A stretch of 64,000 nucleotides of DNA, from assembly GCA_011033025.1 (NCBI GenBank), contig WFMF01000146.1, positions 1 to 64,000 of the forward strand. The letters are read 5' to 3'. A program made the position numbers and the translations under genes. The notes under the pieces were generated by a model that was given only the letters and a program-made list of their open reading frames with translations, did not search any database and had not been told where the DNA came from. Source of the DNA: Beroe forskalii. Lineage: Eukaryota; Ctenophora; Nuda; Beroida; Beroidae. Positions 1 to 64,000 of the stretch are shown one piece after another (within the stretch, counting starts at the first letter, position 1; the number at the start of each line of letters is the position of its first letter).

Positions 1-2703
1 GGAAATTAAAAAAAATTTAAGTTTTGGGGACTAAAATTTTTTTTGTTGTTGATTGGGTCAAAAGATAGTTCACTTAAACCATGAAGTCATTGAGGTAACT
101 CAATCAGGCTATTCTTCACACTCGGTATCTCCTTGCCACCAGATAATGATAACGATGTTGCTTGTTTTACTCTATCATGGCATGATTTGTATTGGAACAT
201 TCCCTTTATGTTTGATTGTATTTGGTTCATCATCATGTATTCTCCAGTGATTGATAGGTTTTTGGTTGGTTAATGATAGTCTAATATGTAAATTAACCAT
301 TAATTGAATTGCCATATAATTTGTAAAATGGGATACTCATGAATTTGCAAAATGGGATATCCCATTTGGCCATTTTACTATATCCCATTTGGCCAACTAT
401 GGTTTTTCTAATTTTGTATTCAATTGGGACATGGTTTGAACTTTATCATTTTACGATTAAAATTTATTCCTATTTCATTTGCACTTTCCAGGCATCCAAA
501 AATTTAGTTTAAATACAAGATGTTAAATGGGATACTGGAAGTTGGTCAAATGGGATATCCTATTTGGGCTATTCATGTGGGTCCCATTTGACATACTTTC
601 ACAGAAAAATCAAATGAGGCCACACCCACAAAATGGGCGCGGAATGGTGAAGTTTGGTGTTAGTTCACCAATCTCCATGCAATGACGAGTATCTATGCAA
701 AAAATCTCATGGAAATCGGCTAAATTGAAAACTCTACAGACTATACAATTTTAGGGTCCCATTTGCCCCATCGCTCCCCTAGGTATTGTTCACACAATCC
801 ACACTCTCATTGCACACTGTGGCCCTGTAGGTAGGTACACACATTCAGCTCGTCAATAGTTAGGTTTAGCAGAAACGAGTAAACGACAAACAACTCTCAA
901 AATTGAACTGGAAGCGGAAGCGGAACTGCATAATGCCGATGGTGATCTCATATGTGAATCAAGGGCAGGCTGCCAGAGTGCGGGTGTGATCACCATATCA
1001 CTTGAGAGTTAACTTTAAGTAACCAGCTCATTTGCGCGTGTTGTAACAAGTGACTGGTTTTAGCCGATTTTCAAGTGCCTCGTTAACTTCTTTGTCTCTT
1101 TGGGACCTTGTTAGGAACTTCGGATAAAAACATGATGATCAGCTCAATGAGCACCTACCTATTACTAACTACTTTCAGATACGCGTTCAGCCCGTGAAAT
1201 CCCAGGACCATCCCGGCCCCTATATTTATGAATTGCAATGAACGTGCTAACGTGAAGATATGCAGTTTTCATTTTAAAAAATTTGCATTTAAATATGAAA
1301 TTTTCATTCTCAAAATTCTATTCTTGCGACTTTTTGCCAGTTTTGGATAAATTTCTGCGACTTTGGGTAACTTTTTGGCGACTTTTTGCCAGTTTTGGTG
1401 ATTTTTTTCTGGTTTTTGGAGTTTTGGTGACTTATCGGCGTAATTTGCCATTTTGCTATTTGTCATTTGTCACTCGCAAATGACAATATGTGAATGACGA
1501 TTGAATGCCATTCAAATTTTCACATTATATCTCTCTGCGAAGCAAAGTCTACAACAAGAGAACAAAGTTCGTGGTGTGCACTTGTTAGTGTGTAAGGGAA
1601 TGTAAGAATGTACATATAAACATATGATAGTGCTACAGAAACTTGGTGTAAATGCAATTAGTTTACACCTCAAGTTAATCGACAATCCTGCGGAAGCAAT
1701 TCACGACTGCCTTAATCAAATCTCCGAAACTTCCAAGATTTTAGTCATTAATCCTGCGCTTTCGATCAGCAACCTGCGAAAATTGAATCAAAATTTAGGA
1801 GAAGAAACCTGCCAAAATGGTATAACCATGCTCTGTCGGTGGTGGGACGACGCAGGATTTGACCACAATTGCAGTATTCGACAACAAGCTTTAACGTAAT
1901 TATGTAATTAAGTGGGCTGGATTAAGCAGGTTCGGCCTTCATTTCCGCAGGATTGATATGGAGTCAAATCAGTGCCTCAGACAGCGATATTTGTCCTCAA
2001 GGCAAATCCTGCCAAATTATATCCGCAGGGGCGCCTGCTGGAAGGGGGCTATACAAGTATATAACTTGTATATATACAGTACCTAAACTTTAATAATATT
2101 ATGGCCCAAATTCAAATTCATATTCAGCTAGAAATGTTGAACTGTTGAAATCTAGCTTAGAAATAGCCACTGGGAAATTTTTCATTATTATTATTATACA
2201 AATTTTTAACATAAATTATTGATATACAGATATTACATGAACTTTTTCATTAATACATATCCAAGCCTGTTTTATTTATTCATCTTGTATTTTATTGCTT
2301 CCCAATTCCCAATCCGGCATTGTTGTTGTCTTGTAAGTATAACCTGAGTGTACCTCATGAATGAAGACAGGAATTGTCTTGCATATAATCATATAATATA
2401 TATGAAGTTTTATACTTGATCATACAATTATGTAATTGTGATTGTATTCATGTATTCATGACATTCACATGAATGTAATCAAAAAGGGACATTCACATTT
2501 GGTCCTATGTCTTTGGCTACGATTAATTTTTTGCATATGAAACTAGACTGAATTTTCCAAAAGCTAAAAGAGGTCGATTTAAGCCTTCGTGATAATATTA
2601 TTTTTCTAATAACTTAAGGACCTGTACAGTATTTACCAATTATTTGTTTAATCGAATTGTCTACTGATATTTAAAATTTGAGGAGGATCATGCTATTGAA
2701 CTA
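1..2703. other. Intergenic region upstream of ZGPAT
   Basis: AT-rich sequence with no convincing gene. Short open frames (for example 1624-1899 +, 91 codons) show no recognised domain. The first 0.6 kb holds short palindromic repeats listed separately. Around 1320-1430 there is low-complexity sequence built on TTTTGCCAGTTTTGG and GCGACTTT. The ZGPAT promoter must lie in the right part, but no TATA box or initiator stands out. Confidence 0.6.
332..605. repeat. Dispersed AAATGGGATATCCCATTT palindrome repeats
   Basis: A perfect 18-bp palindrome AAATGGGATATCCCATTT sits at 350-367. Partial copies (AAATGGGATA or TATCCCATTTGG) occur near 327, 380, 527, 550 and 590 in both orientations. No ORF explains them. 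They look like a decayed short-palindrome repeat cluster. Confidence 0.6.
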
Positions 2704-2704
2704 A
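2690..2704 (+). promoter_or_regulatory. Minimal uORF overlapping the ZGPAT start
   Basis: An upstream ATG at 2690 opens a four-codon frame. Its TAA stop (2702-2704) shares its last A with the ATG of the main ORF, giving the configuration TAATG. If the mRNA starts upstream, ribosomes would have to reinitiate or leaky-scan. A transcript starting, or spliced, between 2692 and 2704 would lack it. Confidence 0.4.
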
Positions 2705-4089
2705 TGGCTGAGATTGCAGAAGTAGAAGCAAATTTAGAGGCCTATAAAGAACAATTGTGTCATGTTAACAATGTGCTCCAAGAAAAGGATAATGACTCTT
2801 CAGAGCTTTTATCACTCAAAAAAGACCTTTTAGAAATTATATCAATCACAGAAAATGAACTTCTTAACTTAAAAAAGTCTAAATTGCTGACAAATCTGGC
2901 CGAGGAACAGGATTCTAGTTCCAGTGACAGTGAAGAAGAAATCAATTCACTTATTGGAATGAAATGTAGCATACCTTACACAACCAAATGGGGAAGTTAT
3001 CAACAGCAAAATTGTGTTGTTTTATCAGTAGAACTGTTAGACATACCAGAGCCAAAAGTTAAAGTGCTATTTCTGACTCCATCATCCAAAGAAATGTTAC
3101 CATGCAAGCAAAACTTAAACTCAGATTGTAAATTTGAAAAATGTAAATATTCTCATGGCTATGAAGTTGAAATTTCTGCTTTGAGTGAATACCAAGAACC
3201 TAGCTTTGAAAATTTTGAGAGGGGTAAAAGGTGTTTGTGCAAAAATGAAAATGAACTATGGTTTCCTGGAACTGTCACCTCGTTGACTGTTAATGAAGTT
3301 TATGTAAAACTTGATGGAACCAACTCTGAAATATCCCTTCCCTATGAAAATGTGTTTCCTCTTCATACATCATGTGATGAAGAAGATGAAGATGATTACA
3401 GTTGGATAAATGAGTCTGATTCATCTGTTTTGACTGCAGCATCAAATGAATCTTTTACTGAGTCATCACCTAACTTGGAATTCGGTGAATGGGAAAAACA
3501 CACCAACTCATTTGGATCAAAAATGTTGCTAAAGATGGGATACAAGCCAGGAAATGGATTAGGTGCCAAAGGAGATGGAATCTTAGAGCCTGTCAAAGCA
3601 GATATTATTCCAACTGGTGTTTCTTTGGATACAATTAAGCAAATGAGAGAAAAACACCTCATAAGGACTGTGTACAATTTAAATGTTATTCTTAAGAAGA
3701 AGCATGATCAAAAAGCAAGTTTATGCAATGAAAAAACTGATAAAGCAAATTCAATGTTTCGTGTAATAGATAATGTAATGAAAAGTCATGCTTTGAAACA
3801 CTGTGAGAGAACTGGACCAAAGAATAAGAAATCTCTCAATAAAGTCACTGATAAAACTGTAAGAATGAAAAGTGTGACACTTGAAAATGACATAATTCGA
3901 TGCAAACAGCGTGTATCAAACCTGAGGCAATCACTTTCACGAAATAGAAATGATAAGGTTCACTGCAAGAGAGTGACAAGTAAAATAAACGAAGAGAATG
4001 AAAAACTGGATTCGCTCTTGAGGAAGCAAGAGTCAGTTGAAAATGAGATAAAATTCAGAAATGACAGTAAAAAACTTAAGATATTTTGA
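2704..4089 (+). CDS. ZGPAT: ZGPAT-like CCCH zinc finger and G-patch protein
   Basis: This is an intronless ORF of 461 aa. The N-terminal 70 residues form an acidic, Leu-rich coiled coil, followed by a Ser/Asp/Glu stretch (71-80). A CCCH zinc finger is visible as C134-x7-C142-x4-C147-x3-H151. A Tudor-like segment follows (about 165-220). The G-patch lies at about 268-313, with the glycines in KMGYKPGNGLGAKGDG. The C-terminus (about 375-461) is a basic coiled coil. This order and length match animal ZGPAT, a nuclear protein reported in vertebrates as a sequence-specific transcriptional repressor and linked to spliceosomal complexes. The start is the first ATG giving the full coiled coil. Lack of introns could mean a compact gene structure or an old retrocopy; the reading frame is intact. 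It heads a same-strand cluster with TMEM50 and SMYD. Confidence 0.9.
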   Translation: MAEIAEVEANLEAYKEQLCHVNNVLQEKDNDSSELLSLKKDLLEIISITENELLNLKKSKLLTNLAEEQDSSSSDSEEEINSLIGMKCSIPYTTKWGSYQQQNCVVLSVELLDIPEPKVKVLFLTPSSKEMLPCKQNLNSDCKFEKCKYSHGYEVEISALSEYQEPSFENFERGKRCLCKNENELWFPGTVTSLTVNEVYVKLDGTNSEISLPYENVFPLHTSCDEEDEDDYSWINESDSSVLTAASNESFTESSPNLEFGEWEKHTNSFGSKMLLKMGYKPGNGLGAKGDGILEPVKADIIPTGVSLDTIKQMREKHLIRTVYNLNVILKKKHDQKASLCNEKTDKANSMFRVIDNVMKSHALKHCERTGPKNKKSLNKVTDKTVRMKSVTLENDIIRCKQRVSNLRQSLSRNRNDKVHCKRVTSKINEENEKLDSLLRKQESVENEIKFRNDSKKLKIF

Positions 4090-4554
4090 GTTTTTTAGTC
4101 TGTCACCTGTGCTTCTTGAATTAATTGTTTCTTAGCTTGTTTAGAAAATTTACTTCAAGAACTTTTGGAAGATACATTGCAACTATGCAGTGAAGCATAG
4201 TTATCACACTGCATCAGCTTATCTTATTACTATTTGATTTGCTGATTTGTCATATGGTGCAGTGTATCACTGCATGAATAGGTAATGAAAATTATATATG
4301 CTGCAATTACTAGTGATGATACTGTTGTATCACCAAAACTCAAGCTGTTCTACTTCATTTTAAATTTTGTATATATATAGTGACAATTATTTTTAGGTTG
4401 GTTGCTGTCGGCAGTTGCTTTGATAATGATGTAGACTACTCCAAGATTCCAAAATAACTTTTATGGCTATTTTTGAAAAGCCTTTGAACTTGATTGAAGA
4501 GGATAATTTTCAACTATTTTTTCTTTGGGATTCTAGGTATCATTTAATGAAGAT

Positions 4555-4564
4555 AATAAATAAA
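4555..4564 (+). terminator. Poly(A) signal of the ZGPAT-like gene
   Basis: Two overlapping AATAAA hexamers lie about 470 bp after the ZGPAT stop codon and about 150 bp before the TMEM50 start. They would end the ZGPAT transcript and leave very little room for a separate TMEM50 promoter. Confidence 0.5.
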
Positions 4565-4710
4565 TTCATATTATTGACTTATCAATTAATATTAATAAAG
4601 AATCAAGTAATAATGAATGCATTTTTTAAATATTTAGTCTGGATCATATGAACTTTTGATTTTTGTTTATGACTATGAGTAAACAAATTCAGAAAAAAAA
4701 ATATTGAGAT

Positions 4711-5199
4711 ATGAGTGGATGTCTGGACAATGTGAGCTGCAGTGATTTCTTCTCTAATCTGACATTTGATAGTGATTGGTTTTCAGAACGCCGTAATGCT
4801 ATATCATCTATTCTTTCTGGGTGTTTGTTTTCTGTAGGATGGTGGATTGCTATTGATGTTGGAGCAATGGACTCCTCTTCATTCAGTAATGCCTACTGGG
4901 CATGTGGTGTCTTTGGTACAATTGGTCTCCTCATGGTTAATGCTGTGTCCAACTCTCAGCTCCGTGGGGATGCATATGTTCCAGGTGCCTTAGGAGTGGC
5001 AGGAACACGGGTATGGATGGTCATTGGATTCCTCTGTTCTTTTGGATCTCTGATTGGAGCAAGTTACATTCTTTTTGGTGAGTATGTTTACAAGAAAGTA
5101 CAACCTTCATACCCAGGGACTGGTTTCTTCATGCAGAATCTTCTTATCTTTATGGCAACAATCCTGTTCAAATTTGGAAGAGTTGAAGATGCATATTGA
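4711..5199 (+). CDS. TMEM50: TMEM50 family four-helix membrane protein
   Basis: This is an intronless ORF of 162 aa; vertebrate TMEM50A/B are about 158 aa. Family hallmarks are the N-terminal MSG-L-x-C-S motif, GWWIAIDVGA near 43-52, a central LMVNAVSN-Q-RGD block (about 74-87) and the C-terminal FKFGRVED. Four hydrophobic segments are evident at about 29-51, 62-80, 100-122 and 137-155, with a short polar C-terminus. Family members sit in ER/Golgi and endosomal membranes; their molecular function is poorly known. The ATG at 4711 follows an A-rich leader and aligns with the family start. It lies 621 bp after the ZGPAT stop on the same strand. Confidence 0.92.
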   Translation: MSGCLDNVSCSDFFSNLTFDSDWFSERRNAISSILSGCLFSVGWWIAIDVGAMDSSSFSNAYWACGVFGTIGLLMVNAVSNSQLRGDAYVPGALGVAGTRVWMVIGFLCSFGSLIGASYILFGEYVYKKVQPSYPGTGFFMQNLLIFMATILFKFGRVEDAY

Positions 5200-6592
5200 A
5201 ACAAACAGCTGTTGTATACTACACTTTCCACGCAGAGAGGCCTTTTTGAATTATCATGAATTCGGAATATTCATAATGCTGTAATGCTCTGAATATGGAA
5301 TTTCAGCCGTCACCCAATAACAGTTTCAAGGATAATGGATACTGTATATTGCAGATTTGAATTGGTATAGAAAATCAGCCTACCATAATCTACCTTGATT
5401 GGTAGATGTGTGATACCATTTTAAATAATACTGTTTTCTTGCATGGGTGTTGAAGAAAAACAGATAAGTAATTTGTTAATGATATGACTATAACTTTACT
5501 ACTATGATAGTTTAATAGGGATCGTCCACATATCGTCCACATATTATACGTAATCAAGTTTACAGTAGCTGTATTTGTTACAATAACATGTAAGGTTATC
5601 ACTAAGAAACCCCCCTCCCCCTAGGTGATGATGTAATCTGTGAACGATCCCATATCGTAGTTAAAAATTGATAATTTTAACTACGTTATAGAAATGTGCA
5701 TTAAATATAATATTTTTCATGTATTATTTGAGACCTGTTATTTGATATTCATTGTAATCCTCCTTTTTACTTTGCTTCATTGTTTAAAACTTAAAATGTT
5801 TAAAAGTGTTAAAAGTGTTAAAAATGTATAATAATCAATATAAACCATATTTGCCTTTGGTCGTATTTCGTATTTCAACCTTAATTATTTTCCCTCTTAT
5901 TTCTACACTGTTTTTTTCACTCAAATCAGCAATCTTATTTGAAAAGTTGAAGTGCAAATAACAATACAGTCGCTTTTTGATTTCTTCATTATTATAACTT
6001 ATTTGTCAGCCAGTTAATTCTAGAAGCCATTTTTATTGGTTAGTCTCTGGCTGATAGAATTTTTGGAGGTAATTTGAAGGTACATGGTAGAATTTCTAGT
6101 AATTTACAAGTACATGAAAATTTGGCCGATGAAATCTAAATCTTGGCTGTATAATCACATTCGTCGCAAGGTTCAAATTCATTCACTGATATCTGATGAG
6201 TGAATAGTACAATAGTACGATTATCTCAAAGTATTAGATTATAGTATATAAGTTTGTCGCTTGATGACTTTTTTGTGTTGAATAGCATGTTTTTCATATC
6301 AATTTACTGTTACTGTACTCTAATACCGTAAATATCGTCAATGGTTGTTGATACATATGAATATTGAATGTATTGAATTCAAAGATACAGTTTATTATCT
6401 AACAATAGCAACTCGACGGTGTTATTATTCTTATCTAATTTTACAATCTATGGACTAAATGGATAGATCACTTACAGTACCTATCAGTTTGTGGAAGAGC
6501 AAAAATAAGATAATAGTCAATTTGATCTAGATTTGTTTAGAAATATCAGCACATAGGTGTGTGTTTATCTTGGAATTATTTCTTAGAACGAC
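5200..6592. other. Intergenic region between TMEM50 and SMYD
   Basis: AT-rich, with no ORF worth calling. It includes the TMEM50 3' UTR and the SMYD upstream region. The direct repeat of the phrase ATCGTCCACATAT near 5521-5545 is local. No promoter element is convincing. Confidence 0.6.
6569..6592 (+). promoter_or_regulatory. 3' splice acceptor immediately 5' of the SMYD start
   Basis: A pyrimidine-rich tract ending TTATTTCTTAG (AG at 6585-6586) lies just six bases before the SMYD ATG. The match to a 3' splice site is good. It implies either a 5'-UTR intron or addition of a spliced leader. The cluster of intronless same-strand genes makes the second option worth testing. Confidence 0.45.
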
Positions 6593-7978
6593 ATGACTAA
6601 TATCTCTGACTATGTTAAAGTTACTGCAACCCTTAAGAAAGGGAGGTCGTTGGTTGCCCTTACAGACATCCCTCCAAACACTATTATCATAAAGGATCCC
6701 GCTTATGCATCAGTTAGCAAATCACCACAGTTTTGTTCAAGATGTTTTGACCGATTGTCAGCTCCTCGACCAAAGCGGCCATTCCTGTGTCCAGCGAATT
6801 GTTATGATAAGGGCGCTGAGCCCTTTGAATCTGAGAAGAAGAGTCTTGTTATTCTCTGTTACTTAGTAGCAGCAAGAGTGATAAGTGACAAAGGGTTTTC
6901 TTACACAAAGTATTGTGAGTTGACTAAACAGGAACCACTTCAAAAGAGTAAGTCATCACTGAGTTCTGATTACACTGCGATAGCTCAACTTGTCACAAGG
7001 GACTTGGAAATTGATCAACGTGACGTTGATTGTGTTTTTGATGCTCTAGCTCTCCGGCCAGATTTCTTCCTCAAAAAAGAGGAGACCAAGTTTCTTGTCA
7101 GGCATATATTTTCTACATTTCCATGCAATGTTCAAGGTGTCACATTTATTGGTGAGGATGATAACGGGGCATTTACTGAAAAACGTATCGGAAGTGGGAT
7201 TTATCTCACATTGGCTTTGATGAATCACTCCTGTTTTCCGAACACAAGGATACATTTTGAGAAATCTACGGTCGTTGTAACCACAACAGAGCATGTTAAA
7301 GCAGGTGAAGAGTTGTTTCATAACTATGGTCCCAACGTTTTACATCACTCCTGGCAAGAACGAAAAGATTCTCTGCAATACCAGTACGGCTTCACTTGTG
7401 AGTGTCCACCTTGTTCTCTTGGCAGAGATAAGGAACTAGCTCACTCATTGAAGTGTGATAATTGTGGTGGCCCAATTTGGATTGGAAGTGAATATTTGGT
7501 GGTTTGCAATTACTGTCATCAAAAAGAGGGCAGGCAGTACTTATGTTCTCGTATTGATTCAATAAGGGAAAAGATCTACTTTCTTGAAGACAGCAACTCG
7601 TGTAACGATGTTGAAATTATCGATGCCCTTTTCAGAGATATCGGTTCACTCTATTTATCAGAAAGTGCGATGATGGGTAATATGATGGATTCTTGCGCTA
7701 CTCTTTATGCTAAACAGAAGGAATGGTCTAAGGCTATCGAATGTGCCCACATTAGTTGCAGTGTTGTTAAGCCACTGGCAGGTCCCTTGTCCCCGACATA
7801 TGCTTTAGAAGTGCTAAAATTGTGTCGCTTGAAAGTCCAATCTGGCTGTACAAACCAAGATTTAGAACTTGTTGATGATGTTAGATTTGCATTGGACACA
7901 CTTGAACATTGTAATATTTATGACTCGAAAACAGTAGAATTTTTCAGTACCAAGTTCTTGAAAGGTAAAGACGGCTAG
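6593..7978 (+). CDS. SET-domain protein, SMYD-like (SMYD4-type)
   Basis: This intronless ORF of 461 aa encodes a split SET-domain lysine methyltransferase-like protein. The N-terminal SET strand (about residues 10-35) carries a GRSLVAL-type motif. It is followed by a short Cys cluster (C-x2-C then C-x3-C, about 48-70) that is much reduced compared with a full MYND finger. The SET core has N211-H-S-C214 followed by P-N, then GEELFHNYG (HNYG at 243-246), and a post-SET cysteine cluster CECPPC with a downstream C-x2-C...C-x2-C. The C-terminal about 120 residues are helical and TPR-like, as in SMYD proteins. The YGP after the SET motif recalls SMYD4. Expected activity is S-adenosylmethionine-dependent protein lysine methylation. 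The incomplete MYND makes DNA or partner binding by that module uncertain. Confidence 0.85.
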   Translation: MTNISDYVKVTATLKKGRSLVALTDIPPNTIIIKDPAYASVSKSPQFCSRCFDRLSAPRPKRPFLCPANCYDKGAEPFESEKKSLVILCYLVAARVISDKGFSYTKYCELTKQEPLQKSKSSLSSDYTAIAQLVTRDLEIDQRDVDCVFDALALRPDFFLKKEETKFLVRHIFSTFPCNVQGVTFIGEDDNGAFTEKRIGSGIYLTLALMNHSCFPNTRIHFEKSTVVVTTTEHVKAGEELFHNYGPNVLHHSWQERKDSLQYQYGFTCECPPCSLGRDKELAHSLKCDNCGGPIWIGSEYLVVCNYCHQKEGRQYLCSRIDSIREKIYFLEDSNSCNDVEIIDALFRDIGSLYLSESAMMGNMMDSCATLYAKQKEWSKAIECAHISCSVVKPLAGPLSPTYALEVLKLCRLKVQSGCTNQDLELVDDVRFALDTLEHCNIYDSKTVEFFSTKFLKGKDG

Positions 7979-8327
7979 GATTATAAATTTATATACATAC
8001 CCATGTTTCAAATTTGAGTTTAAATTGAGATCAAAGCTAACGCTTCATCAATTAAATTTCAATAATTTTTCATTGCTCATGTATTTCAAATTGTATTGCC
8101 TGATTGACTGAGTGCTTTCCTTCAGCACAGTCAAGAAGCTTCTTCATATAGATTATTGAAAATATATTGTTGTAAATGTGCTGTAAAACTTATATTCAAA
8201 TTCAAATTCAGTTATATAATTATATTGAAGTATTGAGTATCGACTCAACCCTTGTTTTCAATATTTACATACACACTGTTAAATATGCAAATAATCATAG
8301 AATAATTGAATTTAAATAATAAATCAT

Positions 8328-8383
8328 TGTACTAGTGTATTTGTTGTATCTTATTTGTTGATAAACTTTTTTGAAAGAATAAA
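8328..8383 (+). terminator. Poly(A) signals of the SMYD-like gene
   Basis: AATAAA occurs at 8328-8333 and again at 8378-8383, about 350-400 bp after the SMYD stop. The next gene starts only about 110 bp further on. Confidence 0.5.
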
Positions 8384-8399
8384 CTTGTTACTTTGTTAC

Positions 8400-8456
8400 G
8401 GTCATACGAGCGAATTTCTACGGGAGCCCTCCGCAGCAATTCGCTGGTATGACCCC
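8400..8456. repeat. 57-bp near-perfect hairpin
   Basis: GGTCATACGAGCGAATT at 8400-8416 is matched, with one mismatch, by the reverse complement of AATTCGCTGGTATGACC ending at 8456. The loop is about 23 bases. It sits between the SMYD poly(A) signals and the start of the next ORF, so it may be a miniature inverted-repeat insertion or a structured 5' leader. Confidence 0.6.
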
Positions 8457-8495
8457 TGTTATACTGTCACCTCTAAAAGCAGTTCCCACCTGTAG

Positions 8496-9014
8496 ATGGC
8501 ACTCTCCACCATGTCACTCCTCCCTCTGACCCTCCTCCTCCTTGCTTCCTCCCTGAGCAGTGTGGCAGGTGACATTGCCCCGTGCCCCGGTGACACCCGG
8601 GGTGACAAGCGGTGTAACTTCGACCGGACACACCGGGTATGCGCTAAGATAGGGCTGCCTGACACCTCCTTCTGGTACGCTACTGGTCAGCAGCGCATCA
8701 AGTGGTGCGGAACCCGGGGCCGGTACCGGGGCGAGTATGGCAGGGACATGCGGTGCCCTTTGGAGGAACCCACCTGGTGCATCTGCAAGTGGGCCACAGC
8801 CCGGTGGATTGCCCACCAGGGGTGTGACGATGATGTGCAGTTTGACTGCGAGGCTACCGACGTGTGCGATCTCAAGATGTCGTATATGGATGCAGGACAT
8901 GATCTAGCTCCGGCCCATGAGTGCATGCAGAAGAAGTGTGCAGTCCAGTGGGACGCATGTCCGTCACCTGAGGAGAAGCAGGATGCGCTCAAACATCGAC
9001 CTTGTAACAGTTAG
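8496..9014 (+). CDS. Secreted 14-cysteine protein, unrecognised family
   Basis: An intronless ORF of 172 aa. Residues 1-25 form a strong signal peptide (Leu-rich core ending in SSVAG). The mature about 147 residues contain 14 cysteines, an even number consistent with seven disulfides in an extracellular protein. Other marks are many Trp residues, an H-R-V-C-A-K-I-G segment, a W-C-I-C-K-W-A-T segment and a C-terminal H-E-C-M-x-K-K-C. I do not recognise the domain and assign no function. The region is visibly richer in G+C than the flanking genes, and codons end mostly in G or C, which suggests strong expression bias or a different origin from its AT-rich neighbours. An alternative start at the second Met (8511) would shorten the signal peptide. 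Confidence 0.75.
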
Positions 9015-9610
9015 AGAACACCCTTTCCTATCAACACTCGGAGTATTGATTCATATGGCTAACGGATGTCGGATACTTTAGTATGGTGACACAGATAACC
9101 ATGAATGAAGTGTGTGATTTCACGATTTCACGAATCAGCATATGCTTTCATGGGCATTTCAGTGTCAAATCATGACTGTTAACTTATTACTGACTTCGTT
9201 TTGTACAGAACGTCATCCTTTTTAATGTAAAATAGTTGTAAGTTTTTCCCGTGCACCCTCAGTTTTCAGGATGGAAATCTTGAAATATTTTTACGTGACC
9301 CTTTCTGAAGTTCTATTTTTGTATGGTATCATCAATGATTGTTTTTAAAGTTTTAATTAGATCAGTTGTACATTGGATGTTTTTACGTGACCCGGAAAAT
9401 ATTCTATTTTCTTATGTTACTTCAATTTTAATTTTTTATTTTTAGATTACCTATTTTTGGGCGTTTCATTGGATGAATCACCGAATCGCTCATTCCTGAT
9501 TAAAATTACTTGGAAAATATGTCCATAAATTATACTATGGCTCATTAGTAGGAAGAAATTTTCAAATTGGTTCTGTAATAATTATTGTTATATGTAATTG
9601 AAATTATATT
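9015..9610. other. Region downstream of the Cys-rich gene
   Basis: No gene seen. The phrase TTTTTACGTGACCC occurs twice (near 9288 and 9380), which suggests a small duplication. The rest is AT-rich and probably includes the 3' UTR of the secreted protein gene. Confidence 0.5.
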
Positions 9611-10086
9611 GTGGAGGAGAGGGCCCGTCTTGACATCTCTGCTCGAGGGCTTTGGGGACCTTTCCAGAAGACGATGTTCGATGTTAGGATCTTCCATCCG
9701 AATGCGGACTCCTACAAAGATCGGGACATCAAGTCGGTATACACCCAGCACGAGAACATTAAGAAGAGGGAGTATGAGCAGCGAGTCATCCAGGTGGAGA
9801 AGAGTAGCTTCACACCACTCGTAACAGCACGTCAGGAGGTATGGCACCTCAGGCACAGGCCTTTCATCGGAAGATTGCAGAGCTGGTTGCAGAGAAAACT
9901 AATGAGGAATATCGCAATGTTATCAGTACAATGAGAACAAAGCTGTCATTTGCCCTTCTGAAGAGTGTGCTGGTGTCAGTTAGAGGATCTCGGGGCAAGA
10001 CCTCTCGTGAGCGCGAATCGCCAATTTCTGATATTTCGTTCAATCTCATCCCAGATGGACTGAGAGGAGATGATTCATTTTCGTAA
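9611..10086 (+). pseudogene. Frameshifted retroelement-associated ORF fragment
   Basis: Two overlapping frames (9611-9840 and about 9830-10086) read as one protein of about 155 aa interrupted by a single-base loss near 9830. The first frame has R-L-D-I-S-A-R-G...F-D-V-R-I...K-K-R-E-Y-E-Q-R-V and [10 protein letters not shown]. The second resumes with S-T-S-G-G-M and ends R-T-K-L-S-F-A-L-L-K-S...R-G-S-R. From memory, this block recurs next to reverse-transcriptase ORFs in many invertebrate genomes; the DVR motif suggests a nuclease-like fold, but that is inference. There is no start codon in context and no adjacent polymerase, so this is a truncated, inactive copy. Confidence 0.5.
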
Positions 10087-11374
10087 TTTGATTCAACTGA
10101 AAGGTTCAGCATCGATTTCCTGTTTCGGCTTTTGAGATTTTTCGTGATTTTAATTGAAATTAAAAGGCCAGTTGATTTACGTCAGAAATTACTTAAATAT
10201 CTTAAAATCTTATTTGGACAGACATAATTGTGGCCGGGCATTATTGCGTTATGTGCGCAAAAATCTGGATAAGAATGAAATCGCTTCCTAAATGCATAAA
10301 ATTTGGAAAATTTCTCATTTTATTAAATCAAGCTATTGAAGAACGCAAGACAGTACTTCAAAGTTTTCTGAGACGTGTCACAAAATGTACCAATTTCAGA
10401 ACAAATTCTGTAGCGCGCTAAAACATTTTACTGAATTTTGGCATTTGCACGGCAGTATATTTTCTGCGCATTGTCGCTTTGCTGAAATAGAAAATTCATT
10501 TTATTTTCGGCGAGGTTTTGTCCAATTTCGTAATAGGTTGACTGCTCCAATCAGATATTACTGCTTCATACTCTTTTGTCCATTGTAATGCTGAAATATA
10601 TCCTATTGGTGAAAAAGCCACGGTTAGTTTGTCCTGGTTTATTGAATTTTGGGTTTCCTAGTGTCAGGTCGCACATGATGAAGAAAACCTTCGTGGCAAT
10701 TTCGGGCAGGAACAACTGAAACTTTTTTAGAAAATATTTTTTGCGTATAAAATGTGTTCCCTTTTCTCTTTTGTGTGACGGACGTGAGTACGTTTTTACT
10801 GCACGGTAGATGGTAGAAGGCCAGCTCAGTGCTCGATCGATAGATCTATCATCATCGATAAGGAGTCTTCTTGACTCAGTCGAATCTCATATTTAAGGAA
10901 AAGATGTCTGGAATGATCGTGCCTGCGAGTCGTGGCGCGCGCGCGAGGGGGTCAGGCAACGCCTGACAAGAAATGATCGTTCTTGAACTGAAACACACGC
11001 TAGTATTTCCAAGTTCAATGCACAAATTCTATGTACGTACTTATGATTCTGTAAACCCTTCAAATGCCCCTTTTTTACAGCTCATGAACAGAAGAAAGAA
11101 ACACTTTAAAACGAAATCAATGTGCAAATCACAATGTTCAAGCACTGATCCATGGTAAGCTTCAGCTTTTCATACTTTCAATTATATCACCAATTTCATA
11201 AAATTTTATGTTGTTAAAACATATTAAAATCTTAAAAGTATCAAACTGTTCTGAATTAGATGTTATAAAAGCTTTGCCACCAATCATTGTTCAATTTAAT
11301 TTCAACTGTCCCATCGCTATCCTGTAAAACATCTCTAAAATGTTGATAAAATCGTCACGGCATCTCCCTCTCAC
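10087..11374. other. Intergenic region with no recognised gene
   Basis: Small ORFs (for example 10230-10421, 10385-10588, 10973-11158 on +) show no domain and AT-driven composition. A GC-rich patch with alternating GC (GGCGCGCGCGCGAG, about 10934-10950) is followed by a short hairpin GTCAGGCAACGCCTGAC. The duplicated phrase AATGATCGT appears at 10912 and 10972. Confidence 0.5.
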
Positions 11375-13093
11375 TCTCTCAATGCAAGCCGAGTGCTGGC
11401 AAGCTCCACGGTAGAGTCAACCATTCTCTTCCACTCAATCACGAATGAGCTATTATCTGCAGGGCTCATCGTATTCTCAAATTTGTTCTCCGCAACATTC
11501 TTTTGGGTAAGCACACGCCACTCATTGTTGAGGTTGCCTTTTAGGTTAAGCTGAAGAACACCGAGAAGACAACTATCATAAACACTATGAGAACGATCAC
11601 CAAGTTCGCCGTCGCCTGAAATAAGCACGTGTTACTTCATGAGTCGATTTAAGTGTGTGATATATTCTAAAAACTTTGACAATTTTCTTTCTCATTCCCT
11701 TCCCTCCCTCCTATTCTCTTCTCTTCGATTGTAAAGCTCAAGAAGATAACAGATAGCCTAGTAGATTACAGATGTGTCCAAAATGAAACAATATCTACTT
11801 GATACTGTGGAGTGTGGACTATCGACTTAAACTTTTATCAAAGATCGTTGATTCGATGGTAGTGGCAGGTTCTAGGGATTCATATTTCTAGCTTACTATA
11901 GATTGAGAGCCTGATCCCTCTGCCTGACAGTGACAGGTGCTTAGGCTACATAGTTATAATCGAGCATTTAGATCACCAAATGTCAAGTGTTTATTCTCCA
12001 TCCCCCGGTTCATACAAAGTATTGGCATGTTTATAATGAGAATTCCCTTTTGAGGGGCGTTTGGTTAATGTTATTGGTATTACCGTAAACGATAACCATG
12101 CTATTCTCAACAGGAGCAGTAATATTTGCATTTTATAGTTTTATGTAAGGCTTAAAGGGAAAATTTTGGATATGATGAGAAATATAATAGTATTTGCTTA
12201 TTTGGTTGGATAGAATTCAAGACGTTTGAGTAAGAAATACGAATGCAATTTTCCATGACGTTCATCAGACTCAAAAGTGTGGGAAAAATGAGCAGCAATC
12301 ATTAACTTATTAAGCCCACTGGTATTTATTTGTTGAAAAATTCGCCAAAAAAGGAGGTATTCGGTTGACCATGTCGAGGAATCAGCTCTTATTCAGAAAG
12401 TAGCGAGTTCGGAGAACTCGCTCGCAAACCGAATATTTCTCGTCAAACTTGCTGCATGTCCATCCCCATACTAATTTACATTACAAAACATTTGATTTAC
12501 AAGATCAACGGAACAGAGTGAGAAAGTGTTTTAAAGGACCTAAAACCTTCTTGTCGCTGTAATGGTCTTCTTCTTCGTCCAAACTGTTGATTTCCACTTT
12601 CTTGGAGTTGTACAGCGTCAAAAGCCGAGCCATGTCACTTTCTGATATTGCCTGATGAGTCGCATGATACAATGGTGGAAAATAACTAAATCCACTTGAA
12701 ATCGATAGATTCTCAAATATACTAATAGTCATAATTTAGATAGTGATAATGATAGTGATACTTGATAGTGTAGAAACAGTGATTATGTAGAAATTTAAGT
12801 TTAAGTGCAATAGAAATTAAAGTCCTGATTTACAAGAATCTGCCCTAATTTACTTGTTTACTTTGATATTCCCCCTTTTCTGCACTGAAATGTGTCCTGA
12901 ATCAACCTGTATCTCACCTCTATCTCCACAGATCTGTTTGAAGAGGCACTGGAGTGTCTGGAGGCTACGGAAGATGTCCGCCGGTTGAGGTCCGCCACCG
13001 AACACCTCCTGTAGACGTTTCCTGGCAGCTGGTCGGCGGGAAGCTGGGGAGCTGCCGTCACTATGGTGCTCTTACGACGGATACCAGTGCTGC
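11375..13093 (-). CDS. Unidentified spliced gene, three internal exons
   Basis: Three - strand exons join with consistent phases. The first, 13093-12918, follows a CAG acceptor and ends before GTGAGA. The second, 12651-12540, follows CAG and ends before GTCCTT. The third, 11615-11375, follows TTATTTCAG and ends before GTGAGA. Together they encode about 176 aa. The first is a basic, Ser/Arg-rich linker with an R-R-K-S-T phospho-site-like motif. Next comes an acidic stretch (L-D-E-E-E-D). The third is a helical segment containing N-N-E-W-R-V-L-T-Q-K-N and I-E-W-K-R-M-V-D-S-T-V-E-L. I do not recognise the family. Neither the start nor the end of the gene was found; a possible upstream exon lies at 14085-13940. 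Confidence 0.5.
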
Positions 13094-13462
13094 CTGAGGA
13101 CGGGTGTGAGTGGTGAGTGGTTGTCTTATATCTGCTTATCTGTATCTGTGCACCACTCACCCGTCCTTTGCTGACTGCAGCATTGGACCGGTGAGTGCTT
13201 GTCTTATATCTGTGCACATGGATCGGTCGAAAAAACAACAGAAATTCTATGAAAAATAACTTGTGCGCATTGAAAAATGTGTGTTTTTATCGATCCTTTC
13301 ATCGATCGATGCATGAGAATTGTGAACGCATATGGGTTAGAATTTGTCTTGTCTGGAAGAACGTGTTTATCATATCTACTGTTTCTCTGTTTGTACCTTT
13401 AGTGTGATTCTGTTTGTCCCTAGCTACTTATGGGCAATTTCGAACTCCTCTTACCGGTAATC

Positions 13463-13627
13463 GCACTATATAGAGACACCGCACTATATAGAGACACCAT
13501 TTCTCTATAAAGTGCACTGTCGCTATATAGTGTTTTTTCGCACTATATAGAGACAAAATGTCGACCATATTATGTTAATGTATGTTGAGAACAAAGTTCG
13601 AGTGAAAGCACACTATATAGAGACACG
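13463..13627. repeat. CTATATAG-core hairpin repeat cluster
   Basis: The phrase GCACTATATAGAGACA occurs four times on the + strand (from 13463, 13480, 13539 and about 13608) and in inverted form (TCTCTATAAAGTGC, CTATATAGTG) between them. The same family reappears at 14247-14338 and 14960-14995. The inverted pairs can form stem-loops. No coding explanation. Confidence 0.7.
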
Positions 13628-13939
13628 TCCTCATTAAGCGTACAAGCGTGCCTATTAGTGATCGCAGTAGCGGGTCACATTGCATTGGTCCCACACAACA
13701 TGTCACAGTAACATGTACTCGTGTTACTGCTTAATTCATTACGGCTAGTATTTTCGCACCATGTCCATTCTACAGACAACGTTCCATTACCTGCATACAG
13801 ATGCAGGTAATGTTTCCTACTGGAAGTGCACAGAAGCTCCTCGAAGATGTCCTTCCTGGCCGACCGTTCAACTTCAAGACTCCTCATCGCTGTCCATCTT
13901 GCCAAGAAGACCCTGAAGAGGAAGGCTGCTGACACTGAC

Positions 13940-14085
13940 CTCCCCTCTGGCCCCCACTAGCTCGAAAAAGTGTAGAATGGCATGGTCCTGGAGGGTGTCC
14001 AGAAAGGCCAGTTCGAAGTCCATCATGATGGTTTCAGGAGCGAAGTTCCTCAGGGCACACGGGAAGTCCGATGAGTCCAGGAATC
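13940..14085 (-). CDS. Possible upstream exon of the 11-13 kb gene
   Basis: On the - strand an ATTAG acceptor precedes an open stretch encoding about 48 aa (GFLDSSDFPCALRNF..., ending ...ELVGARGE), followed by a GAG|GTCAGT donor. The segment D-T-L-Q-D-H-A-I-L-H-F-F-E resembles the first helix of an RGS-like domain, but the match is too short to name. Its end phase does not join directly to 13093-12918 unless a donor four bases further on is used or a small exon lies between. Confidence 0.35.
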
Positions 14086-14338
14086 CTAATGAGGTCACAA
14101 GCAGTATCTACAGTATGTTCCTTATCTCTAATCCTAATGGGGTCAGCTAACAAGCAGTATCTACCGTATGTTACAGATCTGTAATCCTAATAAGGTCAGC
14201 CAACATTCCTGCTTATCAGTTGTAAATACAAGTCATAGAATTCTATTGTCTCTATAAGGTGCGTTGTCTCTATATAGTGTTTTTACGCACTATTTAGAGA
14301 ATGTGAACTTTGGCTCCAAAACAGCTTGTCTCTATATA

Positions 14339-14959
14339 GGGGGGGGGGGTGTCACTGTCCCAATTGTCCCAAACTCAAGAAAAAGTGGATTGGGACAGGG
14401 ACAATTGGGACAAATGGGACATTTGGGACAAATGGGACAATTGGGACAAATGGGACAGTAAAAATGGAACAAATGGGACTCTAAAAAGTGAATGTGGACT
14501 GGGACAATTGGGACATTTGGGACAAATGGGACAATTGGGACAAATGGGACAGAGAAAATGGAACAAATGGGACTCAAAAAAGTGAATGCAGACTGGGACA
14601 AATGGGACATTTGGGACAAATGGGACATTTGGGACAATTGGGACAAAAGTGACAGAGACAACTGGAGCTCAAATAGTTGTGTTTTTTGGCTAGGGACGTG
14701 GGAACACTTAACCACTGCAAACAAACACAACCAAAATATGTATTTAGTATAGTAGTATGAATATAACTTTCATGTCAATGATAGAAAAACTTGTATCAAT
14801 GTAAAAAAGTAAAATGACTGATTTTTTCAGCTTTTTGTTTGTCCCAATTGTCCCAAATGTCCCAGTTGTCCCAATTGTCCCAAAAACCAGTCCCAAACTC
14901 AAAAAATAGTAAATTGGGACAGGGACAATTGGGACAATTGGGACAGTGAAACTCCCCCC
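14339..14959. mobile_element. TATATA-flanked inverted-repeat element filled with GGGACA satellite
   Basis: TATATA occurs on both sides (14333-14338 and 14960-14965) of a 621-bp segment. The segment starts with a G run then TGTCACTGTCCCAATTG and ends with the inverted counterpart CAATTGGGACAGTG then AAACTCCCCCC. Inside are tens of 9-bp units (GGGACAAAT, GGGACAATT, GGGACATTT) at 14390-14655 and inverted copies at 14840-14885. The ORFs over it on both strands (for example 14332-14730 -) are repeat artefacts. It is inserted in the CTATATAG repeat family, and TATATA is the likely target duplication. Confidence 0.6.
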
Positions 14960-15074
14960 TATATAGTGCGCTGTCTCTATATAATGCGGGAATCCTCTTA
15001 CCTTGGTAACCATGTTCACATGTTCCATTACCATTATGATTTATAGCGTGATATTACAGTGTCTCTATTTCCCC

Positions 15075-16010
15075 TAGCGGGCTATGGCACTGAGACTCTG
15101 TGACAGTGATTCTGCTACCCCCTTACTTAGCGGGCTATGGCACTGAGACTCTGTGACTGTGATTCTGCTACCCCCTTACCTAGCGGGCTATTGCACTGAG
15201 ACTCTGTGACAGTGAGTTTGTTACCCCCTTACCTAGCGGGCTATTGCACTGAGACTCTAACAGTGAGTCTATTACCCCCTCATCTAGCGGGCTATTGCAC
15301 TGAGACTCTGTGACAGTGAGTCTGTTACCCCCTTACCTAGCGGGCTATTGCACTGAGACTCTGTGACAGTGAGTCTGTTACCCCCTTACCTAGCGGGCTA
15401 TTGCACTGAGACTCTGTGACAGTGAGTCTGTTACCCCCTTACCTAGCAAACTACTGCATTGAGACTCTGTGACAGTGAGTCTATTACCCCCTTACCTAAC
15501 AAACTACTGCATTGAGACTCTGTGACAGTGAGTCTATTACCCCCTTACCTAACATGCTATTGCATTGAGACTCTGTGACAGTGAGTCTGTTACCCCCTTA
15601 CCTAGCGGGCTATTGCACTGAGACTCTAACAGTGAGTCTGTTACCCCCTCATCTAGCGGGCTATTGCACTGAGACTCTGTGACAGTGAGTCTATTACCCC
15701 CTTACCTAGCAAACTACTGCATTGAGACTCTGTGACAGTGAGTCTGTTACCCCCTTACCTAGCAAACTACTGCATTGAGACTCTGTGACAGTGAGTCTGT
15801 TACCCCCTTACCTAGCGGGCTATTGCACTGAGACTCTGTGACAGTGAGTCTGTTACCCCCTTACCTAGCGGGCTATGGCACTGAGACTCTGTGACTGTGA
15901 GTCTGTTACCCCCTTACCTAGCGGGCTATTGCACTGAGACTCTGTGACTGTGAGTCTGTTACCCCCTTACCTAGCGGGCTATGGCACTGAGACTCTGTGA
16001 CAGTGAGTCT
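15075..16010. repeat. 53-bp minisatellite, about 18 copies
   Basis: Tandem units begin TAGCGGGCTATTGCACTGAG and continue ACTCTGTGACAGTGAGTCTG then TTACCCCCTTACC. Most are 53 bp; two are 51 bp because the middle reads ACTCTAACAG. Subtypes are recognisable (TAGCGGGCTATGG, TAGCGGGCTATTG, TAGCAAACTACTG, TAACAAACTACTG), and their order indicates segmental duplication inside the array. No gene overlaps it. Confidence 0.95.
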
Positions 16011-18842
16011 TCGCTGAGATGAGCCCACGTTGATTCTTCTAGCCATCATCTGTAATCTGCAGCAATTGTTAATTTACTTTTGTCATTTTGTGTCGTCGTT
16101 TATTAAATAGCATACAAATAGTTAAATAGACGTTTTACTTAATAGAATACAAATAGATTTTTTATTCAATAGAATACAACGAGGAAAAAGCAAAGGATAG
16201 ATCATGTTTTATCTCAGATGTTCAAGTTGGTGTCTGATAACATTTGCCTAACTCAACAATTCAAAACTGAAATGAAAACTAATAGACGATAGTGGACGGA
16301 AGGTTTTCTAAAGAACACTAGTGCCCCAACACATAATGGATTCCATTAATGTATGCACGACTAATGACCATACCACTATGTCATTCCAGAAACCTGTGGG
16401 TCGGCATGCTTTTATCTTGGTAAGCGTGCAAACTATAAGTTTATAAGAAAACTCAATAGGGTACAATCTCTGTTCTGCTGTTCTAGCACAGCTCTAGGAT
16501 AGATATAGGTGGTGTCAGATCCGTCAGCATTCAGCCCTACTTAGAGCGGCTTAAATTATTTGCAAGGCTTGGTCAAACAATGATTTAAGACGAAAGGGGT
16601 GGGGGTCACGGATGGTTAACTGACTAATTTGGGCGATTTTAATGTCGGTAACCTAGGTATTTTGTTACTGTGATTTATGAGGCTTGTTCGGTAACAGGGT
16701 TGTGGATAGGGGTACATGTTCATGGCTAGAGGATAGGGTTAGGCTGACACATTGTATGAGGGTTGAAAATTTGGTTAGGATTATAATAGGGGTCAGGGTT
16801 GAATGCCAGAAAGAATTTGAATTAAGTTAAAAATGGATATGATTGAAATTTTCCATTGTTTTGCTTCATTTGTGTGCCCAGCAATCGTTTCTTTCGGCAA
16901 GAAATCACTATCAGATAGTATCCTCTAAGACAAACCGGGGAAAAACAGCTGCGCAATATGAAAATTGAAAAACGCATTGCGCGGTAATGGACGAACAAAC
17001 GGAGACTGGAATAGTATATCTGTCGAAAATTTAATACAAGAAATTAAGGGACACAGTTTGATAAAAAAAAAAAAGGAACACCTTACTAATGAATGAAAAA
17101 CTCTGTGAGTCGATCGGTAGATAATTTGATAGTATTGAAAGAGTTTGGACTGCCTGTGGTCCTGCTTACTGATGCTCTGAAGTTATGATTCACGATACTT
17201 ATTGATTTATTCCAATGAAACCAGTAAAGCCAATATCCTTTTTTAATCTAGTGATTTCTGTTTTAAACCATGAGAGACTTGGGAGGGCCGCGCCAATTTT
17301 TTGGCAACGATTGTATATTTTCAAGTTTCACGTTAATACTTTAATCGGTGCTTCAGTTACTGGCAAGTTCAAAATTAGCCAAAATCCATATGAGAAGGAA
17401 CGCGACGGTTAAATCTGCCGCACCATCACTTATTCACTTATTTTGAATAATCACTTATGTGAGTTTGAAGTGATGTTGCAGCAGTAATAACCGCCGCGTT
17501 CTTTCTCATATCGTCATGGGTTTTGGTTGTTGGGAAAAATCGAATATCATATAGATCTGAGTTATAGTATAAAATCACAAATCTGCGATAGAGTTTGAAC
17601 GTTTACCAATCTAAATACCAAACGTAACGAAGTGACACGAACGCAATTACACGAATTAACTCGGCTTTTCTTGTGCAATTATAGCTAAGAAATAAGTCAT
17701 GATCAAGTAATTGTCGATTTTACTTAAAATTATTACGATGGTTAATGAATTCTAAATATCTGAAATTCAAACCGCCTATTTTTAAACTTTTCTGCACGTG
17801 AGGATAAGCGCGATCGTTAACACTGAAGTCCAGAGAATGTGATAATTTGGATCATTGAAGGAATGATTTCTGATCGATTAAACCCTTCACGGCATGAGAT
17901 TCTCCTAATATCAAATATAATATTTACATGTATAATATTGTAAGCGGTCCAATGATATTACTGCCGTCCGTAGGGCAACATGATCGAGAGCGTAAGACGA
18001 CATGAGACGTGTAATGGGAAGTGCGCATAAATACTCACTCATATCATAACATGCCGCACTCTTGAAATAAACCGGTTGAGACCATCAATTCATCACTCCG
18101 AACTGTCATCGTGTCGTCACTCTCTACAACTTATTTGCAACCTACCTACATGTTGGTTCAATGGCCCCATCACTCAGCACTCAGCAAACAGCATAACATC
18201 GCGTGAAAGCAATACTAACTTATTATGTTAATGATATTGGGTGATTACTTGCTGCCGATGCACTAAACCTTCGCATACATCAACCCCCGCGCACGCAAAA
18301 AATAGGCGATTCAACGTCACCAACTTACAACGTTGAGCTATGATAATCACGAAACAACTTTCTGTTCATCAAATGCCCCTATTAAACCAATGAAGATCAA
18401 ACTGTGAACTTGAAGACGTAAGCTGCACCAGGACAATGGTATGGCACTACTTCCACAGTACAACAGTACCTTTTTAATTTGAAAAACGTGGAGTTTTGGT
18501 GGAGAGTTATTCACCTATCCATTACGAAATGACATGAGAAATGTGAACTATCCATGAAAAAGTTAATCTCAGCTATGAAGGTTTTCTTAGAAAACAGCAG
18601 GCGACTGAATGATTGTATTGATCAGTTGAAATATTATGCTCGCCAAGCACATAGGTATAATTATTATTATTATTAATAAGCAGATAATATTATTAAAAGC
18701 AAGTCATTAATTAACTATTTCTGTGATCATGAGACATGAATCGTCACTTGTCATTACTTCATTACGTTTACAGTGGAGAAGAAGAGACTGATGGAACGTT
18801 TATAATGAACGTGCCGTCACACTTTAGCTGTAAGTAAACAAG
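16011..18842. other. Gene-poor region
   Basis: No exon or ORF of note. ORFs such as 17215-17412 + lack recognisable features. A hairpin repeat at 17379-17526 is listed separately. A short A-run (about 17068-17078) is present. No promoter or RNA gene was recognised. Confidence 0.5.
17379..17526. repeat. 148-bp hairpin (MITE-like)
   Basis: The left arm from 17379 (CCAAAATCCATATGAGAAGG, then AACGCGACGG) pairs with a right arm ending at 17526 (CGCGTTCTTTCTCATAT then GGGTTTTGG). The arms are about 55-60 bp, with a few mismatches and a short gap, around a loop of about 25 bp. The size and shape fit a decayed miniature inverted-repeat element. No clear target duplication was read. Confidence 0.6.
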
Positions 18843-19190
18843 TTGGGCAATGTCAAATTCAATTTGGGCGATGCCTAATGGAAGTTGGGCAATGCAAGTT
18901 AGGCAATGTCAAATGGAAGTTGGGCAGTGTCAAATGGAAGTTGGGCAATGTCTAATGGAAGTTGGGCAATGTCTAATGGAAGTTGGGCAATGTCTAATGG
19001 AAGTTTGGCAACGTATAATGGAAGTTGGGCAATGTCTAATGGAAGTTGGGCAATGTCTAATGGAAGTTGGGCAATGTCTAATGGAAGTTGGGCAATGTCT
19101 AATGGAAGTTGGGCAATGCCTAATAGAAGTTGGGCAATGCCTGATGGAAGTTGGGCAATGCCTGATGGAAGTTGCCAAGTTGGGCAATGC
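18843..19190. repeat. 21-bp minisatellite, about 16 copies
   Basis: Tandem units of 21 bp share the core TGGAAGTTGGGCAATG. Because 21 is divisible by three, several frames on both strands stay open (18850-19212 +, 18906-19280 +, 18899-19243 -, 18930-19187 -), each giving a monotonous 7-residue repeat. I read these ORFs as artefacts of the repeat, not genes. Copies at the edges (18850-18950 and 19120-19190) are more diverged than the middle ones. Confidence 0.93.
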
Positions 19191-20193
19191 AACACGACCA
19201 ATGCCGCCTTAAAGGGCGTTAATCGTGAAAATAGAATTAGCAATAATTCTTCCGTAAGGATGAAAGACTCAGAACTGTAATTCCTAACACTGCATAAGTC
19301 GATTTTTACAGAGCTACTTAGCTACATTTCAATAGTTAGGTAGTTCTTGGGGTTCAATTCTAAAATTAAGAAATAATCTAGAATAGAAACTGGAAGTATC
19401 AAATTCTTGGTTACCCTGGAGGGGTATTAACACGTTTACCTTACAGTATCATGTACCATTTGGAGTTACGGGAGAGGTTGTTATGCTGCACGTAGCGTGT
19501 GCTACAACATGAGCAAATCGTTAGGTAGTTGACGGACGAAGATTAGGGATTACGTGGGGAAGGATTTGAAATGGTTTAAATTGTAGGTTTCTAGTTTCCA
19601 CTTCACTCCAAGCGCGATTTGCTGTCACAGCAAGGCTGTGAATTCATGGAATTCAGCGTGTGTGATGAAATGGTTAAATAACAAATATAATCAATCACTT
19701 GAGCACTAAAGCTATCGACTATCGTTAAATTTAAAAGGAAACACACCTAAATTCAAAACTATCAATAATGTGTACTTTTCTATGTCGATAGAAATAATGT
19801 ACTGAAAACCCTTATTACGGGACATCGGTACCCCACCGTGGGGTTCAAAGAAAAATGGACCATAATTTGGCATGCGTAGCCAGTTTAACAGTAACCAGGT
19901 AAAAATCACTGAAAGAACGAGCCTTTCATTAACGGCCAACGCATCTAAAGTTACATTGTAATTAATGTAGCCGGCGGATATCCAGTTAAATCCTGCCTGA
20001 AATAGCTAGAGGTCTAATCTAGCTACATCCCCAAATCATTAAATAGCTAAGATGCTTTTCCCTGAACTACTGACCCATCAACCTGAGTCATGTTATTTCG
20101 ATGCTCTGAGTATTGCGCTTTACTATCCGACTGGTAGGCGGACTTTATAGCTAACGGACTTTATAGCTAAACCGGTCAAAATAGCTGAATTTT

Positions 20194-21408
20194 GATTTAG
20201 CTATATCGTCCGCAGTTCGGACTATTTAGCTAAATCTTCCTAGCTGCCCCTCTTCCCCTATCAGTTTAGGTGTTTAGCTATATAGTCCTCGATTCGGACT
20301 ATTTAGCTAAATCTGTATCATAGCTGTTCCTCCTCCCCATTCAATTTATAAGGGTTAAGTTAAACGGGATTCGGACACTACGGCAGAGGACTGCAGAGCA
20401 CTGGACCCTATGGTCCAAGACACTACGGCACAGGACTCTCGGGCACACTTTCCAGTTTTGGTTTTAGGGTGGACTCTGCGGCACATTCTAAGGCACGGTT
20501 GCAGTTAGGGGACAATTTTACTCCCATTACGACAGATGCCTCTAATCAGAGATTCTGCTTGTTAGCTGACCTCATTCCGGGACTCATCAGGACTACCGAG
20601 CCCATGAGAGTAATATTAAGAGTTGACTGCAAATGAACTTGGCACCATGGGGAAAATCTTATGACTTGATTGCCATCAACTCGGCACCTGACAAAACGAT
20701 CTGATAGTAAAAGCATTGCCTCTTTGCAGGATCCAACTATCATAATCATTAGTTCGCTAGAGGGCGGACAGCCCTGGGTGCCCAGAGGAACTTCGCTCCT
20801 GATACCATCATGAGATCATGGTGGACCACAGATCCTTCAACGGGATAGAAGGGGTACACTCCTCTGCGTACCTGAGTCTGCCGGGTTATGATGGGGCCCT
20901 GAATGGGACGACGTGTTACGACGTACACAAATTAATATTCTCTGATCAGGTGCCACATCATAATTCGTATTGCTACGACACATTGCTGTTCTCTGATCAG
21001 GTGCTACATCGTATCGCCACGATACATTGATGTTCTCTGATCAGGTGATATATAGTATCTCTGCGACACTAGATACAGTGGTCGGCCTACCGACAAGTGC
21101 GCACATAAGAATCTATTTCCCACAGTCTAACAGGGTGGCCTGTCAATGATTTGAGCTGAGTGAGCACTTCAGATGCTGAAAACGACAACTGCGCACATTG
21201 CATCACAGCCAAGTCAGAATCTTGTTGACAGCTGTGACTCGCTACACCGACACACGATCATGTGCTCTGATTAGGTGGAATCGTACGGTTTGATCCACTA
21301 TGGCAAAGCGTAGAGCATTATACCCATACCGAGAAACACATTACCTATACCGAGGAACAGTAAGGTCAGATTTAGCTATATCGTCCGCAGTTCGGACTTT
21401 TCAGCTAA
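20194..21408. repeat. Three TTTAGCTATAT hairpin repeat copies
   Basis: Three copies of a near-palindrome: 20194-20236, 20273-20313 and 21369-21408. The left arm GATTTAGCTATATCGTCCG pairs with the right arm CGGACTATTTAGCTAAATC (two mismatches) around a 5-base loop. Fragments (GGACTTTATAGCTAA, GGACTAAATAGCTA) lie nearby at 20150-20175 and 21409-21440. It is a local short-hairpin family with no coding role. Confidence 0.65.
20935..21050. repeat. TGATCAGGTG tandem repeats, about 57 bp
   Basis: Three diverged direct copies each carry TTCTCTGATCAGGTG followed by an A/T/C-rich tail with ACATCGTAT or ACATCATAAT and CGATACATTG or CGACACATTG. The core TGATCA is palindromic. A weaker fourth match occurs at about 21265 (GCTCTGATTAGGTGG). 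Confidence 0.6.
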
Positions 21409-24400
21409 CGGACTAAATAGCTAGAGCCAGGACTTTATAGCTAAACCTACAGAAAAATTTAGCTATATAGTCCTACAATCTATCCGACTATCAGCCTCAA
21501 TAACTGATAGCAAACAAATGACTAAATAAAGAAATACGATAAAACTGAACGGAAAGATGCCAGCACATCTTTAAAAAACATCCTGGACATCGACAGATCC
21601 ACGCGTACTTTGCACCATATTTCAAATCAACAACCCGTGAACAAAGAATCTAAGTTTAATATAGATCAAAGGATTTAAGTTAAACAAACTCGTAATCTAA
21701 CTTAGGAAAAAGGAAGGGAATTAGGATTGGTGTGATTGACAAACAAACTCTCTCTGTTCGATGTTGGAACTGCCCCGGGTCGGGTAATTAAATGGTTGAC
21801 ATTTATATATATGTGAGGGATGCAGGGGGGACATTACGCGCTTCCTCGCGAAGTCTACTGCTCACGTCACGCTAGTTTAAATCTCGCATTATATTTGGGA
21901 AATGTTGGCGTTTCTATTTTCTATATTATAGGTAACATTGGTTATTGTCATCCCGAAATAAACTCAAGCTCGTAGTGGCGCTATAAATAGCCGTGTGTCT
22001 GTCAATCTGTTCCTACCAGCTAGAGAATCATGCCAAATCGGGGGATATGGGGGCAATCCCATCACAAGGTTGACGTGAAACTCATTCGGCACGGAAAAAT
22101 ATGGCTTATGAGCTTTATGTGTCATGTTGTGTGTTCCATTAGCCAAGGAGCCAGTAGTCATAAATCATGAAATTTTTAGCGGCATAGATATGATCTAAAA
22201 ATTTGTTAAGAATACCATTGTTTTTAAGTTTCAACGAACGATTTTTTTCGAATTGAAAGTTCCTTGGTTCTTTCAATAGGATAAGCCACAAAAAATAGTC
22301 AAAATATGTTGAAGGACGTGCTGATTCTTATTTTCTTAGGAGTCATTGCTGAGAAAAAGTTATCCGGTAGCCCTCAAGTTTATAATCTGAAATCCTTCTT
22401 CGTCAAGCGGGAATTATTAATTCAACTACCAACACTAGATTGACGTGAAACTCATTCCTATTCGCTTATTTGGTTATGGCTTGAAATTAAAGTTACATTG
22501 GTTGAACAAATAGACTGGTCACAAAATGGATTATTATGAAATTATAGCATTGAAGAAATAATACGAACTATAGCAAACTAGGAATGTCAGGACTAGGAGG
22601 AATATGAAAAATAATTATATGATTCGATAAATTATCTATTAAGTAACTCAATTTAAGTTATCGTAATTGCAATTTCGTGACTGTACCAAATAGGTCTAGA
22701 ACTGCGTTGGGATGCACAATGCACATCGGTACATATTGGACGAGGTGCATCAAAACGATAGCCTTTTGTTAGGTGAGCAGAAGTTTTACACAACAAACAT
22801 GCATAATATTATGCCTGTGAAAAGTGAGGGAGCCAAATAATGTAACGAAGGATGCTTTCAAGATGCATTTTGGCTACTTTGTTAGCTAACATCCATTTAT
22901 GCCTAAAAGAGGACACCGAAAGCAGATTGATTTTGTAACATGATAATTTCCTTTCACCTTCGGCCAAAACTGTGTAATAACGTAATTGAATATCTTATAT
23001 AGCCAAAATTAAGAAAAGGGTTGTCGGCTGCCCATATCAAAGTGTAAAATGGTGATGATAAAGAATAGAGATGGTTGTGAAATAGGAGAGTAAGAGAAAA
23101 CATCAATGAAATTGGCACAAGTAAAGTTCTGCAAGTGCAACACGCCTACCTTTTACTGATCCAACAATCATAATAATTGTAAAGGTGAATTATGGCACAT
23201 AATAGTGCTAATAACATCACATGATGCTTGAAATGCCCTATACTTCGGTGGTACCACGCTTGGAACATAACAATAACAACAAACAATTCACACCAAACAT
23301 CATTGTCCATGTCAACATGAAAAGGTGACCGAACAATTATATTCTCTGGGAGTACCTACGTTAACAAACTGTTATTAGAAATGTTATTTATAGCTATCCC
23401 ACCGTGTAATGAATAATGGACGTTGAACAAAAGCTATGCAATATTGTAATTATCGCTCTGATAAATAGGACAAAGCAGGTCCTATCACTATCTCCGTAAT
23501 ATGATTAGGAGGACCGAGCTCACATCCCAGAAAACACACACTATACTACTGCCTCCTACTGCTATACGTTCAGTAGCTGGACACCTGGTGTCAGCCCCAG
23601 CTTGGAGACACTTTACAGGCCCCCCGCTATACTAGCCCCTTACACCCTGTGTGGTGTGGAGTATTAGGCACCGGAGAGTCATCGGTTCGCTTGTCTGAGG
23701 TGTGATGATGACGTCATTCTCATCTGCCTATACCTCACTCACTGTCAGGGCTACAGCACAGTCCTTGCAATATTCTAATGTTAGAATGTTCTACCTCCCC
23801 CACTTATCCCAACGAACACACCTGCACTAAGTAGACCTTGAATTAGGGTCTGCTGGATTACGCCACTTGATTTAATAGCAAGTAGACCTACAGTGATACC
23901 TTGTAGAAGGTACCCACCGATATATTGCCAACAGGTGGCTACGTACCAGAATAATCCATATTCACTATTCAACGTGCAAAATTCGTTATAAAACTCGTGA
24001 GAGAATTAATGTGACAGAATGGTTGTTCTGCTGGCGGTCTCACGTGAGCATTGTGAATCACGACGACAGAAACTGTTAATTTCATCTCAGAATGTAACTA
24101 ATAAAGTACTACTATAGCAGCAGCAGCAGCTGGGGCGTTCCCGATCAGATGGTCCCGTGTCAAGGGAAACTTACAATGTTAGATCGGCTTTGTAACATGT
24201 AAATTGTTAAGTGTCTGTGCGTTAGAGCAGGTCTAACAGATTAGTATGTTGGTGAAGTCAATGAGCAAAGTACCTACTCTGAAAAGAAGACTGGAGTATT
24301 ATAAAATTAGGATTGGGCAGTTTTCAAGAGCAGAGTTTCGTAATTCTTATGTTTAACTTGTTGAGTAGTTTTTGGTGCTGATTGCTGTACGTCCTCGACA

Positions 24401-27342
24401 GCTTGGAGCAAGCAAAATCCAAAGGATAAGTTGAGAACAGACGAGAATGAAAACAGACACATCACCGATGACACATCACAGACACAAAGTCTTGACAACA
24501 CAAAGAAAGCATAACAAGGGTCCGCGAGGCATCAGCTACATGAGTACATCGGTGTGAGCATTCAAAACTCGTCATGCCCCGTGTGGTTATTATTCCTTAC
24601 CTACTGGAGGACCTTCATTTTCTATTCAAATGAGCAGCTAGAGGAACAGGCGCAACAATTCATTCCATCAGACTGAGTGAACACGTCACTGACTCACCGT
24701 GCCTTGTCAAGAAAATGCTAAAACGCTAAAACTCTCATTTGAAAGTAAAGAATGCATTGTAAACAGATTACAGACGGGATTCAACGAAACTACATTTTGT
24801 CACGCGTAGTTTAATCTTAATATCTACAGCTCACTATATCTCATTGCCAAGCCTAGATGGTGACAAATACCTAGCTAAAAGAGACCAATTCCCACATTGA
24901 CATGCAACCACATCAGTAATGCAAATCAAAAGTAACTATTTGACTATTTTATTAACGGTATTCCTTTTTTTATTTTACATAATCTAATCAGAATACCCCA
25001 GAAGGGTCTACTATAATATGATTAACCAAAAATTAGTTATTTCTCGTCGCAGTGCAGTAGTGCACCTTTCGGTGATTTTCAAAGGTGGCTATTAATAAGA
25101 AGTGTTGTTAATGTAAGAGATTTTTTTTATAATTTGGGGGCTATGAGAGTATGGCTAACATATTACAGGCTCGCTGATTTTCATTTTTATAACTTACCAC
25201 ATTTGTCTCTTACTGGATAATTATTAAAAAGTAAAAACACCTGATATCACTTTACCTTTAGCAGTCTGGACATTTGTGGACCATCGGGAGTTGAAATGCA
25301 GCTGTTTTTGAGCAAGTTCATGTCATGCTAGGCTTGAGAAGATGACGACTTTGGGTTCATCTTTGACCGTGGTGAGGCTCAAAGGGAAATCAGGATGCAT
25401 TCAACCGAACTGAAATTGGGGAGAAACTGAATTCTTTGAAACAATTTTATAAACGTTTGTGATGACATAGATAACGCAGTTATGAAACTTGAAAGTGTCA
25501 CTGAAAATCAATTCTCGCCATTTATTTACAGGAAATTTGCTTGCTCTCTCATTTCAAGTAGGTTTCTCAAAATACCGACGTCGTGGTGAGGTATGGGGTC
25601 TTTGCACTCAAAAACATGATACTATTCACAAAAAGCTCTTAATAAAACTATTAATCAAATATAGCAGCATTTCATTGAGTTATTGCAACAGGTGCCTATA
25701 GCTCATAAAAGTAAACTGTGCAACATGATGAAACCAGATTCATTCACAATTTTGCAATATCTTTGCTTGACCATATTCGAAAGTATTAAATTCTAAATTT
25801 AGTGCACATTTGAATTCTATTAATGCGCACACAATCTCCAATTTTATCTTTTAATTTACTTCAATAATTATTGGAGATTGTAGACTGACTTTGAATATAC
25901 GGTAATATTATAATCATAGCGCATAATGGTTCTGTTGCTCACACGAGGTGTAGTCAAGTTTAATTGGATTGCTTCCATGAGGAGAAGCCGAGTGCAATTA
26001 GTGCAACAATAAAACTTCCACTTCGTGGTATTGATTAGCGCATTATAAAACGAAACAACTAGTCTTTTCTAGGCCCTCTACCTACTACGAGTTAGTAAAT
26101 TTTTACCCTCGAGCAATACTTGACCTATACCCTCTGTTGATGTAAGTGGTACTTATATCTACCCTTGTTCCATCGGCATAATTTTTAATTGCTTTTGAAT
26201 TTCAACTGTTTTTAAACCGTTTCGAGTTTTCGACCAGCCCCTTAGACCAAATTTTCCAATGACACTGGTCAGGATGATATCTCTCAAATTCCTTCGCTGA
26301 AATCACGAAATATATTATACCTAATTAAATGTTTTGTTTCCTCGATTCATAATTGCGTTTTAATGAAAATTTCTTTCAACCCAGTTATCAACATAACTAT
26401 CGAAGCAATATTTTTAGTCCGAAATATTGTTAATTTCAACGGATTGTTCGCAATAAACTCCATGTTAAATTATTGTGCCATCTTTTGCTGCAGCTACTCT
26501 GATAGTCTAATATCAAGCAATGTCCGTCAGTCTTATTAGAAGTATGTGCTCCAAAATATTTAATATCATATTTGATATTTCTGACAAGTGTCATAGTCAT
26601 ATCATTTTAGATTTTAATATAACATTGCTGGATGACGGATGTTATAATTTCTCCATATGAACGCAACATATAGAGTCTTGATTGGCTCTGGAGCCTTGGA
26701 TCCAGGGTCATCATGTGTCGCAAAATATCACAATTGTAAGTTAAATGAGGACACATGAATTCACACGCAGAATATTCAATATGACAACATGTTGACTCCT
26801 GGAGTACATCTTAATTCCATGTATATTATGATTTTAATTTAAGTGGTTCCTCCAATAATCTTATAATGCTATTTTGCTTTCCTCGGCGTAATATTTGACC
26901 AAACAGCGAAAGATCAAATTTGTTCGCTTATATAGAATATAGAATTAGATTGAGTTCAGATTACTTGAGTTATTTGTTAGGTACCTAGGTACCTACCATG
27001 TTCCATGATAGCTATAAGGTAAGTACCAATATGTTCAACGATGAACATGCAATTTGAAAATCTACTGTAGTACTATGGTCTTGCATGAGGCATGATTTTG
27101 TATAATTTGTGTGAGCATTATGGTTGCACTCAGACTTGAGCCTCAGAGGACAAGGATGGGACATTGGTTCCCGGTACAACAAGCAGGTTCTCGGATGAAG
27201 CCCGAAACAACCCGTCTCAGCCCTGGCCCACAACCCTGCACTCATGCGTTCATGTCCGGTTACCTCAATATTTTAGTTGAAATAAAATCGATGATACCTA
27301 CCTTAGGTACCTTACAAGATGAAATAACATGGGACAATAATT

Positions 27343-28493
27343 CCGGGGATCGAAATTTTGGGGGTTCAAAAATATGGGGATTTTTTTCGAAAATCCCCAA
27401 ATTTCGTTCCCCAAATTAAATTAGGCGATTTTCGCCTTTTTTCAAATTTGATAAAATAAGGTAGCTTTTGGGAATAATTCCGAACTTCAGAAAGGCCAAT
27501 ATCACTGAGGTGATCGATGTAGTAGAATTTCCAGTACAAGATCCCTTTCATCGAGTCGAGTGTAGAAGGTTTTATTTGGAATAACTGCATTTTAGATACC
27601 GGGTGGCCCAAAAAACATGTAACATTTTAAAAACTTAATAACTTTTTCTGTGTAAGGAGTTTCTTCATGAAATTCTGAGATGTCATAGGTATGGGTTGTA
27701 AGTTTTTGCACCGAAAATTTGAAGTGTCTAGCTCAAAAAATTCCCGAGTTATAAAAGAAAAACCGCCAAAACCGGTTTTTCGGTCATATTTCTGCATAGA
27801 CTCGGGATAAAAATGGATTTCATCTCCAGTTCCATCATCCATGATGCTCTGAAAATGCCTGAATAAGCGAAATTTTCATTGATATACACGAAACAATGCA
27901 AAACCGGGCTAAACAAGCACAATCTGTGAATCAGTGGTAAACAAACATCATGTTTATCTCTACATCATGGAATGTGACCTTGCATATGGTCACTTTTTTG
28001 TGTTGCAAAATTGCACATATCTCCGAGGTTTTTTGAGCAAACTGAATATAATTTTCAGAATATGTCAGGCAAATGTCGCACAACATTACTCCAAATTTTG
28101 GTGAATTTTAGAGTTTTAGAAGTTGAAAAAACCAGTTTTTCGTGTCTCAAAAATCGGAAAAACCCAGTATTTCGTTGAAAACTTGGACATTTTTTGAGAT
28201 GTGCAGAAACTTACAACACATTTCTTTGACATCCCAGAATTTCAGTCAGAAACTCCAAACACAGAAAAAGTTATTAAGTTTTAAAAATGTTACATGTTTT
28301 TTGGGCCACCCGGTATTTTGAAATCTTCTGCACTGATATACTTATTGAAATTTGTCTGGGAATTCCATATTTTATGCACTGTTAGTCAAATCACAAACCC
28401 GCAATTAACTAATTTGGGGGAAATAATTTTGGGGATCGAAATTTTGGGGGAACGAAAATATGGGGATTTTTTCGAAAAATCCCCAAATTTCGT
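27343..28493. repeat. Direct pair of GGGGAT hairpin repeats flanking an inserted element
   Basis: Copies at 27343-27415 and 28430-28493 share the + orientation: GGGGATCGAAATTTTGGGGG, then an A-rich stretch, then GGGGATTTTTTCGAAAAATCCCC split into self-complementary arms, then AAATTTCG. A related inverted copy lies at 40215-40345 and fragments lie at 48890-48995. The two direct copies bracket the TA-flanked element at 27599-28313. Confidence 0.6.
27599..28313. mobile_element. 715-bp non-autonomous TIR element, TA target site
   Basis: The element begins CCGGGTGGCCCAAAAAACAT at 27599 and ends with its reverse complement at 28313, with TA on each side (27597-27598, 28314-28315). The inverted similarity continues inward for about 120 bp (both arms contain ACTTAATAACTTTTTCTGTG). 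No transposase frame is present. A TA target duplication and short termini fit a Tc1/mariner-type non-autonomous copy; the superfamily is inferred. Confidence 0.7.
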
Positions 28494-30279
28494 ACCTTTT
28501 AAATATATCTCGTAAGGTAGTACCTATCATAGTTTCATAGTTGCGAAATGTAAGCACACAAGTTTTGGGCATATTATTTTGGGCATATATTATGGTAAGA
28601 TAAACATTTTTGTCGCTATTTTTGACGATTTTGAGCTTCTTAATACCTAAATTTGAATTTTGAAGCATTTGACGTTGAAATTATCGTCAAAATAATAACT
28701 TTATAGGCAGGATAGGCGGATAAGATATTTTCGGAAATTGATTTTTGGTATATAGATAAATTTTCAGGGTAGATAGCAAGCCTCATAGTCGTTAGTTAAT
28801 AATAATATTATGCAGGATAAGATTTGAGCTTTCACTAGTCGAACCTGTCTCCGATCGTCAAAGGGGTCAGGTGATGGAGTAATGTTCTTCTTAACAAGAG
28901 ATATTTGGTATCTAGTCCTGAGCTTTGATCCGATTACAGGTAACAGGTAGGTGAGGCGTGAGCGGCTGTCGGCTAATGCACTTCATGATGGCTGAAATAA
29001 TTCATAATTGTGCGAATTATTTATACTCAGTTCTTGTGCATACACCCACATGTTACACCCATTTGTTATACAACAAGATCACTTTAGAGTTTAGTCACTG
29101 AAGTCGTTAACTTGATTCTTACATTTCCTTTAATTTCGTTTAATTTTTACTCCGAAATATGATATATTAAAGGAGCTCAACATTATAAATTATCATTTAA
29201 TTATATAAATTCGTCACACAAATAGTGAATTAGCACCTTTGAAAAATCCTAATATTCCGCTACTAACTCATTTTTCTCATTATAAGCAATTTCTTGCAAT
29301 GTAAGAATGTATAGCAGCAGGTAGTTTTATTTCTCTTGATTGTTCGATCCTCCTGTTTTCGTCACACAGTTTCCATAGATTTGCGATACTCCTCCTCTCC
29401 CCTCCTCTCCTTGGCCAGAGAGTCTAGAGAGACTGATCATGTAATTTGATTACGGGTTGTGAACTCGTTGTGTGGATGGTATTTGGCGTGCCCATAAATA
29501 GACCATCTCACATGACAATTATATATGCGTATATTATATTCTTTATAAATGTGTTTGTGTGTCATTCAATCACCCTAATCTTATAGGCTTTCCTCCTTCC
29601 GATCCTATTCCTCTTCCTCCTTCTCATTTCCCCTCTTCTTGTCATGTGTACTTTACAATATATTGAATGTGTTTTTACTAACGTGCCGATTGCGTTTGTT
29701 GACATATGATATCCTGGCCGGTGCATCATCGTCCGTTGTTGTTAATGTAATCGTTGAGTGAGCGCTACCTTAAATTTCACACTCTTTCTTTTTCACACTC
29801 TGCAGCAATGATTTAAAGACTTATTAAATTCTCATATTCCGTCTTAAGACTACTTATAGATTTGAGTATTGAGTAGCTTACATTTCAATAAATCAAGAGT
29901 TTCTTGTTTAGGTATATGCCTTATTAGGTATTCCTGTTTCCTGTCAAGGCTTTATTGTCATACAAGTTTTTCTAGATTCGGTTTTGTTGACCTGCAGATT
30001 ATTGCAATATCGAAAGCCACGATTGTGTTTAGATTTTATATTCAGTCACCCGTCTCAGAATTCAGAACTTTAGAAGCTAAATTCTGCTACTGCGGTAGCA
30101 TTTCATTGCTGAGTTGCTAAAAACTTCGCAAACGCTTGTTGTTTCATTCACAAATGACGAAAAATTTGATTCACCCACCAGCCTCAGCCCTGATCCGCAC
30201 AGTACTATAAATAATCCCCCGTACTCTGTCACTAATCCCCCGTACTCTGTCAGTTGCAGGAGCAATGATCACGTGACCG

Positions 30280-33200
30280 ATGACAACCCAAGCGGTCGTC
30301 AGTCGTCCTGAGACCTCCTCGCCCTGCCGACCGGTTTCCAAACGATTCACTCGCTTTGACGAAGCTCATGCTGCTCTTGGCATCAAGGTTATTAAATTTC
30401 TATAAATACTATTTTTTATGTTTTTTTAGCAAAAAAGTTAAAGTACTATTTTTACGTTTATTCTTATATCTGCGAAATAATTGAGTTAGAAAGGTATAAA
30501 CACATTTTATTTTTCTTACTGTTAAACAGATCAGGCCGTGGTAATTTGAGCCGGTTTAAATGTCAAAGATCCCTCTTACAATTACTCAATAAGACAATGT
30601 GCATAGTATAACTGCAGTAACACATTTCAAAACTAAAAACAAATTGCTACTTCAAGTTGCTATTCTTGGGAGTAGTCCCTCTCCATTTCGAGGAACATGG
30701 GAGAGTCGTAGAGACTGCAGTCGATAGTTCCGGGGGCCCTGACCCACCACAAGTAGCCGTCCTTGCCCCAGTCCGCCCCCCAACTGTTCCGGATGTAGAA
30801 GTAGTCCACGTCGTAGCCCACAATAACCACCCCGTGGTCCGGGTCCTCACTGTTCACGCAGTCACTGTAACGCGGGTCAAAGGGCCCTCCTTTGTACTTG
30901 TTCAACTTAGCCCTGGTCGAGTCTATTCCAACCACCACGGGCGAAGTGTTGGCTATGATCTTCATCAGACCCTCCGCGTTCGAGTGCTTGGACCTCACCA
31001 TGGTTATGTCGGTTAGCTCGACCCTGTGGTCCTTGAGGGCGTTCCTAGCCCACTTCCCGTACGAACAGCCGCCGAATCCCTGGTGCTGTCTCATGGGGAT
31101 CTGCCCCTCGTATCCCAGCCTGCCCTCCTTCTTCACATAATCCCAGGCGTGGTGAGGGAAGCCCCCAGTGGAGAAGTAGTCGCCTCCCTGCCCGTAGTAC
31201 ACGCAGTCCACCAGCTCCTGGGTGGACAGCTCCACCAGACTCCCGGACAGAGTCTTGATCTGGGCCTCTATGGGGACGACCGCTGAGTAGGCCCAGCAGT
31301 TCCCACCCACCTGGTCTTTGACGGGTGTTATAGCTCCCAGTGCCCTCCAGTCGTAGCTGACAGGAAGAGTGGAGGCCTGCAGAACAGTCTGGTCGTCAGA
31401 CACTGGTTCGTGTTTGTATTCGTCACAGTCCCCACTGTCTGCGTACGTGTCCAGGTGATCTGTCCTATTGCCCATCTTCAGCAGTGCTTGTTCGCAGTCC
31501 GTCATGTGTGCCATGAACGTGATGCCAGGGGTCCACTCCACTCTAGGATCATCTCTAAGCTCCTGTATCTCAACTAAAAACTCTCTGAATAGCTTCAGTC
31601 TCTCTGATGTCTCGTGACTCCCGTGTGAGACACTGTGCTTAGCTCTGTAGTGGGTGTAGAGGACCCGTAGGACATTGTCCGAGACCAGAGCTGCATCTAT
31701 CATGTTATCCAGATCTACATGGTAGTCTGTCCCCATATCCAAAAAATGAAAAATTTCCTCCGAACCAGAAATTTTTGCCCATTTCGCAGCCTACTCGCTT
31801 CACTCCTTTGCCTATTTTGCTGTCCATCGCTTCGCTTTTGAAATTGATTCCATTTTGCCAGCGAAGCAAACAGGTCTCAAAATTGGCTTTAATGATTATT
31901 ATTAAGCAAAAAGCAATTATTTTGAGTGCAATATCACGAACAGTCAGTCAATTGCATGTAGACTTTGTGATTTCGTGACACTGTCCTTCGACGCAGGCGA
32001 AATTTTCGAAAGTTTTACATGCCTAAGACTACTGTGTCTTTGGCCAATTTAATAACATCATTTGATGACATCAGCCCGCTTCAGGCGAAAATTTGGAAGG
32101 TTCTACCTCTGAGACTGTTTAGATCAATATTCAGTAACATAATTTGATCACAACAGCCCGCCACAGGCGAAAATTTGGAACCTCTTTACATCTGAGACTG
32201 TCTAGGATCAATTCAGCATAATAATTTCATCACAACAGCGCGCTGAGAAAAATTTGGAACCTGTTTCACCTCTGAGACTGTCTAGGATCATTCTAGCATA
32301 ATTTGACCATGACAGCCCGCCGCAGGCGAAAATTTTAAGTTTTATTGAATATGAATTCGGTAAACGTAATGTAAGTAATAATAGGATTGATTACAAGTAC
32401 AATATCCCGTCGCAGGCAAAAATTTGAAAGTCTTACATCTGAAACTGTTTCTGAAAGTATTCCTGACCAATTTAGTGACATCACAACAGCCTGTTGAAGG
32501 CAAAAATTTTCAAGGTTTTTCGCATCTGAATCAATTTAATTTGTTTTCCCTGGGAAGGTGCTCAAATGGAGGGATGATGCCTCTGAAGATGCCGATTCAG
32601 ATTGTGTGTAATGTGTATGCAGGCACGTTTTTGCACATTCCACATTGAATATCTTTCTGATACGGTTTATACATGATCCTAATTTTATCACTGAAAACTG
32701 TTAGTTAGTGCAGGAATGATTTGAAATTTCATTTATAATTGATTCATTCGAATGTAATTAGGGTAAAACACAGTACAGAAAATCAAATTTTCTGTACTAG
32801 CTTTCCGCTGAGAATTTCCTCCGTTTCCACGAAAATTTCCTCCGACTCAAAATTTCCTCCGAACCAGGTTTGCTGGTTCGCGACTTTTTGGACATGGTAG
32901 TCTGTCTTTCCTGGGTCCTCGTGAGCCCGGGGGTCGAAAGTATCGTCGTATTCTACACTGGCACTCACTGCACCATTGACAGTCTGATGTAGTATAACAA
33001 CAAAGAGAAGGATCGACATGTTGAAATTTGAAAATTAAAAGTTATAATGTGAAAGCTCGAAAGGTACTCAAGCTTATAAGTAAGTTAGGCCACGGTGAAA
33101 CCTACTTTTGATTATTGAAGTTTTGATGGTAAGTGATAACTCGATTGATTTAGAAATTCTATTCAATTAGTGTCCCATTGTTTCACAGTCCTAGTACAGT

Positions 33201-36200
33201 AGTAAGTTAAAAATTAATTTAGAATTGCATCAGAACTTCGGTTAGAACAGTCGAAATCTCATTGATCATCTAATTTTGAATCTCATGATGGATTATGAAC
33301 TATGGGACCATGAAAATATGATTTTTAATTTGGATAGTTTTGATTGGGAGTCACGATCGTAGAATTGATTCGGCATTCCGGTAAAAGCGCGTGTGCATCA
33401 GGATGTAGGTAAACGTTGGGGCAGTTGGCACAGGATGGCTTCAACCATACCATATGATGATCCTTTCTAACCCTCCTCAATGCCCCCAATGTAGTAACTC
33501 TGTAATAGTGCTTTGGGACGATGATTCAGTCATTAATAAGGCATTCCCTATTTCCCACAGGACGAGGATGAAACGAGCAAGGAGAGTGAGATAGACAGGC
33601 GGCTGAAGGCTGGTATCACAACCATCACATTATGCAACAGACCCCTGACAGCCCCTACTCTAGGTTAGTCTGTCACCTTGGGACACTGGGACAGTACCAA
33701 TTGTTAAATCTGAAATTTTGGACTAATATAGATTTTTGATCACTTGAGCTACATGAAATAACTGTAGAGTGATGTAGCGGAAGTAGATGTTGATAATGGA
33801 ATCAATGGAGTGAAAATATCTAAAATTCATGACTGTCTATACCACCAGAGATTCTTTGTCTCCCCTCACCCTTTCCCCTGCAGCCGGCAGCACGGGCAGC
33901 ACCTTCAGCAACAGCAGTTGTCCGAGTGTCAGCACTGAGGGCAGCGTGTACGGGGGCGTGGTCCTCAGGAAGGTGGCATCCGACCTCTCCTCCACCCCTC
34001 CCTCGGCTACTGCCTCGTCAGCCACCCTACCACGCCGCTCTTTCTACCACACCTCCCTCACTTCCAGTGCCACTGACTTCTCCTCCTCCTCCAACCTGCC
34101 TAAGGAGTTTGCTGAGTACGCAGATTCGGTGTACTCTGCTATACCTCACAGAGCCAGGAGTAATAGTACTGGGGATGAAGTGGACCGGGCGAAACCACCC
34201 CTCAAACCTGCCAGGTACGACTCTGATGTCTAAATAAGCTCAAAATATGAGTTTTGATGAAGTTCTGTTTTTAGAAGGAAATGAGATTTTTGAGATCTGC
34301 TAATTTTCTGATAATCAGGCAGCTGCAGGCACCTCACGGCTCACAGTATTCAGTATGACCATTAATTGTTAATTATCAGGAAGAAGAGCGTGCAGAAGGA
34401 AATTCTGACGAAGCAACTCACCGAAAATAAAATAGCTATCAAGCAGGATGAGCCGCAGCCGAAGTTTACACGTGGTCAATCCCTGCAGGTAAGCTATTTT
34501 TTGAAATTCTGCTATTGTGTAATGTTGTTATGTAGGTATTTTAACGAATAGTGCCTGAGTTATCGTGATGATGTGCTATGGATTAAGGTGTTATGGTACT
34601 CAGCACTCACAGTACAATGCATGCAGGTGATGAGTACGGTGGATAAGAAGTTGCTGGAGAAGCAGGGAAAACGGAAGCGCTTCACCAGCGCAGACTTCTT
34701 GACTCGATCAGTCAGGGTAAGTACATAACTACGACTGTGTTATTATTCTTTTTATCTGGTGCAGGGTGATTTAACAGTGGCAGTTCGAACTGCAGTGTGC
34801 GCGGCGTTAGTTTGCGCGGCGTATAGACTTATAAATAACATGTCAGAACGACGCGCAAACTTACGCCGCGCACCAAAATACACGCGTACTGCAGTTCGAA
34901 CTGTCACTGTTAGCCGTTCAACGTCATCAATTAGCCATTCTTAATCATGAATATGACGTTGTCTCAACCGCCTATATATTACTTTTCGTGTGAGTGGTGA
35001 CCCTATACTGATGATAAAGGAGGTTTAATCTTAAAACCATGGCCCTCATCTGTCGTTCTGTCACTGCTCCATGTAATGTGATACAGGGAAACGTGCCAGC
35101 TTTTGCTTCACCACTGCTGCCATAATCTGACGCTGACATAGGAAGGCTGGACCTGTGAAGTGTTTGTTTTGCCCAAGTCATGCGCTCGTAGTCTTGACGT
35201 CAGTTCACAGCCTGCTGCCCAAATTAGTTCCAGACTACCAAATTGACTTGGTATGTCAAACAAATTTCCCGAGTCGAGGTTTTCCCTGCCAAACATTGTT
35301 GTTTTGTTGATGAGGCTGTACGATATGTCACATGACGTGTACAGTGGTATGATGAATATGATAGTATGATGATAGTAAAGTAGTAACGTGGCCGTTATCT
35401 GATGTAGTATGTGAGACTCTGCGACATTCTCACAGGGGCGTATGGAGGTTGATTACTCGTTATATTATATTAAACTACAATAACCAGCTTTCACAATAAC
35501 AACATCGTGTTGTTGTAAGCCGTCATGTGCCTGGAACGTATAATACCATGTGATTATTATATTGAGCCTTTGCTTCTGTAGTGTGCTTTATTAACCACAG
35601 TTCGTGTGTGTGTGTGCTGTTATAACCTGGTGTGCACAATACTTGGAATACTGTGACCCATCGTATTTGGGTTCTTGTTTATCTGTATTTGTATCATATT
35701 ACTAGCTCCCGTTTTGCTATGGTTCGCACACACGCTTGTACATCCAGGTACGTACATCAAAGTAACCAGTGTTCACCATTTTGTAACATATATTGTGTTG
35801 TTTCGTTTAGTAACACGATTGCCCCTTTATTTACCTCTCCTCCTCCTCACACTCACCCCTCACCAAACACTCACCCACTCGAACATATACCTCTGAGGGT
35901 GGGGTATGTTGGGGTGTTTGCGTGAGTGGTTGAGTGGGCTCCGAGGGGGTGAGAATCGTGGTAATTTCGTGGAAGTGAGTCAAGAAGAGGAGGTTCCTCT
36001 AACATCACTCCAGACCCCTTGGGTTATGGTGCACCCCGTGGGTTATTCTGGGACCAATTCCAGTACGGTACAGGTAAATCACTGAGATACTAAAAGGGTT
36101 GATAACCATACCGCTAAGACGTGCAGCCAAATTCTGGTGTAGACTTCGTTAGAAAATTTCTTAGTTGTGGAGTGCCAACGAATCAATTTAGCAACAGCCC

Positions 36201-39200
36201 AAAATTTCTCATCAGTGATAAATGATAATTTTAGATAGAAATCTTTAGCTGTCGTTCTTTCTTATTAGACTGTTAACTTAGCTAGCCCGTTTGACCGTGT
36301 GACTCTGAGTTGAGGCAAAAGTAGTAATATGTACAAGAAGCAACTGTTTAAGAGTATACTATTAGAAGAATGCTATTAAACTAGTCGTAGTGGCTTATTC
36401 ATTGCAGTATATTTTGCACCAGCTGTTGATTACATTTATTGGCTAATCCTGCTGTAAGTCAATAAAGAGATGATCACGCTGGCACAGTGAGATTAGCGAT
36501 GGTCTACGACTCTCAACTCAGGAAGTACATTTCTCATAGTGAGAGTTGAGCTTCATTTCAATACTTCTGTTATATAGTTTGTCTTGCATGAATTTGCGTA
36601 CTGTGAATTTATTTTAGAATAATTTTAGAAATACTTAATAATTCACATTGGTCTCGTACGTAAATTTGATTTGTAGACATCAGACAATGTGTGAGTTAAA
36701 TATGGATCATGGATGGATGATCCAATACTTGAAGAGCTGAAGTGCTTTTAAAGTACATATAATAATCCTGTCTGTGCGTTCTCTGAAGTTACTGTTCACA
36801 CTTGATATTAACGTAAAGTTGGCCCTAATACGCTTTGACGTGATGTTGCTTACTAATGTTGATATATCAACCATTTTTCATGCATATTGCATAACCCCCT
36901 CTTACTTTCGCTGTACTAGTCATGATGAGTTGTTTGTTGTAGAATTATTGTACTTCAAAGATTCAAGAGTTGTACTTCGTACTGTGTGTATTTTGTATAA
37001 ACATATTAAATCTTTGAGACATTTTTGTACTTTTGTAACCGCCGTGTTCTGATGAATCATGCTCAAAAAGGTTGGTAATTCCTTGCTAAATTGTTAACAT
37101 TGTTTCACTCCCCATTTTCAATGCAAAATGATGACTGATTTTATTATTATCAGCAAAATAAAAACAGATAACTGGATTTTTAATGCACCTATAGATCTCT
37201 AGATTCATATTTTGATCTTCATGATACTACATACATTTTGATACATTTTGAAGGGTTTAGCAGGGATCGCAGTTGGGATCAGTGATGTCCACGTACTCCA
37301 TCTCCTCGTTCACAGCTCCAGTCGAGTAAGGAGTTGCTGTTTGGAGGTGTGTAACCCGTAACCGGTGGCTTATCCGGGTATTGTGCGAGGAAGTCTCCAA
37401 GGGCTACTTTGAATGCCTCTAAGGCTGTTGCGGAGTTGACTGATTTAGGGAGTAAGTTCCAGAGACGAGCTGACTTTACCCCAAATGAGTTGTCGTAGGC
37501 AGTTGATACTGAACGTTGTGCCTTGTAGTTGAATGGCAGGATCTTAGCCCGTATTCCAAGACGTTCATTACTGTAGAACTCTAAACCAGTGCTATTTGGG
37601 GCCTTGTTCTGCAGGATCTTCCAAGTATGGATCATCGTGTATCGTTCACGTCTACGCTGGAGAGACATCAATCGCAGCTTCTTAAGCCGATCCCAATAGT
37701 CCATATCTTTGGTGCCAATTATTCGCTTAGTGAAGTAACGCTGGATAGACTCCACTGCCTGGATATCCTTGATTAAGTGGGGATCCCACACTGGGCAACA
37801 GTATTCCAGTCTGCTCCGTATCAAGGACTTGAAGAGGGTCAGCATTGTAAGCTCAGACCTGTCCCGGAAAGTCCCAAGGACCCATGAGGCGATCTTGCGT
37901 GAGTCTCTAACAACATTATACACTTGTAGGGTCCAGCTACAGTTGTCAGTCACCAAAATCTCTCATGGATGAGGTTGGCTGATGAATGTTCCCAGCGGGT
38001 GTCGTGTAATGCCTCAGCTCCGCGGTGAAAGGGAGGTTTCTTGAGTTGTTGAGACAAGTTCATTACCTCAAACTCATCCTGGCGGAGCACCATGTTGTTG
38101 TTCAAAGACCAACTGACATTTGATCGAGGTCTGTCTGTAACAGGGCCTTGCATAACATGGTGATGATCTGACGCATGATCTTAGTGTCATCTGCAAATGC
38201 CAGTGATTTTGACGAGGCAATTTTGATGATCATGTCTATCACGTAGAGAATGAAGAATATGGGACCCAGAACAGTTCCCTGGGAACACCACTATCGACAT
38301 TTGCGAATTCAGACTTTTGCCATCGACAACCACGGCCTGACGTCTGTTGGTGAGGAATTCCTCTATCCATCTAAGCAGTTTGCCTTTGATACCGTAGTGT
38401 TCTAGCTTTGCTAGCAGGATTCTGTGGTCCACTTTGTCGAACGCTTTGCTATAATCCAGATAGATTATATCTACCTCATTACCATCCTTAAGGCCCTTGA
38501 GAATGTAGTCAAAGTGTTCCAATAGTTGAGTTAGGCAACTTCTTGTCTTCCGGAAACCATGCTGATTGTCAGGAAGTATGCCGTTACTTTCTAGGTGGTC
38601 CACTAGACTGTTGCGAATGACTCTCTCGAAGATCTTAATGATGTGAGATGTTATGGACACTGGACGGTAGTTTGCCGGATCGGTTTTATTGCCTTTCTTG
38701 TAGATGGGTGTGATGTACTGCAGTTTCAGCTCATCTGGAATTCTGCCGTTAGAGAGTGAACTGTCCCATAAGAGCCAAAGTGGAAGGGAAAGGGTATCTT
38801 TGCAGCTGCAGAGGATCTTAGCTGGGATGTCATCATCGGGTGCTGCAGAGTAAGGATCTAGCTCCCCTATTGCTGTCTGGATGTCGTCCACAGAGAACTC
38901 TATGTCACTGAGGGTTGCAATTGAGGGGTCTCCCAGAGAATCAATGCAGGCTTGGGGGTCGACATTGTCCGGGTTACTAAACACACTAGTGTATTGAGCC
39001 TGGAGAATCTCAGCCTTCTCTTGCGGATCTGTGCTTAGGGATCCACTATCCTCAAATCGCATTTTTCACTGTTCCGACACGTTTACTATTCGACAGCATT
39101 TTTCGCCAGCCATAATATCACGACTGCGATTGCGAATGTTCACATCATACTATATAAACGCAACCGAGCATACCTTTTTACGGTATAATGGACTTGTGCA

Positions 39201-42200
39201 CTGCCCGTCCAGTAGAAGATTCACTTTCACATCATCACACTCCATTGTTATGTAAAATCATGATGGTAACATGCTCCTCCCCAATTATTGCTAATAATAG
39301 TCAATATTACTTTTTAATTACTTTTATACGGTGTTACAACTTTGCGGCTTTATGTAGTGACGTTCTTTACATTTTTGTATGTCTGTAACTCGTATACACT
39401 GAGCATGGTATGTACAAACTGTTTTAAGATGTTTAAATGTTAAGGATGTTTTTAGGATTGTCTTTGGGTTTGTTCTTCAGGGTGTTTTCGTATCAGTTCT
39501 ACACTATGAGTATGCAGCACCGTGAACTTTCAGTCATTATACAAATCCAGGACGCGGAAAGTTTGTTGTAGCATTTCCATGAGGAAATGATGTAAAATGA
39601 TGTAAAAACAATGGGTATTGTTCATTTCCCCGATTAGTATTACTTTCGGCACTTTCCCAGCTGATGTCGATCATCAATCATTATTGGCGCCACTTTCCAC
39701 CCTACACCTAAATCGAGTCTGTGACACAAATACACGTACAGAATTCAGAGTTTAATACGTCGTATTAAAATTTCTAGCAGCGTCTAGAGTTGAGAGAAAA
39801 CAGAGTATCAAATTAACAAAATCCATCAAATTACCAATGGATTATATGCATTATCTTTTGTCCTTAAGGCACGTTTCCTTACATGAAAAGTGTTCTTTAA
39901 GGCACGTTTCCTTACATGAAAAGTGCTCTTTAATATTGTAAAAAAGTCATATTGTGTTGTCTTGATCACAGAGCTTTTTGTTATAATATCTCATTTCCAT
40001 TAACAAAGCAGCATCTTAATAGTTTTTGCGATATTTTCTTCTTATCTGTTAGTAATTGTGACCACGTATATCTCACTGACAGTCAGATAGTGATTACCTG
40101 GCCTCTATCAGGGAGAGCGAAGTGACCTCATCCTTCACCACTGTGAGTTCTCTCTGTGCCCAGCTCCTTCATCATGATATCAAATACTTTACGAAACATG
40201 TTTGATAGTAACAAAATTTGGGGATTTCACGGAAAAATCCCCATATTCCCCCCTCCTCGCTATAAAATTTCAATATGGCGTCAAAATGCGTAATATTGAA
40301 AAAATCCCCATATTTTCGAACCCCCGTGTTTCGAGTCCCAGGATTTTGTGTTACATAAATATTCGTAAGGTACGCTGTCCTTCGCAGGAGAATTAACTTG
40401 CTGTTATATCGATTTCACAATGTGGAATTTAACAAGAGTTCTGATACCGCGCGCGCTCGATATTTGGTCTCAGCTCTTGTTAAATTCCACTGCCGTGGAA
40501 TCAGCTTGCACTGACGAACTACGTACTTGTGCAAGCATTTCTAATCACGGTATGAACTTAAACATGCCTGGGCTGTGGAAAGTGAGGGATTGAGGAGAAT
40601 GCTGCAAATTCTGACTGACAAGCTCCTGATGTCACTTACCACTGTCCTGTGAACGTGGCAGATTGTTAATAAGTGCCGATTGTCAGCACGTTAATCAGGG
40701 CAGATTTTGCTTTTAACGATGTGCTTTTAACTGAGCAGTGTTAATCAGTTGTGGATGAGCTGCTGGTGTTAATGCAGTATTATACCAGCCATGTATACTC
40801 AAGCTGTGGATTGCTTCAGGAATGCGTGTATGTTTTGTGTTTGCTGCATTGTTCTTCTTTATTACTGTTGTCGGTTGTTTCGGACTGATTTCACCCGGGA
40901 TTTATTTACATACCATATGTATCGTCAATGTGTATGCAGTATTATGACATTATGCTGAATGAGAATAATCAGATTTTGAAAGTTGAATGTTGCTCGTGTG
41001 TATTTTGAGTTGGCACTGCTACCAATCTCCTGATGTGACGTCATCATTTAATCACTCGACATGCCTCATGCGTGAAATGCATGATATTCGGGTAAATTCA
41101 CATAGTTTAATATAACTGTGGATCACTGAAGTAACTTACAATAGTACGTAATATTTTCAAAATAACACAAAAACAAACTTTTTAAAATCCTTCCGTGTAA
41201 AAATAGTTTGAAAATTCTTTTTAGCACAGGAACCGTCAGTAATATTTAATAGCTTGGTAGAGATATCACGAAGATAACACACAAAAACATAATTAATACA
41301 CAGTTCATGCACAGTTTCTATCATGGATCTGGCATGCAACTTTCAATCCAACGCCCTTTGAGGACAAGCAACCGAAATCGAGCGGAAGTTTTAAAGGTTA
41401 CCACACTTACGACGAGCAACAAACATATTGCCTCTTGTTTGCCCTTAAAATACTTATAAATTAGTGCAGGCAAATATAAAATCTATATTCTATGATAAAA
41501 TATAAGCACAGTTTCTCGATAGTGGAACCTCTTGTTGCCCCAGGCACTCCCGGGTCCAAGAATAGAAAAATATCGTCCAAGGAACTTGTGACGTCGGTAT
41601 CGGCACTTGAAATATGACGTCAGTCTCTCCTTTTACAGTCAATTTCAGTTCAAAAATTCGGTCACTGACGCCTTGTCGTCTCCGAAAGTCCAACTTCACT
41701 TCCTAGTCTCCCAACTCATCTTCCACTTTTATATTGTACGTCCACACCAATAGCTCAATAGTATTGAATTTCACCTTCTCCTTTCACAATCTAGAATGAG
41801 AATTGTGGATTAATTCGCTCCATTCACGCCGTTTCGACGTATTTCTTCATAGACGCCATATATTCTAGGGGTTGCTTGAGTTTGGCATATCGTTCCATAA
41901 GCAACAAATCTCGCCCTGAGTTTTGTTCCATTCTTACAGAAGTTTGGTAGAACCCACCACCGGAGTTCCGGAGACCAGTCCTAACGTTAGCAGGTTAGCA
42001 GACGATATCTATACCCATATCGTAGCGTAGAGCTAGCTCGGCAACAATTATCTCTTGGCGGTTGTTGTGAAGATGTTCCTAAACTCCGTGAAGCTCAGCG
42101 TTCCGTCGTTGTTCCTGTCAACCTGAAACACAGGGACCCTGTATTTCGTATTCATGAATCGTGATTAATAAACTTAGCACCAGCATTATGCGACAAGAAG

Positions 42201-45200
42201 AGTTTCATTACTCATTACTTCATTAGCTGTATTTGTAGTCGTTAAAAAAGATAAACTTGACTTCCCGAAAACGATTTTAGAACTTGACTTTAATAAGGGT
42301 TTATTTTCTGCTAGGAAAGAAGATAAATCAATCCTTGCGGAAGATAAGACATCCAGATGTATGCATCAAAATGGGCCTTATGTCCGATCCTACCTTCTTG
42401 AACATCATGTCCATGTCGTGTTTGGTGATGCCCACATCGGCCCCTCTCATCGACTCCCTGAGTTCTTCCAGCGTTATTTCCCCTCCGTGGTCCAAGTCTA
42501 TCATGTTGAATGCTTCCATCACCTCGTTAGCCCTGCGAAGATTGTTTATTGTTAACCTATGATTGTTGTAAATAAACGGCATTCATTGGTTTCTGTACAT
42601 GACAGTTGAGTTAATGATCTCTAGATAATGGATGTCTCTTTGAGCGCTCACCAAATAGCGGATTATAAATAATCATAAGTAAGTTAATTTTAGTTAAATT
42701 CATTATTTACGGTGTTCTGGGCAGCATTTATCTATTATTCTGTAGTTGATCTAGATTAAAGACGGTTAATATTATTTAGATGAAAAATAATCTTAATATT
42801 TGTCTTAAAATTGTAACCGGTCATTGCCTTGGTCGTTGGACCCCGAGTACACAGACGATGGATGATAATTGAATATTATTAAACTTAGATCACATGATTC
42901 CCAACCCATCCCTTGATAGTTTGGAAAAGTGCCAGTATTTTGAGCCCTCTAGAAGAAAGTGATGCGATAACTGAGAACAACCTCAAACCCTAAATTAATA
43001 AGACCTAAATAAATGGACGACCTGCCCTCTATCCTCGTATAATGTTCAATATCAATAATGGTCTGATAACCCGCAGCCTCTTCAACTAAACACAACCGGG
43101 GAGATGAAGTATGAACTCTAGAGTTGAGAGTTTTTTGTGCTTATTGTACCCAAAAAGTGGTCATGCATAAAGAATATGACCAAAAAATCTACTAGGATCA
43201 AGGTGAAAAATTTTTGCCTCCCCAATCGAACTTTTTGTTTTACAAAAATCAAAATTCATCGAAAGGGTTTAGTTTGAAAGTGACGTTATTTGGGAATAAT
43301 TGTAATAAGATAAGTGTAAAGCAGGTCCAGGTTTACAATAGAACTATCGAAGTACAGTAGTTATAATATCAGAAAAGTGCCCGAAAATTGCTACTTTATG
43401 ATATCAACCGGAAAAGTACTTATGCGGCGGCCAGTGTCCGTCCTCTCCGTATTTCCAAAATTTCTTCAAATCATAATTTCAACTAACTGCCCTTGCATAT
43501 TATCACACGTGTTGGAGTTTGGCATCTTACGCGGGGGTCACTTAGAGTGGGCTCTGCAGCTATCACACAGCTAGTATCCAGGATCAATTCTCCGGTAATT
43601 CTAACTTTGACTCTTTCGGCAAATCATTTAAATCATTTCATTCATTGTCCATTCAGATTCTTGCTTCTCAAAATCAAAAAATGAACCAGACAGATTCACA
43701 GTCACGTGCGACGCTCTGAATGTTTAATTTTCGTCGTTAAAAATCCTTTTTCTGCACTATGCGATCATTTGAGCATTAATTGTCTAGCTGGGGGAGGAAA
43801 TATGTCTTAGTTGCTGCATTATTATATTTGATTAAAAACTTGAGTTTCATTAAGTCCAGCTACAAATAAGAGCGAAGTCAAGCCATTCTCCAGAATGGGC
43901 CGAATTAAATATCACATTTATCATCATGAAGAATATTACTTTGCTGGGTTATTAATATAGGGAATTAGAAATATCTCTCTGATTAGCTCGACCTCGTACT
44001 GAATTATCTCATCTCAGAAATCTCATATCCTTTCCTCTTTCGTTACAAATCACAACCCTCCTGTTTGAGTTCCCAACATGATGCAGCTGTTAGTATGGCT
44101 TGTGTTGGGAGTTATATTAAGCCATGTTTTTCCTATTCTTTCAGCTGAAGGGGACAGCTCAGCTGGAACAATTTTACCAAAATCAATGGAAAAAGAGGTT
44201 ACAAGTTCTGTTTTCCACACAACTGCAATGGAAAAAGAGGTTACAAGTTCTGTTTTCAACACAACTGCAATGGAAAAAGAGGTTACAAGTTCTAATGTCC
44301 ACACAACTGCAATGGAAAAAGAGGTTACAAGTTCTGATGTCCACACAACAGCAATGTATATGGAACTTATGAAGGAGAGAAAAGGCCTTTTGCCTCTTCC
44401 GATTTTCACCCTTAGCCCATACATGCGTTACATGTCGCATTGCTTCCAAGACCTGGAGGAAGTGTCTGGCAATTACTCGATTCTGATGAGAAGCTTTGTT
44501 ACTTTTGCCGCGTTTTCGTGCTGGGAGTACTGTGAGTTCGTCCCGGAGTGCGAAGCTTTTTCCTTCCACGTGAAAAGTAAACGCTGCTCTCTCTTTGGCC
44601 TCAAGTTACGAGCTGGATTCGACGGAGAGGAAACCAATGTAGATAGGTCAAAAAATGGAATTGTGGGCGAGGAATCGAGTGGCTTGGAACGAGGTAATGG
44701 ATCCAGTATGGAACGAGGTGAGAAGTCCAAGATGGAAACAGATGATGAATCAAAGATGGAAACAGGTGAGAAGTCCAGGATAGAAATAGGCGTTGAATTC
44801 AATGATATGGTCTCACTGAATGAACTCAGTAAAGAAATTAATGATACAGAACGTAGCAACAAGGATCGACCCAAACACAAGCCTGCAAAATATCGTCGTC
44901 AGATAATGACAAAGTCTTGCATGGAATGCCCGGTAAGTGTGGCAAGTCTCGCAGACACTAGCCAGCCCATCTTCATCGTGAACGATTATAATCAGTGCCT
45001 TGGGCTTCCATATTTTGAAAAGCATATCTCTGCGTCGTATCATACGTTAATTTGGGGTGAATGTGGCGAATTAAGCATGTGGATCATATCACGGACAAAG
45101 TTTCACCGTTTTGGAGACAATATCACTGTTGTTCGTATTTATAACTTTGAAAGAGATGATTTTAGATTGAGCTGGCAGAAAGGAAAAGCGAGATTGGTAA

Positions 45201-48200
45201 TGGTGCTAGAAGTGCCTAAAGACGTTCCTGGACTAGATCACCAAGACCTCTTTCAAATGTCCCTCGTTCACCATGGAAGCATTCCTTGTAGTTTTACTCT
45301 GAAAAAAATTCGCTTCAAGATGCATTACGATTCATGGAGATTTATGACAGTTTCAGATTTAAGCGTATTTGTGGATACCATTCCCGTAGAACAACTGACA
45401 ATGATCAAAATGATACCCGGAATTGCAGTTCCTTTGAATGAACCATGTTCACTTGACGACCTATTTGTAGAAAACGGTAAAGTTCTGAATCCTAAACAAG
45501 TTCCTTTCCTGTTTAACGGCCAACATATAACCATACAATGTGACCCTGGATTCGGGATAGAGGTATTCAACTTTGAACCTTTCCAAGAAGCTTTTTGTGA
45601 TGACGGCAGAATCGAGGCAATATTCCAGTGCCGGAGGAACCTTACTGGTCTGACAGAAACAGAAGAGAGTGGTGATACTCCACCACCCTCACCCGGGAGC
45701 GTGACACCTGTACCGCTCGATGTGACACCTGCTGCACCCCTGACAGAAGGGAGTACAGGAGGTGTCAGTGGAGTGTGGAGATCAGCTCCTCCTCACACTG
45801 CCGTACCTGGACTTGTTTTGGTACTTTCTGTTTTGCAGTTGCCTCACTAGAGAGCTGACTCATGGTGTTCTGCTGGAGGAGTCCTTTTGAGCGTTTGGTG
45901 TCAAGCAATTGGATACTTCATTTGATACTCGAATAGGACGCTAACTATACTAGACTTGTTGTCAGCTTTTTTTTCAGCTGACCAAAAACATTTTGGAGTT
46001 GGGAGGAAACCAACAACCTTCAAACCACTTCAATGGGCACATTATGCCAGGCTGGTTGCAAAGAATGAATAGTTTAGGTATTGGAGGATTGGGGAGGCAA
46101 TGGTATCGAGAAATTCTATAGATAAGACATTTGATTAAAGTAATCTAATCAATAAAACTATGTATAGAAATTAAAGCAGCTGATGCATGTTACTATATTA
46201 CCTTGTACCTTTAGTTAAACTTTCGAAATTTTTCGTCGTTCATCCTTCTTGACTCTTAGAAAACTAGAAAAAAGGATTAAATTCGTACAATTAACTGATA
46301 ACTTGGTGAGCAGAAATACCAAGAACTGGTCAAGAAATTCATCAGGAGTCATCAGTCAAGCAAATGAGAATTTTGCTCAAGAATGTAGAGCTGCTGGGAT
46401 CTGGGGCGCAGCCCCAAACGCCAGAGGGTATGAGAGGAAGTAATTCTCTTCACAATACAATTTCTTATATCACATTTCAATTTTTAAAGTTTCCAGAGTT
46501 AGATGCCACCCACTACCTCCTCTGTTCATCTCCTTCAGAATCCTTCAATTTTGACCACCCCCACCCACATTTTGACATTTTCTGACCCGAAATTTCCATC
46601 CCCTTTTGATGGGGGGTATAGATCTATGCGATTAACACTTAAAGTGTTTGGTGGGCATATTCTGCCCAAACTCGAAATTAAATAAATTTTACACAAAAAT
46701 GCAAATAGTTAGCGGCATCAATTTCTCAGTAGCTTCCTAAATATGGCCCATTTGAAGGTAGCTCAATTGGCAATCTCCGAGAGTGTTTAGATTTCAGAAT
46801 AAGAAAACACCACTTTTTGGGCAAAATTTGCCTACCAAATTTGCCGAATTTGGGTTGGGTAAATGCTGCCCAATTAGGCAAAATAATTCTGTGGGCAAGA
46901 TTTGCCCAACTGTAGTGGGTGAAAAGTGTCCACTCCAAAAACTTTTGGGCAAATTTCACCCAATTCTTGGGCAAACTGTGACCAATTCTTGGGCGAATCG
47001 TGACCAATCCTTGGGGAAATTTGTCCAATTGATTGGGCGCATTATGCCCATTTCCCCTAATACCACAGAATATGTATCAAATAATTGGCCAGTAATGTCA
47101 AAAAGTTGGGAAATGACATGGAAAACGTCACAAATTCAATGGATTAACCCGTTGCATTTTAAAACAATTTTATGGCATTCGTCACTTTTCTAGCGTTTGA
47201 TTTGAATTCTCAATTAATTGTTCAACTCTTATCAAGACAGTTCAAGAAGCAAGGGGTTACTGAAATTCATAAAAGGATTGAAATTACCTTTGAAGGCATG
47301 TAAAATGTGGCGGTCTATAAATTTGTATACCTAACATAGAAATTAGCATAAATCCGAATCCTTGGAGCTACTAAGAAGTACGATGCTCAGCCAGCAGATT
47401 TTTTTAGTCAAGGGAAGTGAAATCGATAATATGCATGAGATTTATGTGGTGTGAATCATCTCATCTGAAGGAGTTCTTGCGTTGAATTCAATAATCAACC
47501 ATAGATGATCATGAAAATGAAGTTTTTTCACTTTATTAGAACATCCGTCAAAAGTGTGTGATATATTTTTCAAAGAAATTTCACTTTCCTTCTCATAAGT
47601 CCATAATGATTTAAAAAAACGAGAAACATCGTTGCAATCTATGCAAATACTCCTTTGAAGTGATTTGGGCAAATAATACCCAAGCAATGAAATTGGATAT
47701 AAATTGCCCAATTATTTGGGCACAAAATGTCCAAATTCCTTGGGTAAAATACAACCAAACCTTCATGGAGAATATCTCTATTATTCATCCCAATTTTTAT
47801 CCAAAAATTTTGTTGTGAGTTAAAAGAACAATTTCTAACTTATATCAGCATGCTTTCAAGTTGCGATTTGAGTAATAAAATGTTCGAAATACAAAATCTA
47901 AATTTGGTAAAAAATGATTTGGGCGAATATTGCCCAATGGGCAGTTTTTGCCCAATACAGTATCACCCATGAAAGTGACCAACAGAGACTCAAAATGAAA
48001 TATTGTAGCTCCATACCCCAATATAGGCTCCCTCCCGGACTCCGGACTGCATATAAGTGATGTTAAGGTATGCAGGCTTTTTGTTACAGGGTGCCACCCC
48101 TATGCGAGAGGAAGTATCGCATGCATGCCTTTTCCTAGTGGATATGCTGGCCTACATTATCATATGCATGCTTTTTTTGTACAACATTGACCTACACTTG

Positions 48201-51200
48201 CAATCTCGTACAACAGATGCATGCTTTTTGTTATGGAGTAGTCGTGCCAATTCCACCCCTATGCAGGAGGAAATAACAAATGCATGCCTTTTCTTTCTGT
48301 ATGCGCAGGCTTAAATTATCGTATGCATGCTTTTTGTGTATCATTCACATATTATATCTCTGCAATCTGGCACAACAGATGCACGCTTTTGGTTATGGAG
48401 GAGTTAACACATAGTTGGCTTACTCCATTCCTATGCCGGACGTTATAATACGTGCATGCTTTTTCTTTGCGACCCTTCATAACATATGCATGCCTTTTAT
48501 TATGGAGTAGATGTCACGAGATCAAGCTGACTCCACCCCTATGCAAGACGAAGTATCACATGCATGCCTTTTCTAAGTGTAGAAGTGTATATGCAGGCCT
48601 AAGTTATCGTTTGCAAGCCTTTGGTTAGTGCGTAGTGCTAATCAAGACAAACCTAAGGTTTGTCTGCAGGCTAAGGTTTCTGCATGCATGCTTCCGATTA
48701 ACAGAGGACGACACATAGTTTAGTAAATGATTTTATATATTTTGTCATGTGTGTAATTACATTTACACCATACACTCACACTCAGCTGATCTACCCCTGT
48801 TCTGAAGTTTATTCCAATCTCCCGTACGAGAAAAATATTTTAGGTACCTTAGGAGGTGTATTAATGTGGAGTAAAATTTTGGCAGGGTGCAATTTGGGGA
48901 TCTTTCTCAAGTTATTACTCTATTTAACACATTATGATAATGGCGTCATTTTGAACTGTCATGGTGTATGAAAACTGAGGATGTTTCCGAAAAATCCCCA
49001 AATTACAACCTGTCATTAGTGATTTGCCTGTCTGATTCAATTTGCCTAATTAAATTTATGTTTTTAAATGGTCAATAAATAAACAAGTATAAAATTGCAA
49101 CACAATCACGTGAGTTGATCGAATCGCTGCAACTTTTTGAAGAGTTTCAAAGATTTTGGGCAGCAACATATTTAGTCGTTTCAAATTCTTTCGGTCCAAA
49201 TTTCTTATATGCCTCTTATTATACATATTTGTTCCGTAGGGAAAGGGCAGAGGCATATAAGCTTTTAAGGCAAATTAAAGGTTCGATAAGTACCTATCTT
49301 AGGAGGTGTATTTATACATTTATATAATTATAAATTTATTGTGGAATAATTTATTGTGGAATAATTCTATTTCTATTTCTGGGGAGGGACCAGCGTAATT
49401 TTGTATTTAAGTATTTAGCCGTTAATTCTACATTGTTTTGGCCCAAATTTCAGAACAGGGATAGATCAGCTGAGTGTGAGTGTGTGGTGTTGAATGTACA
49501 TGGTGTTGTATGTACTTACACACGACAAAAGATGTAAAATTATTTACTAAACTATAGGTGATCAAATTATGTGTCGTCCCCTGTTAATCGGAAGCATGCA
49601 TGCAGAAACCTGAGCCTGCAGAGATGGTACCTACGATGTAGGTAAATTTTTCTACATAAGTACATATCAACCTTCAATATTTGTTTGTGCATATGATATG
49701 TATTAATGTATAGTTCTTCTGTTGTTTCAATTCGATTAGCACTAAGTACTGACCAAAGGCTTGCATATTATGATAATTTTATACACCTACGAAAACAAAG
49801 GCCTGCATTTGATATTACGTCCTGCATATATAAGGGGTGGAGTCAGCTTGATCTCGTGACATCTACTCCATAATATTATAATAAAAAGGCATGCATATGT
49901 TTATGAAGGGTCGCAAAGAAAAAGCATGCACGTATTATAACGTCCGACATAGGAATGGAGTGTTTTAACTATGTGTTAACTCCTCCATAACCAAAAGCGT
50001 GCATCTGTTGTGCCAGATTGCAGAGATATATGTGAATGATACACAAAAAGCATGCATACGATAATTTAAGCCTACGCATACAGAAAGAAAAGGCATGCAT
50101 TTGTTATTTCCTCCCTGCATAGGGGTGGAATTGGCACGACTACTCCATAACAAAAAAGCATGCATCTGTTGTACGAGATCACAAGTGTAGGTCAATGTTG
50201 TACAAAAGCATGCATATGATAATGAAGGCCAGCGTATCCACTAGGAAAAGAATGCATGTGATATTTCCTCTTGCATAGGGGTGGAATTGGCAAGGCCTCG
50301 TGACAACTACCCCATAACGAAAAACATGCGTCTGTTGAGTTTGCTTTACATGTCAAAGGTAGGAATGTAGTCATTTGTAAAAAGACTGCTCCGACTATAA
50401 GAAAACTGCTCAACTTTTTGCGAGCTTTTTGCTTCCACATGCATGCTTTATTCAATATGTCTTATGGAAAGCATGCATCATTTAAAGGCAAGTCCTGCAA
50501 TAATGTAATTATGCCAAAATCCACTTGCTATGGCGTGCAGTCATTTAACTAGCAAAGGCGAGCTATTTGGTGACTCATGCAGTCCGGACTGTGTTGGGGA
50601 GCCTCAATATGCCACCAAATTCGGTTGTAACATAATGTTAGATACCTTGTTCTATATTTTTTCCTGTTTATTAACCTCTATCATGATTTATCTTTCTGAT
50701 ATACGAACTTAAAGATTGGGCAAAATTTACCCACCAAACACTTTACGTAAGTTTAAAAGCCAAACACTTTAAGTGTTAATAGATTTACCTCGGTTGATAA
50801 ACCATCTAGTTTCAAGTAGTGAAGTACTTATCCCTTTGCAGTATTTTTCACTGTGATATGTTCATCAAATTCTAAACTTCGCATATAATTAATATTATTG
50901 AATTTAAATATTGACAAAACGCCGGTGAAAAATTGGCGAATTGATGTTACCCATACGTTGTCACTTTAGGCAATATTGATGATGTCAGTATGGACTGCAA
51001 ATTATTCGCAAGTGAGCTATTATTGTGCCAGAAGGGTTAAGACAAAGCAAATAAAATATCTCACGATAGTTCCTGCGCCATTTCATGTTCGATGTAGTTG
51101 ACGAGCTCCAGGCAGTCCACAGTACCATTCTCATCGTCATCTATAGCTTCTATCAGGCACTGAACGTCCTGAAAACAATGTACAGGTTTTCTGGATGCGT

Positions 51201-54200
51201 CATGCTCCATGCATTGTCATACCACTCAAACACAAGGAATTGTTTTAACCTTGTCATGAATACTGACGCACTGAGTAACCCTGACCTCCTTAGTTGTAGT
51301 CACCCCCATGTTGTTGATAAGACGAGTCAGTTCTTCCGCGTTCAGCTCGCCACTCCCATCTCGATCATACCTGAGTATATGAGTGTTTCTAATAAAAGTG
51401 ACATCAAGCGGTTAATGCCTGATAGCAGAAGAAAATCGGCCCTTTATTGAAATCATCATATGGCAAATGCCCTTTTCCAGTGAATAATAAATTCAAGTAT
51501 TCAGCCGAGCTGATCGGGTAGGAAAAATTTGTGATGGTTAGCTACGCAAACTATTGAAACTTCCCCATTGATTATGATTGAAGCTGGATTGAGGGTATGA
51601 TAATAATACGAGGCTCACTTGTCAAATAGAGTGTTGAGTTCCTCCATCTCTGTGTTGCTCAGAGCAGGGGCGCCCATCTTGCTAATTGCCTCTAAAGATC
51701 AATTCGTCAAACCCACGTTGTTATTTGTTAAAGATATTAAGATACTACGGGTCAGCAACGAGAAATACTTGACGTATCGCATATTAGCAAACTCTATTAA
51801 AATGTCAAAAGCAATTTAAAAAGTCATTAGCGTCGGTTGCTCCTAAAAATGATATTCAAAATTATATTTGTGATAAAACATGTCGAGTAAGATGTAAGGC
51901 GGAGCTCTTAAAATTCTATTATGGATTAAAACTTCAAACATAGTATATTATGAAAGATTATTCGAGGAAGCGCTGCTTCAAGAATGACTGCCTGGCTCGG
52001 GCATGTAGACATAATCTAAGGGAGTAAATTAGGGAACTTACGCCGTAGTACCTAAAAATAAAGAGGTTAATGGGTTATACTATTCTGTCTGCATAGCTCC
52101 TGACTTATTGTAATATCTTAACTTCTTAATTTCACGCTACTTTCCGTCTTAACTCGAGTCAAATTGCATGAAAGAGAGTCAAGTCTATGCCAACAAGACT
52201 ACTCATTGTGTATTATGTGTGTTGCGCGGTCCGAAGTTAATTTCAGTTAGACAGAACCTTGTTCATCGTTGTAATTATAGGTGTATCATCCAAAATTCAT
52301 CGCTACTTTACTATACGTGCAAGTCGTAAAACCACCAAGAGTCATGGCACAAGAACTTAATTTCACGTAAATTACATTACAATGACAAGAATTTGCTGAA
52401 AGTTTCATCCTTCCGACGGTTTCACTACGCAACGGACAAGGATCTGTGAAGCATGCTACCCATATGGATCGTGGATCTGTTCAATGATCGTCCAAACGGA
52501 ATATCAATATTATTATACCTACGCCTCACTATTTTAGTAACTAGTGTGGTATTAGTAGAGTACCAAGTAGGGTAGGTAGTGGGATAGGAGATAATGGGTT
52601 ATTTACTTATTTAATAGTCACTGCATATCATGGAATTCTTCCGGAATGTTATTTACAGGGAAATAACACTGAACTACTGAAATCAGGTGAAAGGAGAGCG
52701 GCGGAGATCCTCTCTGAAGTACACTGAAGAGGACGGAGGTGGGGAAGGGGAAGAGGAAACCAAGTTGAAGGACAGATTGTCCAGCTTTTACAGCAGCATG
52801 AGGATCGGTAAAAGGAAAAACAACCGACAAAGCTCTGCAGGTATACCGTAGAGATGACGTCATGGTCATGTGGTCATGTGGCGTAGATTGTAGGTAACAG
52901 TCCTAACTGATGTTTGTACTGTTAAACGGCATAAGGCTTCACTGATTACAATAAAATTCCCGCGCACTTACAAAGGGATTTGTCGACATTTCAACTTAAT
53001 TTCACCCCGCAGGCAGCGATATAACGACAGTGTCGGAAGCCAGCAGTCCGACGGACGCCAAGTCGCTCCGTCTCCTAGAGGAGATGACGTGTGCGGACCC
53101 TCAGAAGCTCCTCGCGGACCGGGTCCGGGAGCTCCGGAAAGTGGGGGACCCGGGGGCCGGGAAAAACTCGGCACAAGAAACGGAGGACTTCTCCCTGTTC
53201 GAGTTCGTGTGCGAAGTGTCGCTCCGGTGGAAGGGCGAGAACTACTCGCCCTACGTTAGTTGGAGCCACCCGCCCCTGAGGGTCCTGGAGGAGGAGAAGG
53301 ACACCCTCGCCTCAAGTTAGTTGTCACTTCATACACTCACTTCAAGTTAGTTGTTACTTCATACACTCACTTCAAGTTACTCGATGTGTTACTTCCCACA
53401 CGTCACACCCTCATCTCAAGCTACTATTACTAATTCATAGTTGGGGAATTCGTGATCTTTGTTATTCACACATACACTCTCTTCAACTTTGTGGGGAATT
53501 CGAGATCTGTGTTAGTGACTTGCTTCACACACTCGCTTCAAGTTAATATTATGCATTTCATCCTTATCTGTTATCTTGATCTGTGCTACTACAGAAATCA
53601 GACACATTCACTTCAAACTATAGCTATAGGGAGTCGTGGTGTATTTCCACGAAGATATGATTACATGTTTCCTAGAACCACGTTATGAGTTGTAACGCTG
53701 AACCCCCCTCAGTAACGCTAAACATCCCGACGTTTTGCTTTCCCGACCTAGACATAGTGGAGCCGGTAAAGAAGCTCAAAACGGAGACGTACTGCTTTGT
53801 CTTCACCGACCTTCAAGCACAGGTATACTTAAACAAACAACAGTGAAATTCGAAATACTTTCAAGCTTCGTCCAATGTCAGATACTTTTTATGGAAGCGC
53901 AATTGAAGAGAACGTCATTATCTCTGGTTAGAACTTTAGAAGTAGAAGAGAAAACGGCAAATACGTGGATAGGTAATGCAGAACGTTTCTCCAATACCAC
54001 GCAACACGGCCAAACAATGCAGCATAACTAGTAACTCATGTCCTACAAAATCTATAGGGCCTCCGTAGACGATTACTGATGTATGACATTACATCGGCAA
54101 TACCAGTACGAGAGAGAACGGTTTATGTTTTTAGGCTGCGCGAGTTCTTAGCAAGGATATAGTGATGTCCTATAGTGTACCACGCCATCCCACAGAAAAG

Positions 54201-57200
54201 GATATATCCCTTCTGTATGTGTCCGTGTGTTTTACATGGACCTTTCAGCGAATTGTAGCACTCCACGCAGCATGCGATAGGAGGTGATCGCTCTGCTGCC
54301 ATTAGGCATTGTCTTGTACAAGTTTACATTAGCACTCATTTCCCCCGGATTTCCACCCTCCTTCAGGCTTCCAGTGTTGTGTTGAGCACTCGCGAGACAC
54401 TCCAATTAAGATATTATGTAACGTTGCACGACCAATCCAGGAGGGCGGATAGTATCTCAGGAGTTTTTAATGTATTGGCTGTCTCCCCCACCTATGGAGT
54501 AGCTGCTAATGAGCCAACCTATTTCACTGTCCACTGTGACGCGATTACATCTCATCTCGACATGTGGATATATCTCACTGGAAATGTAGTCCACGTTACG
54601 TCAGGAGATATGTGTCAGGAACAAAAAGTTGTGATATTTGAATATTTGTCAAAAAACACCACAAATACTATCTGCAAGTTCGGAGAAATCAGCCTTATGG
54701 TGATGGAAGGAGCAATCCAGATATCGATAAGTAGCCATTGGTGTAGCAAAGAGGCAAAAGTCAGAAATATTTTCGCCTATGCGCAAAAATGGGAGCAAAA
54801 CTTTAAAAATGAGTATAAATTCAGCCAAGTAAGCTCTCTAAGTAGCCCTCCATGTCTATACTAGCTAAAGCAATCGCTTTTTAAAGCAGAAAATTATATT
54901 GCCTGTCATTACCCATACTATATGAGTATTTGATAATGAGTATTGATGACAACGAAGGCAATTCTTATCATAGAATACTGGGTATTTATCACATCGCACG
55001 ACTATTATCTTATTATGATGGGCAATCATCAATAATATGATGTCCACCAAAATAATTACTGCTTCTGGAGAAACCCTTTGAAGAAAAACAGCTGATTCCC
55101 ACATAATTTCTTGATTCTACAGAACATAAAATCAGATCGCGATCGCACGACAGACATGATGGGATACTTTCCATGGAAGCGAATCAAAATGTCGCGCTCT
55201 CTTGAGGGCGGTTAGTTGGTGACGTGGCAGTGGTTAATGACCCCGCGCGGAACCCCTGGACTGTGTGGTGTGATCTCTCACCACGTGCAGAGGTTACTGC
55301 TCACAATAAACTCCTACGTGTATATCAATTTGTACTAGGTACAGCTCTGTTAAGTCAAATCAAAGCTGCTGACTTACTGACCAAATCAGTTTGCTAATGG
55401 AAAGCAAGATCGGGTCTTTAAACCTAATTTCATGAAGGCATCAGCTAATTAGACATGCAATCATATGCTACTGTGCCTCTAAAACATTTGAACTGTTTAT
55501 GAAATAAGTGTGTAATCGTGTTTACAGGTTCATACAATTGCAATCCATCCAATCGCTCATCTCTGACCAGATTCCGAAGCTTTACAGCTGTACAGAAAGT
55601 TTAGTGAAGCTGTGATTACATTTCACTGCCTATGACCTCACAGTGGTTTCTCTCAACACGGCACTAGCCTCAGCCAATTAATATTCACCTCCTTAGGTGG
55701 TGGTTCTTCTTCCACATCAATTGGTAGTGGCTGGTGATCCTTAGCAGTAAACTTCTGGAATTAATTACTCCTTAACTTCTTGTATAAACCGTGATTTAAA
55801 TTGGCATGTTTCCATGTCAGACTGAGACGTCTGGCGTTCTTTTAGTGATGTGAGGCTTGTAAGGGTATGGATAATAAGTGACAGCTCCATGATGTTTTCC
55901 AGATCCAGATCTCTGACGTGTAGAAGTCAGAGATCTTCGAGTAAAGCGAAGAAATTTTGTTCAAATATCGTTCTGAGACGTTGTACACAAAATCTACCTT
56001 AGTACACTTAAGAACGGCATCACGTAATTTGCGCGCACTTTAAGATCGGAGCACTTTATTAGTGCGGTTTTTTTATGAGATAGAAAACGATGTGGAAATT
56101 TGAATAAATTTGAAATTTTCCTCTTGATTGCAGGACATCATATTCATACTTTCATAGGACCAACGATCAAAAATTTTGGAATTATGAAAATAAATCAAAT
56201 TTTCTACAGTAATAAGTTATATTTCTTTCTTTAAACCATTTAAGTTTTAGATAACGGTCACAATATACAGCTCGTCTTGTCATTTTACTTACTGTTTTGG
56301 TCGCTATAAACTTATTAAGTGCCTATATATTTAAATCCGGTAGTATAGTTATTCATTAATCTATGTTCGAAAAAAACAAAATCGAAAAACGCAAAATTCA
56401 CAAAAATTGTTCACTTAATTAGCATAAACTTAATTTTATGCGCAATTAAATACTATACACTTAATTAGTGCGGTTTTTTCCAAACCGCACTAATAAAGTG
56501 ACGCCGTTCTTAAGTGTACTAAGGTAGTGCAATTCTCTAATCTAATCGTTAAAAAACGAAGATTCTAACACACCTACAAGACGAGATATTCCCTTCCATA
56601 TATTTATCATAAATAATATGCAGTTGATGTCGGAATTTGGTCCCCTTCCTATCCACGCGACCTTGCATGTTATGTATTTTGCATGTTATTAATCTTGCGT
56701 TTTGGTATAATTATCTATCCCATATGAGTGGTTAAAAACTGATTTGCTTCTTCTAGTGGAATTCTCAATTCTATGAGTCAATAATAAAAACCAACAAATC
56801 CGTCTAATTAGTAAGGCGTGAAAAATCAATCAAAATATTCTAACTGTGTTTACAGTAAAACTTTGTGTAATTTTTAAGACCGTTTTGCATCATATTTTGC
56901 CTAGATTTGCTCTTTGGACATGTGCAGCAGTGAATAAAACATCGGACTTTGACTAAAGTGCTTTTAATTATGATACCTATCATAACATGAAATATTTTGT
57001 ATACCTTGAATTTCGCTTTACTCGTCCTTTAATAGTAAATCTCTGACTTGATCTTATGTCTAGGGGCCAGGGGGTCTATTCCGGAACAGAAATTAAAGTC
57101 AAAAACCGACTTAATTAAACAGTTATTCTTAAATTTACACTACAATTTTGAAATTGACTTAAGTCCGTTTTGCTTAAGTTTGTTTCGGAAAAGACCCGCA

Positions 57201-59154
57201 GATATCTAGTTGGTGTTGTGTCGGTGTTGTGTCTATCTCTAAGTATTGTTTTTCAGAACAAGTTCGGATACTGCAGGAGGTTTCTGCCGGCTGCTAAGAG
57301 CTCGCCCGCTGAGAAACGCTTCCCAGTGGTTTACTGCATGGTCACCAAGCTCCGCAGCTTCGAGACCTTCTCCAAAGTCTTCGACCAGGTTAGCAGTCAC
57401 TTTACAGTATGATTGTTAATTTGTTAGTAGTAGTACCTTATTCAGGAACCAGGTTGCATACCTTTATTTAATTTCCCTTTAATTCCTTTAATGACTTATG
57501 AAGACTTATTTACCAAGTTTCGGGGTAAACATGAAACTATAATGGTGGTACATTTTTTCAGATAGGTTCACATTGAAACCTACTTATCACTTCCATCTCA
57601 CTGCAGGTTGTGAAACTACGGGACTTCAGCAGTGCAGGAGCTTACTCCTTCTTAAAGTCTCTCATCGAACAGAACGCTCCCAAGCCAGGCCGCAGTATCA
57701 CCGTAAAATACATCAGTCCCAAGATCGGGAACTTGGTTGACATCCATGTGGAGAGACTTACTGCCGGTACGTGCTTTTCAGTGCAACCTCATGCAGTTGC
57801 TTGGTTTAAGGATATGTTTTTCAGGTTAAGTCACAGCTTCAAAGATGTTCATAATGATTAATGCCTTGAAGTTATTTTGTAATTTTCAATATGTGATTCA
57901 AGAAATTTTACACTTCTCTGGGGGCTCACGTGTTGATTTATTCAAGTTTTTATATCACATTAATACCCTCCATCCCTCCTCAGATCAGCGATATGAACAT
58001 GTCGACTTGGCTCACGTTTTGGCAAAGCTGGGATCAAAACTTTTGGTTGAAATATTTGTCAATCTGCTGGTGGAGCGGAAGGTGAATATAATTTGGGCGC
58101 ATGCACATTAATTTTATTTTTCAAATTACATAAAAATGTTAAAATGCTGTATTCATTCTAGAACCTTCTGGAACGGTGATTCTCACTCACAGTAACATTT
58201 GCTAATAATCCCATGAATCCATTACTAAGTTCCTAAACCCCATCACCTCGCATCATTTTGCCAGTTTGCCACCCTTCCATGCCATTATACGCTTTTTTGA
58301 GCTATAAGTGGGCGCTAGACATAGCAAGCTCAAGTACACCACACTAAAAGAGTAAACGTAACCACCCCCTCCTCTTCAGCTGCTGTTCGTTGCGGAGAGT
58401 CTGAGTGACTTGACGAGCATCATTCACAGCATCATGCAGCTGCTGTACCCCCTCCAGTGGCAAGGCATTTACATCCCTGTGCTACCTCAGGATATACTCG
58501 ATGCCACCTCATCCCCTGTGCCATTCGTTATCGGGATTCTCAAACAAGTCAGTTAATTCAGAGCTACTCTTGATTGGCTATCGGATTATAAAGCATGATG
58601 TCATAACTTTTTATGTAAAATTTCTGGAAGCACCTACCGTTTAATCATAATGGCAATTGGTATCAAAATCATTCGCGTTTCCTATCTCTTAGATCTTGAC
58701 TAATCGCCCCGTTCAGCACGTGAAGGAAATTGACGAGGAGTCGCTGGATGACGAGTGTAACCTCGTGCACATCGCGGAGAAGAAGATCGTAAAGCGGCCA
58801 AACTTCACCGACATTCCCTTCAACAAGAAGTACCGCAAGAAGTTCCTCCTCGACCTCAAGGCGTACAAAGCCAAGATCCTCAAGTCCAGCGAGAGAGACG
58901 CGAGTCAGACCACCGAGATCGGAGACATGTTCTTCGAGTTCATGAGGACGATCATTGGCCACTACTCGGATCACGTGACATTCGATGAGAAGGGCGAATC
59001 TGACATAGATCTCCAGGGGTTTAGTGACTCTGCCGGGCTGCACGCGGCCTTCGTCTGGCAGCTCTCCAAAACTCAGATGTTCAGTAGTTTCATCCAGTCC
59101 CTGACGCCGGACTCGAGCAATCCCTTCGAGGATAAGCCAGCTGATGTGGGATGA
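30280..59154 (+). CDS. DENND2: DENND2-like DENN-domain Rab guanine nucleotide exchange factor
   Basis: Thirteen exons join with matching phases: 30280-30387, 33561-33663, 33884-34214, 34380-34488, 34627-34716, 52687-52840, 53013-53315, 53713-53822, 57257-57388, 57607-57766, 57984-58081, 58380-58547 and 58693-59154 (stop TGA). All use GT-AG borders. The sum is 776 codons including the stop, so about 775 aa, against about 750-1010 aa in vertebrate DENND2A-D. The N-terminus (1-300) is Ser/Pro/Lys-rich and disordered. A tripartite uDENN/cDENN/dDENN unit follows (about 358-765). Family members activate Rab GTPases (Rab9 and Rab13 are reported) in membrane traffic. An in-frame TGA six bases before the ATG at 30280 supports this start, although a non-coding 5' exon may exist. 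Introns 1 and 5 host other genes. The N-terminal exons are less certain than the DENN exons. Confidence 0.85.
30660..31731 (-). CDS. Papain-family (C1A) cysteine protease, main coding block
   Basis: On the - strand, antisense inside intron 1 of DENND2. The block encodes an inhibitor-type propeptide (about the first 90 residues, with F-R-E-F-L-V-E-I-Q) and a mature domain starting near S-Y-D-W-R. Numbered from the Met at 31742 (360 aa), the catalytic set is Q144, C149 (in G-N-C-W-A-Y-S), H303 (in D-P-D-H-G-V-V-I-V-G-Y) and N319 (in R-N-S-W-G). It is cathepsin L/papain-like, although S-x-F-x-F after the catalytic Cys is replaced by A-Y-S-A-V. Expected role is lysosomal or secreted proteolysis. 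The codons are GC-rich. The frame continues, in phase, from 32906-33019 after a 1.16-kb interruption, so the Met at 31742 belongs to the inserted DNA and is not a natural start. AATAAA on the - strand near 30508 and 30460 can serve as poly(A) signals. Confidence 0.85.
31732..32891. mobile_element. 1.16-kb insertion in the protease gene, 15-bp direct repeats
   Basis: The exact 15-mer ACATGGTAGTCTGTC (+ strand) occurs at 31717-31731 and 32892-32906 and flanks a 1160-bp segment. The segment has short terminal direct repeats (AAATTTCCTCCGAACCAG near 31751 and 32849). Its body has about seven imperfect units of 75-100 bp containing CAGCCCGCCGCAGGCGAAAA, then TTTGGAA and CTCTGAGACTGTCTAGGATC. No ORF of interest. 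The flanking repeat looks like a target duplication of the length made by target-primed retrotransposition, but no poly(A) end or polymerase is visible. It may instead have become an intron. Confidence 0.65.
32892..33019 (-). CDS. Signal-peptide part of the cysteine protease gene
   Basis: This - strand block starts with ATG at 33019-33017. It encodes a signal peptide (M-S-I-L-L-F-V-V-I-L-H-Q-T-V-N-G-A) and the beginning of the propeptide (Y-D-D-T-F-D-P-R-A-H-E-D-P-G-K-T-D-Y-H-V). The last residues T-D-Y-H-V are repeated at the start of the main block because the 15-bp repeat is present twice. Read without the insertion, both blocks give one frame of about 394 aa. Beyond 32892 the frame stays open for 38 codons of inserted sequence and then stops. 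A CTTATAAG (about 33073) could be a TATA-like element. Confidence 0.7.
33561..34716 (+). CDS. DENND2: DENND2-like gene, N-terminal exons 2-5
   Basis: Exon 2 (33561-33663) encodes an acidic start (D-E-D-E-T-S-K-E-S-E) then K-A-G-I-T-T-I-T-L. Exon 3 (33884-34214) is Ser/Thr-rich and ends R-A-K-P-P-L-K-P-A-R, a proline-rich SH3-ligand-like run. Exon 4 (34380-34488) is a Lys/Gln-rich helix. Exon 5 (34627-34716) ends with F-T-S-A-D-F-L-T-R-S. These exons have little family-specific sequence. They are assigned here because strand, donor and acceptor quality, and all junction phases agree with the downstream DENN exons. Confidence 0.7.
34774..34910. mobile_element. 137-bp MITE with ACAGTG termini
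   Basis: Inverted termini ACAGTGGCAGTTCGAACTGC (left, from 34774) and GCAGTTCGAACTGTCACTGT (right, to 34910) enclose a GC-rich centre with further inverted sequence (GCGCGGCGT and ACGCCGCGC). TA flanks both ends (34772-34773 and 34911-34912). The inner TTCGAA is palindromic. It is a compact non-autonomous DNA element 58 bp after exon 5 of DENND2. Confidence 0.7.
37255..39062 (-). mobile_element. 5'-truncated, frameshifted CR1/jockey-type LINE
   Basis: On the - strand, 39062-38187 encodes reverse-transcriptase blocks: a Y-K-K-G...N-Y-R-P-V-S-I region, H-G-F-R-K-T-R-S-C, and D-Y-S-K-A-F-D-K-V-D-H. A frame break near 38290 precedes the catalytic A-D-D box (about 38195). Further frame changes lie between 38150 and 37955. 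The last block, 37956-37279, is the post-RT region typical of these LINEs (S-R-L-E-Y-C-C-P-V-W). The endonuclease and ORF1 are missing. The 3' end (about 37225-37255) has two copies of an ATACATTTTG-type unit, like the microsatellite tails of CR1-related elements. It is an inactive copy, antisense in DENND2 intron 5. Confidence 0.88.
39864..39930. repeat. 33-bp tandem duplication
   Basis: TTAAGGCACGTTTCCTTACA followed by TGAAAAGTG and a pyrimidine-rich link occurs twice in direct tandem, almost identical. It is a local duplication with no evident function. Confidence 0.8.
40215..40345. repeat. Inverted relative of the GGGGAT hairpin repeats
   Basis: AAATTTGGGGATTTCACGG, then AAAAATCCCCATATT, and further on AAAAATCCCCATATTTTCGA then ACCCCCG. 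This is the reverse-oriented family member of the copies at 27343-27415 and 28430-28493. The inner ORF (40202-40396 +) is not a gene. Confidence 0.5.
40422..40490. repeat. 69-bp hairpin with GC-alternating loop
   Basis: GTGGAATTTAACAAGAG at 40422 pairs with CTCTTGTTAAATTCCAC ending at 40490. The loop contains CCGCGCGCGCTCG. The arms are perfect over 17 bp and continue with mismatches. Confidence 0.7.
42048..42532 (-). CDS. EF-hand calcium-binding protein, last two exons
   Basis: The exon 42532-42394 (acceptor TTCGCAG, donor AAG|GTAGGA) and the exon 42122-42048 (acceptor TTTCAG, stop TAA) join in phase and encode about 70 aa. They hold a pair of EF-hands. Loop 1 is D-L-D-H-G-G-E-I-T-L-E-E, with Gly instead of the usual Asp/Asn/Ser at position 5. 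Loop 2 is D-R-N-N-D-G-T-L-S-F-T-E. The protein ends T-T-T-A-K-R. The first exon begins one base into a codon, so at least one upstream exon (towards higher coordinates) is missing; I could not find it. Antisense in DENND2 intron 5. It could be calmodulin-like or a small sensor; more cannot be said. Confidence 0.75.
44078..45850 (+). CDS. Secreted PAN-like protein with probable GPI anchor signal
   Basis: Single-exon ORF of 590 aa. Residues 1-23 are a signal peptide (Leu/Val-rich, ending L-S-A). Residues 37-92 are four tandem 14-residue repeats (M-E-K-E-V-T-S-S then a variable V-F-H-T-T-A), encoded by four 42-bp units at 44186-44353. A PAN/Apple-like cysteine module follows (C122, C148, C152, C158, C170). 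Residues about 200-245 are Glu/Lys/Ser-rich with M-E-R-G and M-E-T-G repeats. The second half (about 280-545) is a Cys-containing globular region I cannot name; its end (Q-C-D-P-G-F...C-D-D-G...F-Q-C) is sushi-like. A Pro/Thr-rich stalk leads to a hydrophobic C-terminus (V-P-G-L-V-L-V-L-S-V-L) with no cytoplasmic tail, as in GPI signals. AATAAA at 46151-46156 is a fitting poly(A) site. Same strand as DENND2, inside its intron 5. Confidence 0.8.
   Translation: MMQLLVWLVLGVILSHVFPILSAEGDSSAGTILPKSMEKEVTSSVFHTTAMEKEVTSSVFNTTAMEKEVTSSNVHTTAMEKEVTSSDVHTTAMYMELMKERKGLLPLPIFTLSPYMRYMSHCFQDLEEVSGNYSILMRSFVTFAAFSCWEYCEFVPECEAFSFHVKSKRCSLFGLKLRAGFDGEETNVDRSKNGIVGEESSGLERGNGSSMERGEKSKMETDDESKMETGEKSRIEIGVEFNDMVSLNELSKEINDTERSNKDRPKHKPAKYRRQIMTKSCMECPVSVASLADTSQPIFIVNDYNQCLGLPYFEKHISASYHTLIWGECGELSMWIISRTKFHRFGDNITVVRIYNFERDDFRLSWQKGKARLVMVLEVPKDVPGLDHQDLFQMSLVHHGSIPCSFTLKKIRFKMHYDSWRFMTVSDLSVFVDTIPVEQLTMIKMIPGIAVPLNEPCSLDDLFVENGKVLNPKQVPFLFNGQHITIQCDPGFGIEVFNFEPFQEAFCDDGRIEAIFQCRRNLTGLTETEESGDTPPPSPGSVTPVPLDVTPAAPLTEGSTGGVSGVWRSAPPHTAVPGLVLVLSVLQLPH
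44186..44353 (+). repeat. Four 42-bp in-frame coding repeats
   Basis: Four direct 42-bp units starting ATGGAAAAAGAGGTTACAAG. Copies 1 and 2 share GTTTTC and differ from 3 and 4 (AATGTC, GATGTC) only in the variable part. Near identity at the DNA level indicates recent expansion and likely length polymorphism of the extracellular N-terminus. Confidence 0.92.
46151..46156 (+). terminator. Poly(A) signal of the PAN-like gene
   Basis: AATAAA about 300 bp after the stop codon of the 590-aa ORF. It would end the nested transcript inside DENND2 intron 5. Confidence 0.45.
46815..47960. repeat. TTGGGCAAA motif clusters
   Basis: About twenty degenerate copies of TTGGGCAAA, TTGCCCAA, TTGGGCGAA or TTTGCCCAA in both orientations, densest at 46815-47050 with smaller groups at 47660-47745 and 47925-47960. 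Neighbouring copies in opposite orientation can pair. Overlapping ORFs (46783-47193 +, 46726-47028 -) are artefacts. Confidence 0.65.
48011..50620. repeat. Giant inverted repeat with periodic TGCATGC motifs
   Basis: The left arm (about 48011-48810) reads outward to inward: CAATATAGGCTCCCTCCCGG, then eleven or so TGCATGC(C/T)TTTT motifs spaced about 40-70 bp, then TACACTCACACTCAGCTGAT. The right arm (about 49440-50620) carries the complements in reverse order: ATCAGCTGAGTGTGAGTG, then AAAAGCATGCAT motifs, then GGGGAGCCTCAATATG. Conserved words between motifs (CACCCCTATGCAGGAGGAA, TTATGGAGTAG, CTTTGCGACCCTTCATAA) confirm collinear pairing. The arms differ by point changes and indels, so the inversion is not recent. 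Confidence 0.85.
51061..51677 (-). CDS. Small two-EF-hand calcium-binding protein
   Basis: Three - strand exons join in phase: 51677-51619 (ATG at 51677, donor CAA|GTGAGC), 51370-51286 (acceptor CTCAG, donor GAG|GTCAGG) and 51168-51061 (acceptor TTTCAG, stop TGA). The product is 83 aa. EF loop 1 is D-R-D-G-S-G-E-L-N-A-E-E and EF loop 2 is D-D-D-E-N-G-T-V-D-C-L-E; both have all liganding positions. The protein ends H-E-M-A-Q-E-L-S. The start may lie further upstream, because the frame continues open (E-A-I-S-K) to a TTTAG acceptor at about 51695, so a longer N-terminus is possible. Antisense in DENND2 intron 5, about 8.5 kb from the other EF-hand gene and in the same orientation. A calmodulin-like or calbindin-like sensor role is likely. 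Confidence 0.75.
52687..53822 (+). CDS. DENND2: DENND2-like gene, exons 6-8 (uDENN start)
   Basis: Exon 6 (52687-52840) is basic then acidic (E-E-D-G-G-G-E-G-E-E-E) and ends with a Lys/Arg/Ser stretch. Exon 7 (53013-53315) carries the first uDENN strand, L-F-E-F-V-C-E-V-S-L, then Y-S-P-Y-V-S-W. Exon 8 (53713-53822) holds the diagnostic F-C-F-P-D and the strand Y-C-F-V-F-T. Exon 7 is strikingly GC-rich compared with the flanking introns. Its donor (53316) lies inside a 30-bp tandem repeat that copies the donor. Confidence 0.85.
53311..53380 (+). repeat. 30-bp tandem repeat that duplicates a splice donor
   Basis: TCAAGTTAGTTGTCACTTCA followed by TACACTCACT repeats at 53312, 53342 and partly 53372. 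The exon 7 donor (GT at 53316) is in the first copy, and an identical donor context recurs at 53346. Use of the second donor would add 30 bases, which introduce a TAG stop. Confidence 0.75.
54379..54864 (+). CDS. Unrecognised 161-codon ORF in DENND2 intron 8
   Basis: An open frame of 161 codons on the + strand with no obvious repeats. It contains four Cys and a mixed polar/hydrophobic pattern (L-R-Y-Y-V-T-L; H-L-D-M-W-I-Y-L). A pyrimidine-rich acceptor-like CCTCCTTCAG lies at 54366, just upstream, and the frame is open back to it. It could be an alternative DENND2 exon with a stop, a nested intronless gene, a transposon relic or chance. I do not recognise any domain. Confidence 0.25.
   Translation: MLSTRETLQLRYYVTLHDQSRRADSISGVFNVLAVSPTYGVAANEPTYFTVHCDAITSHLDMWIYLTGNVVHVTSGDMCQEQKVVIFEYLSKNTTNTICKFGEISLMVMEGAIQISISSHWCSKEAKVRNIFAYAQKWEQNFKNEYKFSQVSSLSSPPCLY
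55996..56526. mobile_element. 531-bp non-autonomous TIR element
   Basis: CTACCTTAGTACACTTAAG at 55994 (continuing AACGGCATCAC) is matched by its complement ending at 56528. If the outer TA on each side is the target duplication, the element runs CCTTAGTACA...TGTACTAAGG (55997-56525 or so). Inner sequence near both ends carries CACTTTATTAGTGCGGTTTTTT-like words and their complements. No ORF. It fits a Tc1/mariner-like miniature element. Confidence 0.7.
57079..57190. repeat. 112-bp hairpin just before DENND2 exon 9
   Basis: TTCCGGAACAGAAATTAAAG at 57079 and its continuation (TCAAAAACCGACTTAAT) pair with GACTTAAGTCCGTTTTGCTT then AAGTTTGTTTCGGAA ending at 57190. The arms are about 33 bp with mismatches. 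It ends only 66 bp before the exon 9 acceptor. Confidence 0.55.
57257..59154 (+). CDS. DENND2: DENND2-like gene, exons 9-13 (cDENN and dDENN)
   Basis: Exon 9 starts N-K-F-G-Y-C-R-R-F-L-P and includes V-Y-C-M-V-T-K-L, the signature that links uDENN to cDENN. Exons 10-12 form the cDENN core, with L-L-V-E-I-F-V-N-L-L-V-E-R-K, then L-L-F-V-A-E-S-L, the Y-P-L-Q-W-Q-G-I-Y-I-P-V-L-P block and P-V-P-F-V-I-G-I. Exon 13 is the dDENN module: F-F-E-F-M-R-T-I-I-G-H-Y and, near the end, T-Q-M-F-S-S-F-I-Q. The stop is TGA at 59152-59154. No long C-terminal tail is present. Confidence 0.93.
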
Positions 59155-59712
59155 TGAAACACCTGCCATCTCGATGTTTAGGCAGCATCTCATTATTATT
59201 TATACCTATAGGACTTCTTACTGCAGTAGCTCATGATATTATGTGCGAGCATGGCTGTAGAAATTCACTGTGACACATTTGTGGAAAAGCGCTCTAAATG
59301 CAGCATTAGATGCGGTATTAGATTTATGGGTGGTAATATTGTGAAGAGATTTAAGCCTTTACTGATAGCATGATAGCTTAATAGAGACGGGGAGACATGT
59401 TGAGTGTCCCTCTTTGCGCGTGCTTTAACATTTTTTAAAGAATGGTTGTGAAAGTGTATGAACTTATAAAGACTGAAGAAGCACGCGCAAAATAACTATA
59501 AGGTTCCCATCAACTCATTTGACTGCAACAGAAGTTATGCATGGATTTACGATCAAAGATTTTCATGTTATGTCAAAATTCAATGTTACCTAAAATTAAA
59601 TGTCGAAATACTCCGTTTTATTTTTCCTGGTCCAGACTTCGACTGCCTTGAACCTTTATGATTCTGTCTTATTTGAATCAAGTTGACGTATTAGACTAAG
59701 ACATTGGATTCA
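59155..59712. other. DENND2 3' UTR and gap before the minisatellite
   Basis: No ORF. It is expected to hold the DENND2 3' UTR, but no clean AATAAA was seen. A repeated word GCGCGTGCTTT / GCACGCGCAA in inverted orientation lies at about 59415 and 59480. Confidence 0.5.
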
Positions 59713-60858
59713 ACTCGAGCGCTGCTGGCACCTTGCTCCGAACGCTGGCAGTCTGCCGCACCGGTTCGAGCGCTGGCGGACTGCAGTGTGCCCGTTCGAG
59801 CGCTGGCGGACTGGTGAGTACCGGCTCGAGCGCTGGCGGACTGCAGGGTGCCAGCTTGAGCGCTGGCGGACTGCAGTGTACCGGCTCGAGCGCTGGCGGA
59901 ACTGCTGTGTGCCGGCTCGAGCGCTCAGCGCTGACGGACTGGTTGTGTGCCTGCTCAAGCGCTGATGGACTGCAGTGTGCCGGTTCGAGCGCTGGCGGAC
60001 TGCGGTGTGCCGGCTCGAGCGCTGGCCGCTGGCGGACCGCAGTGTGTCGGCTAGAGCGCTGGCGGACTACAGTATGCCGGCTCGAGCGCTGGCGGACTGC
60101 AGTGTCTGTGTACCAGCTATAGCGCTGGCGGACTGCGAGTGCCGGCTCGAGCGCTGGCGGTCTGCAGTGTACCGGCTCGAGCGCTGCAGCTGGCGGTCTG
60201 CAGTGTACCGGCTCGAGCGCGCGCCTGGCGGAACTGCTGTGTGCCGGCTTGAGCGCTGACGGACTGCAGTGTGTCGGCTAGAGCGCTGGCGGACTGCAGT
60301 GTGCCGGCTCGAGCGCTGCAGCTGGCGGACTGCAGTGTAGCGGCTCAAGCGCTGGCGGACTGCAGTGTACCATCTCGAGCGCTGACGGACTGCAGTATGC
60401 CGGTTCGAGCGGTGGCGGACTGCTGTGTGCCGGCTCGAGCGCTGGCGAACCGCAGTGTGTCGGCTAGAACGCTGGCGGACCGCAGTGTGCCGGCTCGAGC
60501 GCTGACGGACTGCAGTGTGCCGTTTCGAACGCTGGCGGTCTGCAGTTTAGTTTTACCGGCTCGAGCGCTGGTGGTCTGCAGTGTTCCGTCTCGAGCGCTG
60601 GCGGACTGCAGTGTGCCGGCTCGAGCGCTGGCGGATTGCAGTGTTGCACTGTAGCGGCTCAAGCGCTGGCGGTCTGTAGTGTACCGGCTCGAGCCGAGTA
60701 CTGACGGAACTGCAACTAAACTATTGTGTGCCGGCTCGAGCGGAACTGCTGTGTGCCTGCTCGAGCGCTGACGGACTACAGTGTGCCTGCTCGAGCGCTG
60801 ACGGACTGCAGTGTGCCGGTTCGAGGGCTGGCGGACTGCAGTATGCCTGCTCGAGCAG
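59713..60858. repeat. 30-bp GC-rich minisatellite, about 38 copies
   Basis: The unit begins CGGCTCGAGCGCTGGCGG and ends ACTGCAGTGTGC, so each carries the palindromes CTCGAG, AGCGCT and CTGCAG. Units vary by point changes; some have small insertions (for example CAGCTGGC). Thirty is divisible by three, so frames stay open on both strands (59733-60122 +, 60271-60654 +, 60345-60971 -, and others), giving decapeptide repeats. No start context, splice site or domain supports these as genes, so I treat them as artefacts. Confidence 0.93.
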
Positions 60859-60886
60859 AAACAACCAAAGGTGGTTTCATCGTTAC

Positions 60887-60995
60887 GCGTCGATCGAATG
60901 GACTGATCAAATGAAAAACGCGCACTTTTATAATGACGACCGCGCGAAACAGCAATTGTGTGCGTTTTCATTTGATCAATTCATTTGATCGACGC
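60887..60995. repeat. 109-bp inverted repeat
   Basis: GCGTCGATCGAATGGACTGA then TCAAATGAAAAACGC at 60887 pairs with GCGTTTTCATTTGATCAATT then CATTTGATCGACGC ending at 60995. The arms are about 35 bp, with few mismatches. It is placed between the minisatellite and the next inverted-repeat element. Confidence 0.7.
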
Positions 60996-61042
60996 GGAAC
61001 GATGCAGGTGCCAAATAACGTTAGGCAAATTTAGCAGGTTTA

Positions 61043-62060
61043 AGGGGGGGGGTTCAAGCCAAATTTTTGGGAAAACATGTTTCTGAGATAACGGTTGACC
61101 CAAAAGGTATACCCCGTGGGCCAACTTTTTGGCCAGGTTTGGTACTCCCAGACCCACTGGCGCCATGCCCAAATATGGGCACAAAATGGGCATATTTTTT
61201 CAAAAGCAACTTGGGCGGGATCTGAGGTGTGCAATCGATAGATAATGGTCCCCTGAGTTACCATAAAAAATTTGAAGTCAATATCTCAAAAAATGGCCAA
61301 GTTATGGCCGAAAAACGCATGCCCATATATGGGCATACGCGCGTCGCGCAAGCCAATTTTGGCCCATAACTTGTACAAATTTTTTTGGCGCCAAAAGCGC
61401 CAAATTTTTGCCAAAATTTTGGCGCTTTTGGCGCCAAAAAAATTTGAAGGCCTAACTCAAAAATCCGGCTCCATTTGTATCTGAGGAATTAAGTCTAGTT
61501 TCACGTAAAAAAAGAATTATGCAAAAATATCAATCGTGGCCGAAGTTATAAGCGTTTGAGTAAAGTGCACTTTGGAAAAAACGCGAACTGAGAAAATGGC
61601 GATTTTGTGATTTTTAGAGGTTTTTGGACCTCAAATCGCCATTTAGCAGCAATCAAGCCCAAACTTGCAGAGAATACATAATTCAACGCTATTCATCGAA
61701 TAAAGTTGGTTTCATTCAAAAATATTGATATTTGCACGTTATGGGCCAAAATTGGCTTGCGCGACGCGCGTATGCTTACTATATGGGCATGCGTTTTCGG
61801 CCATAACTCGGCCATTTTTGAGATATCGACTTCAAATTTTTTTATGGTAACTCAAGGGACCATTATCTATCGATTGCACCTCGTCCGCCCAAGTCGCTTT
61901 TTGAAAAATATGCCCATTTGTGCCCATATTTGGCATGGCGCCACAGCGGCGCCAGTGGGTCTGGGGTACCAAACCTGGCCAAAAGTTGGCCACGGGGTAT
62001 ACCTTTGGGTCACTCGTTATCTCAAAACGTGTTTTCCCAAAAATTTGGCTTTGAACCCCC
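61043..62060. mobile_element. 1.0-kb element with about 330-bp terminal inverted repeats
   Basis: The left arm (61043-61372) starts with a G run then TTCAAGCCAAATTTTTGGG and ends GCAAGCCAATTTTGGCCCAT. The right arm (about 61738-62060) is its complement, ending CCAAAAATTTGGCTTTGAAC then a C run. Shared words such as GATAGATAATGGTCCC, GGCGCCA and TATGGGCATGCG align in inverted order. The centre has a hairpin of TTTTTTTGGCGCCAAAAGCG arms (61378-61441). No transposase frame was seen; overlapping ORFs (61706-62065 +, 61040-61264 -) are within the repeats. No clear target duplication. Long-TIR non-autonomous DNA element; superfamily not assigned. Confidence 0.8.
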
Positions 62061-62400
62061 CATAAAGAAAAAGTAATCTGCACAGAGTCTTGCGCGCGGC
62101 TTGGCGCGTGAAATTTCTGTTATGGTTAGTGACTAAATTTTAACGTCATGACAAAATTTATGACTCGCGCGTTACGCAAACAAAAGATTCCGGATGATGC
62201 TCAGTAGGACTTTCTCCACAATTGTACGCAATGAACAGCGATATTTGAGATCTTTCAAAAAAGATGTTGGCGTATTTTGAAGTTCATGTGATGAAATCTT
62301 ACCAAATTTAAAGGATTATATGAGGCTGATAATTGCAACCCATTAGCAAGCTTTTGGGTGACAAAGTGACACACTCGAGAAATGACTTGAAACGCAAGGA

Positions 62401-62720
62401 TATATTTTAAATCATATCTCGGATTTGGCACATAGAAATTCCTTGAAACTTCCACAGTACACTCCAATTATGTGCCCTAAGAAATCCTGAAAGTTTGGTG
62501 AAAATCAGTACGAGAAATTTTGAGAAAATCGACTTTTTCGAAATTTGTACGCATTCAAAATATATCCTTGCCATATCTCGGATTTGGCACTTACTTGAAA
62601 CTTACACAGTACACTCCAATTATGTGCCCCAAGATAAGAAGATATCCTGAAAGTTTGGTGAAAATCGGTAAGAGAAATTTTGAGTATTTCGACTTTTTCA
62701 AAATTTGTACGCAGCGTACA
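62401..62720. repeat. Two direct copies of a unit of about 170 bp
   Basis: Both copies contain ATATCTCGGATTTGGCAC, ACAGTACACTCCAATTATGT, CCTGAAAGTTTGGTGAAAAT and GACTTTTTC(A/G)AAATTTGTACG in the same order, starting near 62412 and 62572. They differ by small indels. The ORFs over them are not genes. Confidence 0.85.
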
Positions 62721-62758
62721 TTGCGTACAAAGCGTACATTGCGTACACAGCGTACACG
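62708..62758. repeat. GCGTACA microsatellite
   Basis: About six units of GCGTACA with AGC/TTGC/AAGC spacers (GTACGCAGCGTACATTGCG and so on). The core GTAC is palindromic. It directly abuts the second 170-bp copy. Confidence 0.8.
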
Positions 62759-64000
62759 AAAGTCCAACTCATGATGTTCGGCAGGACTTTCGACTAAAAG
62801 TAAACCGAACCGAAGGCAGAAAACTGCGTTCTTACGCAATTAACTTGGCAATATTTGATCAAATAATAGTGCGTTCGGAAAAGATTGTCACTTGCGATTT
62901 TCTGGAGAAACGGCTGCCGGGAGTGACTTTTTGATGTGATTTTCGTTTTTCAGACATTTTTGGATTTAAATGATCGGGGGTTTACCGACAACCAAGTTTT
63001 CTTAGTCCAATATACAGCGGATTCAAATTTCTAATTTTTTGCTCCGCTGTGCAGAAACCGACCACAAATTTCGATGTCAAAAAACTGCGCTATCAACGGA
63101 CCCAGGAAGTGCGAGATAATCAAAAATGAGGCTGTTGCAGCACACGTGGATGCTAACCGGAACAAATGAACTGTTTTCGTCGAGTTGAAATAACCCTAAG
63201 AGTGCTGACCTCAAAAGGATATGCTCCAGATAGGGCAGTTGCAACTTTTGCTCTGGCAATGGTCAAAAAATGACATTTAAATTACTTGAAACGTTCGGTT
63301 ATCGTGTAAGGATATTAGTTCAGACCCATCCGTACACGAGACAACCATTTTAAGATTTTGACTTATTGTCTTAACTTCAGAAACGAGTGTGCAAGATGGG
63401 TACTGCATTATCGGTTACTGAACTGTTAAATTGCCCATTTAGCTCTACTCATCAACAATCATACAGGGTTAAATTGTACAGAAATTTGCCCCGAATGTCA
63501 ACCAATCATCCTATTCTTTAGTTTTGGGCCTGAACGCCCTGAATATGACCTGAATAATTGTGAAATCGGACCATAAAACATGGTCTAGAAGATTTAGAAT
63601 TCGCCGCCTGGCAGGGCACCTGACAACTATCGAAAAACAAGCTAGATGACCTACTCAAAATTCTTCGTTAACGCTGAAAATTTGCAATTCAGTCTGGTAG
63701 AGACCCTCGTACTCGAATATGTTGAAATTTTGAAATGGTCGGTCATATTTTTCATTTTATGCCTGTAGTGACAATCATTTCCGAACGCCCTAGTACAGTA
63801 TTTTTTTAAATCATGAAATAAGAAAATACCCACAGTCTGATGATTATTTATGAGAATTTGTTGCATCCAAGACTTCAAGAGTGAGAAAGTGAAAAGGTTA
63901 TGTATGTCTGGACTCTGAGAAATGGTTCAGAAAAGAAAAGAGACGATTTTGAGCAGGTTTAACCAACTTTCTCAAAATTGGGACAAATTTGGAAAATAGA
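62759..64000. other. Right end of the window, no gene recognised
   Basis: AT-rich sequence with only short ORFs (for example 63077-63259 -, 63651-63878 -), none with a recognised domain. No repeat array and no splice-supported exon were found. Confidence 0.5.

What the first reader, a model, noticed from the sequence alone, without database searches (positions are those of the whole stretch)
31717..32906. Protease gene split by a 1.16-kb insertion with an exact 15-bp target duplication
The 15-mer ACATGGTAGTCTGTC flanks the insertion, and the reading frame resumes in the same phase after it, so removal of the insertion plus one repeat gives a continuous protease of about 394 aa. No GT-AG pair would remove it exactly. 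The gene is therefore either freshly broken, polymorphic for the insertion, or spliced with altered residues in the propeptide.
Basis: seen in the sequence. Interest (0 to 1): 0.75.

Follow-up and report, generated by a model that had tools for sequence, protein, structure and literature searches.

The report
Transposon insertion inside a protease gene
A short non-coding jumping-gene copy, one of many in this genome, has landed near the start of a cathepsin-like protease gene and splits it; the duplicated target is most likely 8 bases rather than 15, because one end of the element has come to match the neighbouring gene sequence.

Summary
A 1,160-base block splits a papain-family (C1) protease gene, both junctions carry ACATGGTAGTCTGTC, and the frame agrees on both sides. 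The block is a non-autonomous DNA transposon: one own-genome search returned 65 match rows, the window's own and pieces of single copies included (40 of 558 candidates scored). Copies end in CCCATATCCAAAAA / TTTTTGGATATGGG; 16 of 20 fetched loci (window included) have an exact 8-bp target-site duplication, TSD. The window copy is young: 1.1% and 1.3% from its closest copies. The three closest paralogs read through the site uninterrupted.

Correction: the 15 bp are not all TSD. The TSD is AGTCTGTC; the other 7 bp stand where the element's right end ATATGGG should be and read ACATGGT, the bases beside the left TSD. Copy C902 probably shows the same at its other end. Likeliest causes: reads of an empty allele in the consensus, or gene conversion; reads would decide.

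No GT-AG intron removes the block exactly; inexact in-frame ones have weak acceptors. The assembled allele probably gives a 78-aa product. Superfamily not found. Ordinary in kind.

The parts
31732..32898 (+). Non-autonomous TIR DNA transposon copy (1,167 bp by family reckoning, including the altered right end)
   Evidence: 65 match rows in the own genome, window's own included, 40 of 558 candidates scored; boundaries from the ends of 20 loci
31732..31745 (+). Left terminal inverted repeat CCCATATCCAAAAA, intact
   Evidence: 122+113 exact genome hits of this 14-mer, reversed control 0+1
32885..32898 (-). Right terminal inverted repeat, canonical TTTTTGGATATGGG, here TTTTTGGACATGGT; 32892-32898 equals host bases 31717-31723
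31724..31731 (.). 8-bp target-site duplication AGTCTGTC, left copy
   Evidence: 8/8
32899..32906 (.). 8-bp target-site duplication AGTCTGTC, right copy
   Evidence: 8/8
31717..31723 (.). Host codon bases ACATGGT that the right end of the element has come to match
   Evidence: the three closest paralogs carry similar coding bases here
32046..32520 (.). Degenerate internal repeats of about 82 bp within the element
32892..33019 (-). 5' piece of the protease gene: ATG, likely signal peptide (by eye), start of the propeptide
30660..31731 (-). 3' piece of the protease gene: rest of the propeptide and the peptidase C1 domain
   Evidence: PF00112 E 2.9e-41, profile 1-207 of 220; PDB matches to cathepsins and papain relatives
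31734..31736 (-). ATG supplied by the element's end, in frame with the downstream protease piece (MGTDYHVDLD...)

Best explanation
A short non-autonomous cut-and-paste DNA transposon with 14-bp terminal inverted repeats and 8-bp target-site duplications inserted recently into the propeptide part of a papain-family protease gene that, like its closest paralogs, was a single open frame. The assembled allele is therefore probably broken: the frame from the native ATG runs into the element and stops after 78 codons, and the catalytic part is left without its signal peptide. The apparent 15-bp duplication is the 8-bp TSD plus 7 bp where the element's right end (ATATGGG) reads as the host sequence next to the left TSD (ACATGGT). 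Shown: element family, ends, TSD, uninterrupted paralogs, no exact intron. Inferred: loss of function, recency, and that the end was changed from a host-sequence template (reads of an empty allele during assembly, or gene conversion from it).
For: 65 match rows in the own genome, window's own included, with different flanks in the 20 loci fetched. 27 of 31 elements with two perfect TIRs and 16 of 20 loci found by similarity have exact 8-bp TSDs. TIR 14-mer 235 hits, reversed control 1. 1.1% and 1.3% substitutions from the two closest of 15 copies compared. The three closest paralogs read continuously across the site. Both changed end bases equal the host base at that place, so the host 7-mer and the canonical end agree at 5 of 7; the corresponding 7 bp agree at no more than 3 of 7 in the 31 comparison elements. 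No exact GT-AG intron; of 30 inexact in-frame stop-free ones none has an acceptor above -5.1 on a score that gives 8.0 and 7.9 to two likely acceptors of the neighbouring gene.
Against: No transposase was found inside the listed TIR pairs, so the mobilising enzyme and superfamily are unknown. No empty allele of the downstream flank is in the assembly. No expression data. One inexact in-frame intron uses a donor (77 bases before the element, score 1.9) near the range of two likely neighbouring donors (2.5, 4.0), though with a weak acceptor (-6.2). A true 15-bp duplication made by an end shortened by 7 bp is not strictly excluded.
Confidence: 0.9

Rival explanations
1. On the altered end: the insertion is heterozygous and the end is an assembly artefact; reads of the empty allele, aligned over the near-identical bases at the junction, changed two consensus bases.
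For: Both changed bases equal the empty-site bases, and the host 7-mer agrees with the canonical end at 5 of 7, which would let such reads align. A probable second case lies in copy C902.
Against: No reads available; how this assembly was sequenced and polished is unknown; no alternative haplotype of the downstream flank.
Confidence: 0.5
2. On the altered end: it is real. After cleavage or damage at the right end of the element, repair copied the host sequence of the empty homologue (or of the other TSD side) 7 bp into the element, probably disabling it.
For: Same as for the artefact reading: both changes match the host; the probable case C902 is at the opposite end of the element.
Against: Indistinguishable from the artefact without reads. 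Of two single-base end variants that could be judged, one matches the empty site (C809) and one does not (C518) (by eye), as expected of plain mutation.
Confidence: 0.35
3. On the altered end: the element inserted with its last 7 bp missing and made a true 15-bp duplication.
For: The 15 bp are identical on both sides.
Against: The exact duplications resolved in the family are 8 bp (27 of 31; 16 of 20; the one clear longer repeat is the 14 bp of C902, itself probably of the same making); the excess over 8 equals the missing end bases; the 7 bp still agree with the canonical end at 5 of 7 (chance 1.3-1.4%).
Confidence: 0.1
4. On the gene: the block behaves as a newly gained intron (Introner-like) and is spliced out with changes to the propeptide.
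For: 30 in-frame stop-free GT-AG combinations exist, acceptors being sought from the insert to 60 bases past it; the best uses a near-consensus donor 77 bases before the element. Introners with TSDs and TIRs are known (PMC9860276, passages read).
Against: No exact removal. The best one would drop residues between the signal peptide and the insertion site and add element-coded ones. The paralogs have no intron here.
Confidence: 0.05

Closest known systems
MITE-type non-autonomous elements with 8-bp TSDs, e.g. hAT-related Mar and Vege of Drosophila willistoni (PMC3517528, passages read)
   Same: Short TIRs (11 and 12 bp there, 14 bp here), 8-bp TSDs, no transposase-sized reading frame, many copies
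   Different: Longer (1.16 kb against 610 and 884 bp); TIR begins CCCATATCC, not CAG(G/A)GG as in Mar; insert GC 0.38 against 0.40 for the window, so not marked by AT-richness; no transposase linked to it; no strong TSD consensus by eye in 27 TSDs
hAT superfamily (PMC3942097, passages read)
   Same: 8-bp TSD and short TIRs
   Different: None of 23 Dimer_Tnp_hAT matches lies inside a listed pair of these TIRs (compared by eye)
Merlin superfamily
   Same: 8-9-bp TSD (recalled); 35 matches to a Merlin-type domain in this genome
   Different: None of the 35 lies inside a listed TIR pair (by eye); likeness of TIRs not tested
Introners (PMC9860276, passages read)
   Same: DNA-transposon features, insertion into coding sequence
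   Different: No splice arrangement removes the block exactly

Membership tests
Non-autonomous TIR DNA transposon (MITE-like) | Terminal inverted repeats shared by copies at unrelated sites | tested here: met
   14-bp TIR, 122+113 hits against control 0+1; different flanks
Non-autonomous TIR DNA transposon (MITE-like) | Target-site duplication of fixed length | tested here: met
   8 bp in 27 of 31 and 16 of 20, window included
Non-autonomous TIR DNA transposon (MITE-like) | No transposase coding capacity | tested here: met
   Longest listed ORF wholly inside the insert is 74 aa (minimum 70 aa; not scanned against families); the 78-aa ORF that runs in from the gene has no Pfam match; one 111-aa stop-to-stop frame runs in from the left flank (31643-31978; not scanned)
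hAT superfamily | 8-bp TSD | tested here: met
hAT superfamily | hAT transposase in an autonomous partner with the same TIR | tested here: inconclusive
   23 Dimer_Tnp_hAT matches, none inside a listed TIR pair, compared by eye; the longest pair seen (C547, about 9 kb) could not be read
Merlin superfamily | Merlin/IS1595-type transposase in a partner with the same TIR | tested here: inconclusive
   35 matches, none inside a listed TIR pair, compared by eye
Introner | Splice sites at or near the TSD that remove the element and leave the message intact | tested here: not met
   No exact GT-AG removal; inexact ones have weak acceptors
Introner | Is actually spliced out | not testable with these tools
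   No RNA data
Peptidase C1 (papain family) | Peptidase C1 domain | tested here: met
   PF00112, 2.9e-41, profile 1-207 of 220

The most novel reading that the evidence does not exclude
Ends of these transposons are occasionally overwritten, in the living genome, by the adjoining host sequence through conversion from the empty homologue, which lengthens the apparent TSD (8 to 15 bp here, probably 8 to 14 bp in C902) and would take the copy out of circulation.
Probability: 0.25. Interest if true: 0.45.

Novelty: new member of a known kind. Interest (0 to 1): 0.25.

Why it matters
It shows that the gene is split by a young mobile element rather than by an old intron, and gives the ends and TSD needed to annotate that family throughout this genome. 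If the altered end is real, it would be a simple route by which host repair disarms a transposon; if it is an artefact, it is a warning that TSD lengths read from a collapsed diploid assembly can be wrong.

Tried and rejected
A SINE/LINE origin (variable TSD of about 15 bp, tail) was considered and dropped once the copies showed TIRs and 8-bp TSDs.

The autonomous partner was sought in the longer TIR pairs. C44 (5.35 kb, L069): 5 of its 13 listed frames of 80 aa or more were scanned, no Pfam match up to E 1. C344 (3.2 kb, L071): a reverse-transcriptase ORF (RVT_1), taken as a nested element. C925: 1,201 bases (L084) had no frame over 96 aa. C547 could not be read. Domain searches for hAT, KDZ, MULE, Merlin and P-type RNase H gave 23, 0, 46, 35 and 0 matches; none lies inside a listed TIR pair, compared by eye. 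The KDZ and P searches rang in no control genome, so absence is not shown. One search lists 100 of its 235 places; others (97 hits, control 7; 88 hits, control 0) were used for the rest and allow at most 3 mismatches.

Paper searches: one search found no paper, seventeen of which the ten listed did not bear on the case; led to the three papers of which passages were read. One search's translation of the downstream piece was in the wrong frame and is not used; the frame is. One search looked at donors from base 60 of the gene on and so missed a fair donor 77 bases before the element; searches cover it.

Full report
What is there. On the minus strand of 30660-33019 lies a protease gene in two pieces. 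The upstream piece starts at the ATG at 33019 with a likely signal peptide (by eye); the downstream piece runs to the stop at 30660 and contains a peptidase C1 domain (PF00112, E 2.9e-41; the best matches among solved structures are cathepsins and papain relatives). Between them are 1,160 bases flanked by ACATGGTAGTCTGTC on both sides. The phase is the same on both sides.

What the block is. A search of the genome that holds the window (216 Mb, 1,134 contigs) returned 65 match rows; [quoted passage not shown] The ends of the 20 fetched loci show inverted ends CCCATATCCAAAAA and TTTTTGGATATGGG. The 14-mer occurs 122+113 times, its reversed control 0+1. Among 31 fetched elements with two perfect ends, 27 have exact 8-bp duplications and 4 do not (L003, L048, L075, L082; two of these, L003 and L082, look like 8 bp with a one-base shift, by eye). 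That set favours intact ends by construction. Among the 20 loci found by similarity, window included, 16 have 8 of 8 and 4 do not (L003, L005, L008, L019). The 31 run from 775 to 5,353 bp, and several share with the window copy only the terminal parts. The window copy was compared with 15 others (L005, L008, L010 and L019 were left out): it is 1.1% and 1.3% from L003 and L002 and 5.6-12.4% from the other 13.

The 15-bp repeat. In the window the left end is canonical. The right end reads TTTTTGGACATGGT instead of TTTTTGGATATGGG. With the end placed there, the TSD is AGTCTGTC, 8 of 8, and the two changed bases are both the bases that stand at that place before the left TSD. The host 7-mer thus agrees with the canonical end at 5 of 7; in the 31 other elements the corresponding 7 bp agree at no more than 3, four of these having no clean TSD to measure from; about 1.3-1.4% of 7-mers reach 5. 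The three closest paralogs have similar coding bases at this place, so the host sequence is taken as the older and the element's end as what changed. Of right ends found with up to 3 mismatches, 93 of 97 keep the last seven bases (control 7); of left ends 85 of 88 (control 0); ends changed more than that would be missed. C809 has one changed base that matches the empty site and C518 one that does not; C1014 has no recognisable TSD, and for C348 one end was fetched (by eye). Two matched cases are too few to name a process, and an assembly artefact from a heterozygous site explains them as well as gene conversion does.

What it does to the gene. The three closest paralogs (56%, 56% and 52% identity) lie in open frames of 435, 415 and 404 aa that read through the site as PGKTDYHIDL, PGKVEYPVDL and PGKSNYHIDL. 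The window gene therefore most likely had the same continuous form. From its own ATG the frame enters the element and ends after 78 aa. The element's end gives an in-frame ATG to the downstream piece (MGTDYHV...), which would lack the signal peptide. No intron of exactly the right length has GT-AG ends. With donors from the ATG on and acceptors from the insert to 60 bases past it, 30 GT-AG combinations keep the frame without a stop. Splicing with altered residues is thus unlikely, not excluded.

Fixed or polymorphic. The downstream protease flank has no second haplotype; the next best DNA match is 67% over part of it. The upstream flank was not searched. The assembly cannot say more.

Classification. 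An 8-bp TSD with short TIRs fits hAT-type MITEs (PMC3942097 and PMC3517528, passages read) but also Merlin, P and KDZ (recalled). hAT, MULE and Merlin domains occur in the genome (23, 46 and 35 matches), none inside a listed pair of these TIRs by eye. The superfamily stays open.

Noticed in passing
G000: The protease belongs to a large papain-like family: 116 match rows (114 of 213 candidates scored; a few rows are pieces of one gene), 114 of them without a stop inside the match, which suggests many intronless copies.
   Followed up: partly
window 37279-39065 (-): Two reading frames that resemble parts of a non-LTR retrotransposon reverse transcriptase (by eye; not scanned).
   Followed up: no
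window 59761-60856: Tandem array of a 30-bp unit, about 34 copies, with a 186-bp longer period.
   Followed up: no
window 15073-16010: Tandem array of a 53-bp unit, about 18 copies, 92% matches.
   Followed up: no
L071:919-2178 (+) (C344): A 420-aa frame with a reverse-transcriptase domain (RVT_1, E 1e-20) lies between a pair of this family's TIRs with an exact 8-bp TSD; probably a nested element.
   Followed up: partly
C902:440720-442351 (L008): Left TIR end reads ACAATA instead of CCCATA, equal to the bases after the right TSD if 3 extra bases in the right end are allowed for.
   Followed up: partly
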